DNA from: Actinoplanes oblitus
GTDB taxonomy: Bacteria > Actinomycetota > Actinomycetes > Mycobacteriales > Micromonosporaceae
NCBI RefSeq assembly: GCF_030252345.1
Contig: NZ_CP126980.1
Location: forward strand, 1-64,000
Direction: 5' to 3'
Length of the DNA stretch: 64,000 nucleotides
Shown here: positions 1-64,000 of the stretch, one piece after another
Layout of the letters: each line of letters starts with the position of its first letter
Position numbering within the stretch: position 1 is the first letter of the stretch
Program-made: the position numbers and the translations under genes
Notes under the pieces: generated by a model
Told to the model about the DNA's origin: nothing
Seen by the model: only the letters and a program-made list of their open reading frames with translations
The model's database searches: none

Positions 1-1830
1 GTGGCCGATCAGGTCGACCTGGGCAAGCTGTGGCAGGACACGCTCAGCGAATTGTCCGAGGAGATCGCTTCGCGGCAGCAGCGTGCCTATCTCCGATTCA
101 CCCGGTTGCGGGCGATCGTCGAGGACACCGCACTGCTGTCGGTTCCGGACGCGTACACCCGGGACGTGATCGAACTGCGCCTCCGTCAGGTGATCACCGA
201 GGCGCTCACCAAGCGGCTGAACCGGCCGATCCAGGTGGCCGTCACGGTCCGCCCACCGGAGGACGGCACCGGTATACCCGGCACGGTGTACGGCACCCCG
301 GTGGAGCCCGAACCGGCGCCCCGCCCGGAGCCGCAGCCGATGCACTACGCGGATCCGCCGCGGACCCCCGACCCTCGGCCGTACCAGCCCGAGCTGCCGC
401 CGTACCCGCCCGAGACGGCCTACCAGCAGCCTGCTTTCGGGCCGCAGGAGCACGCCCCGGAGCCGTACCCGACCGGATCGGCGCAGCACTCGTCCCCGGC
501 GCCGGCGCCCTACACCCGCAACGACGGGCAGGAGGCGCTGTTCGCCGACCCGATGCCGATGATGCCGCCGCCGGCCGCGCCGCAGGTCAACCGGCCCTCT
601 CCGGCGCCCGCACCGGAGAAGAACGAGGCCGCCCCGCTCCGGATGCCCGTCGACCCGGCACAGCTGCGGGACAACCAGCGCCACCCGGCCGACCGCCGCG
701 ACGACCCGATGCCGAACCGGGCCGGTGACAACGGTCCCGGCCGGCCGCCGGTCGACCTGCGCGGTCCCGGCTCGTCGCCACGCCCGGGCGGCAACGACGG
801 GAACCGGCTCAACCCGAAGTACATGTTCGAGACGTTCGTCATCGGCTCGTCCAACCGCTTCGCGCACGCCGCGTCGGTCGCGGTCGCCGAGTCACCGGCG
901 AAGGCGTACAACCCGCTGTTCATCTACGGCAGCTCCGGGCTGGGAAAAACTCACCTGCTGCACGCCATCGGCCACTACGCCACCACCCTCGGTCACGCGC
1001 GCTCGGTGCGCTACGTCTCCACCGAGGAGTTCACCAACGACTTCATCAACAGCCTGCGCGACGACAAGACGCAGGCATTCCAGCGCCGCTACCGCGACGT
1101 CGACATCCTGCTGATCGACGACATCCAGTTCCTGGAGAACCGGGAGCGGACGCAGGAGGAGTTCTTCCACACGTTCAACACGCTCCACAACGCGAACAAG
1201 CAGATCGTCATCAGCTCCGACCGCTCGCCGCGCCAGCTCGCGACGCTGGAGGACCGGATGCGCACCCGCTTCGAGTGGGGCCTGCTCGCCGACATCCAGC
1301 CGCCGGATCTGGAGACGCGCATCGCGATCCTGCAGAAGAAGGCCGCCCAGGAGCGCATGTACGCCCCCGACGACGTGCTGGAGTTCATCGCGTCCCGGGT
1401 CTCCAACTCGATCCGCGAGTTGGAGGGCGCCCTCATCCGGGTGACCGCGTTCGCCAGCCTGACCCGCTCCCCGGTGCAGCTCTCACTCGCCGAGGAGGTG
1501 CTGCGCGACTTCATGCCGGACGGCGCCGGCCCGGAGATCACCGCCGACCAGATCATGGTCTCCACCGCCGACTACTTCGGCGTCTCCCTCGAGGACCTGC
1601 GCGGCCACTCCCGCAGCCGGGTCCTGGTCAACGCGCGCCAGGTCGCCATGTACCTCTGCCGCGAACTGACCGACCTCTCGCTGCCCCGCATCGGACAGGC
1701 CTTCGGCGGCCGCGACCACACCACCGTCATGCACGCCGACCGCAAGATCCGGCAGCACATGGCCGAGCGCCGCTCCCTCTACAACCAGATCGCCGAACTG
1801 ACCAACCGGATCAAGCAACAAAACACCTGA
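1..1830 (+). CDS. dnaA: Chromosomal replication initiator protein DnaA
   Basis: DnaA binds DnaA boxes at oriC, melts the origin and recruits the helicase. The 609-aa product has the usual four parts. An N-terminal interaction domain covers about residues 1-85. A long, poorly conserved Pro-rich linker follows (about 95-260), which is typical of high-GC actinobacteria and makes the protein longer than the roughly 450-470 aa of E. coli or Bacillus DnaA. The AAA+ domain carries Walker [12 protein letters not shown] near residue 311 and Walker [11 protein letters not shown] near 370. The C-terminal DNA-binding domain ends with the signature [14 protein letters not shown] near 570. Translation starts at GTG, the first base of the window, so promoter and ribosome binding site lie outside. 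The origin follows directly downstream. Confidence 0.98.
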
Positions 1831-1839
1831 TTTCGTACG

Positions 1840-1904
1840 CTCTGGCCCGCCCCCACCCGCACCAGCCCCGTCCCGCCGAGCCACCCCGGCCCAGCGGGCC
1901 AGAG
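1840..1904. terminator. Inverted repeat downstream of dnaA, possible terminator
   Basis: CTCTGGCCCG (1840-1849) is exactly complementary to CGGGCCAGAG (1895-1904). The 45-nt loop is long and no T-run follows, so a role as dnaA terminator is only a guess. Confidence 0.3.
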
Positions 1905-2035
1905 ACCGCCGTCGGCCGCCGGGCGGAATCCCCACTCGCTGTCGCTCCGGTCCCACCCGCCCGACACTCCGCCCCCGCCGTGCCGCGCCCAGCCGCGATG
2001 CCCCGGCCGGCCTCCTTCGGCCTTGAGCGCCGTTC

Positions 2036-2125
2036 TACCTTCCGGCAGCACCACGCCGCGCCCTAACTTCCGGCGGCGCCCGCCGCCCCGCCTCACCTTC
2101 CGGCAGCGCCCACCGCCGAGCCCTA
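2036..2125. repeat. Three degenerate tandem copies of a 28-30 bp unit
   Basis: The element CTTCCGGC(A/G)GC followed by a C-rich tail occurs at 2039, 2067 and 2097, giving periods of 28 and 30 bp. It lies in the C-rich spacer between the dnaA stop and the DnaA-box cluster. The spacer from 1831 to about 2180 holds no credible gene. Confidence 0.5.
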
Positions 2126-2184
2126 TGTGCGCCGGCCGCTTGCCGCAGGGCCGGCCTCCGATCGGTATGGCACGCCGCTGCTCG

Positions 2185-2892
2185 GCGGTTGTCCACGGGG
2201 CTCACCCGGCCGGCGTTCGAGCCTCCGTCCACACCTCCCAAGCACCAGGTCTCAGCGGTCCCACGGCATCGCTTCGCAGACCCGAAAGGTGCTGCCTGCT
2301 CGAGTTACCCACAGGCAGGTGACAACGACCTTGAACTGGGAAAACGCGGAATACACAGCAGTTATCCACCGGTTCCACCCGGGTTTTCCACAGATTCATC
2401 CCCGGAATTACACCCAACCTGGGGATATCGTCAGATCTCTATGTCAACTTTTGAGGGCGCAAAACCTGAAGTTGTCAACGGCGGAACGGACCCGTTTCGT
2501 GCCAACGTTTTCCACACTAATCCACAGGCGTCCACAGGGGTTCTCCCCAGCCGGTGGACAACTCGCTCCCCGTTGACCACAGATGTGGAGAACTCCTGGG
2601 GATATCGATGTGGACAAACCCGGGAGGGTGACTCGTTAGTCAACTGCCTGTGGAGCAGTGTGGATTACCTGTTGAAGGTTCTGGGGACAACGAGACGCCG
2701 ACGTCCCCGTCCTGTCCACAGGTCGGGGGACAAACCCAGTGGATTACCGGTGGATAGCCTGGGGACAACGGTGGATAACTGCCGTGAACTTCTTCGCTGT
2801 GGACGCAGACCCGGGTTTATACCCCGGTTACCCACATGTGAATCACCGGTGGATAACCCTCTCACCAGGGCAAACGCGGGTTCTCCACAGAA
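2185..2892. other. oriC: oriC: DnaA-box cluster between dnaA and dnaN
   Basis: About twenty 9-mers related to TTGTCCACA or TTATCCACA lie here in both orientations. Plus-strand examples are TTGTCCACG 2189-2197, TTACCCACA 2305-2313, TTATCCACC 2362-2370, TTTTCCACA 2384-2392 and 2508-2516, TTGACCACA 2573-2581, CTGTCCACA 2712-2720 and TTACCCACA 2828-2836. Minus-strand examples are TTGTCCACC 2553-2561, a perfect TTGTCCACA 2609-2617, TAATCCACA 2659-2667, and TTATCCACC 2770-2778 and 2848-2856. Base composition is clearly less GC-rich than the neighbours. The position between dnaA and dnaN and the box preference match actinobacterial origins. No coding region is supported inside. Confidence 0.93.
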
Positions 2893-2908
2893 TGCACAGG
2901 ACCTATGA

Positions 2909-2955
2909 AGACGACTAGTTATTTCTCTAATAGAACTCAAAAACAATCATCAGCG
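2909..2955. promoter_or_regulatory. AT-rich stretch at oriC edge, candidate DNA unwinding element
   Basis: This is the most AT-rich stretch of the origin spacer. It includes TAGTTATTTCTCTAATAG and a run of A residues at 2939-2944, and it starts about 20 bp after the last DnaA box. Position and composition fit the unwinding element, but nothing in the sequence proves the melting site. Confidence 0.45.
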
Positions 2956-3299
2956 TTGTGGAAGGTGTGGATGCCCGGCTTCCGGGCTCGCTGAGGTCCG
3001 GGACAGAGCAGCACCAGAAGCAGGAGGGCTGACCACCCTGTCGCCTCGAAGCGAGCTCCCCGACGTGACACCGCACCCCGCTGCCGAACCAGGCTGCGGC
3101 AGTGGCGCTGGGACTGACGGATCGCCCGTCGCCGACCGACGCGGGCTTGTCGAAGCTGTGTCTACCGACTACGCCTGAATACCGGGAAGCTAGGGTCTCG
3201 ATCCGTTTCGCGCCTGGAGCCGGATCGCACCGAGACCCGGGCTTGCCTCGTTCCGGCAGTGGGGGTCCCTCTCCGGTGGCGGGATCCGACTCGTTCCGG

Positions 3300-3560
3300 C
3301 GATGCGGTTCGCCTTCGGCCGCCGGGGCCGGTTCGCTTCGATGAGGCGGCTCGCTTGACCGGAGCTGTGCCACCTCGCACGACGAGGGCTCGACGAAAGG
3401 CTTGTCGAAACGATGCCGGTTCGCTTCGACGGAGAACGCAGTGGTGCCGGCCGACTCGACCGGCCGGCACCCGTTCGCTTCGGCCCGGGGGTGCCGGTTC
3501 GCCTCGACGAGGGGATGCTGGTTCGCTTCGATGGAGCGGACCGGTTCGCTCCGGCGGGGC
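3300..3560. repeat. Interspersed GGTTCGCTTCGAYG-type repeats upstream of dnaN
   Basis: The spacer between oriC and dnaN (2956-3645) has no supported gene. It is filled with variants of GGTTCGCTTCGA(C/T)G: 3306 (degenerate), 3330, 3419, 3472 (CGTTCGCTTCGG), 3497 (GGTTCGCCTCGACG), 3530 and 3542 (degenerate). Spacing is irregular, about 12-90 bp, so this is neither a simple tandem array nor a CRISPR. A 10-bp perfect hairpin (3444-3453 with 3461-3470) lies among them. Confidence 0.55.
3444..3470. other. Perfect 10-bp stem-loop in the dnaN leader region
   Basis: GTGCCGGCCG (3444-3453) pairs with CGGCCGGCAC (3461-3470) around a 7-nt loop. There is no T-run, so it is not an ordinary intrinsic terminator. 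It lies about 175 bp before the dnaN start. Confidence 0.45.
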
Positions 3561-3645
3561 GGGGGCGGGCACACGTGAACAGCGTCAGCGCCATAGAGTT
3601 TCAGTGGGGTCGACACCCCGTAGAGGAAGCATCGCGGAGGACAGC

Positions 3646-4779
3646 ATGAAGTTCCGGGTGGAGCGAGACGCGCTCGCCGACGCCGTGGCCTGGACAGCCA
3701 AGAGCCTGCCCAGCCGGCCGTCAGTGCCGGTGCTGGCCGGTGTCCTGCTGCGAGTCACCGACGGCCGCCTGCAGGTCTCCGGCTTCGACTACGAGGTCTC
3801 CAGCCAGGTCTCCGTCGAGGTCCAGGCGGACGCGGACGGTGCCGCACTGGTCTCCGGCCGCCTGCTCGCCGAGATCACCAAGGCGCTGCCCGGCAAGCCG
3901 GTCGACATCGCCGCGGTCGGTGCGCACCTCGAGCTGGTCTGCGGCAGTGCGCGTTTCACCCTCCCCACGATGCCCGTGGAGGACTATCCGACCCTGCCGG
4001 ACATGCCATCCAGCGCGGGCACCGTCGACGCCGCTACGTTCGCCTCAGCGGTTTCCCAGGTGGCCATCGCGGCCGGCCGGGACGAGACGCTGCCGATGAT
4101 GACCGGCGTCCGGCTCGAGCTGAACGGCTCGACCATGGCGATGCTGGCCACCGACCGGTACCGGCTGGCCATGCGCGAGATCGAGTGGACCCCTGACGAC
4201 CCGGACATCAGCCTCAACGCGCTGGTCCCGGCAAAAACCCTGAACGACACGGCGAAAGCGCTCGGCCCGCTCGGTGGCTCGGTGACGCTCGCCCTGGCGC
4301 AGGGCAACGCCGGCGAGGGCATGATCGGTTTCGCCGGCGGCACCCGGCGCACCACCAGCCGCCTGCTCGACGGCGCGAACTACCCGCCGGTCCGCTCGCT
4401 CTTCCCGACCTCGCACAACGCCGAGGCCCGGATCGCCGTCTCCGCCCTGGTCGAGGTCGTGCGACGGGTCGCGCTGGTGGCCGAGCGCACCACCCCCGTG
4501 CTGCTCAGCTTCAGCGAGGACGGCCTGGTGGTCGAGGCCGGTACCACCGAGGAGGCGCGCGCCAGCGAGGCGATGGAGGCCGAGTTCACCGGCGAGGCGC
4601 TGACCATCGGCTTCAACCCGCAGTACCTGATCGACGGCCTGCAGAACCTCGGCGCCCCGACCGCGGTCTTCTCGTTCGTCGACGCGTTCAAGCCCGCTGT
4701 GATCTCCCCCGCGGGCGAAAGTGGCGAAATCATCCCGGGATACCGCTATCTGATCATGCCGATCCGGGTAACCCGCTGA
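3646..4779 (+). CDS. dnaN: DNA polymerase III beta subunit (sliding clamp)
   Basis: This is the ring-shaped clamp that tethers the replicative polymerase to DNA. The 377-aa length is that of a bacterial beta clamp with three repeated folds. The N-terminus MKFRVERDALADAVAWTAKS and the C-terminal MPIRVTR end are typical of the family. The ATG at 3646 is preceded by GGAGG (3636-3640), and the frame open further upstream runs through the repeat-rich spacer and is not coding. A candidate -10 TAGAGT sits at 3593-3598 without a clear -35 box. Confidence 0.97.
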   Translation: MKFRVERDALADAVAWTAKSLPSRPSVPVLAGVLLRVTDGRLQVSGFDYEVSSQVSVEVQADADGAALVSGRLLAEITKALPGKPVDIAAVGAHLELVCGSARFTLPTMPVEDYPTLPDMPSSAGTVDAATFASAVSQVAIAAGRDETLPMMTGVRLELNGSTMAMLATDRYRLAMREIEWTPDDPDISLNALVPAKTLNDTAKALGPLGGSVTLALAQGNAGEGMIGFAGGTRRTTSRLLDGANYPPVRSLFPTSHNAEARIAVSALVEVVRRVALVAERTTPVLLSFSEDGLVVEAGTTEEARASEAMEAEFTGEALTIGFNPQYLIDGLQNLGAPTAVFSFVDAFKPAVISPAGESGEIIPGYRYLIMPIRVTR

Positions 4780-4818
4780 TACTGAGCGAGGAACATTCGC
4801 ACTTCTAGGGGGAAGACC

Positions 4819-5691
4819 ATGCAACTCGGCCTGATCGGTCTCGGCCGGATGGGTGGCAACATGCGGGAACGACTCCGTGCCGCCGGGCACGAAGTCGTTG
4901 GATTCGACCACAACGCGGACAAGTCCGACGTCGCCAACCTGGCTGAGCTGGTCGAGAAGCTGGCCGCCCCGCGCGTCGTCTGGACCATGGTGCCCGCCGG
5001 CAAGATCACCGAGGACACCATCAACGAGCTCGCGGGGCTGCTCTCCGAGGGCGACATCATCATCGACGGTGGAAACTCCAAGTTCACCGACGACGGCCCG
5101 CGCGCCGAGCGGCTGAAGCCGAAGGGGATCCACTACCTGGACGTCGGCGTCTCCGGCGGCGTCTGGGGCATCACCAACGGGTACGCGCTGATGGTGGGCG
5201 GCGAGGCCGAGATCGTCGAGCACTGCAAGCCGATCTTCGAGGCGCTCAAGCCGGCCGGCGAGTTCGGCTTCGCGCACGCCGGCACGCACGGCGCCGGCCA
5301 CTACGCCAAGATGATCCACAACGGCATCGAGTACGGCATGATGCAGGCGTACGGCGAGGGCTACGAGATCCTGCTGGCCTCCGAGCTGGTGCACGACGTG
5401 CCGGCGGTCATCAAGAGCTGGCGTGAGGGCAGCGTCGTCAAGTCGTGGCTGCTCGACCTGCTCGACCGCGCGCTCGACGAGGACCCCACCCTGGCCAACC
5501 TCAAGGGTTACGTCGAGGACACCGGCGAGGGCCGCTGGACCGTCGACGAGGCGGTCCGGCTGGCCGTTCCCGCACACGTCCTGGCCGCCTCGATCTTCAC
5601 GCGGTTCGAGTCCCGGCAGGACGACTCGCCCGCGATGAAGGCTGTCGCCGCGCTGCGCCAGCAGTTCGGCGGCCACGCCGTCAAGCGCTGA
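4819..5691 (+). CDS. gnd: 6-phosphogluconate dehydrogenase, short (YqeC-like) form
   Basis: This enzyme oxidatively decarboxylates 6-phosphogluconate to ribulose 5-phosphate in the pentose phosphate pathway. At 290 aa it belongs to the short form rather than the roughly 470-aa E. coli type. The Rossmann motif GLIGLGRMGGNM is at residues 4-15. The substrate-binding segment GVSGGVWGITNGYALMVGG is around residue 112, and HNGIEYGMMQAYGEG is around 174. The ATG has a purine-rich AGGGGGAAG upstream. It lies 39 bp after dnaN and 3 bp before recF, a placement known from other actinobacterial origins. Confidence 0.93.
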   Translation: MQLGLIGLGRMGGNMRERLRAAGHEVVGFDHNADKSDVANLAELVEKLAAPRVVWTMVPAGKITEDTINELAGLLSEGDIIIDGGNSKFTDDGPRAERLKPKGIHYLDVGVSGGVWGITNGYALMVGGEAEIVEHCKPIFEALKPAGEFGFAHAGTHGAGHYAKMIHNGIEYGMMQAYGEGYEILLASELVHDVPAVIKSWREGSVVKSWLLDLLDRALDEDPTLANLKGYVEDTGEGRWTVDEAVRLAVPAHVLAASIFTRFESRQDDSPAMKAVAALRQQFGGHAVKR

Positions 5692-5694
5692 TCC

Positions 5695-6825
5695 ATGCAC
5701 GTACGCCGGGTCGAGCTCGTCGACTTCCGTTCCTACGAGCGGGTGGCCGTCGATCTCGATCCCGGCGTGTCCGTGCTGGTCGGGCAGAACGGCATGGGCA
5801 AGACGAACCTCATCGAGGCACTCGGCTACGTGGCCACTCTGGACAGTCACCGAGTGGCCACCGACGCTCCGCTGGTCCGCTTCGGCGCGACCTCGGCGGT
5901 GATCCGGTGTGCGATCGTCCACGATGGACGCGAGCTGCTCGTCGAGCTGGAGATCGTGCCGGGCCGGGCGAACCGGGCCCGGCTCAACCGTTCGCCGGTG
6001 CGCCGCCCGCGCGAGGTCCTGGGCGCGCTGCGGATGGTGCTGTTCGCCCCGGAGGATCTGGAACTGGTCCGCGGCGACCCGTCCGAGCGCCGTCGTTACC
6101 TGGACGACCTGCTGGTCGCCCGGCAGCCGCGGTACGCGGGTGTGCGCGCCGACTACGACCGCGTGGTCAAACAGCGCAACGCCCTGCTGCGGACGGCCTA
6201 CCTGACCCGCAAGGTGGGCGGAACTCGGGGGCAGGACCTGTCCACGCTGACCGTCTGGGATCACCACCTGGCCCAGTACGGGGCGGAGCTGCTCGCCGGC
6301 CGCCTGGAACTTGCCGCGGCCCTCGGCCCGCACCTGACCAAGGCGTACGACGCGGTGGCGGCCGGCAAGTCGGCGGCCTCGATCACCTACGCGTCCCGGC
6401 TCGGCGAGGATCTGACCACCGATCGCGCGGCACTGGCCGAGGCGATCGTCGCCAAGCTGCAGGAGCGCCGGGCCGCCGAGGTGGAGCGCGGCACCACGCT
6501 GGTCGGCCCGCACCGCGACGACCTGCTCCTGTCGCTCGGCGAACTGCCCGCCAAGGGCTACGCGAGCCACGGTGAGTCCTGGTCGTTCGCCCTGGCGCTG
6601 CGCCTGGCCGCGTACGACCTGCTGCGCACCGACGGGATCGAGCCGGTGCTGGTGCTCGACGACGTCTTCGCCGAGCTGGACGCCGGGCGGCGCGATCGGC
6701 TGGCCGCGCTGGTGTCCGACGCCGCCCAGCTGCTGGTGACGTGCGCGGTGCCCGAGGACGTGCCGGCCGCGCTGCGGGGCGCGCGCTTCGACGTGACCAC
6801 CGGGGCGGTGACCCGTGCCTCCTGA
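5695..6825 (+). CDS. recF: DNA replication and repair protein RecF
   Basis: RecF is an SMC-like ATPase that loads RecA at gaps in single-stranded DNA. The 376-aa product starts [14 protein letters not shown], has Walker [14 protein letters not shown] near residue 29, and near the C-terminus has the signature and Walker B segments ending [11 protein letters not shown] near 325. The ATG lies 3 bp after the gnd stop, so the two genes are probably co-transcribed. Length and motifs are complete. Confidence 0.97.
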
Positions 6826-6842
6826 GTCGGCGGTGAACAGCC

Positions 6843-7080
6843 TGTGGACAACGCTGTGGGCGATTTGTGGAGGAAAGTCGGCCTGTGCGGGCAGCGCTCC
6901 GCCGCCCGCGGCGGGCGTAGGCTTCGGGCGGCGATCACGCGGTGGTTCAGCGGCTCTCAGCGAGCCGGTGAGCGAAGTGTCGGCGTGCCTGGTGGGTCAG
7001 TGCCGGGGTGACCGATTCCGGCCAGGCTGGGAGACGGTCGGCGAGTCGGCGGCCGGTGGCGGGCACCATGGTTGTCCACA
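6843..7080. promoter_or_regulatory. Two consensus DnaA boxes in the recF-dciA gap
   Basis: The 333-bp gap between recF and the DUF721 gene holds two perfect TTGTCCACA boxes, one on the minus strand at 6843-6851 and one on the plus strand at 7072-7080. They could titrate DnaA or regulate the downstream gene. The rest of the gap shows no supported gene. Confidence 0.6.
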
Positions 7081-7158
7081 GGCGGTGCCACGAGGTGTGT
7101 GGCGGGTCGGTGCCGAGAGCGCCGGGACCGCACACGCGGTGAGTCAGCGGGGGGCGTG

Positions 7159-7932
7159 ATGGCGGGCGAGGCGAACGCGGGTGCCGGACCGGAGGCCGCG
7201 GGCAGGGCCGCGCCGCGGGCCAGGAAGCCGGGCCCGGAGGCGGCGAACAACCGACCGGTGGCGGCGAACACCGGGCCGGTGGCCGGGAAGCCCGGGCCGG
7301 AGGCGGGAAACGCCGCGCCCGTGGCGCGGAACGCAGGGTCGCGGATCGGGCAGCCCGGGCCGGAGGCCGGGACCGCCGGATGGGAAGCGGGAACGGGCCG
7401 GCCGGCGGCCGGGACCGCCGCGTCGGAGGCCGGGATGGCCGGGCCGGAGCTGGCCCGGGCGGTGCTCGACGCGGCTCTGGCGCGACGGCGGGAGGCCGCC
7501 CGGCAGCCGCGCAGACGCAGCGGTGGGGGCGGCGGGGAACGCCGGTTGCGTGGTTATTCCGGGCCGGGGCCGGACCCGCGGGATCCGCAGCTGTTCGGTG
7601 CGGTTCTGCAGCGGTTGATGAAGACCCGGGGCTGGGAGCGGCCGCGTGCCGAGGCCACGGTCTTCGGCTCCTGGGAGAAGGTGGTCGGACCGGACATCGC
7701 GGCACACAGCCGGCCGGTGCGGCTGGACGCCGGGGTGCTGACCGTGGAGGCCGAGTCGACGGCCTGGGCCACCCAGCTGCGGATGCTGACCGGCAAGCTG
7801 CTCCAGCAGATCGCCGGCGAGGTGGGACACAACGTCGTCACCCGGCTCAACATCCACGGTCCAGCGGCGCCGTCGTGGAGCCGCGGCCCGCGCCGCGTCC
7901 AGGGCCGTGGCCCGCGCGACACCTACGGCTGA
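7159..7932 (+). CDS. dciA: DUF721/DciA family protein, probable helicase-loading factor
   Basis: DUF721 proteins (DciA; Rv0004 in M. tuberculosis) assist loading of the replicative helicase, and this one has the conserved place between recF and gyrB. The conserved domain is the C-terminal half, with FGAVLQRLMKTRGW, GSWEKVVGPDIAAHSRP and LTVEAESTAWATQLRML, then a basic tail. The first 110 or so residues are low-complexity Ala/Gly/Pro repeats (KPGPEA, PVA, AGTA units) that look like an expanded minisatellite. ATG 7159, or GTG 7156, is preceded by GGGGGG. The open frame further upstream begins inside a DnaA box at 7072 and is not believed to be coding. Confidence 0.85.
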   Translation: MAGEANAGAGPEAAGRAAPRARKPGPEAANNRPVAANTGPVAGKPGPEAGNAAPVARNAGSRIGQPGPEAGTAGWEAGTGRPAAGTAASEAGMAGPELARAVLDAALARRREAARQPRRRSGGGGGERRLRGYSGPGPDPRDPQLFGAVLQRLMKTRGWERPRAEATVFGSWEKVVGPDIAAHSRPVRLDAGVLTVEAESTAWATQLRMLTGKLLQQIAGEVGHNVVTRLNIHGPAAPSWSRGPRRVQGRGPRDTYG

Positions 7933-8048
7933 GCGGTCCGGCGCAGGCCCGACTTGTCGGCATTGCGGTTGGTGTGTTCCCGCGGAAAGACGATTTTTGC
8001 AGGAAGTTTTCGCTGGTATGGAACCAGATCGGAATCAGCTGCGTCGTT

Positions 8049-8597
8049 ATGGATATGGGGATTCGACGGCTGCTGGTCCTGCTTCTCCTCGTCCTGGGCG
8101 CGGTGCCGGTGGCAGCAAGCCCGGCGTGGGCCTGCTCCTGCAAGGCGCCAGGTGGGCTGGACCGCGCCGACCAGGCCTTCGTCGGCGTGGTGCGTTCGGT
8201 GCAGGCGATCGGGCATGGCGAGCGCGTGGAGTTCGCCGTGGAGTCGGTGCTGAAGGGCTCGGTGGGTGCGGTCACGTCGGTGCGCACCATCGAGACCGAG
8301 CCGGCGTCCTGCGGGGTCCGCTTCGCCCAGGGCGGCCGCTATCAGGTGTTCGCCGCGGCCGGCCGGACCAGCCTCTGCAGCGGCAACCAGGCGGTCAGCG
8401 CCGGGCTGCGCAGCGGCGACAAGCCGGCGTCCCGGACCGGCGACCAGCTGTCGCCCCGCAGCGCGATGCGATGGCCCCTGTTCCTCGCCGCCGGTGCCGG
8501 AGTGCTCCTGCTGGTGATCGCCGGCGAGTTCTGGTGGTTGTCCCGCCAGCCGGAGCTGCGCGCGGAACCCCGCCGCCGAGCCGTCGGCCCGGTGTAA
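8049..8597 (+). CDS. Small secreted, membrane-anchored protein with TIMP-like CSC start
   Basis: The function is unknown. The product (182 aa) has a signal peptide (IRRLLVLLLLVLGAVPVAASPAWA) followed at once by CSCKAP. A mature protein starting with Cys-X-Cys is the hallmark of TIMP/netrin-like domains, where the N-terminal Cys is functional. Two more Cys follow (PASCGVRF and TSLCSGN), enough for two disulfides. A C-terminal hydrophobic segment (FLAAGAGVLLLVIAGEFWW) followed by an Arg-rich tail would anchor the protein with the tail in the cytoplasm. Start is ATG 8049 or 8055; neither has a strong ribosome binding site. Confidence 0.75.
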   Translation: MDMGIRRLLVLLLLVLGAVPVAASPAWACSCKAPGGLDRADQAFVGVVRSVQAIGHGERVEFAVESVLKGSVGAVTSVRTIETEPASCGVRFAQGGRYQVFAAAGRTSLCSGNQAVSAGLRSGDKPASRTGDQLSPRSAMRWPLFLAAGAGVLLLVIAGEFWWLSRQPELRAEPRRRAVGPV

Positions 8598-8681
8598 CGG
8601 CCAATTGCCCCGGCCGGTGAGTCAGCTCCCCCATCCTGCATGCCGGCCGAGAGCCGCGGGGCACCCTCCCGCGCCGAGTGT

Positions 8682-8795
8682 CCGGCGTGACCGTCAAGGC
8701 CGGTAGGTGCGGTTCAACCGCGGGGATGGACCCGGCGTGACGGTCGCGGTGCGAGGAATGCGCGGCGTGACGGCGGCGCGCACCGGCGTGACCGT
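8682..8795. repeat. Four copies of CCGGCGTGACSGT in a gene-free gap
   Basis: The gap 8598-8987 (390 bp) between two convergent genes contains no supported gene. The 13-mer CCGGCGTGAC(C/G)GT or a close variant occurs at 8682, 8732, 8762 and 8783, all in the same orientation and with irregular spacing. Confidence 0.4.
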
Positions 8796-8987
8796 TGAGG
8801 AGCGGCGGTGCGGGGACGGGTTTTCGGTGACCAGCCGCGGACCGTGAAGGGTGCGGCGATTGTTTTGGACGCGCCAGCGGCCAGATCGCCGTGCCCGGCC
8901 CGCGCGGGAGCGTGCGGTCCGCACCCCAGCGGACGCGCGTAAATGATGATTTTGAAGTTGATCGGCTCAGTTGATCGGCTCGTCGGC

Positions 8988-9554
8988 TCAGTAGTCGGCG
9001 AAGACCGCGAAGCCGCGCTCCGCGCAGCGGCGGTAGAAACCCGCCAGGATCGCCAGCTCGGTGCGGGCGAAGCTCCAGTGCGGCGCGTTGCCCGCCTCGT
9101 CGCGCAGGGCGGCCAGGCGATGGTCGAGCCAGCGCAGCTGCTGCTCCGGAAGCCGCCCGCCGGAGATCGCGTTGCGCATCACCGCGGCGACGGTGTCGAA
9201 GGTGACCAGGTCACCGAAGTGCTCGTGGCCCTCGACGAAGCGCTCCAGGCCGCCGGCGATCCAGGCGCAGCCGTCCGGGTCGATCACCGGGTCCTCGTCC
9301 TCGGCGGCCGCGTCGGTCGCGTAGAGCACGCCTTCCAAACCGAGCAGCAGGTCGACCAGCTCGGTGTAGGCGGTGGCGCGCACCGTGCCGGTCTTGGCGA
9401 TGTGCAGCGCGAGCGCGCCGGTGGGCGCGGCGATCTCCGGGGCGTCGGCGATCGCGCCGAAGTCGACGAACTCGGCGGGGGCCACCGGGTCGTAGTACTG
9501 GCCCGTCCGCGGCCAGTGCACCGCGACGTTGTCCAGGCCCTTGTCGTGCGCCAT
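8988..9554 (-). CDS. Conserved hypothetical protein, 188 aa
   Basis: I do not recognise a family. It is a soluble, acidic protein with no signal peptide or membrane segment. It begins MAHDKGLDNVAVHWPRTGQYYD and is rich in Asp, Glu and Ala, with a helical C-terminal half (LDHRLAALRDEAGN, RTELAILAGFYRRCAERGFAVFADY). The ATG at 9554 was chosen because the purine-rich GAGGAAGG lies just upstream; the frame open beyond it has no such character. It stands alone between gene-free stretches on both sides. Base composition resembles its neighbours. Confidence 0.75.
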   Translation of the reverse strand: MAHDKGLDNVAVHWPRTGQYYDPVAPAEFVDFGAIADAPEIAAPTGALALHIAKTGTVRATAYTELVDLLLGLEGVLYATDAAAEDEDPVIDPDGCAWIAGGLERFVEGHEHFGDLVTFDTVAAVMRNAISGGRLPEQQLRWLDHRLAALRDEAGNAPHWSFARTELAILAGFYRRCAERGFAVFADY

Positions 9555-12034
<2,480 letters not shown>

Positions 12035-12037
12035 TGC

Positions 12038-12083
12038 CTGTGGACACGTGCCCGGGTCACCCGACCTGGTCACGTGTCCACAG
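12038..12083. other. Large hairpin immediately after the gyrB stop codon
   Basis: The left arm 12038-12058 begins CTGTGGACACGTG and the right arm 12063-12083 ends CACGTGTCCACAG. The arms are 21 nt long, match at 19 of 21 positions and enclose a 4-nt loop. Each arm contains TGTCCACA, an 8-of-9 DnaA-box core. There is no T-run, so it is not a standard intrinsic terminator. Confidence 0.75.
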
Positions 12084-12095
12084 CGCGGGGCACCT

Positions 12096-12114
12096 TTCCA
12101 CAGTGTTATCCACA
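12096..12114 (+). promoter_or_regulatory. DnaA boxes in the gyrB-gyrA gap
   Basis: A perfect TTATCCACA lies at 12106-12114, directly after TTTCCACAG, and follows the hairpin whose arms also carry TGTCCACA. The site is about 60 bp before the gyrA GTG, a position where bound DnaA could affect gyrA transcription. Confidence 0.65.
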
Positions 12115-12171
12115 GCAATTCGCGGGTCTTTGGCCGAATTTGTCTGGCTTCACCTTGAGTAAGGGTTAACA

Positions 12172-14685
12172 GTGACTGACATTCCCGAATCCCCCGGCGA
12201 CGACGCGGCCCAGGAGGAATCCGGCGGCGGTGTGACCCAGCGCGTCGAGCCGGTGGGCCTCGAGGTCGAGATGCAGCGCTCGTACCTCGACTACGCGATG
12301 AGCGTGATCGTCGGCCGCGCGCTGCCCGACGTGCGCGACGGCCTGAAGCCGGTGCACCGCAAGATCCTGTACGCGATGTACGACTCCGGCTTCCGGCCCG
12401 ACCGCGGCTACGTGAAGTGCGCGCGCGTGGTCGGCGACGTGATGGGCAACTACCACCCGCACGGCGACTCGTCGATCTACGACGCCCTGGTCCGGATGGG
12501 TCAGCCGTGGTCGCTGCGGTACCCGCTGATCGACGGCAACGGCAACTTCGGCTCGCCGGGCAACGACCCGCCGGCCGCCATGCGCTACACCGAGTCGAAA
12601 CTGTCCCCGCTGGCGATGGAGATGTTGCGGGACATCGACGAGGACACCGTCGACATGCAGGACAACTACGACGGGCGTACCAAAGAGCCGACGATCCTGC
12701 CGGCGCGCTTCCCGAACCTGCTGGTCAACGGCTCCGAGGGCATCGCGGTCGGGATGGCCACCAAGATCCCGCCGCACAACCTGCGGGAGATCGCGGCCGC
12801 CGTCCAGTGGTGCCTGGACAACATCGACGCGGACGAGGCCACGACGCTCGACGCGCTCATCGAGATCGTCAAGGGTCCCGACTTCCCGACCTACGGCCTG
12901 ATCGTCGGGCAGCAGGCCATTCAGGACGCGTACCGGACCGGTCGTGGCTCGATCCGGATGCGCGCGGTGGTCGAGGTGGAGGAGGACCAGCGGGGCCGGC
13001 CGTGCCTCGTGGTGACCGAGCTGCCGTACCAGGTGAACCCGGACAACCTGGCCGAGCGGGTCGCCGAGCTAGTCAAGGAGGGCAAGCTCACCGGCATCGC
13101 GGACATCCGCGACGAGTCCTCCGGCCGGACCGGCATGCGGCTCATCCTGGTGCTCAAGCGCGACGCGGTTGCCAAGGTGGTGCTGAACAACCTCTACAAG
13201 CACACCCAGCTGCAGGAGACCTTCGGCGCCAACATGCTGGCGCTGGTGGACGGCGTGCCGCGCACGCTCAACCTGGCCCAGTTCATCCGCTACTACGTCG
13301 AGCACCAGATCGAGGTCATCCGACGGCGGACCGCGTTCCGGCTGCGCAAGGCCGAGGAGCGGGCGCACATCCTGCGCGGTCTGGCCAAGGCGCTGGACAT
13401 GCTCGACGAGGTCATCGCCCTGATCCGGCGCTCGCCCACGGTGGAGGACTCGCGCCAGGGCCTGATGACGCTGCTCGACGTCGACGAGATCCAGGCCACC
13501 GCGATCCTCGACATGCAGCTGCGCCGCCTGGCCGCCCTGGAGCGCCAGCGGATCATCGACGAGCTGGCGAAAATCGAGATCGAGATCGCCGACTTCAAGG
13601 ACATCCTGGCGAAACCGGAACGGCAGCGGGCGATCATCTCCGACGAGCTCGGGGAGATCGTGCAGAAGTTCGGGGATGACCGGCGTACCCAAATCATCCC
13701 GTTCGACGGCGAGGTCTCCATGGAGGATCTCATCGCGCGCGAGGACGTTGTGGTGACCATCACACGTACGGGTTACGCCAAGCGCACCAAGGTCGACATG
13801 TATCGATCTCAGAAGCGCGGTGGCAAGGGCGTGAGCGGCGCGACCCTGCGTCAGGACGACATCGTCTCGCACTTCTACGTGATCTCCACGCACGACTGGA
13901 TGCTGTTCTTCACGAACAAGGGCCGGGTGTACCGGGCGAAGGCGTACGAGCTCCCCGAGGCGAACCGGACGGCCAAGGGCCAGCACGTCGCCAACCTGCT
14001 GGCCTTCCAGCCGGACGAGCACATCGCCCAGGTCATCCAGATCCCGAATTACCAGGTGGCGCCCTACCTTGTGCTCGCCACTAAGAATGGTCTCGTGAAG
14101 AAGACCCGCCTCGACGAATTTGACTCCAACCGCAGCGGTGGCATCATCGCCATCAACCTGCGGGAGGATGACGAATTGGTGGGCGCGGCGCTGGTGGCAC
14201 CCGAGGAGGACCTCCTTCTCGTGTCCAAGCACGCCCAGGCGATCCGCTTCAACGCGACCGACGAGGCGCTGCGGCCGATGGGCCGGGCCACGTCCGGTGT
14301 GATCGGCATGCGCTTCGGCGACAACGACGAGCTCCTCGCCATGGAGGTCGTGCGTGAGGGCCTCGATGTGTTGGTTGCCACCAACGGTGGGTATGCCAAA
14401 CGCACGCCGATCGAGGAGTATCCGGTACAGGGGCGCGGCGGCAAGGGGGTGCTCACCGCGAAGATCACCGAACGTCGTGGTGGACTTGTCGGCGCTCTGG
14501 TGATCAGCCCGGAGGATGAACTGTTTGCCATCACCAGCAATGGTGGTGTCATCCGGACTCCCGTGAAGCCTGTACGGCGCACACGGGATCGGAACACAAT
14601 GGGGGTCAAGCTGATGGACCTCCCTGAAGGTGTAACCATCGTGGCGCTTGCTCGCAATGCCGACGAGCCTGACGAACAGGACTAG
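12172..14685 (+). CDS. gyrA: DNA gyrase subunit A
   Basis: GyrA is the DNA breakage and reunion subunit of gyrase. The 837-aa product has the winged-helix domain with the quinolone-resistance region [15 protein letters not shown] near residue 101 and the catalytic Tyr in [11 protein letters not shown] near 143. The C-terminal beta-pinwheel includes the GyrA box QKRGGKG near residue 545, needed for wrapping DNA. Position 104 (GDSSI) is Ser, as in many susceptible actinobacteria, and nothing is missing. Start GTG 12172 gives [12 protein letters not shown]. Confidence 0.98.
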
Positions 14686-14688
14686 TTG

Positions 14689-15594
14689 ATGCCGGAGACA
14701 CAGGCGAAGTCGGGGGGCCAGGGAACCTCAGCGACTCCGGACGATGCGGCGAAGAAGGACGGTGCCGCATCGAACGGACGCGAGACCGCTGGGCGCGCCG
14801 CTGTCCCCGCCGATGCCCCGTCCCCGCCGAAATTCACCAGGGCGCCGGGCATGGCCCCGCCGCCCGGTGAGCCATCCGCTGCCGGATCGGACGCCGAGGC
14901 CAAGCGGCCCGGCGGTCCCGCCGTGGCCAAGGCCTCGGCGGCGGTGCCGATCGTGACGAAAGGCAAGGGCGCCGCGCCCGGGTCCGCCTCGGCGCGACCC
15001 GCGGCGACCCCGGGGAGCACCACCGGCGGCGTCACGCGGCCGGCGGGCAGCGCCCCGACGGTGACCCCGCCCGGCGCTGCGAAACAGCGCACCGCGCCGG
15101 CCAGCGGGTCGGCCGCGGCCCCGTCCGGCTCGGGTGGATCGTCGGCGGTGGGGGCCGCCCGGGTCTCCGAAGCGGTCCGCTCGGCCCGCTCCACGGTCTC
15201 CTCGGCCGCGGCGCGTGGCCCGCGCCGGGCCCGGCTGAACCTCAAGCGGATCGACCCGTGGTCCGTGATGAAGTTCTCGTTCGCGGTCTCGATCGTGCTC
15301 TTCATCGTGGTGGTCGTCGCGACCTCGGTGCTCTACCTGGCACTGGACACGATGGGCGTGTGGACCTCGATCAACACCAGCCTCCAGGACCTGGTGAACG
15401 CGAGTGGTGGCTCCGAGGCCGCCACCGCGAACACCTTCCACATCACCGCCTGGGGCGTGATCGGCACCTCGATGCTGATCGGCGCGGTCAACGTGGTGCT
15501 GTTCACCGCGCTCGCGACGCTCGGGGCGTTCATCTACAACGTGTGCGCCGACCTCGTCGGTGGCATCGAGCTGACGCTGGCGGAGCGGGACTGA
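14689..15594 (+). CDS. DUF3566 transmembrane protein
   Basis: It belongs to the DUF3566 family (Rv0007-like) found next to gyrA in actinobacteria; the function is not established. The first 185 residues are a disordered Ala/Pro/Gly/Ser-rich cytoplasmic region. The conserved C-terminal domain begins RRARLNLKRIDPWSVMKFSF. It contains one membrane helix (SIVLFIVVVVATSVLYLAL), an extracytoplasmic stretch and a second helix (MLIGAVNVVLFTALATLGAFIYN). ATG 14689 lies 3 bp after the gyrA stop, so it is probably co-transcribed with gyrA. Confidence 0.88.
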   Translation: MPETQAKSGGQGTSATPDDAAKKDGAASNGRETAGRAAVPADAPSPPKFTRAPGMAPPPGEPSAAGSDAEAKRPGGPAVAKASAAVPIVTKGKGAAPGSASARPAATPGSTTGGVTRPAGSAPTVTPPGAAKQRTAPASGSAAAPSGSGGSSAVGAARVSEAVRSARSTVSSAAARGPRRARLNLKRIDPWSVMKFSFAVSIVLFIVVVVATSVLYLALDTMGVWTSINTSLQDLVNASGGSEAATANTFHITAWGVIGTSMLIGAVNVVLFTALATLGAFIYNVCADLVGGIELTLAERD

Positions 15595-15604
15595 CGATGT
15601 GATC

Positions 15605-15643
15605 GGGTTGCGGGCCACCCCCCGCTTTGGTGGCTCGCAACCC
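15605..15643. terminator. 15-bp stem-loop after the gyrA/DUF3566 unit
   Basis: GGGTTGCGGGCCACC (15605-15619) pairs with GGTGGCTCGCAACCC (15629-15643) at 14 of 15 positions. No T-run follows. It lies between the DUF3566 stop and the tRNA and is a plausible actinobacterial-type terminator. The likely tRNA-Ile -10 element TAATGT is at 15651-15656. Confidence 0.55.
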
Positions 15644-15671
15644 GGTGCGGTAATGTTCTGTCCGCAGGTGA

Positions 15672-15745
15672 GGGGCTATAGCTCAGTCGGTTAGAGCGCA
15701 GAGCTGATAACTCTGAGGTCGATGGTTCGATTCCATCTAGCCCCA
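15672..15745 (+). tRNA. ileT: tRNA-Ile(GAT)
   Basis: The 74-nt cloverleaf has acceptor stem GGGGCTA pairing with TAGCCCC and discriminator A. The D arm is GCTCAGTCGGTTAGAGC, the anticodon GAT is at 15706-15708, and the T arm contains GGTTCGATTCC. CCA is not encoded. It sits after gyrA as in other actinobacteria. Confidence 0.97.
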
Positions 15746-15922
15746 CAGACGACAGGGCGGCTCCTGTCCGCAGAAAGCGCGGACCTGGGTCGCCCGTCTT
15801 GTCTGCTCCGGGGCCGGCCCCCGGAACCCCGCGTTACGGTGGTTGCGGTGACCGGGTCTCTCGCTACTACCGCTCTGACGGTACGGTGGGTGCGTCTGCG
15901 GTCCCGGACTTGGGGGTAGTCG

Positions 15923-16051
15923 ATGCTGAAGAAGCTGTTGATTGTTGCGGCAGTCGTTGGTGCCGCCGCGCTGGTGGTCAAGAAGGTCAAGGCCTCCAGT
16001 GACGAGCGAGCGCTGTGGCACGAGGCGACCACCGCTCCTGATCTGCGCTGA
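15923..16051 (+). CDS. DLW-39 family small protein
   Basis: This is a 42-aa protein between the two tRNA genes, too short for most gene callers. It begins MLKKLLIVAAVVGAAALVVKK, a single membrane helix with a basic start, and ends RALWHEATTAPDLR. The short helix plus a D/A-LW-x-EAT tail is the pattern of the actinobacterial DLW-39 family, found next to these tRNAs; its function is unknown. ATG 15923 has GGGGG 5-10 nt upstream. Confidence 0.78.
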   Translation: MLKKLLIVAAVVGAAALVVKKVKASSDERALWHEATTAPDLR

Positions 16052-16061
16052 GGCGCGAACC

Positions 16062-16134
16062 GGGGCCCTAGCTCAACTGGCAGAGCACCGCCTTTGCAAG
16101 GCGGGGGTTAGGGGTTCAAGTCCCCTGGGCTCCA
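16062..16134 (+). tRNA. alaT: tRNA-Ala(TGC)
   Basis: The 73-nt cloverleaf has acceptor GGGGCCC pairing with GGGCTCC and including the G3-U70 wobble pair that identifies alanine tRNA. The anticodon TGC is at 16095-16097, the T arm holds GGTTCAAGTCC and the discriminator is A. CCA is not encoded. Confidence 0.97.
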
Positions 16135-16141
16135 CGGAGGA

Positions 16142-16173
16142 GAAGCTCTCACCCCTCGGGTGAGGGCTTCTTT
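16142..16173 (+). terminator. Intrinsic terminator after tRNA-Ala
   Basis: GAAGCTCTCACCC (16142-16154) pairs with GGGTGAGGGCTTC (16158-16170), with one G-U pair in RNA and a 3-nt loop. TTT follows. Confidence 0.8.
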
Positions 16174-16338
16174 GCGTCTCCGGTGGGTTTTCCGGCGACG
16201 CGGTGGTTCACCGATCTAGTGACGTGCCGCACCATCGCCGCCATACCTGTGCATTTGCCCGGTCTGTGCGCTGTCGGATATCCACAGAGGAGGGAACCGG
16301 CCCTGCGCGGCTGGTTCCCGGCGGTTAGCCTGCGACTC

Positions 16339-16752
16339 GTGAGCGAACGAAGACGGGCAGCCGCCGTGATCGTGCGGGACGGCCGCGTGCTGATGGTGCA
16401 CGAGCGCAGCCGGCGATCGGGTGGCGGCGAGTGGTGGACCCTGCCCGGTGGTGGCCTGCAGCCCGGCGAGACGGCCGAGGACGCGGTGCGGCGCGAGGTC
16501 TTCGAGGAGACCGGCCTGGTGGTCAGCGACCTGCGATATGTGTTGGAGATGCCCTATCCGTCCGGCATGACGTCGGTCTTCGCGGTCACGGTGGCCGACG
16601 GCGAGCCGCGGGTGGGGCAGGACGACGGCAGCGGACCCGAGCCGCTCGGGCTGGATTGGCTGCCGGTGCCGGAGCTGCCGATCGAGACCAGCGGGGTGCC
16701 GGTGCCGCCGCTGATGGTGGTGCTGCCGACGATGGCGTCGGCCTCGGATTAG
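16339..16752 (+). CDS. Nudix hydrolase
   Basis: It should hydrolyse a nucleoside diphosphate linked to another group; the substrate cannot be read from the sequence. The 137-aa protein has a complete Nudix box, GGLQPGETAEDAVRREVFEETGL split as G(x5)E(x7)REVFEETG, near residues 40-62. The N-terminal strand is AAAVIVRDGRVLMVHE. GTG 16339 is chosen because it gives a normal family N-terminus; the frame open back to 16183 runs through unrelated sequence. An 8-of-9 DnaA-box match (ATATCCACA, 16278-16286) lies upstream. Confidence 0.87.
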   Translation: MSERRRAAAVIVRDGRVLMVHERSRRSGGGEWWTLPGGGLQPGETAEDAVRREVFEETGLVVSDLRYVLEMPYPSGMTSVFAVTVADGEPRVGQDDGSGPEPLGLDWLPVPELPIETSGVPVPPLMVVLPTMASASD

Positions 16753-16780
16753 GGCCCGGCGTCAGTCCGGCTCCGCTGAG

Positions 16781-16950
16781 GGTCCGGTGCCAGGCGGGCA
16801 AGAACTTGGCTCCGGGTCCGGCTTCGGGCGGGGAAGAACTCGGCTTGAAGTCCAGTGCCAGGCGGGGAAGAACTTGGCTCAGGGTCCGGTGCCAGACGGG
16901 CAAGGACTCCGGGCAGGGTCCGGGGTCAGACTGGGGACGACTCCGATACC
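16781..16950. repeat. 34-bp tandem repeat, five copies
   Basis: Units start at 16781, 16815, 16849, 16883 and 16917, exactly 34 bp apart. The shared core is GGTCCGGTGCCAGGCGGG followed by AAGAACTTGGCTC. Copies diverge toward the last one, which overlaps the 3' end and stop codon (16926-16928) of the minus-strand membrane protein gene. The unit length is not a multiple of three, so the array is not a coding repeat. Confidence 0.85.
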
Positions 16951-17375
16951 GGCGCCTCGACGGGCGTGGCCGGCTCGGCGACAGCGCGGCGGCGCTCCGC
17001 GACGAAATAGGCGCAGGCGGCGGCGTAACTGAAGGTCAGCAGCAGCCCCAGGACCCGCATCGGCGCGGGCGGGTAGGGCAGCATCGCGACCGCCAGGGCG
17101 CCGAGTGCCCAGCCGGCCAGCAGCACGGTGTTTACCACGTCGTGCCGGCCCCAGCGGCCGGTGCGACGGTGGGCCTGCCGCTGGATCTCCACGGTGAAGG
17201 CGTGCGCCATGCCGAGAGCCAGCAGAGCGAGCAGGATGGTGGCGAAGACCGAGTGATGGCCGCCGCCCACCGCCGCCATCGCGGTGGCCCCGGTCATCAG
17301 CGCGAGCCCGCTGACCGTCCCCACGCGGGGCTCGCGGCGCTCCTGAACGAACCCGTCCTCCACATCCTCAAACAC
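16926..17375 (-). CDS. Hypothetical small membrane protein
   Basis: I do not recognise the family. The 149-aa protein has about four hydrophobic helices: VSGLALMTGATAMAAVGGG, SVFATILLALLALGMAHAF, VVNTVLLAGWALGALAVAML and VLGLLLTFSYAAACAYFVA. The hydrophilic loop TVEIQRQAHRRTGRWGRHD is basic, and the tail is acidic and Pro-rich. The best start is GTG 17375; no good ribosome binding site is visible, so a start a few codons further in is possible. Its last bases form the final unit of the 34-bp tandem repeat array downstream. Confidence 0.68.
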   Translation of the reverse strand: MFEDVEDGFVQERREPRVGTVSGLALMTGATAMAAVGGGHHSVFATILLALLALGMAHAFTVEIQRQAHRRTGRWGRHDVVNTVLLAGWALGALAVAMLPYPPAPMRVLGLLLTFSYAAACAYFVAERRRAVAEPATPVEAPVSESSPV

Positions 17376-17530
17376 TCGGCATGATCCGGCAGAATCTGAG
17401 CGCCGCGACCCGTATGAGGATCACATTCAAGAGATTGGCGTACGCGCGGGACCGGGCTGAAGTGACGGACGAGGCGTATCCGGGCGGACTGATTGCCGGG
17501 GGTGCCGGACAACAGGTGCCAAGAGCCGGG

Positions 17531-17620
17531 TGCCGCGGTGGAGGGGTATGTCCGGTGATGGGCATCCGCGCGACCGGGCCGCTGGCTGATGGTTGCCGGG
17601 GTGGAGGGACATGTCCGGTG
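17531..17620. repeat. Degenerate 26-bp direct repeat
   Basis: Two similar 26-mers, each containing GTGGAGGG and ATGTCCGGTG, lie at 17531-17556 and 17595-17620, 64 bp apart. They lie in the gap before the YbaK-like gene, and the second copy covers an alternative upstream ATG. Confidence 0.4.
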
Positions 17621-17643
17621 GCTGCGCGGGCTGGTTTGGGGCC

Positions 17644-18210
17644 ATGATGGCGGGCGTGATGGGAAGCCTGCAGACCGAACCCGCCCAGTCCCGCCCCGAC
17701 CTGCTCGCCCCGCCGGTGGCCAAGGCCCTCGCGGTCTGGCCGGAGGAGGCGCCGGTCGACGTCGATCAGGTGCTGGTGGCGCCGATCGACGCGAGCCTGG
17801 CGGACACGGCGGCCTTCTGCGCCGCCTACGGCGTGACGCCGGCCGAGTCGGCGAACTGCGTGATCGTGGCCGGCCGTCGTGGCGAGGTGACGAGGTATGC
17901 GGCATGCATCGTCCTGGCCACCACCCGCGCCGATGTGAACGGCGTGGTCCGGCGGCATCTCGACGTTCGCAAGTGCAGCTTCGCGCCGATGGACGAGGCG
18001 GTCTCGCTGACCGGGATGGAGTACGGCGGGATCACCCCGATCGGCCTGCCCGCCGACTGGCCGATCCTGGTCGATTCCCGGGTGGTCGCCGCCCCGCACG
18101 TGATCGTGGGTTCCGGCGTCCGGCACAGCAAGATCGCGGTAGCCGGTCCGGCCCTGGGCGCCCTGCCGGGCGCCCAGGTCATCGAGGGGCTGGCCAGGGA
18201 GATCGGCTGA
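17644..18210 (+). CDS. YbaK/EbsC-type aminoacyl-tRNA deacylase family protein
   Basis: Members of this family remove mischarged amino acids from tRNA, as YbaK does for Cys-tRNA(Pro). The product (188 aa from 17644) has the domain features VAKALAVW near the start, ANCVIVAGRRGEVTRYAACIVLATTRADVNGVVRRHL, and GGITPIGLPADWPILVDSRVV with a C-terminal IVGSGVRHSKI. The ATGs at 17644, 17647 and 17659 are all possible starts; GGTTTGGGG before 17644 supports the first. The ProRS gene lies nearby (19920-21653), but the two are not an operon. Exact substrate is unknown. Confidence 0.8.
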   Translation: MMAGVMGSLQTEPAQSRPDLLAPPVAKALAVWPEEAPVDVDQVLVAPIDASLADTAAFCAAYGVTPAESANCVIVAGRRGEVTRYAACIVLATTRADVNGVVRRHLDVRKCSFAPMDEAVSLTGMEYGGITPIGLPADWPILVDSRVVAAPHVIVGSGVRHSKIAVAGPALGALPGAQVIEGLAREIG

Positions 18211-18236
18211 CGTCGACGTGGACCGGCGTCAATCCC

Positions 18237-18250
18237 GTTCCACGTGAAAC
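18237..18250. promoter_or_regulatory. parS: parS-like ParB binding site
   Basis: GTTCCACGTGAAAC matches the actinobacterial parS 14-mer GTTTCACGTGAAAC at 13 of 14 positions. It lies in a 41-bp gap about 18 kb from dnaA, where parS sites are expected to cluster. A second site of equal quality lies at 63556. Confidence 0.78.
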
Positions 18251-18251
18251 G

Positions 18252-18893
18252 TCATAGACCGGCGTCGACGGCTTCCCGGCGGGCGATCTCCTCGAAGGCG
18301 GCGAGCAGCGCGGACGGCTCCTGGGCACCCTGGATGGCGTACTTGCCGTCGATGACGAAGGTGGGGACGCTGGTGATGTCCAGCTCCCGCGCCTCGGTCA
18401 GGTCGACCTGGACGGCACTGGTCCCGGCGTCCGACTCCAGGTAGGCGAGCGCGGCCGCGGCGTCCAGGCCGATCGAACCGGCCACCTGGGCGAGCGCCGG
18501 CAGGGAGCCGATGTCCACGCCGTCGGTGAAGTGGGCCCGCTGCAACGCGTCGAGCATGTCGGCCTGCCGGTCCTGCCCGGCCGCCCAGGCGATGAGCCGG
18601 TGCGCCGCGAGCGTGTTGGCCGCGATCGCCCGGTCGAAGTCGAGCGCCAGCCCCTCGCTCGCGCCGATCCCGGCGACGTGCGCGAACATCTGCTCGGCTC
18701 GCTCCGCGCCGCCGAACTTGTCCGCCATCACCTGCTTGATCGGCAGTGGCTGGGGCACCGGCGAGGCGTCCAGCTGGTACGCCCGGTAGGTGACGGTGAC
18801 ATCCCCGCCGAACTCGGCCAGCGCGTTCTCGAGGCGACGCTTGCCGATGTAGCACCACGGGCAGATGACATCGGACCAGACTTGGATATCCAC
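18252..18893 (-). CDS. DsbA family oxidoreductase, FrnE-like
   Basis: This is a thioredoxin-fold protein with the active-site motif CPWC at residues 11-14 (WSDVICPWCYIGKRRLE) and the cis-Pro loop ITSVPTFVIDGKYAIQGAQ near 170-188, with the usual helical insertion between. FrnE-type proteins act in cytoplasmic thiol-disulfide exchange, and 2-hydroxychromene-2-carboxylate isomerases share the fold. There is no signal peptide, so it is cytoplasmic. The 213-aa length is normal, and the parS-like site lies 2 bp beyond its stop codon. Confidence 0.88.
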   Translation of the reverse strand: MDIQVWSDVICPWCYIGKRRLENALAEFGGDVTVTYRAYQLDASPVPQPLPIKQVMADKFGGAERAEQMFAHVAGIGASEGLALDFDRAIAANTLAAHRLIAWAAGQDRQADMLDALQRAHFTDGVDIGSLPALAQVAGSIGLDAAAALAYLESDAGTSAVQVDLTEARELDITSVPTFVIDGKYAIQGAQEPSALLAAFEEIARREAVDAGL

Positions 18894-18930
18894 ACTTCTC
18901 CGTTCTGGGGGCGGTTCGACCGACGGGGCC

Positions 18931-19359
18931 TCAGTTCAGCTGGTCGGCGATCTGGCGTTTGAGACGGGCCAGGATCGCCGTGCCGCCGCGGACACGCAGC
19001 GGACTGATCGCCTGGGCCAGCCCCATCCGCGCGTAGAGGTCATCCGGCACGGCGAGGATCTCGGTCGTGGACGCCCCGGCCAGCCCCTCGGCGAGGATGC
19101 CCGCGAACGCCCGGGTGGTGGGCGCCTCCGGCGGGCAGTCGAACCACGTGGTCACCGTGGCGTCCGGCCGCACCTCGGCCTTGAGGAAGAACGCTGTCTG
19201 GCACTCCGGCACCTGCTCCATGCCGTCGTGCCCGGCCAAGTCGGCGGGCAGCGACGGCACCGCGTCGGAGAACTCCAGCAACATCTCCAGCACCACCTCG
19301 CGGGGCGCTGAGGCGAACTCCTCGACGATCTCGGCCAGCTTCGGCGGCATGTCGGTCAC
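18931..19359 (-). CDS. sufE: SufE-like iron-sulfur cluster assembly protein
   Basis: SufE accepts persulfide sulfur from a cysteine desulfurase for Fe-S cluster building. The 142-aa product starts MTDMPPKLAEIVEEF, and the conserved active-site region is EQVPECQTAFFLKAEV with Cys near residue 55. The C-terminal half has the family segments TRAFAGILAEGL and MGLAQAISPLRVRGG. The start GTG 19359 gives the usual N-terminus; TTG 19368 would add three residues. The next minus-strand gene upstream is a CBS protein, separated by a 91-bp tandem duplication. A rhodanese gene follows at 22571. Confidence 0.88.
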   Translation of the reverse strand: MTDMPPKLAEIVEEFASAPREVVLEMLLEFSDAVPSLPADLAGHDGMEQVPECQTAFFLKAEVRPDATVTTWFDCPPEAPTTRAFAGILAEGLAGASTTEILAVPDDLYARMGLAQAISPLRVRGGTAILARLKRQIADQLN

Positions 19360-19387
19360 GAAGACCAACTTAGCCCGGTCGCGCAGC

Positions 19388-19569
19388 CGGCGACGCGCTG
19401 CCCGATCGCGTCAGGCGGCGGCCGAGGTGGTGACGAGAGCGACGTCACTGGGACTGATCAAGCCGACCACCTCGCGGTCGGCGACGCGCTGCCCGATCGC
19501 GTCAGGCGGCGGCCGAGGTGGTGACGAGAGCGACGTCACTCAGACTGATCAAGCCGACCACCTTGCGGT
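19388..19569. repeat. 91-bp tandem duplication of the CBS gene 3' end
   Basis: Unit A (19388-19478) and unit B (19479-19569) match at 88 of 91 positions. Unit B contains the last codons and stop of the CBS-domain gene; unit A is an extra copy of that end beyond the stop. The near identity suggests a recent event. Confidence 0.92.
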
Positions 19570-19891
19570 CGGCGTCGCAGACCAGCAGCCGGCGGACCGA
19601 GCGGGACCGCATGGCCTGCACCGCCTCGTCCACCGTGGCGCTCTGCTCGATCATGATCAGCTCGCGGGTGGCGATCGCACCCAGCGTGGTGCCGGCCGGC
19701 GGAAGGCCCTCGGCGATCGCCCGCACCACGATGTCCCGGTCGGTGACGATGCCGGCCATGGTCGGGCCGTGTGTCACCACCACGTCGCCGATGCCCTGGT
19801 CCCGCATCGCCTGCGCGGCCTCGTCGAGGGGCGTGTCCTCGGGCAGGTAGACCACCCGCCGAGTCATCGCATCCGCCACCAGTCTGGCCAT
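19502..19891 (-). CDS. Two-CBS-domain protein
   Basis: The 129-aa protein is a Bateman module alone, two CBS motifs with no catalytic partner. The first covers VADAMTRRVVYLPEDTPLDEAAQAM to GIVTDRDIVVRAI; the second covers IATRELIMIEQSATVDEAVQAM to VVGLISLSDVALV. Such proteins bind adenosine nucleotides and often act as sensors or stress proteins, but the partner is unknown. Start ATG 19891 gives MARLVADAMTRR. Its 3' end is tandemly duplicated downstream. Confidence 0.9.
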   Translation of the reverse strand: MARLVADAMTRRVVYLPEDTPLDEAAQAMRDQGIGDVVVTHGPTMAGIVTDRDIVVRAIAEGLPPAGTTLGAIATRELIMIEQSATVDEAVQAMRSRSVRRLLVCDADRKVVGLISLSDVALVTTSAAA

Positions 19892-19919
19892 GCCGTCCCC
19901 TCCCGCCGTCGATCGGTCG

Positions 19920-21653
19920 CTATCCCAGTGTTCCCGCGATTACCCGGGCGACGTCCACAAGGGCCACGTCATTTCGCTCACCGGTGCCGCGGTCGCGCAA
20001 TTCCGCGTAACCCTCGGCGAGGCGGCGGCCGACCACCACCGACCGCGGGATCCCGATCAGCTCGGCGTCGGTGAACTTCACCCCGGCCGACACGTTCGGC
20101 CGGTCGTCGACCAGCACCCGGATCCCGGCCCGGGACAGCTCGTCGCCCAGCGCGAGGGCGGCCTCCACCTGGCCGTCCCGGCCGGCCGCGACGATGTGCA
20201 CGTCGGCCGGCGCGACAGCGGCCGGCCAGCACAGCCCCTGCTCGTCGTGGTGCTGCTCGGCGATCGCGGCGACCGCCCGGGACACGCCGATGCCGTAACA
20301 CCCCATCGTCGGCCGGACCGGCTTGCCGTCGGCGCCCAGCACGTCCAGCCCGAACGCGTCGGTGTAGCGCCGGCCGAGCTGGAAGATGTGCCCGATCTCG
20401 ATGCCCCGCCGCATGGTGAGCGTGCCGCCGGCGCAGGCCGGGCAGGGATCACCGGCCCGGACCTCGGCCGCCTCGATGGTGCCGTCCGGAGTGAAGTCGC
20501 GGCCGGCCACCACGTCGGTGGCGTGCTTGCCGGCCTGGTTGGCGCCGGTCAGCCAGGCGGTGCCGGGTGCGACGCGCGGGTCGGCCAGGTAACGCACCTT
20601 GCTGCCCTGCGGGCCGAGATAGCCCCTGACCAGGTCGGGGCGGGAGGCGAAGTCGTCGAAGAGGGTGGCGGTGGCCGGGGCGAGCACGGCGTTCAGCCGT
20701 TTCAGGTCGACCCCGCGGTCGCCGGGCACACCGATCGCCACGACCTCGTCCTCGCGGCCCGGATGGTGCACGGTGACCACCACGTTCTTCAGGGTGTCGG
20801 CGGCGGTCCAGTCGGTCCGGCCGCCCAGCCGGCGCTCGTTGGCCAGCTCGACCAGCGCGGCGATGGTCGGGGTGTCCGGGGTGTCGTGCACGGCGAGCGG
20901 GGGCGCGGTGACCTCCCGGGCGGGCGGCACCGGGGTCACCACCGCCTCGGTGTTGGCGGCGTAGTCGCAGGCGGTGCAGCCGACGAAGGTGTCCTCGCCG
21001 ACCTCGGCCGAGGCCAGGAACTCCTCGGACGCGGAGCCGCCCATCGCGCCGGCGACCGCCGAGACGATGGTGTGCCGCAGGCCGAGGCGCTCGAAGACGC
21101 GTTGGTAGGTGGCGCGCATCACCGCGTACGAAAGACGCAGTCCCTCGTCGTCCAGATCGAAGGAGTAAGCGTCCTTCATCAGGAACTCGCGGCCGCGGAG
21201 CAGGCCGCCGCGCGGGCGGGCCTCGTCGCGGAACTTGGTCTGGATCTGGAAGAGCAGCAGCGGGAAGTCCCGATAGGAGCTGGTCAGGTCCTGCACGAGC
21301 AGGGTGAACATCTCCTCGTGGGTGGGCCCCAGCAGGTGCTCCGCGTCGCGGCGATCGCGCAGTTTGAAGATGTCGTCGCCGTAGTCCGTCCAGCGGCCGG
21401 TGACCTCGTAGGGCTCGCGCGGGAGCAGCGCCGGGAAGGCGACCTCCTGCCCGCCGGCGGCGGTCATCTCCGCCCGGACGATCGCGGTGACCCGATCCAG
21501 CACCAGCTTGCCGAGCGGCAGCCAGGTGTAGCCGCCCGGGGCGGCGCGGCGGATGAATCCGGCGCGCACCAGGAGCCGATGGCTCGGCACCTCCGCGTCC
21601 GCCGGCTCCTCACGCAGGGTCTTGAGCAGCAGGGTGGACATCCGAAGCAGCAT
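19920..21653 (-). CDS. proS: Prolyl-tRNA synthetase, bacterial type
   Basis: This class II enzyme charges tRNA(Pro) with proline. At 577 aa it has the bacterial architecture, with a YbaK-like editing insertion (about residues 220-380) between motifs 2 and 3. Visible landmarks are [25 protein letters not shown] near 25, the motif 2 region [18 protein letters not shown] to THEEMFTLL, motif 3 [17 protein letters not shown] near 450, and a C-terminal anticodon-binding domain with [18 protein letters not shown] 21653 gives the common MLLRMS start. Confidence 0.96.
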
Positions 21654-21788
21654 GGTGACCGAGCCTAGAGACCGGGTGTGACTAAATCACCCGCTTATCT
21701 AGGTGTCGTCAGCGTCACGTTCCGTTCGCTCGCTGTCCGGTGGAAAACTGGTCCGGCACCAAAGCTGAACAGACGTTTGGGGGGCGGA

Positions 21789-22559
21789 ATGGCCTGGCGC
21801 AGCTTCGTGGCGATGGGTGACAGCTTCACCGAGGGCATGTGTGACGAGTATCCGGACGGGACCTACCGGGGGTGGGCCGACCTGGTCGCCACCCGCCTCG
21901 CTGTCGACTCCGGACCCGACTTCGGATATGCCAATCTGGCGATCCGCGGCCGGCTCCTGGACCAGGTGATCGCCGAGCAGCTCGAACCGACCCTGGAGAT
22001 GCGGCCCGACCTGGTGAGCTTCGCGGCCGGGGGCAACGACATCCTGCGGCCCCGGGTCGACCCACGCGCGCTGGTCGAGCGGATCGACCCGGTGATCGCC
22101 CGGATCCGGGCCACCGGCGCTGACGTGATCATGTTCCGGTTCGCCGACGTCGCCGTGCACATTCCCGGCGGGCAGCGGATGATCGGCACCCGCGCCGCGG
22201 TTCTCAACGACGGGTTCCAGGAGATCGCCGAGCGGCACGGGGCACACCTGATCGACCTCTTCGCCGACGACGCCTTCCTGCATCGCGAGATGTGGAGCGA
22301 CGACCGGCTGCACCTGTCCGCGGCCGGGCACCGGCGGGTCGCCGGGCACGTGCTGACCGCGCTCGGCGTCGGGGTCGAGGAGGACTGGATGCTGGTGCCG
22401 CCGGCGCCGCAGCCCACGCCGTGGCGGCTGGCGGTGAGCGCCGATCTGCGCTGGGCCCGTGAGCACCTGGCGCCCTGGGTGGGACGGCACCTGCGGGGCC
22501 GTTCGTCGGGGGACCTGATCACGGCGAAGCGCCCGATCCTGGCCCCGGTCAACGACTGA
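21789..22559 (+). CDS. SGNH/GDSL-type hydrolase
   Basis: This is a predicted esterase or lipase-like hydrolase. The 256-aa protein has block [12 protein letters not shown] with the nucleophile Ser near residue 11, block III GGNDIL (Gly and Asn of the oxyanion hole), and block [14 protein letters not shown] with the catalytic Asp-x-x-His. There is no signal peptide, so it is probably cytoplasmic. The start ATG 21789 has GGGGCGGA directly upstream; the frame open before it extends into the proS promoter region. A Trp- and Arg-rich C-terminal extension follows the domain. The substrate is unknown. Confidence 0.9.
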
Positions 22560-22570
22560 GGAGGGCTAGC

Positions 22571-23479
22571 GTGACAGCTATGTCCGTACCGAACGATCCG
22601 GCGCAGGCGCTGCAGGCCTATGCGCATCCCGACAAACTGGTCACCACCGAGTGGCTCGCCGCGAACCTGGACACTCCCGGCCTGGTGGTCGTCGAGTCGG
22701 ACGAGGACGTGCTGCTCTACGACACCGGGCACATCCCGGGCGCCGTCAAGGTGGACTGGCACCTGGAGCTGAACGACCAGGTCAGCCGGGACTACCTGGA
22801 CCCCGCCGCGTTCGCCGCGATGTGTGCGGCCAAGGGCATCGGCCGCGACGACACGATCGTGTTCTACGGCGACAATTTCAACTGGTGGGCGGCGTACGCC
22901 CTGTGGGTCTTCAGTCTTTTCGGACATCGTGACGTGCGGCTGCTCGACGGCGGCCGGCAGAAGTGGGTGGCCGAGGGGCGCCCGGTGACCCGGGAGAAGA
23001 CCACCCGCGCCCCGGCGGAGTACCCGGTGCCGGTGCGCAACGACGCGGAGATCCGGGCGTTCCGTGACCAGGTGATGGGGCACATCGCCAGCGGGCGGCC
23101 GCTGGTCGACGTGCGCTCGCCGCAGGAGTACACCGGCGAGCTGACGCACATGGCGGCGTACCCGCAGGAGGGCGCGCTGCGGGGCGGGCACATCCCGGGC
23201 GCGGTGAGCAAGCCGTGGAAGTCCGCGGCCAACGACGACGGCACGTTCAAGGCGCACGACGAGCTGATCAAGATCTACCGGGACGAGCTGGGCCTGGAGA
23301 CGGCGGACGACATCATCGCGTACTGCCGGATCGGCGAGCGGTCCAGCCACACCTGGTTCGTCCTGCACCACCTGCTGGGCTACCCGCAGGTGCGCAACTA
23401 CGACGGTTCCTGGACGGAGTGGGGCAACCTGGTCCGTGCTCCGATCGCGAAGGGCGCGGAGCCCGGCGGGCTGAGCTGA
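22571..23479 (+). CDS. sseA: Thiosulfate/3-mercaptopyruvate sulfurtransferase
   Basis: It transfers sulfane sulfur to a thiophilic acceptor. The 302-aa protein has two rhodanese domains. The inactive N-terminal one carries [14 protein letters not shown]; the active C-terminal one has [13 protein letters not shown] and the loop [14 protein letters not shown] with catalytic Cys near residue 257. The GTG at 22571 has GAGGAGGG at good spacing, though ATG 22580 is possible. It starts 11 bp after the SGNH gene and is followed by a strong stem-loop, so these two genes may form a unit. Confidence 0.92.
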
Positions 23480-23481
23480 TC

Positions 23482-23512
23482 TTTCGGGGCGGCCCGCGAG
23501 GCCGCCCCGAAA
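23482..23512 (+). terminator. Terminator after sseA
   Basis: TTTCGGGGCGGCC (23482-23494) pairs perfectly with GGCCGCCCCGAAA (23500-23512) around a 5-nt loop. TTTTT lies 8 nt further on at 23521-23525. Confidence 0.8.
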
Positions 23513-23554
23513 AGGTCCAGTTTTTGTCGGACGGACCCGGTACCGTGCGACGCC

Positions 23555-25294
23555 GTGAGCAACACGTTCCAGGTCGATCTACGGGGCATCGTCGACCTGC
23601 TCAGCCACCACCTCTACGCGAGCCCCCGCGTCTACGTCCGCGAGCTGTTGCAGAACGCCGTCGATGCGATCACCGCGGTCGGGCCGGATCACGCGGGCCG
23701 CGTCGAGATCACCACCGGCGCCGCCCTGCGGATCACTGACAACGGCATCGGACTCACCGAGGCGCAGGTGCACGAGCTGCTGGCCACCATCGGCCGCAGC
23801 TCGAAACGCGACGAGCTTGGCTTCGCCCGGCACGAGTTCCTCGGCCAGTTCGGCATCGGCCTGCTCTCCTGCTTCCTGGTGGCCGACGAGATCCGCGTGC
23901 ACACCCGGCGCGACGGTGCCACCCCGGTGCTGTGGACCGGCTATTCCGACGGGCGTTATGACGTGCGACCGGGTGACGAGCGCGAGCCCGGGACCACTGT
24001 CACCCTGCTGCCGCGTCGCGGCGCCGAGCACTACCTGACCAGCGCGACAGTCACCGAGCTGGCCGAGCTCTACGGCTCGCTGCTGCCGGTCGAGGTGAGC
24101 GTCGACGGGCGCCGGATCACCACCGGCACGGTGCCGTGGGCGCTGCCGGCCGGCGAGCGGAACGCGTACGCGGAAAAGGTCCTGGGTTTCCGGCCCTTCG
24201 ACGTGATCGAGCTGAACGTGCCCGGTGCCGGCCTGTCCGGCGCGGCGTTCGTGCTGCCCACCCCGGTCAACCCGGCAAGCCGCGGCGGCCACCGGGTCTA
24301 CCTCAAGCGCATGCTGCTCTCGGAGAGCGTCGAGGGCCTGCTGCCGGACTGGGCGTTCTTCGCCCGCTGCGTGGTGGACAGCACCGAGCTGCGCCCGACA
24401 GCGAGCCGCGAGGCGCTCTACGACGACGGCATGCTGGCCGAGACCCGCGACGCGATCGCCGATCAGCTGCGCGGCTGGCTGGTCCGGCTCTCCGCTGCCG
24501 ACCCGCGCCGGCTCGCCCAGTTCCTGCAGATCCACCACCTCGGCGTGAAGGCGCTGGCCCTGCACGACGACGAGATGCTGCGCCTGGTCGAGCAGTGGTA
24601 CCCGATGCAGACGAACGTGGGCGAGCTGACCCTCGCCGAGTTCCGGTCCCGCTTCGGCGTGCTGCGCTACGCCGCCACCGCCGACGAGTTCCGGCAGCTC
24701 GCCGCGGTCGCCGCCGCCCAGGACGTCGGCTTGATCAACGGAGGTTACGTCTACGACGCCGACCTGATCGAGCGCCTGGCCGCCACCGACCCGGAGGTCC
24801 GCGCCGAGCGGCTCGACCCGACCGACCTGACCACCCGGTTCACCGCCGTCGACGCGGAGGCCGAGCTGCGGCTGCGCCCGTTCCTCGCGGCCGCCCAGCG
24901 CCGCCTGGACAAACTCGGCTGCGAGGTGGTGGTCCGCGCCTTCGACCCGGTCACCCTGCCGGCGCTCTACCTGGTGAGCCGATCCGCTGCCTTCCACGAG
25001 GAGTTCACCGCCAGCCGCGACCAGGCCGACGACCTGTGGGGCGGGGTGCTCGACGCGCTGGCCCAGTCGGTGCCGAGCGACCGCCCCCAGCTGGTGCTCA
25101 ACCATCGCAACCCGCTGATCCGCCGGGTCGCCGCGCTCGGTGACGCCGAGCTGGCCGCGCTGGCCGTCGAGTCGCTGTACGGGCAGGCCCTGCTGCTCGG
25201 CCACCACCCGATCCGGCCGGCCGACGCGGCCCTGCTCACCACGTCGTTCCTGGGCCTGCTGGACCGGGCCGTCCCCGAGGAGGAGACCCGATGA
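23555..25294 (+). CDS. HSP90-family ATPase (HtpG-like)
   Basis: This is an HSP90-type chaperone ATPase. The N-terminal GHKL domain has YVRELLQNAVDAI (Asn of the Bergerat fold), ITDNGIGLTEAQVHELLATIGRSSK and LGQFGIGLLSCFLVAD. A middle domain contains RVYLKRMLLSESVEGLLPDWAFF and TELRPTASREALYDD. The C-terminal region diverges from canonical HtpG and lacks an obvious long dimerisation domain; at 579 aa it is slightly shorter than E. coli HtpG (624 aa). GTG 23555 starts MSNTFQVDLRGIVDLLSHHLY. The stop overlaps the start of the TPR gene by 4 bp (ATGA), so the two are translationally coupled. Confidence 0.9.
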   Translation: MSNTFQVDLRGIVDLLSHHLYASPRVYVRELLQNAVDAITAVGPDHAGRVEITTGAALRITDNGIGLTEAQVHELLATIGRSSKRDELGFARHEFLGQFGIGLLSCFLVADEIRVHTRRDGATPVLWTGYSDGRYDVRPGDEREPGTTVTLLPRRGAEHYLTSATVTELAELYGSLLPVEVSVDGRRITTGTVPWALPAGERNAYAEKVLGFRPFDVIELNVPGAGLSGAAFVLPTPVNPASRGGHRVYLKRMLLSESVEGLLPDWAFFARCVVDSTELRPTASREALYDDGMLAETRDAIADQLRGWLVRLSAADPRRLAQFLQIHHLGVKALALHDDEMLRLVEQWYPMQTNVGELTLAEFRSRFGVLRYAATADEFRQLAAVAAAQDVGLINGGYVYDADLIERLAATDPEVRAERLDPTDLTTRFTAVDAEAELRLRPFLAAAQRRLDKLGCEVVVRAFDPVTLPALYLVSRSAAFHEEFTASRDQADDLWGGVLDALAQSVPSDRPQLVLNHRNPLIRRVAALGDAELAALAVESLYGQALLLGHHPIRPADAALLTTSFLGLLDRAVPEEETR

Positions 25295-28053
25295 AGACTG
25301 CCGAGGAGCTCTGGGGCGTCCTGGAGGAGGCGCACCACCTGCCGTACGGGTCGGCGCAGATCGCCCTGGTCGAGCAGGTGCTGCGGCACGCCGACGGGGC
25401 CGGTGACCCGGCGCTGGCGTTCTACACCCGGCTGTTCGCCACCACGGCGTACGTCTACGGCGGCGAGTCGGTGAAGGCGTTCGCCACCTTCTCCTGGTGC
25501 GTTGGCGACTTCGACCGCAACCCGCAGCCGTACCACGAGCGCTGGACGCACAACCTGTTCTGGCAGTTCAAGACCATGGTCAGCGCGCTCACCAAGTTCC
25601 CCGAGATCCCGCTGGCGCGGACCTACGCGGTGCTCGACGACATGGAGCGGCGCTACCGCGAGGGCGGCCACGGCATGCAGCCGGTGTACAAACACCGGTA
25701 CCTGGTGGCCCGGCACATCGGCGCCGACGCGGAGGCTGACGACTGGTTCGAGAAATGGCGGGCCGCACCCCGCACCTCGCTCTCCGACTGTGCCGGGTGC
25801 GACCCCACCACGCTGGTCACCCACCTCAACGCCCGCGGGCGGTACACCGAGGCCGTGGAACTGGCCGGCCCGGTGCTGGCCGGCGATCTGTCCTGCACCG
25901 AGCAGCCGCAGACCATCCTCAGCGAGCTGATGGTGTCCTACCTGCGTTCCGGCCGGCCGGCCGAGGCCGCCGACGCGCACCGTCGCTCCTACCTGGTGGA
26001 GCGGAGCAACCTGGCCGACCTGTGGGGGATCGGCGACCACATCCTGTTCTGCGCCCGCACCGGTAACGAGGCGCGTGGCCTGGAGATCGTGCAGCGGCAC
26101 ATCGACTGGTTGGACCGGGCGCCGTCGCCGGCCGCCGGGATGAACTTCGCGGCCTCCTGTGTCGCGCTGCTGCGCCGCCTGGTGGCGCTGGGCCACGGCG
26201 ACTCGCCGATCCGCCGCAGCGGCCGCCCGGACACCACCGCCGCCGCGCTCGCCGACGAGCTGACCGGTTACGCCACCGAGCTGGCCGCCCGGTTCGACGC
26301 CCGGAACGGCACCGCCCACCAGAGCGAGGTGATTGCCGAGACGATGGCGGCGGAGCCGTACGGGATCGAGCTGCCGCTGGCCCCGACGGCCCGCCGGGCG
26401 CCGCGGCCGGCGACACCGTCCATCGTGGATGTCAAGCCGGTGGTCCCGGACGGGCTGACCGAGACCGAGCTTCTGGATCTCGCCGAGAAACACCTCGACG
26501 AGGACGAGCACGACGAGTTCGGCGCGGTGCTGGCGGCGTACGCGGAACGCTTCCCGGAGCCCGGCGATCCGCTGCTCGCCGGCCGGCTCTGGACCTTCCG
26601 CGGCGTGCTGCTTCCCGCTGACGACCACGACGGCACGATCGCCGCCTGGGAGCGGGCCGTCGTCGCGTTCGCGCAGGCTGGTGCGGGCGGCAAGGTGAGT
26701 GCCCTGCGCGCCCGGATCGCGATGGAGCGGGCCCGGGCCGAGCGCGGCGACCCGGCGGAGGACGTGGCACTGGTTCGGGCCGACGTCGCGTACCAGGAGC
26801 AGCACGGCGACGCGCGCGACCGGGCGAACGCCTGGCTGCGACTGTCCACCATGTACTTCATGGCGGACAGCCTGGACGAGGCGAACGAGGCCGGCGACCG
26901 GGCCGACCAGTACGCGGCCGAGTGGGGCCGGCCCCGCCGGGTGGCCTATCACGCGCTGATGCGGGCGCGGAACCGCGGCGCCGCGCACCGGCACGACGAG
27001 GCGCGCGAGGCGGCCCGGCAGGCCTGGGCGTTCTACCGCGAGCACGGGCCGGCCCGGATCAGCGCCGAGGCGGCCACCGTCTTCGGGCAGGTCGCCGAGG
27101 AGCCGGCCGAGGTGCTCGAGGCGATGACCGAGTCGCTGACCACCGGGGTGCCCGGTGCCGAGATGGTCGGGCACGCCCTGCGCGGCCGGGCGCTGATGGC
27201 ACTCGACCGGGCGGAGGAGGCGATCGACGACTTCGTCGAGGCGGTCGCGATCTGCGCCGAGCAGGAGGCGGAGCAGCCGGGAGCGTTTGCCCGGCAGGAT
27301 CTGGCCCAGGCGTACCTGCAGGCCGGTCGCTTGCCGGAGGCGGCCGAGGTGGCCGAGGAGGCGGTGCGCGGGTTCGAGCGACTCGGCTTCGCCGAGCCGC
27401 TCAACGACACCCGGTTCATGCTGGCCGGCATCTACCGTGATCTTGGCGACAGTGGCCGGGCGCTGGAGTTGTACCGCGAGCTGATCGAGGTGCTGGCCGA
27501 CAACCCGCACGGTCGCGGCCAGGTCGGTGAGGACGCCGGGCAGCTGCTCTACAAGGTCGATCGGGACGCCGAGGCGGCGCTGACCTTCCAGGCGGCGGCC
27601 GAGGCGCTGCGCGAGGCCGGCGATCTCGCCGGCGAGCTGCGGGTGCTGCGCCGCCGGCTGATGGCGCTGAACTACGCCGACCAGGTGGACGAGGCCGAAC
27701 TGCTGATCGCGGAAGTCACCCGGAAATATGCCGAACTCCCCGCGGAACTGGCCGGCGAGCCCGGTGTGCAGTGGGGCCGCGGCGTCTTCGCCTTCGAGGT
27801 GGGCAACCTGCTGATGCGTCGTGGCCGCTGGGCGGAGGCGCTGCCGCACCTGGAGGGCGCCCCGGAACGTCTGCGCACGATCGGTGCGACGGAGGACGCC
27901 GATCGGGTGACCAACATGCGCGCCGAGGCGTTGCTGAAATCGGGCCATCCGGTCGAGGCGCTGGCGCTGCTGGACGCGTTGGCGCCGGAGGCGCGGCATC
28001 CGGACGTGTACGCCGACACCCGGAAGGCCATCGACGGGCTGAACGACCGTTAA
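25291..28053 (+). CDS. Large tetratricopeptide-repeat protein
   Basis: The 920-aa protein consists almost entirely of helical TPR-like repeats, for example GRYTEAVELAGPVLAGDL, GRPAEAADAHRRSYLVE, DRAEEAIDDFVEAVAI, GRLPEAAEVAEEAVRGFERLG, GDSGRALELYRELIEVLA and GHPVEALALLDAL. There is no signal peptide, membrane helix or enzymatic motif. A Cys pair in DCAGCDP near residue 165 stands out. It overlaps the HSP90 gene by 4 bp. TPR proteins are classic HSP90 partners, so it may be a dedicated co-chaperone or client adaptor; that is inference from context. Its stop codon lies inside a probable TetR operator. Confidence 0.85.
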   Translation: MKTAEELWGVLEEAHHLPYGSAQIALVEQVLRHADGAGDPALAFYTRLFATTAYVYGGESVKAFATFSWCVGDFDRNPQPYHERWTHNLFWQFKTMVSALTKFPEIPLARTYAVLDDMERRYREGGHGMQPVYKHRYLVARHIGADAEADDWFEKWRAAPRTSLSDCAGCDPTTLVTHLNARGRYTEAVELAGPVLAGDLSCTEQPQTILSELMVSYLRSGRPAEAADAHRRSYLVERSNLADLWGIGDHILFCARTGNEARGLEIVQRHIDWLDRAPSPAAGMNFAASCVALLRRLVALGHGDSPIRRSGRPDTTAAALADELTGYATELAARFDARNGTAHQSEVIAETMAAEPYGIELPLAPTARRAPRPATPSIVDVKPVVPDGLTETELLDLAEKHLDEDEHDEFGAVLAAYAERFPEPGDPLLAGRLWTFRGVLLPADDHDGTIAAWERAVVAFAQAGAGGKVSALRARIAMERARAERGDPAEDVALVRADVAYQEQHGDARDRANAWLRLSTMYFMADSLDEANEAGDRADQYAAEWGRPRRVAYHALMRARNRGAAHRHDEAREAARQAWAFYREHGPARISAEAATVFGQVAEEPAEVLEAMTESLTTGVPGAEMVGHALRGRALMALDRAEEAIDDFVEAVAICAEQEAEQPGAFARQDLAQAYLQAGRLPEAAEVAEEAVRGFERLGFAEPLNDTRFMLAGIYRDLGDSGRALELYRELIEVLADNPHGRGQVGEDAGQLLYKVDRDAEAALTFQAAAEALREAGDLAGELRVLRRRLMALNYADQVDEAELLIAEVTRKYAELPAELAGEPGVQWGRGVFAFEVGNLLMRRGRWAEALPHLEGAPERLRTIGATEDADRVTNMRAEALLKSGHPVEALALLDALAPEARHPDVYADTRKAIDGLNDR
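28042..28053. promoter_or_regulatory. Candidate TetR operator upstream of the tetR gene
   Basis: GAACGACCGTTA (part of AACGACCGTTAA) matches the perfect palindrome TAACGATCGTTA found at 33712 at 10 of 12 positions. A further CGTTAA half-site lies at 28070-28076. It sits 33 bp before the regulator's start, fitting autoregulation. Confidence 0.5.
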
Positions 28054-28085
28054 GTAGAGGCTTGACGACGCGTTAAGGTAGCGAG

Positions 28086-28691
28086 GTGACGACGGTAGAT
28101 CAGCGGCACCGGACGACCCCACCGGCGCCTCGGCGGCGGTCGCGCCGCGATGAGATTCTCGAGATCGCCGTGGGCCTGTTCGCGGCCCGCGGCTATCACG
28201 GTGTGTCGATGGACGACATCGGATCGGCGGCCGGCGTCACCGGTCCGGCGCTGTATCACCACTTCGCCGGCAAGGAGGCGATGCTGGTCGCCGCGCTGAT
28301 CCCGGTCAGCGAGAGCCTGCTGGAGGGTGGCCGCGAGCGGGTCGCCCGGCATCCCTCCGAGGCCGAGGCGGCGCTCGCCGACCTGATCGACTTCCACGTC
28401 GACTTCGCGCTGGCCAACCCCGCGGTGATCGCCCTGCACCTGCACGAGCTGGACCGGCTGCCGGACGAGCCGCGCCGGCAGATCCGCCGCCTGCAGCGGC
28501 TCTACGTGGAGGAGTGGGTCGGCGTGCTGACCCTGCTGCGCCCGGAGCTGGAGGCGGCCGAGGCCCGGGTGCTGGCGCACGCCGCGTTCGGCTTGATGAA
28601 CTCGACGCCGTTCCTGGGTGGCGAGGTGGACCGGCGCCGGCGGGCCGACCTGCTGCGCGATGCCACCATGCACGCCCTGACCGGGCGATAA
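28086..28691 (+). CDS. TetR family transcriptional regulator
   Basis: The 201-aa protein has an N-terminal TetR HTH: RRDEILEIAVGLFAARGYHGVSMDDIGSAAGVTGPALYHHFAGKE, covering about residues 20-65. The C-terminal ligand domain is helical and unspecific. It is followed after 109 bp by an acyl-CoA carboxylase/HMG-CoA lyase cluster in the same direction, so it probably represses that cluster in response to an acyl-CoA or related signal. The GTG start at 28086 is preceded by a GAGG-like sequence. Related palindromes lie upstream of itself and of accD. Confidence 0.92.
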   Translation: MTTVDQRHRTTPPAPRRRSRRDEILEIAVGLFAARGYHGVSMDDIGSAAGVTGPALYHHFAGKEAMLVAALIPVSESLLEGGRERVARHPSEAEAALADLIDFHVDFALANPAVIALHLHELDRLPDEPRRQIRRLQRLYVEEWVGVLTLLRPELEAAEARVLAHAAFGLMNSTPFLGGEVDRRRRADLLRDATMHALTGR

Positions 28692-28800
28692 GACGTACAA
28701 ATAGGACAACAGGCCTCCGCGGGCCCACCGGTTCGCGGCGGCCACGGAACACCGGTCGTCCCACCGGGCGTGCCGGCATGCCGACATACAGGGGAGCCTC

Positions 28801-30135
28801 ATGATCGAGTCGTTGCTCGTCGCGAACCGGGGCGAGATCGCCCGCCGGATCATCCGCACCGCCAACCGTCTGGGTATCCGCACGATCGCGGTGTATTCCG
28901 AGGCCGACGCCGACCTCCCGTTCGTCGCGGAGGCCGACGAGGCCGTGTGCATCGGGCCGGCCAACCCGGCGCAGAGCTACCGCAACGCCGACGCGATCCT
29001 GGCGGCCGCCAAGGAGCGCAAGGCCGAGGCGATCCACCCGGGGTACGGCTTCCTGAGTGAGAACGCGGCCTTCGCGCGTACCGTCGCATCAAGCGGTCTG
29101 GTGTGGGTCGGACCCGGCGCCGACGCGATCACCGCGATGGGCGACAAGATCAATGCTCGCAATCTGATGGCCGCGGCCGGCGTGCCGGTCGCGCCCGGCA
29201 CCGCCGAACCGGTCGCCGACGCCGACGCCGCGATCGCGGCGGCCGAGACGATCGGCTACCCGGTGATGGTCAAGGCCGCTGCCGGCGGCGGCGGGATGGG
29301 CATGGGTGTCGCGACCGACGAGGCGGCCCTGCGCACCGAGCTCGGCAAGGTGCAGGCGTTCGCCGAGCGGATGTTCGGTGACGGATCGGTGCTGCTGGAG
29401 CGCTACTTCCCCCGGGTACGCCACGTCGAGGTGCAGATCCTCGGCCTGGCCGACGGGCGGGTGATCGCGCTGTCCGAGCGGGAGTGCTCGGTGCAGCGCC
29501 GCAACCAGAAGCTGGTCGAGGAGGCGCCGTCCCCAGCGGTCGGCCCGGAGCTGCGGGAGCGGATGTTGCAGGCCGCGGTCAAGGCCGGTGAGGCGGTCGG
29601 CTACCGCAACGCGGGCACTGTGGAGTGTCTGCTCGACCCGGCCACCGGCGAGTTCTTCTTCCTGGAGATGAACACCCGGCTGCAGGTCGAGCACCCGATC
29701 ACCGAGCTGATCCACGGCATCGACCTGGTGGAGCTGCAGCTGCGGATCGCCAGCGGCGAGGACGTGACGGTGAACCCGGACACGGCCGGGCACGCCATCG
29801 AGCTGCGGATCAACGCGGAGGACCCGAAGCGCTTCCTTCCCGGCCCCGGCAAGATCACCACCTGGGTCGAGCCGGCGGGCGCCCGTGTCGACTCCGGCTA
29901 CACCTCGGGCAACACGGTCACCCCGTCCTACGACTCGCTGATGGCGAAACTGATCGTCACCGGTACCGATCGTGCGGACGCGCTGGCCAAGGCCCGCGCC
30001 GCGGTCGCCGGATTCGAGATCGCCGGCCCGAAGAACAACCTGCCGTTCTTCGCCGAGCTGCTGGAGAACGAGGAGTTCCTCTCCGGCGACTACGACACCG
30101 CGATCATCAGCCGGATGCGGAACGGGGTGAAGTGA
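28801..30135 (+). CDS. Acyl-CoA carboxylase alpha subunit, biotin carboxylase only
   Basis: It carboxylates biotin using ATP and bicarbonate for an acyl-CoA carboxylase, here probably methylcrotonyl-CoA carboxylase of leucine breakdown. The 444-aa protein starts MIESLLVANRGEIARRIIRT. It has the ATP-grasp Gly-rich loop KAAAGGGGMGMGV near residue 160, ERECSVQRRNQKLVEEAPSPA and EMNTRLQVEHPITELI. It ends where the biotin carboxylase domain ends: the BT and biotin-carrier (BCCP) domains of the usual roughly 650-aa subunit are absent. No AMKM biotin-attachment protein is seen nearby, so a free BCCP must be encoded elsewhere. It overlaps the lyase gene by one base. Confidence 0.93.
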   Translation: MIESLLVANRGEIARRIIRTANRLGIRTIAVYSEADADLPFVAEADEAVCIGPANPAQSYRNADAILAAAKERKAEAIHPGYGFLSENAAFARTVASSGLVWVGPGADAITAMGDKINARNLMAAAGVPVAPGTAEPVADADAAIAAAETIGYPVMVKAAAGGGGMGMGVATDEAALRTELGKVQAFAERMFGDGSVLLERYFPRVRHVEVQILGLADGRVIALSERECSVQRRNQKLVEEAPSPAVGPELRERMLQAAVKAGEAVGYRNAGTVECLLDPATGEFFFLEMNTRLQVEHPITELIHGIDLVELQLRIASGEDVTVNPDTAGHAIELRINAEDPKRFLPGPGKITTWVEPAGARVDSGYTSGNTVTPSYDSLMAKLIVTGTDRADALAKARAAVAGFEIAGPKNNLPFFAELLENEEFLSGDYDTAIISRMRNGVK

Positions 30136-31013
30136 TGACCTTCATCAGTATTCGCGAGGTCGCGCCCCGCGACGGCCTGCAGAACGAGGACCCGGTCCCC
30201 ACCGACGGCAAGGTCGAGCTGATCGACGCGCTCGGCCGGACCGGCGTGCGGAGGATCGAGGCGGTCTCCTTCGTGCACCCCAAGGCCATCCCGCAGATGG
30301 CCGACGCCGACGAGGTCTGGTCGCGGATCACCCGTGAGCCGGGCGTCAGGTACTCCGCGCTGATCCCGAACACCAGGGGCGCGCAGCGCGCCTTGGCCGC
30401 CGGGTTCCGGGAGATCGAGGTGGTGGTCTCGGCCAGCGACACCCACAACCGGCGCAACCTCAACCGCTCCACCGACGAGTCGCTCGACGACATCGCCGGG
30501 CTGATCCCGCTGGTGCACGACGCCGGCGGAACCCTCGAGGTGATCGTCGCGACGAGCTTCGGCTGCCCCTACGAGGGTGACATCGCGCCCGAACGGGTGG
30601 CCGGCATCGTCTCGCGGGTGCGCGCCGACGGCGCGGACCGGATCGCGTTCGGCGACACCACCGGGATGGCGACCCCGCGCCGGGTCCGCGACCTGCTTTC
30701 CGAGGTACGCCCGGACCTCCTGCACTTCCACAACACCCGTGGTACCGGACTGGCCAACATCGTCACCGCCCTGGAGCTCGGGGTGGTCGAGTTCGACGCG
30801 AGCGCCGGCGGGCTGGGCGGCTGCCCGTACGCCCCCGGGGCGTCCGGCAACGTCGCCACCGAGGAGGTCGTGCACATGCTGCACGACATGGGCTTCGACA
30901 CCGGCATCGACCTCGATCGGTTGATCGAGGCCGCCGAACTGGCCGAACGTCTGGTCGGGCGTCCCCTTCCGTCGGGTGTTCTGCGAGCCGGGCCGCGTAC
31001 CCGTCTGGTGTGA
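30135..31013 (+). CDS. hmgL: Hydroxymethylglutaryl-CoA lyase
   Basis: It cleaves HMG-CoA to acetoacetate and acetyl-CoA, the last step of leucine degradation. The 292-aa TIM barrel has the opening motif REVAPRDGLQNE with catalytic Arg-Asp, EAVSFVHPKAIPQMADAD, FGDTTGMATP, HFHNTRGTG (metal-binding His pair) and the signature GGLGGCPYAPGASGNVATE with catalytic Cys near residue 235. Start ATG 30135 shares one base with the preceding stop (TGATG), so translation is coupled to the biotin carboxylase. Confidence 0.93.
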   Translation: MTFISIREVAPRDGLQNEDPVPTDGKVELIDALGRTGVRRIEAVSFVHPKAIPQMADADEVWSRITREPGVRYSALIPNTRGAQRALAAGFREIEVVVSASDTHNRRNLNRSTDESLDDIAGLIPLVHDAGGTLEVIVATSFGCPYEGDIAPERVAGIVSRVRADGADRIAFGDTTGMATPRRVRDLLSEVRPDLLHFHNTRGTGLANIVTALELGVVEFDASAGGLGGCPYAPGASGNVATEEVVHMLHDMGFDTGIDLDRLIEAAELAERLVGRPLPSGVLRAGPRTRLV

Positions 31014-31164
31014 TTTTCCGATCCGATTCCCGCGATCATTTTTCTGATTTGCTCGCGTGACTTTCCGCTCGCTCACGTCGTTACCAATACCGAGTGGCCG
31101 ATATCGCCTGATCTCACCAATAGAGGTCGGGCAGTCATGCGGCCGACGACGAGGGGTGGATCCG

Positions 31165-32127
31165 ATGGCGGGCTGGAGGGTCGAGCGCACGCCGCGCACG
31201 GCGTCCCGCTCCGTGCCGGCCACCCCCGGCAGCTCCTCGCTCATGCCGCCCCACAGCCAGGGGGCGGAGCGGCGGTCGGAGCGCCGCGCCGGACGTGCCG
31301 GTTCCCGGTGGGTCCTGCGAGCACTCGTCGTCGGTGGCCTGGCCGGAGCGGCCTGGCTGCTCACCGGTGCCGCCGCGCACGCCGCCGGCCCCGAGCCCGA
31401 GCCGATCACCGGCACCTGGCTCGGAGCCGCGACGGAGTCCGGAGCCGTGACGGAGTTCGCGGCCGTGACGGACTTCGAGGCCGTGACGCGGGACGTGTCG
31501 CGGGCGACCGGCACCGAATCCGTGGTCGGCGAACTCCTGAAGGCGGCCGTCCAGCCGCTGGAGTCCGCACCCGAGATCCCGCCGTACGACTCCTCGGCAG
31601 GGGAGCCCCTCGACGAGGCGCTGCCGCCGGCGGCCGCTCCGCTGCGTACCAGCAGCGAGGACGCGGACGACGAGAAGCAGCCCGCCGCCGAGGTGCGCGA
31701 GGCTGAATCCACGGCCCAGCCCGCCCGGCCCGCCGCGAAGCGGGCGATCAGGGCGGGCGGGGACAAGGCGAGTGGGAGCACCCGGGCCACGCGGAACCGG
31801 GCCGGCGTGACACCGGTCCGGCGTCTCAAGGCCCACTCCCGATCGCATCTCCATCGGCATGCCCCGGTCGCCCGGCCGGTTGCGCCGGAGAGGCTCCGGG
31901 AGGACGTGCCCGGCGGTGACGGACCCGCGCCCGCGCGGACGAACCTCGGGGCAGTCAGCGGTATCCCGGCCGGTAGCGGCTCGGGAGGTTCCTCGGAGAC
32001 CGGCTCGTCGGCCGTTCTCCCGTCCGGGATCGCGAACGGCCCGGTGGCCTGCCACCGCTGCCCGATCGCACCCGATGTCGACGCCCGGCGCAACGACGCC
32101 GAGGCGCCGACCGTCTCACCTGACTAG
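31165..32127 (+). CDS. Hypothetical secreted or membrane-anchored protein
   Basis: No family is recognised. The 320-aa product begins with a basic Arg/Ser-rich segment of about 50 residues, then one hydrophobic helix RWVLRALVVGGLAGAAWLLTGAAAHAA that resembles a late signal peptide or anchor. The rest is low-complexity Ala/Pro/Glu/Ser/Arg sequence (repeats such as GAVTEFAAVTDFEAVT). It includes a His/Arg-rich stretch SHLHRHAPVA, and a Cys pair (VACHRCP) lies near the C-terminus. ATG 31165 has GAGGGGTGG upstream. It directly precedes the chaplin-like gene on the same strand, so the pair may act together at the cell surface. Confidence 0.65.
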   Translation: MAGWRVERTPRTASRSVPATPGSSSLMPPHSQGAERRSERRAGRAGSRWVLRALVVGGLAGAAWLLTGAAAHAAGPEPEPITGTWLGAATESGAVTEFAAVTDFEAVTRDVSRATGTESVVGELLKAAVQPLESAPEIPPYDSSAGEPLDEALPPAAAPLRTSSEDADDEKQPAAEVREAESTAQPARPAAKRAIRAGGDKASGSTRATRNRAGVTPVRRLKAHSRSHLHRHAPVARPVAPERLREDVPGGDGPAPARTNLGAVSGIPAGSGSGGSSETGSSAVLPSGIANGPVACHRCPIAPDVDARRNDAEAPTVSPD

Positions 32128-32379
32128 TGATGGTCCCCGACGGCGTTCATTGAGCGGCCGTCGCACCAGGACCGGCGATTCCCGAACCGTTTGCGTACAA
32201 GCGGCGAATCGCACGGCGTCCTGAGAAACCACACCGCTATGGGCGCACGTCGACGAGCGGAGTCAGGGCCGGATAAATACGAGCCAGGGCACCGCTGCGC
32301 CCAGAATCCAGTTCCGGAACAGCCAATTGAATAAGCGGAAAATCCTTGCTGACCATTTTTGAAAGGCATCTCTTTCCTC

Positions 32380-33633
32380 ATGAAGAAGACGTGGGTTCGT
32401 AAGACGCTGAGCGTCGGGATCATGGCTGCCGGCGCTCTGCTCATGGCGCCCGCCGCGGCCCAGGCCGGGTTCGCGCCGTCGGCGGCCGGCCAGGACGGCG
32501 TCACGCAGTTCTCCTCCAGCAACCTCGGCGCCCTCAACGGCACCCAGTTCGCCGCCCCGATCACCGCGCCGATCAACATGAACGGCAACGCCATCGCGCT
32601 CGGCGGCATCTCCCGGGCCACCGGCGCCGGGGTCAACCGGGTCGTCGAGGGCGGCCAGCACTCGCGTGGCGGCAACGACATCACCCAGCGTTCGGCCGGC
32701 AACGTCGGTTTCCTGAACGGCACCCAGATCGCCGTGCCGGTCACCGTGCCGATCAACCAGAACGGCAACGCCGACAGCCTGTTCGGCATCAGCGACGCGA
32801 GCGGCAGCGGCGTGAACCACGTCCAGGAGCACAGCCGGGTCGCCGGTGGCGGCTGGAACGACGGGATCAACCAGGCCACCGGTGGCAACGTCGGTTTCCT
32901 GAACGGCACCCAGATCGCCGTGCCGATCACCATCCCGATCAACCAGTGCGGCAACGCGACCTCGTTCTTCGGGGTCTCCCAGGCGCGCGGCGTCTGCGGC
33001 AACTTCGTCGGCGGCGACAGCGGCCGGACCTTCCGGGTCGAGGGGCAGCGCCGGGTCGTGCACACCGGCGGTGGCTGGGACAACGGCGTCAACCAGAGCA
33101 GCTTCGGCAACATCGGGTTCCTCAACGGCTCGCAGTACGCCGCGCCGGTCATCGCCCCGATCAACGCCTGCGGCAACTCGCTGAGCGGCCTGCTCGGCAC
33201 GTCCAGCTCCCAGGCGTTCTGCGTGAACCGGATCGGTGGCAGCGACGACCGGATCTGGGTGAAGAAGCCGCACCACGGGCACAAGGGTGACCAGGGTGGC
33301 GACGTCCAGGGCGACGACGGCTACGACGGCGACGACTGCACCAAGAAGTGCGACGACGACGACACCGGCGACGTGCGCGGCGACCACGGCTACAACGGCG
33401 AGGCCCCGGCCGTGAACGACGACAACGGCTACGGCGACGTCAAGGGCGACGACAACGGCTACGACAACGACGAGGCCCCGGCCGACGTCAAGGACGACAA
33501 CAAGGGCTACGGCGACGTCAGCCCGGACAAGTACGGCGACAAGACCGGCGGCCGCAAGTCGGTCGAGAGCACCGCGGTCAACAGCCTGACCGGCAGCCTG
33601 GGTGGCCTGGACCTGCTCAACACCCTGCGCTGA
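32380..33633 (+). CDS. Chaplin-like surface protein with four repeats and acidic tail
   Basis: This is a secreted 417-aa protein. A signal peptide (MKKTWVRKTLSVGIMAAGALL to AAAQA) is followed by four repeats of about 60-75 residues. Their cores begin near residues 52, 112, 174 and 248 and read LNG(T/S)Q-x-A-x-P(I/V)-x-x-PIN-x-x-GN. This resembles the chaplin core of aerial actinomycetes (GN-x-x-x-x-P-x-x-x-PVN-x-CGN). Repeats 3 and 4 keep the chaplin Cys pair (INQCGN to VCGN; INACGN to FCVN); repeats 1 and 2 lack it. Next comes a basic KKPHHGHK linker and an Asp/Gly-rich tail with GDV-x-GD-x-GY units and a Cys pair. No LPXTG-type sorting signal is seen. ATG 32380 is preferred over TTG 32359. 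Function is inferred only. Confidence 0.78.
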   Translation: MKKTWVRKTLSVGIMAAGALLMAPAAAQAGFAPSAAGQDGVTQFSSSNLGALNGTQFAAPITAPINMNGNAIALGGISRATGAGVNRVVEGGQHSRGGNDITQRSAGNVGFLNGTQIAVPVTVPINQNGNADSLFGISDASGSGVNHVQEHSRVAGGGWNDGINQATGGNVGFLNGTQIAVPITIPINQCGNATSFFGVSQARGVCGNFVGGDSGRTFRVEGQRRVVHTGGGWDNGVNQSSFGNIGFLNGSQYAAPVIAPINACGNSLSGLLGTSSSQAFCVNRIGGSDDRIWVKKPHHGHKGDQGGDVQGDDGYDGDDCTKKCDDDDTGDVRGDHGYNGEAPAVNDDNGYGDVKGDDNGYDNDEAPADVKDDNKGYGDVSPDKYGDKTGGRKSVESTAVNSLTGSLGGLDLLNTLR

Positions 33634-33650
33634 TCTTCGGCACCACCACG

Positions 33651-33683
33651 ACGGGAGCCCTCGCGATCCGCGGGGGCTCCCGT
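33651..33683 (+). terminator. Terminator after the chaplin-like gene
   Basis: ACGGGAGCCC (33651-33660) pairs perfectly with GGGCTCCCGT (33674-33683), with further CGCG pairing possible in the loop. It ends where the accD -35 element begins. Confidence 0.72.
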
Positions 33684-33723
33684 TGCCGTTCGTCCACGTT
33701 CTGGGATAACCTAACGATCGTTA
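33683..33723 (+). promoter_or_regulatory. accD promoter with palindromic operator
   Basis: A -35-like TTGCCG (33683-33688) and -10 candidates GATAAC (33705-33710) or TAACCT (33707-33712) are followed by the perfect palindrome TAACGATCGTTA (33712-33723). A repressor there would cover the -10 and start site. The palindrome is related to the site before the tetR gene. Confidence 0.6.
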
Positions 33724-33752
33724 AAGTTGGCGACCCGAGCGGGGGAGAGTCG

Positions 33753-35276
33753 ATGGACGGTGACGCGCTGGCGCAGGTCCGCAAGCGGGTGCTGGCCGGT
33801 GGCGCGGAGCGGTACCACGCGGCGAACGCGGCGAAGGGCAAGCTCTTCGCCCGGGAGCGGATCGCACTGCTGGCCGACGAGGGTTCGTTCGTCGAGGACG
33901 GCCTCTACGCCAACAGTCTGGCCGACGGACTGCCCGCCGATGGGGTGATCACCGGAGTCGCCCGGATCGACGGGCGCGACGTCTGCGTGATGGCCAACGA
34001 CTCCACGGTCAAGGCCGGCTCGTGGGGCGCCCGGACGGTGGAGAAGATCGTCCGCGTCATCGAGCGGGCGTACCAGACCGGCGTTCCGATGATCTACCTG
34101 GTCGACTCGGCCGGCGCGCGGATCACCGACCAGGTCGACCTCTTCCCCGGTCGCCGCGGCGCCGGCAAGATCTTCCACACGCAGGTCCGGGCCTCCGGCT
34201 CGATCCCGCAGATCTGCGCGCTGTTCGGCCCGTCCGCCGCCGGCGGCGCCTACATCCCGGCCTTCTGCGACGTGGTCGCCATGGTCGAGGGCAACGCCAG
34301 CATGTACCTCGGCTCCGACCGCATGGTCGAGATGGTCACCGGGGAGAAGACCACGCTCGAGGCGATGGGCGGGGCCCGGGTGCACTGCGCCGAGTCGGGT
34401 GTCGGCCACTTCCTCTGCAAGACCGAGCAGGACGCGCTCGACGTCGTCCGCACCTATCTGTCCTATGTGCCGCAGAACTGGACGCAGCGCCCGCCCGCCC
34501 GGTCCGCCGTGGCAGCGTCCGGAGCCGACCTCGGCGTGCTGGTCCCGGCCAGCGAGCGGCAGGCGTTCGACATGCGCAAGTACATCAAGGGCCTGGTCGA
34601 CGAGGGCTCCTTCTTCGAGATCCAGGCGCTGTGGGCCCGCGAGTTGACCGTCGGTTTCGCCCGGCTCGACGGCGAGGTGGTCGGCGTCCTCGGCAACAAC
34701 TCGATGTTCAAGGGCGGCGTGCTCTTCGTCGACTCGGCCGACAAGGCGAGCCGGTTCGTGCAGCTCTGCGACGCCTTCAACATCCCGCTGCTGTTCCTGA
34801 CCGACGTGCCCGGCTTCATGGTCGGCTCGGCGGTGGAGAAACAGGGCATCATCCGGCACGGCGCCAAGATGATCACCGCGATCTCCGAGGCCACGGTGCC
34901 GAAGGTCTGCGTGGTGGTGCGCAAGGCGTACGGCGCCGGGCTCTACGCGATGGCCGGTCCCGGGTTCGAGCCGGACGCCACCATCGCGCTGCCCACCGCG
35001 AAGATCGCGGTGATGGGCGCCGAGGCCGCGGTGAACGCGGTCTACGCCAACAAGATCGCGGCGATCGAGGACCCGGACGAGCGGGCCGCCTTCGTCGCCG
35101 AGCGCCGCGCCGAGTACGAGCGCGACATCGACATCATGCGGCTGGCCAGCGAGCTGGTCGTGGACGCCGTGGTGGAGCCCGGCGACCTGCGCGGTGAGCT
35201 GATCCGGCGGTTCGCCGCCGCGCGCGGCAAGGATCGCGCGTTCTCCCGCCGTCGTCACGGCGTCACTCCGGTCTAG
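33753..35276 (+). CDS. accD: Acyl-CoA carboxylase beta subunit (carboxyltransferase)
   Basis: It transfers the carboxyl group from biotin to an acyl-CoA. The 507-aa carboxyltransferase begins MDGDALAQVRKRVLAGGAERYH. It has the crotonase-fold oxyanion segments SAGARITDQVDLFPGRRGAGKIF and FGPSAAGGAYIPAFCD in the N-domain, and FLTDVPGFMVGSAVEKQGIIRHGAK and RKAYGAGLYAMAGPGFEPDA in the C-domain. The early ARERIALLADEGSF is typical of MCC/PCC beta subunits. Gene context (HMG-CoA lyase, acyl-CoA dehydrogenase) favours methylcrotonyl-CoA. The ATG has GGGGGAGAG upstream. It is 2.7 kb away from its alpha partner because two surface-protein genes intervene. Confidence 0.94.
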   Translation: MDGDALAQVRKRVLAGGAERYHAANAAKGKLFARERIALLADEGSFVEDGLYANSLADGLPADGVITGVARIDGRDVCVMANDSTVKAGSWGARTVEKIVRVIERAYQTGVPMIYLVDSAGARITDQVDLFPGRRGAGKIFHTQVRASGSIPQICALFGPSAAGGAYIPAFCDVVAMVEGNASMYLGSDRMVEMVTGEKTTLEAMGGARVHCAESGVGHFLCKTEQDALDVVRTYLSYVPQNWTQRPPARSAVAASGADLGVLVPASERQAFDMRKYIKGLVDEGSFFEIQALWARELTVGFARLDGEVVGVLGNNSMFKGGVLFVDSADKASRFVQLCDAFNIPLLFLTDVPGFMVGSAVEKQGIIRHGAKMITAISEATVPKVCVVVRKAYGAGLYAMAGPGFEPDATIALPTAKIAVMGAEAAVNAVYANKIAAIEDPDERAAFVAERRAEYERDIDIMRLASELVVDAVVEPGDLRGELIRRFAAARGKDRAFSRRRHGVTPV

Positions 35277-35293
35277 AAGACAGGTGATCGGCA

Positions 35294-36451
35294 ATGGTGG
35301 ATTTCCGGCTCGACGCCGACTTGGCAGAGCTGCGCGACAACGTCCGGCGCTTCGCCCGCGAGCAGATGGCTCCGGTGATCGCCGAGCATTATGAGAACAA
35401 GACTTTTCCGTACGATCTGGTCCGCCAGATGGGCGCCATGGGCCTCTTCGGCCTGCCCTTCCCGGAGCAGTTCGGCGGCATGGGCGGTGACTACTTCGCC
35501 CTCTGCATCGCCCTCGAAGAGCTGGCCAGAGTGGACAGTTCGGTGGCGATCACGCTGGAGGCCGCGGTCTCGCTCGGCGCCATGCCGATCTTCCGGTTCG
35601 GCACCGACGCCCAGCGCAAGCAGTGGCTGCCTCAGCTGACCAGTGGCGAGGCCCTGGGCGCGTTCGGTCTCACCGAGCCGGGCTCCGGGTCGGACGCGGC
35701 CGGCATCAAGACCCGCGCGGTGCTCGACGAGTCGACGAACGAGTGGGTGATCAACGGCTCCAAGGCGTTCATCACCAACTCCGGCACCGACATCACGGTG
35801 CTGGTCACGGTGATGGCGGTGACCGGGACGAACCCGGACGGCAGCCACGAGCTTTCGACGATCATCGTGCCGTCCGGCACCCCGGGCTTCACCGTCGCGC
35901 CCGGCTACTCCAAGGTCGGCTGGTGTGCCTCGGACACCCACGAGCTGGCCTTCGACGACGTCCGGGTGCCGGCTGACAATCTGCTCGGCGAGCGCGGCCG
36001 CGGGTTCGCCCAGTTCCTGCGGATCCTCGACGAGGGCCGGATCGCGATCGCCGCCCTCTCCGTCGGCCTGGCCCAGGGCTGTGTCGACGAGTCGGTGGCG
36101 TACGCGAAGCAGCGCACCGCCTTCGGCCGCCCGATCGGTGACAACCAGGCCGTGCAGTTCCTGATCGCGGACATGGACCTGCGCGCGCACGTGGCCCGGC
36201 TCGGCTACTACGACGCCGCCGCCCGGATGCTGGCCGGCGAGGACTTCAAGCGGTACGCCGCGATCGCCAAGCTGAACGCCAGCAACGCCGCCATGGAGAA
36301 CAGCCGGTACGCCACCCAGGTGCACGGCGGCTACGGCTTCATGAACGAGTCGGCGGTCGGTCGTTTCTACCGGGATGCCAAGATCCTCGAGGTCGGCGAG
36401 GGCACCTCGGAGGTGCAGCGGATGCTGATCGCCCGCGGTCTGGGCCTGTAG
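35294..36451 (+). CDS. Acyl-CoA dehydrogenase, probably isovaleryl-CoA type
   Basis: This FAD enzyme introduces the alpha-beta double bond into an acyl-CoA and passes electrons to ETF. The 385-aa protein has the family signatures GAFGLTEPGSGSDAAG near residue 119 and QVHGGYGFMNESAVGRFYRDAKILEVGEGTSEVQ near the C-terminus. The latter segment contains the catalytic-base position used by most short-chain dehydrogenases (YRDAKILEVGEGT with Glu). It begins 17 bp after accD and is probably co-transcribed. Isovaleryl-CoA is inferred as substrate from the leucine-degradation neighbours. An enoyl-CoA hydratase for the pathway is not in the cluster. Confidence 0.92.
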   Translation: MVDFRLDADLAELRDNVRRFAREQMAPVIAEHYENKTFPYDLVRQMGAMGLFGLPFPEQFGGMGGDYFALCIALEELARVDSSVAITLEAAVSLGAMPIFRFGTDAQRKQWLPQLTSGEALGAFGLTEPGSGSDAAGIKTRAVLDESTNEWVINGSKAFITNSGTDITVLVTVMAVTGTNPDGSHELSTIIVPSGTPGFTVAPGYSKVGWCASDTHELAFDDVRVPADNLLGERGRGFAQFLRILDEGRIAIAALSVGLAQGCVDESVAYAKQRTAFGRPIGDNQAVQFLIADMDLRAHVARLGYYDAAARMLAGEDFKRYAAIAKLNASNAAMENSRYATQVHGGYGFMNESAVGRFYRDAKILEVGEGTSEVQRMLIARGLGL

Positions 36452-36541
36452 CCGCCGCGAGTCGCAAACCCCGTAGTCCACTTCCCGACAAACCGGGCTT
36501 TCGGGTTCACCCCGATCGATTGTGGTGCCTATTTTCGCAGC

Positions 36542-37843
36542 ATGGCGTCCGATCAGTGGTCCGGGTTCGGCGCCGTGCTGCGTGCCCATCGGCGGCGGGC
36601 CGGCCTGACTCAGGAGGAGTTGGCCGGCCGTGCCGCGATCGGCGTGCGCACGGTGCGCGACCTGGAGCGCGGCCGTTCCTCCCGGCCCCAGCGGACGACC
36701 GTCGAGCTGCTCGCCCGTGCGCTCGGGCTGACCGGTTCCGATCTGGAGGCGTTCCTGTCCGCGGCGCGCGGCCGGCCGGCTGCCACGCTGCCGCCGGCGC
36801 CGCTCGACGAGCTGATCGGCCGGGACGCCGACATCGCCGAGCTGGTCGCCCGGCTGACCGACGGCGACGGGCCGCGCGGGGTGACCCTGGCCGGGGTGGC
36901 CGGGGTGGGCAAGACCAGCCTCGCCGTGGTGGTCGCCCACCGGCTGAGCGAGGCGTACCCGGGCGGGGTGGCCGGGGTCGCGGTGGCCGACGAGATCGCC
37001 GCCGGGGAGTTGCTGAGCGCCGTGGCCGCCGAGTTCGGCGCGCCCGGGCCGCGGGACCTGCCCGGCTATCTGGACGGGCGGCCGGCGCTGATCCTGGTGG
37101 ACGCGGTGGACCGAGCCCCGCTGGCGGTCGGCGCGGCGCTGGCCGAGTTGCTGGAGCAGGTGCCACGGTTGCGGTTCCTGGTCACCGGGCGGGAGCCGGC
37201 CGGGCTGCCCGAGGAACGGGTGTGGCCGGTGGCGCCGCTGGCCACGCCGCCGGTGAGCCTGTCGGTGGACACGGCCGGGGAGCTGATGGTGTACCCCGCT
37301 GTGGGTCTCTTCCTGGAACGGCTGGGCCGGGTGCGGCGCACCCGCCTGGCACCGCACGAGATCGGGCCGCTGGCGGCACTGGTTCGCCGGCTGGGTGGCT
37401 TGCCGCTGGCGATCGAGCTGGCCGCGGCTCGCGGCCGGGTGCTCACCGTGCCGGAGATCCTGGAGCGCTATGCCGCGTCCGCCGAGCCACCGCGGTCGCC
37501 GGCGGTCTCGTTGGACGCCGTGGTGGCCGAAACCTATCGGGCGCTGGCGCCCACCGAACAGTGGGCCCTGCGCCAGCTCGCGGTCTTCCGGCACCGCTGG
37601 TCGCGGGATCTCGCCGAGGTGCTGCTGGGCACCGCGGACGTGGTGCATCTGCTGGACCGCCTGGTGGCCCTGGGCCTGCTCAGCGTGAGCGACAACCAGG
37701 TGGTGCACTTCCGGCTGCCGTCGGCGGTGCGGGAGTTCGCCGCCGAGCGGGCGGCGGCCGAGGGCGAGCTGGCGGATGCCCGGAAACGGCATACTCGCCT
37801 GCTGGCCGAGCGGCCCATCCCGGGCGTCCAGGCGGTCTTCTGA
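36542..37843 (+). CDS. HTH (XRE) regulator with STAND/NB-ARC-type ATPase domain
   Basis: The 433-aa protein begins with an XRE-type HTH (AVLRAHRRRAGLTQEELAGRAAIGVRTVRDLERGR). An NTPase domain of the AfsR/STAND class follows: Walker A GVAGVGKTSLAVV near residue 118, a Walker B-like LILVDAVDR near 182 and the GLPL motif GGLPLAIELAAARG near 285. A winged-helix segment (APTEQWALRQLAVFRHRW) ends the protein. The TPR or other sensor repeats that normally complete such regulators are missing, so it is compact or truncated. It stands alone, and its target is unknown. Confidence 0.83.
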   Translation: MASDQWSGFGAVLRAHRRRAGLTQEELAGRAAIGVRTVRDLERGRSSRPQRTTVELLARALGLTGSDLEAFLSAARGRPAATLPPAPLDELIGRDADIAELVARLTDGDGPRGVTLAGVAGVGKTSLAVVVAHRLSEAYPGGVAGVAVADEIAAGELLSAVAAEFGAPGPRDLPGYLDGRPALILVDAVDRAPLAVGAALAELLEQVPRLRFLVTGREPAGLPEERVWPVAPLATPPVSLSVDTAGELMVYPAVGLFLERLGRVRRTRLAPHEIGPLAALVRRLGGLPLAIELAAARGRVLTVPEILERYAASAEPPRSPAVSLDAVVAETYRALAPTEQWALRQLAVFRHRWSRDLAEVLLGTADVVHLLDRLVALGLLSVSDNQVVHFRLPSAVREFAAERAAAEGELADARKRHTRLLAERPIPGVQAVF

Positions 37844-38084
37844 GAGCGTCCTAACGGGGGCAGGGCGCGACGTGCGCTAACCGGCGTGAATCGTGCCCCC
37901 CACGCGACGCCGGTCGCTGCTGACGCCGCGCCCATACGCGGCGAGAACGAGGCTCCCCCACAAGCCCCGCATGTCGCCCCGATCGCGCCGCATCCCCCTG
38001 GGCCGCCACAGTAGCCGGGCCGTGCACACCACCGAAAAGATTCGCTCGTTCTGCCGGTGGTTCTGCCGGTCATCAGTGCCGATG

Positions 38085-38570
38085 TCAGGCCTGCGTGACC
38101 GTTTCTGCACTCCCCGCAGTGGCGCACGGGTTCACCGCGTCCCGAATCGTCCGGAGCGAGCCGAGCAGATCGTCGAGCCGGTCCGGCGGCAGCAGGCCGA
38201 CATACCACTTCTGCACCAGCTCCAGGTGCCCTGGCAGGACCTGGCCGAGCCGCTCCTGCCCGGCGTCGGTGATCACGGCATAGGAGCTGCGTCGGTCGCT
38301 CGGGCAGGCCTCCCGGCGGACCACGCCGTCGCGCTCCATGCGGTCCACGACGCGGGTGACGCCGCTGGTGGAGAGCGTGGTCTGCCCGGCCAGGTCGGTC
38401 ATCCGCAGGCGGTGGCCGGGCGAGCGGGCGAGGCGCATCAGCACCTCGAACTCGACGGTGGAGAGGCGGTGCTGCTCGAATTGGGCGGCGAGGCGGTTCA
38501 TCAGACCCGTGTACGCCTCGGCCAGCAGGCCGACCGCGGTGAGGCGAGGGTCGTCCAGATCGGTGTTCAC
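38085..38570 (-). CDS. MarR family transcriptional regulator
   Basis: The 161-aa winged-helix protein contains LSTVEFEVLMRLARSPGHRLRMTDLAGQTTLSTSGVTRVVDRMERDGVVRREACPSDRRSSYAVITDAG, which is the complete MarR DNA-binding fold; helical dimerisation segments flank it. GTG 38570 (MNTDLDDPRLTAVGLL) is preferred; the frame open upstream crosses the divergent promoter. It is divergent from a YceI gene over a 107-bp gap, the usual layout for a MarR repressor and its target. Confidence 0.9.
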   Translation of the reverse strand: MNTDLDDPRLTAVGLLAEAYTGLMNRLAAQFEQHRLSTVEFEVLMRLARSPGHRLRMTDLAGQTTLSTSGVTRVVDRMERDGVVRREACPSDRRSSYAVITDAGQERLGQVLPGHLELVQKWYVGLLPPDRLDDLLGSLRTIRDAVNPCATAGSAETVTQA

Positions 38571-38591
38571 CCGTACCACGATAACAGGCAC

Positions 38592-38622
38592 TTGACAGAG
38601 GGAATATTGCTGAGCATATAGT
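38592..38622 (+). promoter_or_regulatory. yceI promoter with inverted repeat
   Basis: A perfect -35 TTGACA (38592-38597) is spaced 17 nt from CATATA (38615-38620). The dyad ATATTGCT-G-AGCATAT around 38604-38620 overlaps the -10 and is a likely site for the divergently encoded MarR protein. Confidence 0.6.
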
Positions 38623-38677
38623 TGCTCCGTCAGACAAGCATCCCGCACCGTCCGAGAGTTCGAGAGAAGGACCAGTC

Positions 38678-39250
38678 ATGACCGTCACCACCCGTGAGTT
38701 CGAAGGTCTGCAGTTCCCGGCCGCCGGCACCTACGAGCTGGACGCGGCGCACAAGCGGGTCGGCTTCGTCGTCAAGCACCTCATGGTCAGCAAGGTTCGC
38801 GGCCAGTTCGCCGAGGCGAGCGCCACCATCACCGTCGCCGAGAACCCGCTGGAGTCCTCGGTCGTCGCCTCGATCAAGACCGCCAGCGTCGAGACCGGCC
38901 AGGTCGACCGGGACAACCACCTGCGTACCGGCGACTTCTTCGAGGCCGAGAAGTTCCCGACGATGGAGTACCGGAGCACCGGGGTGAAGTCGCACGCCGG
39001 TGCCGAGTTCGTGCTCGACGGTGAGCTCACCATCAAGGGCGTGACCAAGCCGGTCGAGCTGGTCGTCGAGTTCGAGGGTGCCACCACCAGCCCGTACGGG
39101 CAGCACCTCTTCGGCTTCAGCGCCACCACCGAGATCGACCGCGAGGACTGGGGGCTGACCTACAACATGGCCCTGGAGACCGGCGGCGTCATGATCGGCA
39201 AGAAGGTCAAGATCGAGATCGAGGGCGAGGCGATCCTGCAGCAGGGCTGA
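38678..39250 (+). CDS. YceI family lipid-binding protein
   Basis: YceI proteins are lipocalin-like barrels that bind isoprenoid-type lipids. The 190-aa product has the family signatures AGTYELDAAHKRVGFVVKHLMVSKVRGQFAE, the central HLRTGDFFEAEKFPTMEYRSTGV and the C-terminal FGFSATTEIDREDWGL. There is no signal peptide, so it is predicted to be cytoplasmic, unlike E. coli YceI. A strong promoter with a dyad lies upstream and a terminator follows. Control by the divergent MarR regulator is likely. Confidence 0.92.
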   Translation: MTVTTREFEGLQFPAAGTYELDAAHKRVGFVVKHLMVSKVRGQFAEASATITVAENPLESSVVASIKTASVETGQVDRDNHLRTGDFFEAEKFPTMEYRSTGVKSHAGAEFVLDGELTIKGVTKPVELVVEFEGATTSPYGQHLFGFSATTEIDREDWGLTYNMALETGGVMIGKKVKIEIEGEAILQQG

Positions 39251-39271
39251 GCCCTCCGCACCCTCCACAGT

Positions 39272-39305
39272 CGAGGCGCCGTCCGGTTCTCCGGGCGGCG
39301 CCTCG
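39272..39305 (+). terminator. Terminator after yceI
   Basis: CGAGGCGCCG (39272-39281) pairs perfectly with CGGCGCCTCG (39296-39305), and an inner CCGG pairs with CCGG. Confidence 0.75.
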
Positions 39306-39415
39306 GTTCGTCTGGCGGTAGGCGCCCGGGGATGGGAAGGTGGACCGAACGTATCCGCTCGTTCACAGCGTGGTGACCGAGGTCCGTTTCGTCCCCGACC
39401 GTCATGGGAGGGCAT

Positions 39416-40888
39416 ATGGGCACAGATCTGGCACACGCCATCTTCTCGCCCGAGGATCGGATCCGGTATCGGCACAAGGTGCGCCGCTGCCTCGACGTGC
39501 TGGGCGGCCTGCTGGACACCGATGTGTTCGATCCCGGGACCGGCATGACCGGATTGGAGATCGAGATCAACCTGGTCGACGCGGATGCCTCGCCGGTGAT
39601 GCGTAACGCCGAACTGCTGGCCGACCTGGGCGATTCCCGGTTCCAGGCGGAACTGGGACGGTTCAACATCGAGTTGAACGTCCCCCCGCGACAGATCGCG
39701 GCGGAAGGCTTCGGCGCGTTCGAAAAAGACATTTCAGAGGCCTTGCGTACGGCTGGGGAGCGCGCCGGCAAGGCAGACAGTCGCCTCCTCCTGATCGGCA
39801 TGCTCCCGACGCTCACCCCGGAGCACCTCACCCTGGCGAACCTGTCGGACAACGAGCGGTTCCGGGCGTTGAACGACGAGATCGTGGCCGCCCGTGGCGA
39901 GCAGTTCCCGGTCGACATCCGCGGGGTGGAGCGGCTGCGCAGCGCCAGCGGCACGATAGTGCCGGAGGCCGCCTGCACCAGCGCGCAGTTCCATCTGCAG
40001 GTGGCCCCGGAGTGGTTCGCCCGTTACTGGAACGCGTCCCAGGCGGTGGCGGCGGCCCAGGTCGCGCTCGGCGCCAACTCGCCGTTCCTGCACGGCCGCC
40101 GGCTCTGGGCGGAGACCCGGATCGCGCTGTTCGAGCAGGCCACCGACACCCGCCCGGACGAGCTGAAAGCACAGGGCGTACGCCCCCGGGTGTGGTTCGG
40201 GGAGCGCTGGATCACCTCGGTCTTCGACCTGTACGAGGAGAACGTCACGTTCTTCCCGCCGCTGCTGCCGCTGCTCAGCGACGAGGACCCGGACCAGGTC
40301 CGGGCGGCCGGCGAGGTACCGCGCCTCGGCGAGCTCTGCCTGCACAACGGCACGGTCTATCGGTGGAACCGGCCGGTCTACGACGTGATGGACGGCCGGC
40401 CGCACCTGCGGATCGAGAACCGGGTGCTGCCCTCCGGGCCGACAGTCGTCGACCTGCTGGCCAACGCGGCGTTCTACTTCGGCGTCATCCGCCGGCTCGC
40501 GGAGGCGGAACGACCGATCTGGTCCCGGCTCGACTTCGCCACGGCCGGCGCCAACTTCCGGGCCGGCGCCCGGGACGGGCTGGACGCGGTGGTCTGCTGG
40601 CCCGGGCTCGGCGAGGTCCCCATCGCCGAGCTGGTGCTGGAGACCTTGCTGCCGTTGGCCTACGACGGGCTCGACCGGTTCGGGGTGTACCCGGGCGATC
40701 GGGATCGGCTGCTCGGGATCATCGAGGACCGGTGCCGGAGCGGACGCAACGGCGCCGCCTGGCAGACCGCCGCGGTCCGCGCGGCGGAGCACCGGGGGTT
40801 GTCCCGGACCGCCGCGCTGCGCGAGATGACGCATCGGTACCTCGACCTGCACGGGCTCAACGAGCCGGTGCACACCTGGCCGATGTGA
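39416..40888 (+). CDS. Glutamate-cysteine ligase family protein (GCS2-like)
   Basis: This is a carboxylate-amine ligase of the glutamate-cysteine ligase superfamily. The 490-aa protein has GLEIEINLVD near residue 45 (the metal-binding Glu cluster), ELGRFNIELNVPPRQ, ACTSAQFHLQV (substrate-binding region), ALGANSPFLHGRRLWAETRIALFEQ and IENRVLPSGPTVVD. Whether it makes gamma-glutamylcysteine is uncertain: actinomycetes use mycothiol, and related proteins have other amine substrates. ATG 39416 has GGGAGGG at ideal distance; ATG 39404 is an alternative adding four residues. No partner gene is adjacent. Confidence 0.82.
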   Translation: MGTDLAHAIFSPEDRIRYRHKVRRCLDVLGGLLDTDVFDPGTGMTGLEIEINLVDADASPVMRNAELLADLGDSRFQAELGRFNIELNVPPRQIAAEGFGAFEKDISEALRTAGERAGKADSRLLLIGMLPTLTPEHLTLANLSDNERFRALNDEIVAARGEQFPVDIRGVERLRSASGTIVPEAACTSAQFHLQVAPEWFARYWNASQAVAAAQVALGANSPFLHGRRLWAETRIALFEQATDTRPDELKAQGVRPRVWFGERWITSVFDLYEENVTFFPPLLPLLSDEDPDQVRAAGEVPRLGELCLHNGTVYRWNRPVYDVMDGRPHLRIENRVLPSGPTVVDLLANAAFYFGVIRRLAEAERPIWSRLDFATAGANFRAGARDGLDAVVCWPGLGEVPIAELVLETLLPLAYDGLDRFGVYPGDRDRLLGIIEDRCRSGRNGAAWQTAAVRAAEHRGLSRTAALREMTHRYLDLHGLNEPVHTWPM

Positions 40889-40894
40889 CGGTGG

Positions 40895-42223
40895 TCAGTC
40901 CTCCGGGTTGATCCGGGCGACCGGCGGGTTCGCCGGCGGCGGCGTGATGGTGGAGCGGGCCGTCGTGTCCTTGCCGGCGGCGGCACGCTTCGCCGGCGAC
41001 TTGGCGGGCCGGGCCGCCGCGGCGAGCTCCGGGTCGAACGCCGCGCCGGCTGGCTCGGCCTTCTTGGGACGGGGCTTACGCGGTGCCGGAGCGGCGACGA
41101 CCGTTGCGGCGACGCTCTCGTCAGCCCGGCGTTTCCCGAAGAGCGCCCAGCCGCGACGCCCGCCCGGCTCGGCGGGCTCCGCCGGGGGCGACGCCGGCTC
41201 GGCGCCCGGCGTCTCCGGTGCGGGGGCCGGCTTGGGGACGACCCGGTCGGCGGGCTTGGCCGCGACGGCCGCGCTCGCCGAGTCGTCCGGACGAGCAGCC
41301 GGCGCCGGGCCCAGCTCGGGCGGGCTGGTCGACGGGGTGGCGCCGGCCCGGCTGCGCCCGGTTCCGCCCAGTGCCACGATCAGTGCCGACCCGCCCAGCC
41401 CGGCCAGCACCGCATAGGGCGCGATCAGGTACGCCGACTGGAGCGGCCCGGTCGCCTTGGTCAGCAGCGGCGCCAGCGCGAGAAACGCCAGCGCGACCAG
41501 CAGCGGACCGACAGCGCCGGAGGTGGCGGTGCCCAGTCCCCGGTCGCCGCGGCGGGTGGCCGGCCAGGCCGCGATCAGGCCGATCAGGAAGGCGGCGGTG
41601 AGCGTCAGCAGGGCGCTCGGCCAGTAGATCCCGCCGTACGTGGTGGCCGCGCCGGTCTCGGTGAACTGCCAGCTGGTCAGGTAGGTGTCCAGGTCCCGGC
41701 CGCTGGTCAGCTCGGCGACCACGCCGGCGATGGCCAGGGCCCAGAGCCAGGCGGCGGTGCCCAGCAGGTTGGCGGCCACCGGAGCCGACGAGACCGCCCA
41801 GAACGCCACCACCATGCCGATGAGCAGGCCGATCAGTGCGTAGCCGACGGCCACCAGCTGGGGTGAGTGGGAGAACAGGTGGTGCGCGGGGGCGGCGGAT
41901 CGGGCCGGCAGGGCGACCAGCGCCACCGAGACCAGTGCCCCCAGACCGGCGGACGCGGCGAGTGCCAGGCGCCACAGCAGGCGCCAGCGGCCGGGCCGGT
42001 CGGGGCGGAGCCGGCCGGCGATCACCGCGCCCAGCACTGTGGCACTCGCGGTGATCCAGGTCGCCCAGCCGAGGCTGTTGAGCCAGGTGCTGTCGGCGGC
42101 CGCGGTGGTGGCCGGCCATTCGATGACGCCCAGGCCGTAGCCGAGACCCAGTTGTGCCGCACCGGCGCCCGCGGCTGTCCCGGCCGCGGCGGCGGTCTGT
42201 GCTGTCCAGCCCTTGTCGGCCAT
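40895..42223 (-). CDS. Multi-pass membrane protein with Pro/Ala-rich cytoplasmic tail
   Basis: I do not recognise a named family. The 442-aa protein has about eight hydrophobic helices in its first 290 residues, among them WATWITASATVLGAVIAG, LAASAGLGALVSVALVAL, VGYALIGLLIGMVVAFWAV and LIAPYAVLAGLGGSALIVAL. A 150-residue disordered tail rich in Pro, Ala and Lys (KRAAAGKDTTARST) follows. A loop WPSALLTL follows the extracytoplasmic TSWQFTETGAATTYGGIY. ATG 42223 is the first in-frame methionine with normal codon use. The gene ends 6 bp from the convergent GCS2-like gene. Confidence 0.8.
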   Translation of the reverse strand: MADKGWTAQTAAAAGTAAGAGAAQLGLGYGLGVIEWPATTAAADSTWLNSLGWATWITASATVLGAVIAGRLRPDRPGRWRLLWRLALAASAGLGALVSVALVALPARSAAPAHHLFSHSPQLVAVGYALIGLLIGMVVAFWAVSSAPVAANLLGTAAWLWALAIAGVVAELTSGRDLDTYLTSWQFTETGAATTYGGIYWPSALLTLTAAFLIGLIAAWPATRRGDRGLGTATSGAVGPLLVALAFLALAPLLTKATGPLQSAYLIAPYAVLAGLGGSALIVALGGTGRSRAGATPSTSPPELGPAPAARPDDSASAAVAAKPADRVVPKPAPAPETPGAEPASPPAEPAEPGGRRGWALFGKRRADESVAATVVAAPAPRKPRPKKAEPAGAAFDPELAAAARPAKSPAKRAAAGKDTTARSTITPPPANPPVARINPED

Positions 42224-42375
42224 GCGCGCACTGTACTGGCCACCACCGATGTCCGCGACATACCCATCCTGGTCAGAGCGAGGATGGCGTTGCGTGTGCG
42301 TCTCCCCTGGGTACTTCAAGATTCGGTACCTTGACGCTGCGACGAGTGTGGGTGTACGGAGCGGAAGGAGCGGCG

Positions 42376-43164
42376 ATGCCGGACGAGCGCCAGCCGGGCC
42401 CGGACGAGACACGTCCGATGCCGGCCGTGGACGAGACCGCCGCCGACGCCACCCAGGTGGGACCGGGCCCGTCGCCCGGTGCCACCCGATCGGGGGACGC
42501 CGCGGCGGCCTCGACCCGGCCGATGTCGCCGGTGGGCGACTGGGATCCGGACCCGCGCGGCGCTGACGACGCCGCCTGGACCGGTCGCGCCGCGGTACGG
42601 CCACCCGGCCCGGACGAGAACGGTTACGCCGACGGCGACTGGAGCATCGTCGCGCCCGAGGAGGAGGCGACCGGCCGCTGGTGGATGCCGATCGTGGTCG
42701 GCATCGTCGGGGTGACGCTGCTCGCCCTGCTCGCCACCGGCATCTATCTGATCGTGCGGAACTCCCGAGCCGGCGTGGACACGCCGCAGCCGACCCCGAC
42801 CCAGACGGTCACTCGGACCGTGACCACCGCGGCGACCACCGAACCCACCACCGCGGCGACGACCGAGCCGACGTTCAGCGCGGTGCCGACCACCGAGCCG
42901 GCGGCGACCGAGGCGACCGTGCCGGCGCTGCGCGGCATGCCGGTGAACGACGCGAAGGCCGCGCTGGCCAGGTCAGGTCTGAGCTATCGGGTGATCCTCC
43001 GGCCGAGCGACGCGGAGCCGGGCACGGTGATCGACAGTGATCCGCCCGAGGGCCAGGTGGTCCCGGCGGACACCCGGATCACCCTCGTCGTCGCGGCCGA
43101 GCGGACCGACGGCCCGGCCACGGCGACGACGGTGCCGACCGGGGGCGCCACCACCGGGCCCTGA
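42376..43164 (+). CDS. Single-pass membrane protein with one PASTA domain
   Basis: The 262-aa protein has an acidic Pro-rich cytoplasmic N-terminus, one membrane helix (MPIVVGIVGVTLLALLATGIYLIV, about residues 112-135), a Thr/Pro/Glu-rich spacer and an extracellular PASTA domain (VPALRGMPVNDAKAALARSGLSYRV to VVPADTRITLVVA). PASTA domains bind peptidoglycan fragments or beta-lactam-like ligands, but this protein has no kinase or transpeptidase domain. It could be a cell-wall sensor or scaffold, echoing PknB farther on. ATG 42376 has GGAAGGAG upstream. A possible promoter is TTGACG at 42331. Confidence 0.85.
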   Translation: MPDERQPGPDETRPMPAVDETAADATQVGPGPSPGATRSGDAAAASTRPMSPVGDWDPDPRGADDAAWTGRAAVRPPGPDENGYADGDWSIVAPEEEATGRWWMPIVVGIVGVTLLALLATGIYLIVRNSRAGVDTPQPTPTQTVTRTVTTAATTEPTTAATTEPTFSAVPTTEPAATEATVPALRGMPVNDAKAALARSGLSYRVILRPSDAEPGTVIDSDPPEGQVVPADTRITLVVAAERTDGPATATTVPTGGATTGP

Positions 43165-43196
43165 GCATCGGCGCCGGTCACTGGTCGCCGGGTCGG

Positions 43197-43586
43197 CTAG
43201 CGGTGCGCCCGGGCCGATCGAGCGGGAGCCGTACTCGGCCGCGCGGCGGGCTGACGGGCGTTGCGGGCTCGCGGATCCGGGGCCTTGCCGACCGGACGCA
43301 AGCCGTTGACCTGTACGAAGATGGAGCGGCGTTCCACGGCGTCACCGGCCGAGTTGAGCTCGTAACCGTCGAGCCAGACCCAGCCCTCGTACGTCGGCCA
43401 ATCGTGTACCCGGATGACCCGGAACAGCATCGGTGATGCGAATTGGACGCTCGCCGCTTTCGTCACGTGGAGGACATCACCGGACCGAGGAAGTAGCACG
43501 TCATCTCCTGCCCTGAGATTCGTTGCCGGATGGTTTAGCGGGATTGACTTGTGACACAGATGCACCAGTCTGCCCGGCTCATGCAC
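43197..43586 (-). CDS. Hypothetical protein, 129 aa
   Basis: No family is recognised. The centre reads like a real folded domain (DDVLLPRSGDVLHVTKAAS, MLFRVIRVHDWPTYEGWVWLDGYEL, VERRSIFVQVNGLRPV), a small beta-rich module with conserved-looking Trp residues. The C-terminus is Arg/Ala/Pro-rich. The start is uncertain: GTG 43586 is the longest choice, and an internal GTG may be real. No signal peptide or membrane segment is seen. It faces the PASTA gene tail to tail. Confidence 0.65.
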   Translation of the reverse strand: MHEPGRLVHLCHKSIPLNHPATNLRAGDDVLLPRSGDVLHVTKAASVQFASPMLFRVIRVHDWPTYEGWVWLDGYELNSAGDAVERRSIFVQVNGLRPVGKAPDPRARNARQPAARPSTAPARSARAHR

Positions 43587-44182
43587 CTTTGCAAGCCTTC
43601 GACAGTGCCAACCATCGAAGCGAGTTGCGGAACGTCACCATCGCCGATCCCGCCACCCTGTCTCGGGCGGAAGCCCACGTCGGACCTCATATGGCTCGGC
43701 GCCCCATGTCGGACGTCGCTTTGGTGTGTTTCGTCGGACTTGGCGGCCTCACTCAAGAACGTTGCGTGATGCAAGCCATACGGAAAGATTGCACCACCAG
43801 TGTCGTCGATGCAAGTTGCATGTCCCTCTTCGGTGATCGTCCGTGATCATGGCGTCTCGCTAGGTGATCTAGATGCTTTCGCTGGTAGTGCCAATGTGTA
43901 CCAAATTTGCCGCATGATCCACATTGTTAGGAGCAATTCGGACAATAACCGTTAAACCCTGACAATCACTGTCCAAACGCCACTGAGCTGCCAGGATCCA
44001 ACTTGTCCAATGGGATTACCCCGTTCGGAGAACCTCAACCGTCGCGCGCGTCCCGGCGTACCCACGGTCGTTACTGCATTCAGAACGGTCCCATCGATCT
44101 TTTGGTGGGGCTCGATGGAGGCGGATCGGACGGCTCCGTATCCCGCCGAGATCGGTACTCACCCCCGACATGAGGAGCGATC
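43587..44182. other. Low-GC gene-free stretch with palindrome
   Basis: This 596-bp stretch is clearly poorer in G+C than the rest and has no convincing gene. It contains the palindrome ATGCAA-G-TTGCAT (43809-43821) and several related TGCAAG words (43589, 43770). The segment 43860-43980 is the most AT-rich and may hold the promoter of the DUF397 gene. Its composition suggests acquired DNA or a regulatory region. Confidence 0.5.
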
Positions 44183-44407
44183 GTGGAATTCGAGGTCAAA
44201 GGCCTGCGGATCGATCTGAGCCAGGCGCAGTGGTTCAAGAGCACCCGCAGTGGGGCAGACAGCGACAACTGTGTTGAAGTGGCGTTCGTCGACGACGCCA
44301 TCGCCGTACGCGACTCCAAGAACCCGGCCGGTCCGGCGCTCATCTTCACGCAGGCCGAGTGGGACGCCTTCGTCGGCGGCGCCAAGGACGGCGAGTTCGA
44401 CCTCTAA
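44183..44407 (+). CDS. DUF397 domain protein
   Basis: This is a 74-aa protein of the DUF397 family, defined by (Q)W(F)KS(T/S)RS then (N)CVEVA and (V)AVRDSKNP(x)GPALIFT and a final W(x)AFV. All elements are present (AQWFKSTRSGADSDNCVEVAF, IAVRDSKNPAGPALIFTQAEWDAFVGG). These small proteins usually pair with an adjacent XRE (WhiJ-type) regulator in actinomycetes, yet no such gene lies beside it here. The GTG start has GAGGAGCG upstream. Confidence 0.88.
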   Translation: MEFEVKGLRIDLSQAQWFKSTRSGADSDNCVEVAFVDDAIAVRDSKNPAGPALIFTQAEWDAFVGGAKDGEFDL

Positions 44408-44588
44408 CCCGCGGTCCGATCCTTCAAAGCCTTCCGCGTCGGCGCCCTGACCTGCGCCGACGCGTCGGCTGTGACCATTTGCCCGATTTTTCCGTCGCCT
44501 CGAGCGGCGCGCCTCGTTGAATGTTCCAAGCGCGGACCGGACCGCGCTGACCGGCCGGGACGAATCCTCCACGAGGCAAGGCAGTGAC

Positions 44589-45035
44589 ATGACGATTGGT
44601 TCGGAGAACCTCAGCAACGGCTCGGCGACGGCGCAGGACCGATTCAGCGGGGGCGTGAGCGCGTACCGGCAGGGCCGGCGCGATGCGCTGAGCGGCGACC
44701 ACAGCGACGGCGAACTCCTGTCGCGCGGCAGTTCGGGTCTGCCGACCCGCTCGCCCGGACGCTCGCACAGCATCGAGCCGACCAGCGCGCTGGATCGGGC
44801 GGCCAAGCTGCCCTCGCTCGACCTGCAGGGCCTGACCGAGCCGGTCTTCACGTCGAGCTGGACCGACGCCCCGGCGAATGCCTCGATGGCCGACCACCCG
44901 CTGCTCCGCGGCCTGCTCCTGGAGCTGCCGGCCCGCGGCACCTTGCCGCAGTCCGACTGGCTGGACCGCTGGTTCGAGGCGGCCCGCTCCATCCTGGAGC
45001 TGCTCTACGTGCAAGAGGCGAAGAAGCAGCACTGA
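44589..45035 (+). CDS. Hypothetical protein, 148 aa
   Basis: No family is recognised. The protein is soluble and hydrophilic, with a disordered Ser/Gly-rich first half and a helical end (PLLRGLLLELPARGTLPQSDWLDRWFEAARSILELLYVQEAKKQH). The helical end looks like a real interaction module. The ATG at 44589 is preceded by AGGCAAGGCAG, a fair ribosome binding site. It follows the DUF397 gene at a distance of 181 bp on the same strand. Confidence 0.6.
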   Translation: MTIGSENLSNGSATAQDRFSGGVSAYRQGRRDALSGDHSDGELLSRGSSGLPTRSPGRSHSIEPTSALDRAAKLPSLDLQGLTEPVFTSSWTDAPANASMADHPLLRGLLLELPARGTLPQSDWLDRWFEAARSILELLYVQEAKKQH

Positions 45036-45056
45036 GCTGCCGAATCTCAAGAGACG

Positions 45057-45210
45057 GATGACTCGGATCCGCGCTGATCACTGATCGTCGCTCCCGCCGG
45101 GGACCCTTCCGGTCTGAGCGGCTGCGCGAATTGAGGATCAAATGCCCGATGACTCGGACCCGCGCTGATCACCGATCGTCGCTCCCGCCAGGGACCCTTC
45201 CGGTCTGAGC
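45057..45210. repeat. 63-bp direct repeat with 91-bp period
   Basis: The 63-bp unit beginning GATGACTCGGA lies at 45057-45119 and again at 45148-45210, with three mismatches. The flanking bases also share weaker similarity. It lies about 20 bp after the stop of the 148-aa gene. The gap 45036-45475 has no supported gene. Confidence 0.85.
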
Positions 45211-45383
45211 TGGCCGCTGCGCGTCCAGAGCGCTCAGCCCGCAAGGGCGACGTCCGTGGGTGGTCACGGAGCCGAGAACCAACCCCCCGGTATCGTCGCT
45301 GCCCTGTCCACAGCCTGCCCGTCGCCACACCGACGATCCCGGCACACCGTTGTCGCGGTGGCCGGTGGTGCCGGCGGGCATCG

Positions 45384-45500
45384 TTGGTCGGCGGGCGGTG
45401 GCGCGGCCGTCGTGGGTCAGCGGGCGTTAGCGCGGGACGTCGTTGGTCGGTGGGCGGTGGCGCGGGGGGCGTTGGTCAGCGGGCGGTGGCGCGGACGCGC
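45384..45500. repeat. 29-30 bp tandem repeat, four copies
   Basis: Units start at 45384, 45413, 45443 and 45472, each close to TTGGTC(A/G)GCGGGCGGTGGCG plus a variable end. The last unit overlaps the stop codon (45476-45478) and last codons of the minus-strand membrane gene, so the array is an outgrowth of that gene's 3' end. Confidence 0.82.
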
Positions 45501-46114
45501 TCGCGGGCGTGGCTGATGGGGGCCAGGACCAGTGGGGCCAGGCGGCTGTGGCGCAGGACGGCGCGGACGCCGATCGCCACGACGGCCGCCGCGACCAGGG
45601 TGAGCGCGACGCCGGCGAGGCCGGGGAAACCCGTGGTGGCCGGCACGCCGTCGCCGGGCAACTGGACCAGACCGGCCGCGAGCGGCAGGCCCACCACCGC
45701 GGCCAGGCCGGCCACCTGCAACGGCGCGGCGATCAGCGGGTGCGCCGCGGCGGCGCGCAGTGCCGGTGGCACGGGGGCCAGCGGGGCGGTCGCGAAGGCG
45801 CCCGCGCCGCGACGCACCCAGCTCAGCCGGCGCAGCCCGGCGGTCAGCACGATCAGTGCCGGCAGGGCCGGCAGCAACGCCGCCGTGGGCGCCGCCGAGA
45901 CGCCCGGGGTCAGCGCGGTGACCGTCGGCACCGCGACGAAGATCCCCGCTCCGGCGGCGATCAGACCGGTGAGCAGCCGGGCCCGGCGACGCATGAGCAG
46001 CGCGGTGCCGGCCGTCGAGAGCCCGTCGGCCAGGAGTCCGGCGGCGAGCCAGACGGCGGCGAGAGTGCCGATCAGTGTCACGTCCACAACGGTGTCCACA
46101 TCGACAGCGTTCAC
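45476..46114 (-). CDS. Hypothetical integral membrane protein, 212 aa
   Basis: No family is recognised. There are about five hydrophobic helices, including VTLIGTLAAVWLAAGLLAD, LLTGLIAAGAGIFVAVPTV, TAALLPALPALIVLTAGL, PLQVAGLAAVVGLPLAAGLV and VALTLVAAAVVAIGVRAVL. Basic loops (MRRRARL, RRLSWVRRG) lie between them. Start GTG 46114 gives MNAVDVDTVVDV. Its 3' end lies in a 29-bp tandem array. The 211-bp gap to the next gene shows nothing recognisable. Confidence 0.7.
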   Translation of the reverse strand: MNAVDVDTVVDVTLIGTLAAVWLAAGLLADGLSTAGTALLMRRRARLLTGLIAAGAGIFVAVPTVTALTPGVSAAPTAALLPALPALIVLTAGLRRLSWVRRGAGAFATAPLAPVPPALRAAAAHPLIAAPLQVAGLAAVVGLPLAAGLVQLPGDGVPATTGFPGLAGVALTLVAAAVVAIGVRAVLRHSRLAPLVLAPISHARERVRATAR

Positions 46115-46325
46115 CTGCCGCGCACGCGGCGAAACCGGGATATGCCCCCAGCGCCGACCCTTAGGGGCCGCTTTCAGTCCCGAGGGTAGTCAGTCGATCA
46201 CGCGCCGCCGCCGACCGATGCGCCTATGTGGACGAACCGGCCGGCAACGGTGTGACCAGCGCCGCACTGTCGGCTGCCGGACGCTGATGATCAGCCCGTG
46301 AGCCGCGCGGCCGCCGGCGGTCGGG

Positions 46326-47156
46326 TCAGACCGCGAAGCCGCGGACCGGCTCGCCGGTCGGCGCCGCCGGGGTGGCCTTCCACAGCCCGGTCTTCTGCGC
46401 GGCCAGCCGGGACAGGTAGGCCGGGTTCAGCAGTACGTACCGCTTCCACAGGCGCTTCGGCTCCAGGCCGAGGCGCCACAGCCACTCCAGCGCGTATTTC
46501 TGCATCCACGCGGGCGGGTTCTTCAGCAGGCCGGCGTGGTAGTCGAAGGCGGCACCGACGGCCAGCAGCGGCATGTCCAGCAGCGGCCGCATCGCGTAGG
46601 TGAACACCTCCTGCCGCGGGCAGCCCAGACCGACCAGCACGATCCGCGCCCCGGACGCCTTGATCCGCTCGGCGATCTCCGCCTCCTCGCCCGGGTTCGC
46701 ACCGCGGAACTTGGAGGCCTCCACCCCGGCGATCTTCAGGGCCGGGAACATCCCGAGCAGCGCCGGCACCAGGCGGTCCAGGGTCGGCTGGGTCGAGCCG
46801 TACAGGTAGATCGGCAGGCCCTCGGCGGCGGCCCGCTCGACCACCTTGAGGGTCAGCGTCGGCCCGTAGACCCGGTCGGTCAGCCCGGCCCCGTGCAGCA
46901 GGTTCAGCGCCCAGCGGACCGGCTGCCCGTCCGGGGTCACCAGGTCGAAGGAGTTCAGCCGGGCCTCGTGGGCCGGATCCTGCACCCCGGTCATCACCCC
47001 GTGCACGGCCAGCGCGGTGACCGCGAACGGCCGCCCCTCGCGAGCCGCCGCGATGATCCGCTCGGTGGCCGACGCGTAGTCCGTCGCATCCACCAGCACC
47101 CCAAGGACGTTGCGCTTCCCCTGGTCAACCCCAGCAGGCACAGCGGACACGACCAC
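46326..47156 (-). CDS. WecB/TagA/CpsF family glycosyltransferase
   Basis: This family (GT26) transfers N-acetylmannosaminuronate or a similar sugar to a lipid-linked acceptor in polysaccharide or teichoic-acid-like synthesis. The 276-aa product has NVLGVLVDATDYASATERII, the core NSFDLVTPDGQPVRWALNLLHG, DRVYGPTLTLKVVERA, LPIYLYGS, VLVGLGCPRQEVFTYAMRP and VGAAFDYHAGLLKNPPAWMQKYALEWLWRLGLEPKRLWKRY, all family landmarks. The catalytic Asp-Gly segment TPDGQP is intact. No other polysaccharide gene is adjacent. Confidence 0.93.
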   Translation of the reverse strand: MVVSAVPAGVDQGKRNVLGVLVDATDYASATERIIAAAREGRPFAVTALAVHGVMTGVQDPAHEARLNSFDLVTPDGQPVRWALNLLHGAGLTDRVYGPTLTLKVVERAAAEGLPIYLYGSTQPTLDRLVPALLGMFPALKIAGVEASKFRGANPGEEAEIAERIKASGARIVLVGLGCPRQEVFTYAMRPLLDMPLLAVGAAFDYHAGLLKNPPAWMQKYALEWLWRLGLEPKRLWKRYVLLNPAYLSRLAAQKTGLWKATPAAPTGEPVRGFAV

Positions 47157-47414
47157 ACCCCACGCTCAGACGGAACTTCCACCCAACAGGCGGGCGAGCA
47201 TACCGCCGCCCACAACTTCACCCAATCGTTGACTCACACCCCCGAGACAACGTCTCGGACGTAAGCCCCCGGCGTACCGAAAAAGATCTTGATCAAAGAT
47301 GGCGAAGCCGGAAGGGCGAGCCCCGACCACAACCGACCGTGACCCTCGCCACCCGCCGCGCCCACCGTGACGCGGGGTTTCCGGGGGCCTCGGCCCCCGG
47401 GGCAGATATGACGA

Positions 47415-47460
47415 GAGGCCCCCCGTTCGCGCTTTCCGCGAACAGAGGGCCCCCGGCCTC
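47415..47460 (-). terminator. Stem-loop terminator after tRNA-Leu
   Basis: An inner stem GTTCGCG (47425-47431) with CGCGAAC (47437-47443) lies inside an outer stem GAGGCCCCC with GGGCCCCCGGCCTC. It follows the tRNA 3' end by 3 bp on the minus strand. The 307-bp stretch 47157-47463 has no gene. Confidence 0.6.
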
Positions 47461-47463
47461 TTG

Positions 47464-47546
47464 TGGGGATGGGGGGAGTTGAACCCCCACGTCCTTTCGG
47501 ACACACGGACCTGAACCGTGCGCGTCTGCCATTCCGCCACATCCCC
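47464..47546 (-). tRNA. leuT: tRNA-Leu(CAG)
   Basis: The minus-strand 83-nt tRNA has acceptor GGGGATG with CATCCCC and discriminator A. The D arm is GGCGGAATGGCAGACGC, the anticodon CAG is the complement of 47511-47513, the variable arm is long (TGTCCGAAAGGACG), and the T arm is GGGGGTTCAACTCCCCC. CCA is not encoded. A tRNA-Leu beside fhaA is also found in mycobacteria. Confidence 0.97.
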
Positions 47547-47566
47547 ATGTGACTTGGTCGCCTAAG

Positions 47567-47598
47567 ATCATATAACTGGTCTCGGTGACCTTTGAAAC
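47567..47598 (-). promoter_or_regulatory. Possible tRNA-Leu promoter
   Basis: On the minus strand a -10-like TATGAT (47567-47572), overlapping TTATAT, lies about 20 bp before the tRNA 5' end. The -35 position (TCAAAG or GTTTCA) is weak. Confidence 0.35.
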
Positions 47599-47620
47599 CG
47601 CCCCCTGCGGGGCTGTTTCT

Positions 47621-47686
47621 GGTTACTGCCTGCGACAGACTACGCTGTCGCACGTTACCAAGCGAGTTGAGTACCAAGCGAGTTGA
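47621..47686. promoter_or_regulatory. Dyad and direct repeat upstream of fhaA
   Basis: TGCGACAG (47631-47638) pairs perfectly with CTGTCGCA (47645-47652) around a 6-nt loop. Directly after it, TACCAAGCGAGTTGA is repeated exactly at 47656-47670 and 47672-47686. Such dense repeats between divergent tRNA-Leu and fhaA suggest regulator binding sites. Confidence 0.55.
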
Positions 47687-47826
47687 TATCGCCCCGCGAC
47701 GGAGGAAACACTAGCACGGCGCCGTGGGGCGTCATACGAGGGTCAGAAGTGCCGGCTGCTCTTGGGCTACAGATGCACAAGCGGCGGCCGGATACCATCA
47801 TGTCCTCGGAACCCGAGGAGGAGCCG

Positions 47827-48597
47827 GTGAGCGTGCTGCAGCGCTTTGAGAAGCGATTGGAAGGCCTGGTCGAGGGGGCCTTCGCGAAGGTGTTCAAGGG
47901 TGTCGTGCACCCAGTGGAGATCCTGAATGCCATGCAGCGGGAGGCCGAGGCACACAAGGCGATCCTTGCTGGTGGCCGCACCCTCGTGCCGAACCGCTAC
48001 GTGATCGACCTGTCGCCCTACGACCATGGTCGTCTGGCGCCCTACGCGGCTGCCCTGGCGCAGGAGCTGGCCCAGTCGCAGGCCGAGTTCATCGGCGAGC
48101 AGGCCTGGACGGTCTACGGCGACGTGATCGTCGAGATCGAGCGGGGCGACGGCCTGGACACCGGGATGTTCCGGGTGACCGCGGAGGTCTACACCGGTGG
48201 CGAGGTCGCCCCGGTGCAGCAGCCGGCCTACGACGCCGGCCCGCAGTACTCGCCCTATGACCAGCACGGCGGTCACGGTGGTTACCCGCCGCCGCACGGT
48301 GGTCACGGTGGCCCGCGCAGCGTCGGCCTGGTCTCCGGTGACGGCCGGACCTACCCGTTGCAGATGGGCTCGACCGTGATCGGCCGAGGCGACCAGGCGA
48401 ACCTGCGGCTGCCGGACGTCGGCATCTCCCGCCGGCACGCCCGGCTGGACTACGACGGCAACCAGGTGGTGCTGACCGATCTCGGCTCGACGAACGGGAC
48501 GATGGTCAACGGCCAGCGCGTCTCCGCCGTGGCGCTGAACCCGGGCGACATGATCCAGCTGGGGACGACCACGCTGACCTTCCGAGTGGACGGCTAG
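47827..48597 (+). CDS. fhaA: FHA domain protein FhaA
   Basis: FhaA binds phosphothreonine on partners of the PknA/PknB pathway, for instance the pseudokinase domain of MviN in mycobacteria. The 256-aa protein has an N-terminal DUF3662 domain (SVLQRFEKRLEGLVEGAFAKVFKG to GMFRVTAEVY, about 1-125). A Tyr/Gly/His/Pro-rich linker follows, then a C-terminal FHA domain with GRGDQANLRLPDVGISRRHARL and LGSTNGTMVNG (about 165-256). GTG 47827 is the start because GAGGAGGAG lies upstream. The mycobacterial protein has a longer linker. Confidence 0.93.
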   Translation: MSVLQRFEKRLEGLVEGAFAKVFKGVVHPVEILNAMQREAEAHKAILAGGRTLVPNRYVIDLSPYDHGRLAPYAAALAQELAQSQAEFIGEQAWTVYGDVIVEIERGDGLDTGMFRVTAEVYTGGEVAPVQQPAYDAGPQYSPYDQHGGHGGYPPPHGGHGGPRSVGLVSGDGRTYPLQMGSTVIGRGDQANLRLPDVGISRRHARLDYDGNQVVLTDLGSTNGTMVNGQRVSAVALNPGDMIQLGTTTLTFRVDG

Positions 48598-48602
48598 CGG
48601 CG

Positions 48603-49085
48603 TTGCCCGAATTCGTCCTCACCGTCGCCCGGTTCGGCTTCCTGATCCTGCTGTGGATCTTCGTGTTCACGGTGGTCGGGGTGATCCGGCGGGACCTCTT
48701 CGCGGGGGCCCGGTCGAAGAGCATCGTCGCCAGCCCTCGGGGGGTGGGTGGCGCGATCCTCCAGGGCCGGCCGGCGAAGGCCAAGCGCGGTAAGGCGGCA
48801 CGGCAACTGGTGGTGACCGCCGGCCAGCTGGCCGGCACCCGGATCACCCTCGGCGAGGCCCCGATCACTATCGGTCGCGCCGAGGATTCGACCCTGGTCA
48901 TCACCGACGATTTCGCGTCGGCCCGGCACGCCCGGCTGGTGCCTCGGGACGGGCAGTGGTTCGTCGAGGACCTCGGCTCGACCAATGGCACTTACCTCGA
49001 TCGCGGTAAGGTCTCCGGACCCACTCCCGTTCCCCTTGGCGTCCCGATCCGGATCGGACGCACTTCTCTCGAGTTACGGCCATGA
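48603..49085 (+). CDS. fhaB: FHA domain membrane protein FhaB (FipA)
   Basis: The 160-aa protein starts MPEFVLTVARFGFLILLWIFVFTVVGVI, a single membrane helix, then a basic linker and an FHA domain with ITIGRAEDSTLVITDDFASARHARL and LGSTNGTYLDRGKV. In mycobacteria FhaB (FipA) links PknA signalling to FtsZ and FtsQ. The start is TTG 48603, the only option near the fhaA stop. It overlaps the phosphatase gene by 4 bp. Confidence 0.9.
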   Translation: MPEFVLTVARFGFLILLWIFVFTVVGVIRRDLFAGARSKSIVASPRGVGGAILQGRPAKAKRGKAARQLVVTAGQLAGTRITLGEAPITIGRAEDSTLVITDDFASARHARLVPRDGQWFVEDLGSTNGTYLDRGKVSGPTPVPLGVPIRIGRTSLELRP

Positions 49086-50452
49086 CCCTGACCCTGCGCT
49101 ATGCCGCTCAGAGCGACCGCGGTCTGATCCGAGACCTCAACCAGGACTCCGTCTACGCCGGGCCGCGGCTGCTGGCTGTCGCGGACGGCATGGGCGGCAT
49201 GGCCGCCGGTGACGTCGCCTCCAACATCGTCATCGCGGCGATGGCGCCCCTCGACGACGACGTCCCGGGGGACGCGCTGGTCGACGCGTTGCGGCATGCC
49301 GTCGGCACCGCGAACCAGCAGTTGCGGGACACCGTCGACGCGAACCCCCAGCTGGAGGGGATGGGCACCACGCTCACCGCGGTGCTCTTCACCGGCAGCA
49401 AGTTCGGCATGGTGCACATCGGTGACTCGCGCGCCTACCTGCTCCGCAACGGCGAGTTCGCGCAGATCACCAAGGACGACACGTACGTCCAGATGCTGGT
49501 CGACGAGGGACGGGTCAGCCCCGAGGAGGCGAGCAGCCACCCGCAGCGGTCACTGCTCACCCGGGCGCTGGACGGCCGCGACATCGACCCGGAGTACTCG
49601 GTGCGCCAGGTACTCAAGGGCGACCGCTATCTGATCTGCAGCGACGGGCTGTCCGGCGTGGTCAGCGGCGAGACGATCGGCCAGACCATGCGGGAGATCG
49701 CCGACCCGCGGGCGTGCGTCGAGCGGCTGGTGCAGCTCGCCCTGCGCGGTGGTGGACCGGACAACATCTCCGTGGTGATCGCCGACGCGACCGACGCGGA
49801 CATCGTCGAGCAGGCGCCGATCGTCGGTGGCGCCGCCTCCCTCGACCGGGGCAACACCACAGTGGCGGACGCCTCGACGCCCGCCTCCCGGGCGGCGGCA
49901 CTGAAGCAGCCGCCGCCGCGCCCGGCCCAGCCGGAGACCGACGGCTACGACCGCGAGCCGGAGCCGGCCGGCCACCCGGTGCGCACCGCACTGCTGGTCC
50001 TGGCGCTGCTCGGGGTGCTGGGCGGCGGCCTCTGGGCCGGCTGGCAGTACACCCAGGACCAGTACTACGTCGGCGCGACAGACGGTGGCCAGCTGGCCAT
50101 CTTCCGCGGCGTGCCCGGGCGGATCGCCGGGCTGGACCTCTCCACGGTGAGCGAGACCAGCACGGTCCGCCTCGACGACCTGACCACTGTCGCCCAGGAG
50201 CGGGTCAGGGAGGGCATCCACGCCGGCAGCCAGGTCGAGGCGCGCAACACGCTCACCGACCTGACCAGCGACGAACCGTCCAACCCGAATCTGAAGCCGG
50301 TCTGCTCGGTGGCCGGTGCCACCCCGGCCGCGTCCGCTTCGGTCCGGCCCGCCGTGACCACCGCCACGTCAGCGCCGGGAACCGTGCCGAGCGTGCAACC
50401 GTCCGAGAGCGGGTCGGCGGCTGCCGACACCGGCTGCCGGACCGCTGACTGA
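49082..50452 (+). CDS. pstP: PP2C-type Ser/Thr protein phosphatase PstP
   Basis: PstP reverses phosphorylation by PknA/PknB. The 456-aa protein has an intracellular PP2C domain with the metal-binding motifs RDLNQDSVYAG, LLAVADGMGGMAAGD, TTLTAVLF, HIGDSRAYLLRNGE, and GDRYLICSDGLSGVV to GGGPDNISVVIAD (about 1-240). A Pro-rich linker, one membrane helix (ALLVLALLGVLGGGLWAGW near 302) and an extracytoplasmic domain ending in a Ser/Thr/Pro-rich tail follow. Its ATG overlaps the fhaB stop. Confidence 0.95.
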   Translation: MTLTLRYAAQSDRGLIRDLNQDSVYAGPRLLAVADGMGGMAAGDVASNIVIAAMAPLDDDVPGDALVDALRHAVGTANQQLRDTVDANPQLEGMGTTLTAVLFTGSKFGMVHIGDSRAYLLRNGEFAQITKDDTYVQMLVDEGRVSPEEASSHPQRSLLTRALDGRDIDPEYSVRQVLKGDRYLICSDGLSGVVSGETIGQTMREIADPRACVERLVQLALRGGGPDNISVVIADATDADIVEQAPIVGGAASLDRGNTTVADASTPASRAAALKQPPPRPAQPETDGYDREPEPAGHPVRTALLVLALLGVLGGGLWAGWQYTQDQYYVGATDGGQLAIFRGVPGRIAGLDLSTVSETSTVRLDDLTTVAQERVREGIHAGSQVEARNTLTDLTSDEPSNPNLKPVCSVAGATPAASASVRPAVTTATSAPGTVPSVQPSESGSAAADTGCRTAD

Positions 50453-50480
50453 GCACGGCCTACAACGTCTGGGGATTTTC

Positions 50481-51986
50481 TTGACCGCGCCCGCTGTACC
50501 GGCTCCTTCGCCCGCCTCCACGGGTGAGATGTCGCGTATCCCGGGGTTGAAGACGCGCCGTAACGCCGAGCTGGGTCTGCTGGCCTTCGCCATGGCGCTC
50601 GTCGCGGCGTTCGGCGCGACCGTGGAAGCCAACAAGTACGACCAGCTCCAGCCGAACTTCTGGGTGCCGGCCGCGCTGCTCAGCATCCTCTTCCTCGGCC
50701 TGCACATCGTGGTCCGCTACGTCGCGCCGTACGCGGATCCGGTGCTGCTCCCCACCGTCGCCCTGATCAACGGCATCGGCGTGGCGTTCCTGCGCCGCAT
50801 CGACATCGCCAACGCGATCAACGACAAGAAGGGGCCACCGGGGATCTTCTCCGGGATCGGCGGGCGCCAGCTCGCCTGGACCCTGATCGCGCTGATCCTG
50901 GCGGCGGCCCTGCTCCTGCTGATCCGCGACCATCGGAACGTCTCGAAGTACGCGTACACGCTGGGCCTCACCGGCATCGTGCTGATGATGATCCCGGCCG
51001 TGCTGCCGGGCAGCATCTCCGAGGTGAACGGCGCCAAGCTGTGGATCAAGCTGGGCGCCTTCTCCATCCAGCCGGGCGAGTTCGCCAAGCTGATGCTGGT
51101 CACCTTCTTCGCGTACTACCTGGTGCGCAAGCGTGAGGTCCTCTCGCTGGCCAGCAAGCGGTTCCTCGGCATCGACTTCCCGCGCGGCCGGGACCTCGGG
51201 CCGGTCGTCACGGTGTGGCTGTTCAGCCTCCTGGTCCTGGTCTTCGAGAAAGACCTGGGTACCGCGCTGCTCTACTTCGGCCTGTTCGTGGTGACGCTGT
51301 ACGTCGCCACCGAGCGGTCCAGCTGGCTGATCATCGGTCTGCTGCTGTTCTTCGGCGGCGTCTACCTGGCGTACCTGCTCGGCGCCTCGGTCGGCGGACC
51401 GTTCGCCAACTTCTACGACCGCGCGGAGATCTGGCTGAACCCGTTCTCCCAGGCCAACTACGAGCGGGCCAGCGGCAACAGCTACCAGCTGGTCCAGGGC
51501 CTGCTCGGGCTGGGCACCGGCGGCCTGTTCGGCACCGGGCCGGGCGCCGGCTCGCCGCTCTCGGTCCCCGAGGTGCAGAACGACTTCATCTTCGCCGGCC
51601 TGGGCGAGGAGATCGGCCTCTTCGGTCTCTCCGCGCTGCTGGTCTGCTACGTGCTGATCGCGATGCGCGGCCTGCGCGCCGCGATCGGGGTGCGTGACTC
51701 GTTCGGCAAGCTGGTCGCCGGCGGTCTGTCGTTCACCCTCGGCCTGCAGGTCTTCGTGATCCTCGGTGGTATCACCGGGCTGATCCCGCTGACCGGTCAG
51801 ACCACGCCGTTCCTGTCCTCCGGTGGCTCCTCGCTGATGGCGAACTGGCTGCTCATCGCGATGCTGCTGCGCATCTCCAACGCTTCCCGGGGTCCGGCGG
51901 TCGGCGGTGGCGGACCGGAACGACCCGGACCGAAGAAAGCACCCACCCAGTTGCACGGCGCCATGACGGAGGTGATCAAGCCGTGA
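50481..51986 (+). CDS. rodA: SEDS peptidoglycan polymerase RodA/FtsW family
   Basis: SEDS proteins polymerise glycan strands for cell-wall growth and pair with a class B PBP. The 501-aa protein has about twelve membrane helices. The signatures are GAFSIQPGEFAKLMLVTFFAYYLV, EKDLGTALLYFGLF, and NSYQLVQGLLGLGTGGLFGTG followed by VQNDFIFAGLGEEIGLFGL and TPFLSSGGSSLMANWLLI. It begins at TTG 50481 (ATG 50529 is an alternative) and overlaps the pbpA start by 4 bp, so the pair is co-translated. Confidence 0.94.
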   Translation: MTAPAVPAPSPASTGEMSRIPGLKTRRNAELGLLAFAMALVAAFGATVEANKYDQLQPNFWVPAALLSILFLGLHIVVRYVAPYADPVLLPTVALINGIGVAFLRRIDIANAINDKKGPPGIFSGIGGRQLAWTLIALILAAALLLLIRDHRNVSKYAYTLGLTGIVLMMIPAVLPGSISEVNGAKLWIKLGAFSIQPGEFAKLMLVTFFAYYLVRKREVLSLASKRFLGIDFPRGRDLGPVVTVWLFSLLVLVFEKDLGTALLYFGLFVVTLYVATERSSWLIIGLLLFFGGVYLAYLLGASVGGPFANFYDRAEIWLNPFSQANYERASGNSYQLVQGLLGLGTGGLFGTGPGAGSPLSVPEVQNDFIFAGLGEEIGLFGLSALLVCYVLIAMRGLRAAIGVRDSFGKLVAGGLSFTLGLQVFVILGGITGLIPLTGQTTPFLSSGGSSLMANWLLIAMLLRISNASRGPAVGGGGPERPGPKKAPTQLHGAMTEVIKP

Positions 51987-53482
51987 ACGCCCCCCTGCGC
52001 AGGTCCGGCGTGGTCCTCTTCGTACTGTTCGGACTGATCTTCGCGAACCTGAACTGGATCCAGGCCTACAAGGCCGACGAGTACCGCACCCACCCGTGGA
52101 ACGGCCGGGTGAAGGTCGCCGAGTACGAACGCCCCCGTGGCGTGATCGAGGCCGGTGGCAACGCCCTGGCCCAGAGCAAGGCGACCGACGACACCCTGAA
52201 GTACCTGCGGGTGTACCCGAAGAAGGAGATCTACGCTCCGGTCCTCGGCTACAAGCCGGTCAACCTGGGCTCGGTCGGCATCGAGGAGAGCGAGAACGAC
52301 TTCCTCTCCGGGGAGAGCGACAAGCTCATCGGTGACCGGATCACCGACATGTTCACCGGGGAGAAGACCGGTGGCGGCAACGTGCTGCTCTCGCTGAACA
52401 CCGCCGCTCAGGAGGTCGCCTGGAAACAGATGATCAACAACGAGCGCGGGGCGAAGAAGGGCGCGGCGGTTGCCATCGACCCGCGTACCGGGGCGATCCA
52501 GGCGTTGGTCTCGATGCCCAGCTACGACCCGAACCAGCTGGTCACCCACGACAAGAACGCGGCGGCGTCGGCGTATAAGAAGCTGAACGCGGACAAGGAT
52601 CAGCCGATGCTGAACCGGGCGCTGTCGCAGACCCTGCCGCCCGGCTCCACGTTCAAGGTGATCGTCTCGGCGGCCGCCCTGCAGAGCGGCTACGACGTCG
52701 ACACCGAGATCCCGGCCGGCAGCGTCTACCGGGAGGGCGGCGCGACCATCCGGAACTCCGAGGAGGAGGTCTGCCCGGGCGGCGAGGTCACCCTCAAGGA
52801 GGCGCTGACCGAGAGCTGCAACACCGGGTACGCCAAGCTCGGCGTGAAACTGGGCGCGGACAAGGTCAAGGAGACCGCGAAGGCGTTCGGTTTCGAGGAG
52901 AGCGACCTGCGGATCGGCAACCTGGAGAGCCACGACGGTCTCTCGGTGGCGGCCAGCCACACCGGCGACATCGCGAACCCGGACGGCAGCACCGACAAGT
53001 CGGCGCTGGCCCAGTCCTCGATCGGGCAGCGCGACGTGCGGATGACGCCGATGCAGGGCGCGCTGATCGCCGCCACGGTGGCGAACGGCGGCGACCAGAT
53101 GCGGCCCTACCTGGTGCAGAAACTGCTCAGCTCGGAACGCCGGACGATCTACACCGCGTCGCCGCAGAAGAAGAGCAGCCCGATCGACAGCGCGGTGGCC
53201 GGCAAGCTCAAAGAGATGATGATCAGCGTCGTCGAGAACGGCACCGGCAAGAAGGCGCAGACCGACGGGCTGACCGTCGGCGGCAAGACCGGTACCGCGC
53301 AGAACGCCGAGGGCGCCGACCCGCACGGATGGTTCATCGGCTTCGCGTTCAACGACAAGGGTGATCCGGTCTCCGCGGTCTGCGTCATGCTGGAGAACGT
53401 CTCCGGTGGCCACGCCAGCGCCGAAGCGGCTCGCATCGCCGGACTGATCATGAAGGCCGCTGCCGGCGGGGGAGGAAAGTGA
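51983..53482 (+). CDS. pbpA: Peptidoglycan transpeptidase PbpA (class B PBP)
   Basis: This is a penicillin-binding transpeptidase partner of RodA. The 499-aa protein has a short cytoplasmic end and one membrane helix (VVLFVLFGLIFANL, residues 9-22). A pedestal region follows, then the transpeptidase with SxxK in PPGSTFKVIVS near 222, SxN in TESCNTGYAKLG near 277 and KTG in GGKTGTAQN near 434. All catalytic motifs are intact. Start GTG 51983 overlaps the rodA stop (GTGA). Confidence 0.95.
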   Translation: MNAPLRRSGVVLFVLFGLIFANLNWIQAYKADEYRTHPWNGRVKVAEYERPRGVIEAGGNALAQSKATDDTLKYLRVYPKKEIYAPVLGYKPVNLGSVGIEESENDFLSGESDKLIGDRITDMFTGEKTGGGNVLLSLNTAAQEVAWKQMINNERGAKKGAAVAIDPRTGAIQALVSMPSYDPNQLVTHDKNAAASAYKKLNADKDQPMLNRALSQTLPPGSTFKVIVSAAALQSGYDVDTEIPAGSVYREGGATIRNSEEEVCPGGEVTLKEALTESCNTGYAKLGVKLGADKVKETAKAFGFEESDLRIGNLESHDGLSVAASHTGDIANPDGSTDKSALAQSSIGQRDVRMTPMQGALIAATVANGGDQMRPYLVQKLLSSERRTIYTASPQKKSSPIDSAVAGKLKEMMISVVENGTGKKAQTDGLTVGGKTGTAQNAEGADPHGWFIGFAFNDKGDPVSAVCVMLENVSGGHASAEAARIAGLIMKAAAGGGGK

Positions 53483-53483
53483 C

Positions 53484-54839
53484 ATGATCCGCCCGGGGGT
53501 CACGCTCGGTGGGCGCTACCGCTTGGAGGAGCGGATCGCCGGCGGCGGTATGGGTGATGTCTGGCGCGGCACTGACGACGTGCTGGGCCGGACCGTCGCC
53601 GTCAAGATCCTGCTGCCCGCGCTGCTCGACGAGCCCGGCTTCGCCGAGCGGTTCCGCGGCGAGGCGCGCACCATGGCGACGATCAACCACCCCGGTGTGG
53701 TCGACGTCTACGACTACGGCAGCGACCAGCAGATCGCCTTCCTGGTGATGGAGTACGTCGAGGGTGACGCGCTGTCCCGGACGCTGAGCCGGGTCGGCCG
53801 GCTCACGCCGGCCCGGACCATGGCGCTGGTCGCGCAGGCCGCCGACGCGTTGCAGGCCGCGCACGCCAACGGGATCGTGCACCGCGACGTGAAACCCGGC
53901 AACCTGCTGGTCCGGCCGAACGGCACGCTGGTGCTCACCGACTTCGGCATCGCCCGCTCCGCGCTGGTGGGGCAGCTGACGGTGGCCGGGGCGGTGCTCG
54001 GCACGGCGTCGTACATCTCGCCCGAACAGGCCGCCGGCGACGTGGCCACCGCCGCGTCCGACGTGTACGCCCTCGGCGTGGTCGCCTACCAGTGCCTCTC
54101 CGGGCACCGTCCGTTCGACGGGGCCACCCCGATCGAGATCGCCATGAAGCACGTCCGGGAGACGCCCCGCCCGCTGCCCGGCGACATCCCGCCCGCCGTT
54201 CGCGCCATCGTGGAGCGCGCGCTGGCCAAGGATCCGAACGCCCGCTGGCCCAGCGCCGCGGCGATGGCGGCGGTGGCCCGGCAGGCCGCGTCGTCGCTGA
54301 CCACCACGGCGCAGTCGCCGGTGAGCCAGCCGGTCCGGGCCACCCCGACCAGCCCGGCTCCGTCGCAGCAGGCACGCGCCTCGGTGCCGCGGCCGATCTC
54401 CGGCGCCCGGGGTGCCGCCTCGGTGCCGTCGGCCCCGCCGGTGTCCTCGGTGCCGCCGGTGCAGTCGTCGGCCCCGCCGGTCGCCACGCCGATGCCGCCG
54501 CACTACCGCCCGCCGTCCGGCCCGCCGATGAACAGCGGATATCCGCACCAGGCGCCGGCGGCCAAGCCGGAGGGTTCGTTCGGCCGTCAGGTGCTGATCG
54601 TGCTCGCCGTGGTTCTGGCTCTGCTGGTCCTGCTCTGTGCCGGAGTCATCTCGTTCCTGTATCGACATGGCACACCGAATGCCGCCGCCGAAATCGCGCT
54701 GGGTGATCAGAGCAGCTCGGCGGCTATTCTCCGCATGGGCGTGGCCGCCGACCGGGTGTCGGTGGCGTCGTACCGTCTTATGCGGGCCGACCCCCAGCTC
54801 GGCCCGATCCGACCGAACGAAGGACGACAGACGCTATGA
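53484..54839 (+). CDS. pknA: Ser/Thr protein kinase PknA
   Basis: This Hanks-type kinase acts in cell shape and division control. The 451-aa protein has GGGMGDVWRGTDD (Gly loop), VAVKIL (Lys), IVHRDVKPGNLLV near 131, LTDFGIARS near 152 and GTASYISPEQAAGD. A Pro/Ala/Ser-rich linker and one membrane helix (VLIVLAVVLALLVLLCAGVISFL, about 371-393) follow. The short extracytoplasmic tail carries no PASTA domains, as in other PknA. Its stop overlaps the pknB start by 4 bp. Confidence 0.95.
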   Translation: MIRPGVTLGGRYRLEERIAGGGMGDVWRGTDDVLGRTVAVKILLPALLDEPGFAERFRGEARTMATINHPGVVDVYDYGSDQQIAFLVMEYVEGDALSRTLSRVGRLTPARTMALVAQAADALQAAHANGIVHRDVKPGNLLVRPNGTLVLTDFGIARSALVGQLTVAGAVLGTASYISPEQAAGDVATAASDVYALGVVAYQCLSGHRPFDGATPIEIAMKHVRETPRPLPGDIPPAVRAIVERALAKDPNARWPSAAAMAAVARQAASSLTTTAQSPVSQPVRATPTSPAPSQQARASVPRPISGARGAASVPSAPPVSSVPPVQSSAPPVATPMPPHYRPPSGPPMNSGYPHQAPAAKPEGSFGRQVLIVLAVVLALLVLLCAGVISFLYRHGTPNAAAEIALGDQSSSAAILRMGVAADRVSVASYRLMRADPQLGPIRPNEGRQTL

Positions 54840-56626
54840 CGGCGCAGGCCCGACTGCTCGGTGGCAGGTACCAGGTCGGCGAGCTGCTCGGCTACGGCGG
54901 CATGGCAGAGGTGCACCGGGGGCGCGACCTCCGCCTTGGCCGGGACGTTGCGATCAAGATGCTCCGCACGGACCTGGCCCGGGACGCCACCTTCCAGGAG
55001 CGTTTCCGGCGCGAGGCACAGAACTCCGCGGCACTGAACCACCCTGCCATCGTGGCGGTCTACGACACCGGTGAGGAGACCTCGGCCGCCGGCGAGAGGC
55101 AACCCTTCATCGTCATGGAGTTCGTCAACGGACGGACTCTCAAGGAGGTCCTGGCGCAGGAGCAGCGGCTCCAGCCACGCCGGGCACTCGAGATCATCGC
55201 CGACATCTGCGCCGCGCTGGAGTTCAGCCACCGGCACGGGATCATCCACCGGGACATCAAGCCCGGCAACGTGATGATCACGCAGAACGGCCAGGTCAAG
55301 GTCATGGACTTCGGTATCGCCCGGGCCCTGGCCAGCGGCGCCACCACGATGACACAGACCAGCGCGGTGATCGGCACGGCGCAGTACCTCTCCCCCGAGC
55401 AGGCCCGCGGCGAGTCCGTCGACGCCCGTTCCGATGTGTACGCGGCCGGCTGTGTCCTCTTCGAGCTGCTGGTCGGGCACCCGCCGTTCGTCGGTGACAG
55501 CCCGGTCAGCGTGGCCTACCAGCACGTCCGCGAGGACCCGAAAGCGCCGAGCTCGATCGTCCGCGACGTCCCGCCGGACCTCGACGCCATCGTGCTCAAG
55601 GCGCTCGCCAAGAACCCGCTGAACCGCTATCAGAGTGCCCAGGAGATGCGCGCCGACGCGCTGCGCGCGGTCTCCGGCCGTCCGGTGATGGCCACCCCGG
55701 TGATGAGCCAGGCCGAGACCGTCGCGATGAACAACGGCCCGCACCAGTGGCAGCCGCAGGGCGCCACCACCATCCAGCGGCCGGTGGCGACCACCATGGG
55801 CGGCGGCGGCCGGCCGCAGAGCGACAACAAGCAGTCCTGGGTGTGGGCGGCACTGGCCGGTCTGGGTGTGCTGGTGGTGATCGTGCTGGGTGTGGCGCTG
55901 GCGTTGAACAAGAACAACGACAGCGGCAACAACAACCAGCCGAAGACGGCGGCGATGCCGGATCTGAAGGGCCAGAAGGAGAAAGACGCCCGCAACGCCT
56001 TGATCACCGCCGGGTTCAACAACATCGCTGAGCCGAAGACCGAGCAGAAGAAGGACTGCGACGGCACGGTGTCCCTGCAGAGCCCGGCTGCCAACACGGT
56101 GATCCCGGTCACCACCTCGGTCGGCTTCACCATCTGCAACGCGCCGGACAAGGTGACCGTGCCGGACAACCTGGTCGGTAGCACCCAGGGGGCGGCGGAG
56201 GACGCCTTGAAGGAGCGAGGCCTGGAGCCGAAGATTCGAGAGGTCGACAGCGCCTCGCCGAAGGGCCAGGTCGTCAAGGTGGAGAGCGCCGGCGAGGAGG
56301 TCGAGCCGGGCACCACGATCGAGGTGCTGGTCTCGAACAACAACCTGGTCATCGTGCCGAACGTGGTCGGGAAGTCCGAGGACGTCGCCATCGAGCTGCT
56401 GCAGGCCGCCGGGCTGAACGTCAACCCGGTCGTCTATGTGCAGGGCGGCGGGGAGCCGGGCAAGGTCATCAAGCAGAGCAAGAAGCCGAAGAGCAAGGTC
56501 GACAGCGGCACGAACATCACGATCACCGTGGTGACGACGGAGCCGTCGGCCGACCCGAGTTCGTCGGTCTCACCGACCCCGACCGACACCACCGGCACCG
56601 GCGGTGGCGACGGGACGAACGAGTAA
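54836..56626 (+). CDS. pknB: Ser/Thr protein kinase PknB with three PASTA domains
   Basis: PknB senses peptidoglycan fragments and phosphorylates cell-wall and division proteins. The 596-aa protein has a complete kinase domain: GGMAEVHRGRD, VAIKML, IIHRDIKPGNVMI near 136, VMDFGIARA, and an activation loop with the TQTSAVIGTAQYLSPEQ threonines. The membrane helix is WVWAALAGLGVLVVIVLGVAL, about residues 335-355. Three PASTA repeats follow, beginning MPDLKGQ, VPDNLVG and VPNVVGK, one fewer than the four of mycobacterial PknB. A Ser/Thr-rich tail ends the protein. A strong terminator follows. Confidence 0.96.
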   Translation: MTAQARLLGGRYQVGELLGYGGMAEVHRGRDLRLGRDVAIKMLRTDLARDATFQERFRREAQNSAALNHPAIVAVYDTGEETSAAGERQPFIVMEFVNGRTLKEVLAQEQRLQPRRALEIIADICAALEFSHRHGIIHRDIKPGNVMITQNGQVKVMDFGIARALASGATTMTQTSAVIGTAQYLSPEQARGESVDARSDVYAAGCVLFELLVGHPPFVGDSPVSVAYQHVREDPKAPSSIVRDVPPDLDAIVLKALAKNPLNRYQSAQEMRADALRAVSGRPVMATPVMSQAETVAMNNGPHQWQPQGATTIQRPVATTMGGGGRPQSDNKQSWVWAALAGLGVLVVIVLGVALALNKNNDSGNNNQPKTAAMPDLKGQKEKDARNALITAGFNNIAEPKTEQKKDCDGTVSLQSPAANTVIPVTTSVGFTICNAPDKVTVPDNLVGSTQGAAEDALKERGLEPKIREVDSASPKGQVVKVESAGEEVEPGTTIEVLVSNNNLVIVPNVVGKSEDVAIELLQAAGLNVNPVVYVQGGGEPGKVIKQSKKPKSKVDSGTNITITVVTTEPSADPSSSVSPTPTDTTGTGGGDGTNE

Positions 56627-56641
56627 CCCGCGCCTCTGACG

Positions 56642-56677
56642 AAAGAAGCCGGCGACCGAAAGGTCGCCGGCTTCTTT
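56642..56677. terminator. Bidirectional terminator between pknB and trpG
   Basis: AAAGAAGCCGGCGACC (56642-56657) pairs perfectly with GGTCGCCGGCTTCTTT (56662-56677) around a GAAA tetraloop. The A-run on one side and T-run on the other let it work for both convergent operons. Confidence 0.93.
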
Positions 56678-56689
56678 GTCGGTAAGTGA

Positions 56690-57349
56690 TCAGGCGGTGG
56701 CGAAGGCGGACCGGCGCCGGTGCTCCACCTCGGCGGCCAGCTCCGGGGCGCGCTCCAGCGCGGCCGGCAGACCGCAGGAGGCCAGCCAGTTCGCCAGCAT
56801 GGTGTGGCCGCCCTCGGTGAGCACCGACTCCGGGTGGAACTGCACACCCTCGATCGGCAGCGTGCGGTGCCGCATCGCCATCACCACGCCGGACTCGGTA
56901 CGCCCGGTCACCTCGATCTCGTCCGGCAGCGTCTCCTCGAGCACGGCCAGCGAGTGGTACCGGGTGGCGGTGAACGGGTCGGGCAGGCCGGCCAGCACAC
57001 CCACGCCCTGGTGGTGGACCAGCGAGGTCTTGCCGTGCAGCAGCTCCGGGGCGCGGGTGACAGTGGCACCGAAGGCCGCACCGATCGCCTGATGGCCCAG
57101 GCAGACGCCGAAGAGCGGGAGTTTCCCGGCGTACTCGCGGATCACGTCGAGCATGATCCCGGCGCGGGTCGGCTCGCCGGGGCCGGGCGAGAGCAGGATG
57201 CCGTCCGCGCCGAGTGTGCCCGCCTCGGCGACGGTGATCTCGTCGTTGCGCCGTACCTCGCAGTCGGCGCCGAGCTGGCCGAGATATTGCACCAGGTTGA
57301 AGACGAACGAGTCGTAGTTGTCAATGACGAGGATGCGCACGTCAGTCAC
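56690..57349 (-). CDS. trpG: Anthranilate/aminodeoxychorismate synthase glutamine amidotransferase
   Basis: This class I amidotransferase supplies ammonia from glutamine to a chorismate-using partner, for tryptophan or folate. The 219-aa protein begins RILVIDNYDSFVFNLVQYLGQLG. It has LLSPGPGEPTRAG, the nucleophile elbow GVCLGHQAIGAAFG with Cys near 83, and the C-terminal His/Glu in VQFHPESVLTEGG. Sequence does not separate TrpG from PabA; the same neighbour is called TrpG (Rv0013) in mycobacteria. GTG 57349 overlaps the upstream stop; GTG 57340 is an alternative start. Confidence 0.92.
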   Translation of the reverse strand: MTDVRILVIDNYDSFVFNLVQYLGQLGADCEVRRNDEITVAEAGTLGADGILLSPGPGEPTRAGIMLDVIREYAGKLPLFGVCLGHQAIGAAFGATVTRAPELLHGKTSLVHHQGVGVLAGLPDPFTATRYHSLAVLEETLPDEIEVTGRTESGVVMAMRHRTLPIEGVQFHPESVLTEGGHTMLANWLASCGLPAALERAPELAAEVEHRRRSAFATA

Positions 57350-57644
57350 CTGCTAGGCCGCCGGGGTCCGGATGGTTGGAGGTCGTGCTGTACGGGATCG
57401 CGTCCGGCGCGGAGTCGTCCGGGTGCGGCGACGCACCGTTGGGCAGCGGCGAGTCCCGGTCGACCGAGTTCGGGTCGATCTGCGAGGTGTCGCCGACCTG
57501 CACGTCGTCGAAGGGCAGCAGCGGGGTCGCCCACGGGAAGACCACGTACCACAGGAGTGAGCCGACCGCGGCGAGCAGCACGATCGACATGGTCAGCTTG
57601 CTCCAGACAGCACCCGGGAGCTTGCGCCAGATCCAGGCGTACAT
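57342..57644 (-). CDS. Small membrane protein beside sortase
   Basis: The function is unknown. The 100-aa protein has a short basic start (MYAWIWRKLPGAVWSKL), one membrane helix (TMSIVLLAAVGSLLWYVVFPW) and a Pro/Asp/Ser-rich extracytoplasmic tail. It follows the sortase gene by 3 bp on the same strand and overlaps trpG, so it belongs to the operon. Its partner role with the sortase is inferred from position only. Confidence 0.8.
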   Translation of the reverse strand: MYAWIWRKLPGAVWSKLTMSIVLLAAVGSLLWYVVFPWATPLLPFDDVQVGDTSQIDPNSVDRDSPLPNGASPHPDDSAPDAIPYSTTSNHPDPGGLAGD

Positions 57645-57647
57645 CCG

Positions 57648-59978
57648 CTATGCCTTCGTCTTCATCTCGGCCGGCATGCCGGCGTCGGCCTTGGTCTGGT
57701 CCCGCGGCACCGTCTTCATCAGTTCCGCGTGCACGACCAGCCGCTGGTAGTTGTTGAACTTCGGGTTGCAGGTGGTCAGCGTGAGCAGCGCCTTGGTCGG
57801 GGTCTCGCCCGGCTTGTTGGGCACCGGGGCGACCACCTCGACCTGGTTGGGCGTGACGATCTGGTGGCCGGTGACCTGGTAGACGTACCAGCTCTCGCGG
57901 GTCTCCACGCCGATCACGTCGCCGGGCTTCAGCTCGTCCAGCCGCCAGAAGATCTTCTTGATCCGGTGGCCGGCCACCGAGAAGTTGCCGATCTGGCCGG
58001 GCTTGGCGGTCTCCGGGTAGTGGCCCGGGGCGTACTTGATGTCCTGCGGACGGACACCGTCGACGACCACCCACTCCTTGTCCAGCTTCGGGATGTAGAG
58101 GCGGCCAACCAGGGCCTCGCCCGGCGCGGCCGGACCCTGCACCTTGCTGGTCGGCGCGACGGTCGGATCGGCCCAGGCCTGGTCCAGCTCCTGAGCCAGG
58201 TGGTCCTGCTCGGCCTGCACCTCGGCGGAGTTGCCGAAGACCTCGTAGCCGGCGAACAGCAGCACGATCAGACCGAAAGTGATCATCAACTCGCCGGCCC
58301 CGCGGATGCCGGTGCGCAGCCGGGACGCGGTGGTCGGGCGGGTCAGCTCGGAGTAGACGCTCTTGTAGCCCTCGTCGGTCTGCTCCGGGCGCAGCTTGAC
58401 GACCTTCTCCCCGCGTTTCGGCGGTTCCGGCTCGGCGGTCTCGGCGGCGGGCTCGTCGAGGACCGGCGGGACGTCCTTGATCGAGGCGGCGCCGACCACG
58501 GCCTCCGGGCCGGCGGCCTCGCGGGCGGCCTGGGCCGCCTTGCCGGGCGGCAGGACGGTCAGCTTGCCGGGCAGCGGGGCGCCCGGCGTCAGGGTGGGCA
58601 GGACGCCGGTCGGCGCGTCGAGGGTCGGGATGACCCGGGTGGCCGAGACGATCGGGTTGGTGGCCGGATCGCTCGGCTCTAGCGGCTCGTTGCTGGCCCA
58701 CCGGGTGTTCTTCGAGCCCATCGGCGGACCGCTCGCAGCGGGCAGAGGACGCGTCGCGGCCCCGGAGGGCTCCCAGGATGCCGGAACGGCGGTTTCGGCC
58801 GTCTCCGGGGATTTCCGGGCCGTTTCCGGGGTGCTGGTGATCGGCTGGCCGGTGACCGGGGCGGTCGGGTGCGCCGCCCAGGCGGCGGCGGTCGGCACGC
58901 CCGCCGGTGACGCGGTGGCGGCGAGTGGCGGCGCGGCGGGGGACGCGGTGGCCGGGGAGGCCGGCGCGGCGGCGGTCTCGATGCGACCGGTCGCGTCCGG
59001 ATCCCAGGCGGGAGCGGCCGGGCTGGCCGGCGCCGCGGCGCGCCGCCCGGAGACCGGTGCGGTCTGCCGAGTCGGCTCGGCGGACCAGTCGGCCGGGGTG
59101 CTCGGCGCGGCGGCCTCCGCGGGCCAGCCGGCGGGGCTGCCCGGCGTGGCGGGAGCTGCGGTGCGACCGGCGGGGCTGCTCGGTGCGGCGGGATCCGGGG
59201 ACCAGCCGGCGGGACTGCCGGGCGGGCTGGACGGCGCGGACCAACCCGCGGGGCTGCCTGGCGTGGCGGCGGCCGCGGACCAGCCGGGCGCGGCCGGGGC
59301 GGGGCTCTGCGGGCGGGTCGGCTGGGTGCTCCAGACCGGTCCGCCGGCCGGCGTCACGGCGGGCTCGCCCGCTCGCGCGGGCCGGTCGGCGGCACGCCCG
59401 GGCAGGTCAGCCGCGGGCACGGGCACGTCGGTGACGCGCGGGAGCGGCTCGGTGGCACGGGCGGCGGTCCGGTCGCTGGCCGGGAACTGCTGGGTGTCGC
59501 CGACGGGCGCCGGGGACGCTTCGGTGCGTACCGAAAGCGGGTTTGGCTCCTCGTCGGGAGCGGGGGCGAAGAAATCGAAACTCTCCGGCGCGGCCGGGGC
59601 CGACGGCATCGCCCGGCGGCGGGCCGCCGCGGCGGCCGCGCTGACCTCGTCGAGACCATTTTCGGTACGGGCGGAGTCCCGGGCAGCGCGAATCCGCCGC
59701 TGCGCGCTCTCGTCCGCCGCGAGGATCGCGGTGTCCGGGGCGTCCGGCTGAGCGGGGCTCGGCGGCGCCTCGGGAAGGCGGGGGGAACGGGCCGGCGCGG
59801 CCGGGCTCACGTTGGCGCCGAGTCCCACCGGTGGGGTCAGCGGGCCACCGGGCACCCCGTCCGGCGACGCGTCGCTGAGCCGCGGGATGTACGCGGTCTG
59901 GGCCTCGGAGTCGGGAGCGCGGTGCCGTCCCCGGCCGGCCGGGCTGCTCCCCGGGTAGTCCGCGGGCGTGCTCGTCAC
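57648..59978 (-). CDS. Class E-type sortase with very long N-terminal region
   Basis: Sortases join secreted proteins to the cell wall by transpeptidation. In this 776-aa protein the catalytic domain is the last 200 residues: [19 protein letters not shown], His in [11 protein letters not shown] near 668, Cys in [13 protein letters not shown] near 735 and Arg in [10 protein letters not shown] near 745. One membrane helix ([17 protein letters not shown] near 563) precedes it. About 550 cytoplasmic residues come first, Pro/Ala/Ser-rich with repeats such as GSPAGW. GTG 59978 overlaps the upstream DUF881 stop. The motif spacing fits class E. Confidence 0.88.
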
Positions 59979-60787
59979 TGGGCAGCCTGTGCGGATCGGA
60001 GGTCGGTCGACCCGTCGTACGCCGGCACTGTCACATCCTTTTCGTTTCTCTCCGCGTAGCCGAGCCCGAAATCGGTGACGGCCTCGCGGAACTGCCTGAC
60101 TCCTTCTGCGGACTCCAACGCACGATGCATCGCTGTGGGTTCGCCGATCGCTGTGATCTTGAATGGTGGCGAGAAAACCTGGTTGTGAAGGAGCAGCGTG
60201 TTGCCGACACAGCGTACCGCGCTCGTGCTGATCACGCGGACATCCATGATCGTCATGGCCTCGGCCCCGCCGGCCCACATCGCGTTCACCACCGCCTGGA
60301 CATCGCCCTGGTGAACGACCAGATCGTCGTTGTCGGGGGCGTTGTCACCGAAGTCGGATCCGCGTCGCGGTGAGTCGTTGAGGGTGACGGTGAGGCCGGG
60401 TCCGTGCAGGGCGGTGAAGCCGGCCGGCTCGCGGACCGCGTCGGCGTGCTCGCGGGCGTCTTTCACCGGCGTGTCCACCTCGGCGAGCCGGGCCGCCTCG
60501 GCGTCGACGCCGGCGCGCAGGGCGGCGGCCCGTTTCTCGCTGTCGGCCAGGCGGTCCCGCTTGTCGGCGATCAGCTGGGCCAGCTGTGGCCGCCGGTCGT
60601 CACGCAGTGCCGTCCCGTCCGCGGTGGTCGCGGACGTGGTGAAGAGCAGGCCCGCGGCCAGCGCGATCAGCGGAACTCCGACGGACCAGATGGTCCGCCG
60701 GCCACCCCGGCGCGGCCGCAGTCCACGAGCCGCGCGCCGCAGCGCCAGCTGCCAGGAGGCGCCCCCGCGCCCACCTTGAAAAGCCAC
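59975..60787 (-). CDS. DUF881 family protein
   Basis: DUF881 proteins are membrane-anchored and found near division genes (Rv0012-like); their function is unclear. The 270-aa product has a basic cytoplasmic start, one membrane helix ([21 protein letters not shown], about 33-53), a coiled-coil ([31 protein letters not shown]) and the DUF881 fold with [44 protein letters not shown] and [22 protein letters not shown] 60787 starts the frame. It heads a minus-strand operon with sortase and trpG, divergent from crgA. Confidence 0.9.
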
Positions 60788-60960
60788 CCGGCCTCCCGCG
60801 AGAAGTCGACGCCGGGTATTTTCTCGCCCCGGCGGGTGCCTGTCCGCACGCTGTCTTGATTACGCTAGCTGGCGAACAGTATTCGCCACGGGCAGCATTC
60901 GGAGTCCCCGGAGCCGCTCACCGGTGGTTGTTCACCACTTGTTGCCCTCAGGAGAGTTCC

Positions 60961-61224
60961 GTGCCCAAGTCGCAGGTTCGTAAGAAGAAGGTCTACACCC
61001 CGCCCGCGGACATCCGTCCCGCGGTTGCGGCGGCGTCCAAGAAACCGAGCCCGGTCTGGCTGCCCGCCACCGCGGTCACCCTCATCGTGGTCGGCATCGC
61101 CTGGCTGGTGATCTACTACCTGTCCTCGCAGCAGTACCCGGTGGCGAGCTGGCGGTACTGGAACCTGGCGGTCGGTTTCGGCTGCATGGTGGCCTCGCTG
61201 GGCATCCTCTCCCGCTGGCGCTGA
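60961..61224 (+). CDS. crgA: Cell division protein CrgA
   Basis: CrgA is a small membrane protein that coordinates FtsZ and late septal proteins in actinobacteria. The 87-aa product begins MPKSQVRKKKVYTPP, the conserved start. It has two membrane helices: VWLPATAVTLIVVGIAWLVIYYL and WNLAVGFGCMVASLGILS, the latter ending near the C-terminus. GTG 60961 has CAGGAGAG upstream. It is divergent from the DUF881 gene with a 173-bp gap, and a good terminator follows. Confidence 0.95.
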   Translation: MPKSQVRKKKVYTPPADIRPAVAAASKKPSPVWLPATAVTLIVVGIAWLVIYYLSSQQYPVASWRYWNLAVGFGCMVASLGILSRWR

Positions 61225-61270
61225 GCTGTCGCTCTCGCCGGCGCTGAGCCGTGTGAAATTCATCTAAACC

Positions 61271-61303
61271 AAGCGCACCCCCGCCTGGCGTGGGGTGCGC
61301 TTT
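61271..61303 (+). terminator. Terminator after crgA
   Basis: AAGCGCACCCC (61271-61281) pairs with GGGGTGCGCTT (61292-61302); TTT is at 61301-61303. Confidence 0.82.
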
Positions 61304-61324
61304 CGGCTGAGGGGCCGGAGGTCC

Positions 61325-61363
61325 TTGACCTGCGACCTGCACCGGCCTATTACTCATGGGTAA
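61325..61363 (+). promoter_or_regulatory. Promoter and palindromic operator upstream of the etfD-like gene
   Basis: TTGACC (61325-61330) is spaced 17 nt from TATTAC (61348-61353). The near-palindrome TTACTCATGGGTAA (61350-61363, 6 of 7 pairs) overlaps the -10, a good site for a repressor, perhaps of TetR type sensing fatty acids. Confidence 0.6.
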
Positions 61364-61403
61364 CATAGGCTGGCGCCCAGCCGACCGAGGAGGCACAACA
61401 CAC

Positions 61404-63551
61404 ATGGGCTACGCGCAGATAATCGCCACCGTCTTGTCGGTGGCGGTCACGGTGGTGGCCGTCGCCCTCGCGGTGCGTGCCGTTCTCACCATCACCAAGG
61501 TGATCCGGTCGGGCCAGCCCGCGCCGGAGCGGTTCACCGACAAGGGGACCCGGACCAAGACCCTGCTCAAGGAGTCGGTCGGGCACACCCGGATGCTCAA
61601 GTGGAGCGCCATCGGCGCCGCCCACTGGTTCGTCATGTTCTCCTTCATCATCCTGTCGTCGCTGGTCCTCGAGGCGTACTTCGAGGCGGTGACGCCGGAC
61701 GGCGAGCTGCCGATCATCGGCCACTGGGCGATCTTCGGGTTCGTCACCGAGTGGTTCGGGATCCTCGGCACCGTCGGCATCCTCTACCTGATCTTCGTGC
61801 GCCAGCGGCAGAAGCCGGGCGCGGTGAAGCGCAGCCGGTTTCTCGGCTCGACCATGTGGCAGGCCTACTTCGTCGAGTCGATCATCGTCGGCGTGCTGGT
61901 CTGCGGCTTCCTGATCCGCGGGCTCAAGGTCGCCAACGACACCTTCCCGTACCCGGTCTGGGCCGCGCCGCTGTCGCACGCCATCGGCGGCGTCCTGCCC
62001 GCCTGGGAGGACGGCCCCACCTGGGTCGCCCTGGTCAAGCTGCTCATCTCGATGGGCTGGCTGATCACCATCTCGCTGAACCCGACGATGGGCGTGGCCT
62101 GGCACCGCTTCCTGGCGTTCTTCAACATCTTCTTCAAGCGCAGCCCGGAGAAGCCGGCCGGTTCCGGCCTCGGCGCGCTGAAGCCGATGATGAGCGAGGG
62201 CAAGCCGCTGGACTTCGAGGAGGCCGACCCGGAGAAGGACCTGTTCGGGGTCGCCCAGGTCGAGCAGTTCACCTGGAAGGGCCTGCTCGACTTCTCCACC
62301 TGCACCGAGTGCGGTCGCTGCCAGTCGCAGTGCCCGGCGTGGAACACCGCCAAGCCGCTCTCGCCGAAACTGCTCGTGCTGTCGCTGCGGGACCACGCGT
62401 ACGCGAAGGCGCCGTACCTGCTGGCCGGTGGCGGCAAGGACCTGACCGGCGAGGAGAAGGCCACCGAGGCGCAGCTCGCGCACCTCGACGTCCTGTCGCT
62501 GGCCGAGGGCAACCGCCCGCTGATCGGCGGCGTCGACGAGAACGGCGTGATCGACCCGGACGTGCTCTGGTCCTGCACCACCTGTGGCGCTTGCGTCGAG
62601 CAGTGCCCGGTCGACATCGAGCACATCGACCACATCGTCGACATGCGCCGCTACCAGGTGCTCATCGAGTCGTCGTTCCCGTCCGAGGCCGGCGTCATGC
62701 TCCGCAACCTGGAGAACAAGGGCAACCCGTGGGGCGCCCCGCAGAACACCCGCGAGGACTGGACCAAGGGTCTGGACTTCGAGGTGCCGCGGGTCGGCGA
62801 GGTCGAGGACTTCGACTACCTGTTCTGGGTCGGCTGCGCCGGCGCGTTCGAGGACCGGGCCAAGAAGACCACTCGCGCGGTGGCCACGCTGCTGCACGAG
62901 GCGGGCGTCAACTACGCGATCCTGGGCGAGGGCGAGACCTGCACCGGCGACCCGGCGCGGCGGATCGGCAACGAGTTCATCTTCCAGATGCTCGCCCAGC
63001 AGAACGTCGAGACGCTGAACGAGGCGTTCGGCGACCAGAAGGTGAAGCGGATCGTCGCGACCTGCCCGCACTGCTTCAACACGCTGGGCAACGAGTACGA
63101 GCAGCTCGGCCTGAAGGTCGAGGTCGTGCACCACACCCAGCTGCTGGCGCACCTGGTCAAGGAGGGCAAGCTCACCCCGGTCCAGCCGATCGAGGGCGAC
63201 ATCACCTACCACGACCCGTGCTACCTGGGCCGGCACAACCGGGTGTTCGACGCGCCCCGCGAGGTGCTCGGCGAGACCGGCAACCTCATCGAGATGCCGC
63301 GCAACTCCGAGCGGTCCTTCTGCTGCGGCGCCGGCGGCGCCCGGATGTGGATGGAGGAGCGGATCGGCAAGCGGATCAACGTGGAGCGCACCGAGGAGGC
63401 CCTGGCCACCGGTGCGAAGACGATCGCGGTGGGCTGCCCGTTCTGCTACACGATGATCGGCGACGGGGTGACCGGCAAGGGCAAGCAGGAAGAGGTCGAG
63501 GTGGTCGACGTGGCCACCGTGCTGCTGCGCTCGCTCAAGCAGGAAGCCTGA
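61404..63551 (+). CDS. etfD: EtfD-like iron-sulfur membrane oxidoreductase
   Basis: This protein resembles mycobacterial EtfD (Rv0338c), which takes electrons from ETF of acyl-CoA dehydrogenases and passes them to the quinone pool. In the 715-aa product, N-terminal membrane helices of the nitrate-reductase-gamma type (about 1-260) carry His residues for heme. Two [4Fe-4S] motifs (CTECGRCQSQCP near 307, CTTCGACVEQCP near 395) and two CCG domains follow: GCAGAFEDR to ATCPHCFNTLGNEY, and YHDPCYLGRHNRVFD to SFCCGAGGARMWMEER. ATG 61404 has GAGGAGGC upstream. The acyl-CoA dehydrogenase at 35.3 kb could be one electron source; that link is inference. Confidence 0.88.
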   Translation: MGYAQIIATVLSVAVTVVAVALAVRAVLTITKVIRSGQPAPERFTDKGTRTKTLLKESVGHTRMLKWSAIGAAHWFVMFSFIILSSLVLEAYFEAVTPDGELPIIGHWAIFGFVTEWFGILGTVGILYLIFVRQRQKPGAVKRSRFLGSTMWQAYFVESIIVGVLVCGFLIRGLKVANDTFPYPVWAAPLSHAIGGVLPAWEDGPTWVALVKLLISMGWLITISLNPTMGVAWHRFLAFFNIFFKRSPEKPAGSGLGALKPMMSEGKPLDFEEADPEKDLFGVAQVEQFTWKGLLDFSTCTECGRCQSQCPAWNTAKPLSPKLLVLSLRDHAYAKAPYLLAGGGKDLTGEEKATEAQLAHLDVLSLAEGNRPLIGGVDENGVIDPDVLWSCTTCGACVEQCPVDIEHIDHIVDMRRYQVLIESSFPSEAGVMLRNLENKGNPWGAPQNTREDWTKGLDFEVPRVGEVEDFDYLFWVGCAGAFEDRAKKTTRAVATLLHEAGVNYAILGEGETCTGDPARRIGNEFIFQMLAQQNVETLNEAFGDQKVKRIVATCPHCFNTLGNEYEQLGLKVEVVHHTQLLAHLVKEGKLTPVQPIEGDITYHDPCYLGRHNRVFDAPREVLGETGNLIEMPRNSERSFCCGAGGARMWMEERIGKRINVERTEEALATGAKTIAVGCPFCYTMIGDGVTGKGKQEEVEVVDVATVLLRSLKQEA

Positions 63552-63555
63552 CAAC

Positions 63556-63569
63556 GATTCACGTGAAAC
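63556..63569. promoter_or_regulatory. parS: parS-like ParB binding site
   Basis: GATTCACGTGAAAC matches GTTTCACGTGAAAC at 13 of 14 positions. It lies just after the etfD-like stop, 45 kb from the site at 18237. Confidence 0.78.
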
Positions 63570-63597
63570 GGCCGGCCTCGTCTCGGGGCCGGCCGTT
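63567..63597. terminator. Terminator between convergent genes
   Basis: AACGGCCGGCC (63567-63577) pairs perfectly with GGCCGGCCGTT (63587-63597) around a 9-nt loop. It overlaps the end of the parS-like site by 3 bp. Confidence 0.75.
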
Positions 63598-63628
63598 CGC
63601 CGTTCCGGGCCGGGGTGCCGAACCCGGC

Positions 63629-64000
63629 CTACGAGCTGATCGCGGCGGCCGTGGTCGCGGCCACCACGCCGGCGGTGATCGCGGCCTGGACGTCCTGGAT
63701 CGCCTTGCGCACCGCGGCGGCCGCCCAGTCGCCCTGGCTGATCTCCTTGAGCCGGGTCCGGACCATCTTCCGGTCGAGGTCGCGGAACAGCTTCTTGTCC
63801 AGCTCGGTCGCGGCCACCAGGGCGCCGAGCGCGGCGGTGCGAGGCGGCACCTGGCCGCCGGCGAGGATCGCCGTGCGGAGCTGCTCCAGGGCGGCCGGCG
63901 CGGTGGCGTACGCCGACGGGTACCGCGTGCGGGGGAAGACGCCGAGCACCGTGCTCCGCTCGACGCGCAGCACCCCGGCGGCGACCAGCCGATCGAGCAC
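63629..64000 (-). CDS. GPP34 (GOLPH3/VPS74) family protein, C-terminal part
   Basis: Only the last 123 residues lie in the window; the N-terminus is beyond base 64000. The visible part has the GPP34 features DRLVAAGVLRVERSTVLGVFPRTRYP, then ALGALVAATELDKKLF, and LKEISQGDWAAAAVRKAIQDVQAAITAGV at the end. In eukaryotes this family binds phosphatidylinositol 4-phosphate in the Golgi; the role of the many actinobacterial members is unknown. Confidence 0.82.
   Translation of the reverse strand: MLDRLVAAGVLRVERSTVLGVFPRTRYPSAYATAPAALEQLRTAILAGGQVPPRTAALGALVAATELDKKLFRDLDRKMVRTRLKEISQGDWAAAAVRKAIQDVQAAITAGVVAATTAAAISS

Follow-up and report, generated by a model that had tools for sequence, protein, structure and literature searches.

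A four-repeat chaplin-domain protein without a sortase motif in Actinoplanes oblitus, a candidate surface coat component with a conserved upstream neighbor

Studies of chaplin function have dealt with Streptomyces, a genus that raises aerial hyphae; the sporangia of Actinoplanes open in water. The chaplin domain is described as having three GN turns (PMC13251363); ChpE is reported as a Cys-free chaplin (PMC3079736), as is the C-terminal domain of ChpB (PMC13251363). A 2013 review listed chaplin-like genes in Stackebrandtia, Thermobifida, Streptosporangium, Nocardiopsis, and Arthrobacter (PMC4255298). In Actinoplanes missouriensis, CwpA and CwpB carry the sortase motif LPVTG, act in vegetative growth, and were likened to long chaplins by authors who believe that they confer hydrophobicity on hyphae (PMC13251363), and SspA is described as a disordered spore-surface protein required for a normal matrix (PMC13293333). 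No experiment on either of the two genes considered here, CHP and its upstream neighbor U, was found in the literature (estimated tags AMIS_250 to 300 and ACSP50_0026 to 0031).

The window analyzed comprises 64,000 nucleotides of A. oblitus. It opens with an open reading frame (ORF) that reads by eye as dnaA and is therefore probably the origin region of the 9.8-Mb genome. CHP encodes 417 amino acids from an ATG start, arranged as a signal peptide, four chaplin repeats, and an Asp/Gly-rich tail (Table 1), and the mature protein is hydrophilic. An alternative in-frame TTG lies 21 nucleotides 5′ of the ATG, at position 32359; the ATG was preferred because a leader motif is conserved near it, with 45 of 50 unique relatives, counting the window, having GAAAGGC within 25 nucleotides of the ATG and 49 the looser GAA[AG]GG. 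The leader and first codons (window positions 32335 to 32415) are AT rich and conserved, with early codons for Val (GTT) and Arg (CGT) shared by 49/50 and 42/50 relatives, respectively. In a gene with a GC3 of 0.96, such an AT-rich conserved start suggests strong translation.

Table 1. Features of the CHP locus, in window coordinates
Feature	Position	Strand	Basis or detail
U, signal sequence, low-complexity middle, C terminus EAPTVSPD	31057..32127	+	same-strand neighbor in Actinoplanes and other genera
Conserved two-part hairpin, U-CHP gap	32177..32210	+	39/50 relatives, covarying inner stem
Second inverted repeat, GGGCAC-loop-GCGCCC	32287..32302	+	40/50 relatives; about 80 to 95 bases 5′ of CHP start
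CHP, chaplin-like secreted protein	32380..33633	+	PF03777, 47.3 bits; matches in 59/67 genus genomes
Signal peptide, residues 1-29, MKKTWVRKTLSVG...	32380..32466	+	best conserved part of CHP
Chaplin repeat 1, residues 43-90, no Cys	32506..32649	+	single-repeat Pfam scan
Chaplin repeat 2, residues 103-150, no Cys	32686..32829	+	single-repeat Pfam scan
Chaplin repeat 3, residues 165-211, Cys pair	32872..33012	+	25.5 bits alone
Chaplin repeat 4, residues 239-286, Cys pair	33094..33237	+	single-repeat Pfam scan
Acidic Asp/Gly-rich tail, residues 300-384, pI 4.1, two further Cys	33277..33531	+	composition, motif scan
Conserved C-terminal end ...LTGSLGGLDLLNTLR, residues 394-417	33559..33630	+	relatives; sole match in genome

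An earlier note on this DNA had described a secreted protein with four chaplin-like repeats, two with a Cys pair and two without, followed by an Asp/Gly-rich tail with GDVxGD-type units, and had proposed a search with the chaplin profile. The description was borne out throughout. The repeat motif NG[TNS]Q...P...P.N..GN occurs four times in CHP (residues 53, 113, 175, and 249), which none of 20,000 whole-protein shuffles reproduced; repeats 3 and 4 hold two Cys each, repeats 1 and 2 have none, and residues 1 to 29 form the export signal. The Pfam ChpA-C profile (PF03777) matched CHP at an E value of 1.8e−12 and 47.3 bits against a cut-off of 21, in four stretches, and the next Pfam matches (E values, 0.0024 and 0.04) were both under their cut-offs, so that no unrelated family gave a better match. 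Scored singly, repeats 1 to 4 reached 19.1, 20.2, 25.5, and 20.2 bits; every repeat is recognizable, and repeat 3 is the one that passes the cut-off alone. NCBIfam returned nothing for CHP or U at E values up to 1. By eye, a GN follows PINx(C/N) in all four repeats, the first turn is NGT or NGS rather than GN, and the last turn is variable. GRAVY values of repeats 1 to 4 were 0.25, −0.11, 0.40, and 0.36, compared with a mean of 0.50 (range, −0.01 to 0.81; n = 59) for Streptomyces-type chaplin domains. Judged by its sequence, CHP belongs among the chaplin-domain proteins, as a variant with multiple repeats and no anchor, and the earlier reading is supported as to the domain, the export signal, and a multi-repeat surface protein.

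The arrangement of Cys residues was followed in 52 unique proteins starting MK(K)TWVRK, window included, drawn from 87 loci, using a repeat profile built from 41 seeds taken from those same proteins. A total of 207 repeats were recognized, with five repeats in 22 proteins, four in 17, three in 6, two in 4, and one in 3. Two Cys were present in 110 repeats and none in 97, and no repeat had a single Cys, as would be expected of an intra-repeat disulfide. The orders 0,0,2,2 and 0,0,2,0,2 were frequent along the protein, and in three loci of another genus (L083 to L085) each of five repeats carried two Cys.

The signal peptide shared about 0.85 to 0.86 amino acid identity across 50 proteins, against 0.36 to 0.50 for the other stretches measured, and its next best match in the A. 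oblitus genome had an E value of only 0.12, leaving no close second copy. At fourfold sites, identity was 0.59 in the signal peptide, below the 0.64 to 0.70 of other stretches of CHP, which argues that the constraint acts on the amino acids. A control N terminus, from a protein taken by eye as a penicillin-binding protein (window 51983 to 53482), was equally conserved, at 0.91 over 29 residues in 22 of 30 loci; the remaining eight were omitted as their start pattern was not found, and the two sets are unmatched, the control being drawn from the genus only and the CHP set from the genus and other genera. The case for a dedicated export route from signal-peptide conservation is weakened by this control.

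In the tail, GDVxGD-type units with GY are present at residues 307, 330, and 352, the third having one residue more, and three units were reached in none of 20,000 tail shuffles. The tail alone gave no Pfam hit at E values up to 10, and a simple pattern scan identified no RTX, EF-hand, or dockerin-type motif. The suggestion in the earlier note that the tail binds metal is thus unsupported by any calcium-binder motif or Pfam hit, although the tail is strongly acidic. CHP ends in LGGLDLLNTLR, and a sortase motif scan found neither LPxTG nor LAxTG. A sortase-domain protein (PF04203; E value, 1.3e−32) is encoded 24 kb from CHP, at window positions 57648 to 60278 on the minus strand.

A predicted structure of the repeats, a check also proposed earlier, is all-beta, and FapC and CsgA, both amyloids, are among the PDB entries that it matches; the model is tentative (pLDDT, 64.6) and the resemblance weak. 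A PDB sequence search with CHP returned 0 hits at E values up to 10, and a viral fold library gave no match at an E value of ≤0.001. A full-length AlphaFold2 model from 10 sequences was discarded (pLDDT, 34.6; pTM, 0.31). On this tentative, weakly matching model, amyloid or surface-active behavior of CHP would be plausible.

A single-sequence search with CHP found matches in 59 of 67 Actinoplanes genomes. Two of the eight genomes without a match were inspected; one (G016) held a degenerate relative, and in the other (G049) none was found. All 16 loci found in named genomes were from Actinoplanes. A 10-row profile extended the matches to 152 of the 300 family genomes and 29 of the 44 genera, among them chaplins that are not necessarily orthologous. 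CHP is the sole PF03777 locus found in its own genome. Across the class, PF03777 was found in 97 of 394 genomes, namely, A. oblitus, 39 genomes each of families f19 and f21, and 18 others; f21 is presumed to be Streptomyces, f19 Streptosporangiales-like, and f39 Micrococcaceae-like. The 39 f21 genomes had 5 to 15 matches each, with up to 16 candidates scored per genome. When 42 non-f21 genomes were searched again, multi-match frames of 274 to 1,061 amino acids were common. Eight PF03777 stretches were present in Nonomuraea gerenzanensis (L092; E value, 1.2e−53), five in L083 (E value, 4.8e−46), seven in L169, and five in L155. Calling CHP distinct for having more than three repeats, as had been done, is therefore too strong, and four repeats are not new per se, since other actinomycete families also have chaplins with four to eight. 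The 11.85-Mb Nonomuraea record (NZ_LT559118.1) is filed as a plasmid and is chromosome sized. In an f39 locus (L185), the printed repeats of a chaplin-like protein are Cys free and the gene upstream ends TTPD.

The surroundings of CHP were compared in 27 genus loci (L003 to L018 and L072 to L082, with L005, L006, and L017 broken by contig ends). In 23 of them, CHP is present and flanked by a TetR-type gene on its upstream side and, on the other, by a gene for a carboxyltransferase or an acyl-CoA dehydrogenase. The carboxyltransferase gene is gone from its usual place in L007, L014, and L076, and L007 and L014 additionally lack the biotin carboxylase and lyase genes at the locus. The lyase and carboxyltransferase matches of G049 (L078) begin only ∼1.5 kb from each other, and neither U nor CHP was found in between. 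A similar gene order was seen in other genera (L083 to L088 and L090), with the lyase unmatched in L083 to L085. Among the damaged or omitted rows, L004 (Actinoplanes liguriensis) contains runs of N, L091 represents a chaplin elsewhere, and L009 repeats L008. The latter two are 13.3-kb loci of Actinoplanes sandaracinus on different scaffolds, with identical search results and the same protein, and are perhaps an assembly duplication.

In G035, presumed to be A. missouriensis 431, the same locus encodes a protein (L072:6821-8026) that has kept the signal peptide, acidic tail, and C terminus, with one degenerate repeat and several HQGFTG-type units in place of the others; it had no Pfam match at an E value of ≤1. 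It is likely the A. missouriensis orthologue of CHP, with nearly all repeats lost. Because its repeats are eroded, the model species may be atypical of Actinoplanes. It is the species of two 2026 genetic papers, and work in this seemingly repeat-less species would overlook the system.

The gap between U and CHP holds a two-part hairpin whose inner stem varies in a compensatory manner (CCGTTTG/CAAGCGG, CCGCCTG/CAGGCGG, CCGCTCG/CGAGCGG, and CCGTTTG/CAAACGG); the search pattern fixed most outer-arm bases, so the constancy of the outer arm is no finding. The hairpin may be a control element or may terminate U. A genome search that allowed up to 3 mismatches found a single copy, which rules it out as the mark of a regulon. 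An Rfam search of four relatives gave nothing at the gathering score, and a riboswitch upstream of CHP was dropped, the single Rfam hit in window positions 31000 to 34000 being below the cut-off.

U had no Pfam match at an E value of ≤1. A U product terminating in SPD is encoded by 19 of the 26 Micromonosporaceae loci examined, the exceptions being L004 (gaps), L007, L018, and L082 (short), L010 (one residue extra), L013 (PPD), and L072 (FPD). In N. gerenzanensis, a shorter exported protein ending DDPSFSPD is encoded 5′ of the eight-repeat chaplin. An upstream same-strand ORF ending SPD, APD, or TPD was present in 18 of 32 non-f21 regions (L154 to L185) and absent from 14, and no SPD-type upstream ORF was found in 8 wider (L186 to L193) or 30 narrower (L094 to L123) f21 regions. 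In a set of 61 sequences (the window, L072 to L091, and L154 to L193), 32 of 4,741 ORFs of at least 60 amino acids end in SPD, and all 32 lie directly 5′ of a chaplin-type gene, the partner in L077 being a degenerate chaplin relative. With a simple gene caller (730 genes), 28 SPD and three APD/TPD ends were found, again all 5′ of chaplin-type genes. As these sequences were chosen mainly for their chaplins, this specificity is valid within such regions only.

A wider view came from the DNA pattern for [DE]xP[ST]xSPD-stop, which occurs once in the A. oblitus genome, at U. Across the class it matched 51 times in 36 of 394 genomes (6 times in 6 for a reversed-pattern control), these being A. oblitus, 33 of 40 f19 genomes, G323, and G546; the matches in the last two end in TGG and are not stops. 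All 33 SPD-positive f19 genomes are chaplin positive, and none of the 39 f21 (Streptomyces-type) genomes has the pattern. Wobble bases differ among the matches, indicating that the tail is conserved as protein. When 30 loci were read (one per genome, of the 51 matches), 28 held the SPD ORF. Downstream of these 28 genes, a chaplin-type gene by motif was found in 15 and a different exported-looking protein in 12; for L216, the filter showed no downstream exported partner. Of the chaplin-type partners tested against Pfam, L198, L200, and L217 were above the cut-off and L197 was below it (14.8 bits), and the 12 nonchaplin partners (L199, L206 to L215, and L218) lacked PF03777 at an E value of ≤0.1. 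That SPD proteins serve chaplins only was therefore not upheld; the association is with a class of exported proteins rather than strictly with chaplins, which leaves a broader partner role in place. In a profile comparison across families, a 20-column signal segment alone aligned (38 versus 17 sequences; probability, 78.6), and a third set of four sequences did not align (0.9). Full-length homology of SPD proteins across families is unsupported by these profiles, and the link consists of position and tail.

Taken together, the reading given slightly better than even chances is that CHP is a multi-repeat, non-sortase chaplin-domain surface protein that forms a coat of stacked beta-arches and has the SPD protein as its partner. 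The exported repeats would fold as stacked beta-arches, one layer each, as in FapC and CsgA fibrils, and the assembled CHP would cover hyphae, sporangia, or spores with a water-repellent or insoluble layer. Disulfides within repeats 3 and 4 would lock their layers, the Cys-free repeats 1 and 2 would remain plastic or nucleate, and the acidic tail would face water or hold cations or sporangium matrix. In the least certain step, the upstream SPD-tail protein would act as partner in export or assembly. The coat role is the best reading, resting on knowledge of the family and on a weak model. A role in sporangia or spores is consistent with the presence of CHP across the genus, but nearly all repeats are gone from the probable counterpart in A. 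missouriensis.

CHP could instead be a hydrated matrix or adhesive protein similar to SspA, in which the acidic tail and conserved C terminus do the work, by binding cations or matrix polysaccharide, and the repeats serve as a tether. The hydrophilic mature protein, the tail pI of about 4, the signal peptides and C termini that outlast eroded repeats in L072, L016, and L074, and the need for SspA in forming a normal matrix (PMC13293333) all fit. This alternative is nevertheless unlikely, given that the acidic tail is absent from the relatives L005, L017, and L090 and that 45 of 52 proteins retain three to five repeats with strict pairing of Cys. A part in colony hydrophobicity at the surface of vegetative hyphae, resembling that attributed to CwpA and CwpB (PMC13251363), with none in sporangia, was likewise considered improbable; nothing argues directly against it, but those proteins have LPVTG and are described without chaplin domains, whereas CHP has no sortase motif. 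That the family is decaying in Actinoplanes, its repeats drifting under weak selection with little present function, is very improbable despite repeat numbers of 1 to 5 across the 52 proteins, the apparent loss of CHP in G049, and the short U (89 to 145 amino acids) of L007, L018, L077, and L082, because CHP and the two proteins most similar to it (91 and 93% identity) retain four repeats, open frames, and paired Cys.

Beyond the coat reading of CHP, it is tentatively proposed, at a little less than even chances, that many multi-repeat chaplins outside Streptomyces are half of a two-gene module with an SPD protein, the chaplin forming a FapC-like beta-solenoid stack. The other half would be exported and of low complexity, with a conserved signal segment resembling RWxLRxLVVGGLAGAAWLL and a C-terminal ...P[ST]xSPD tail; it would escort, anchor, or nucleate its partner chaplin. 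This route would replace sortase anchoring in Micromonosporaceae or accompany sortase in Nonomuraea-type systems. In some genomes the protein encoded after the SPD gene is a different exported one, whose signal peptide is similar but which lacks a chaplin domain, so this module may serve the assembly of surface proteins generally. Lacking a wall anchor and accompanied by a conserved neighbor gene, CHP is a testable candidate coat protein for hyphae or spore sacs. If confirmed, the CHP/U pair would be a direct handle on the coats of hyphae or sporangia in rare actinomycetes, and the SPD-tail protein a new handling factor for secreted, perhaps amyloid-prone, proteins in Gram-positive bacteria.

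Among described systems, FapC and CsgA form stacked beta-arch layers, one per repeat, to which CHP bears a tentative resemblance in the model and no sequence relation in the PDB search; both amyloids use Gram-negative export systems. CwpA, CwpB, and SspA of A. missouriensis are exported and influence surface or sporangium structure in the genus, as proposed for CHP. They are described with sortase signals (PMC13251363, PMC13293333), CwpA and CwpB without the chaplin domain (PMC13251363), whereas CHP has four such domains and no sortase signal. Short chaplins (ChpD-H) share the domain type, Cys-free ChpE included, but have one domain in 5 to 6 kDa (PMC3079736), compared with four domains and a long tail in the 417 amino acids of CHP. 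Long chaplins (ChpA-C) are, like CHP, secreted, with more than one chaplin domain and further sequence after the domains; they have two domains and a sortase signal, and, unlike them, CHP has an acidic Asp/Gly tail, the LGGLDLLNTLR end, and the SPD-tail gene upstream. CHP is thus not a long chaplin, as it lacks LPxTG and LAxTG, nor a short one, as it has four domains. The chaplins of N. gerenzanensis and f19 come with several repeats and, in many cases, an upstream SPD, APD, or TPD gene, as CHP does, but by eye the ends of those examined are hydrophobic-basic and membrane or sortase-anchor-like, unlike that of CHP. The new element here is the SPD-tail neighbor of CHP.
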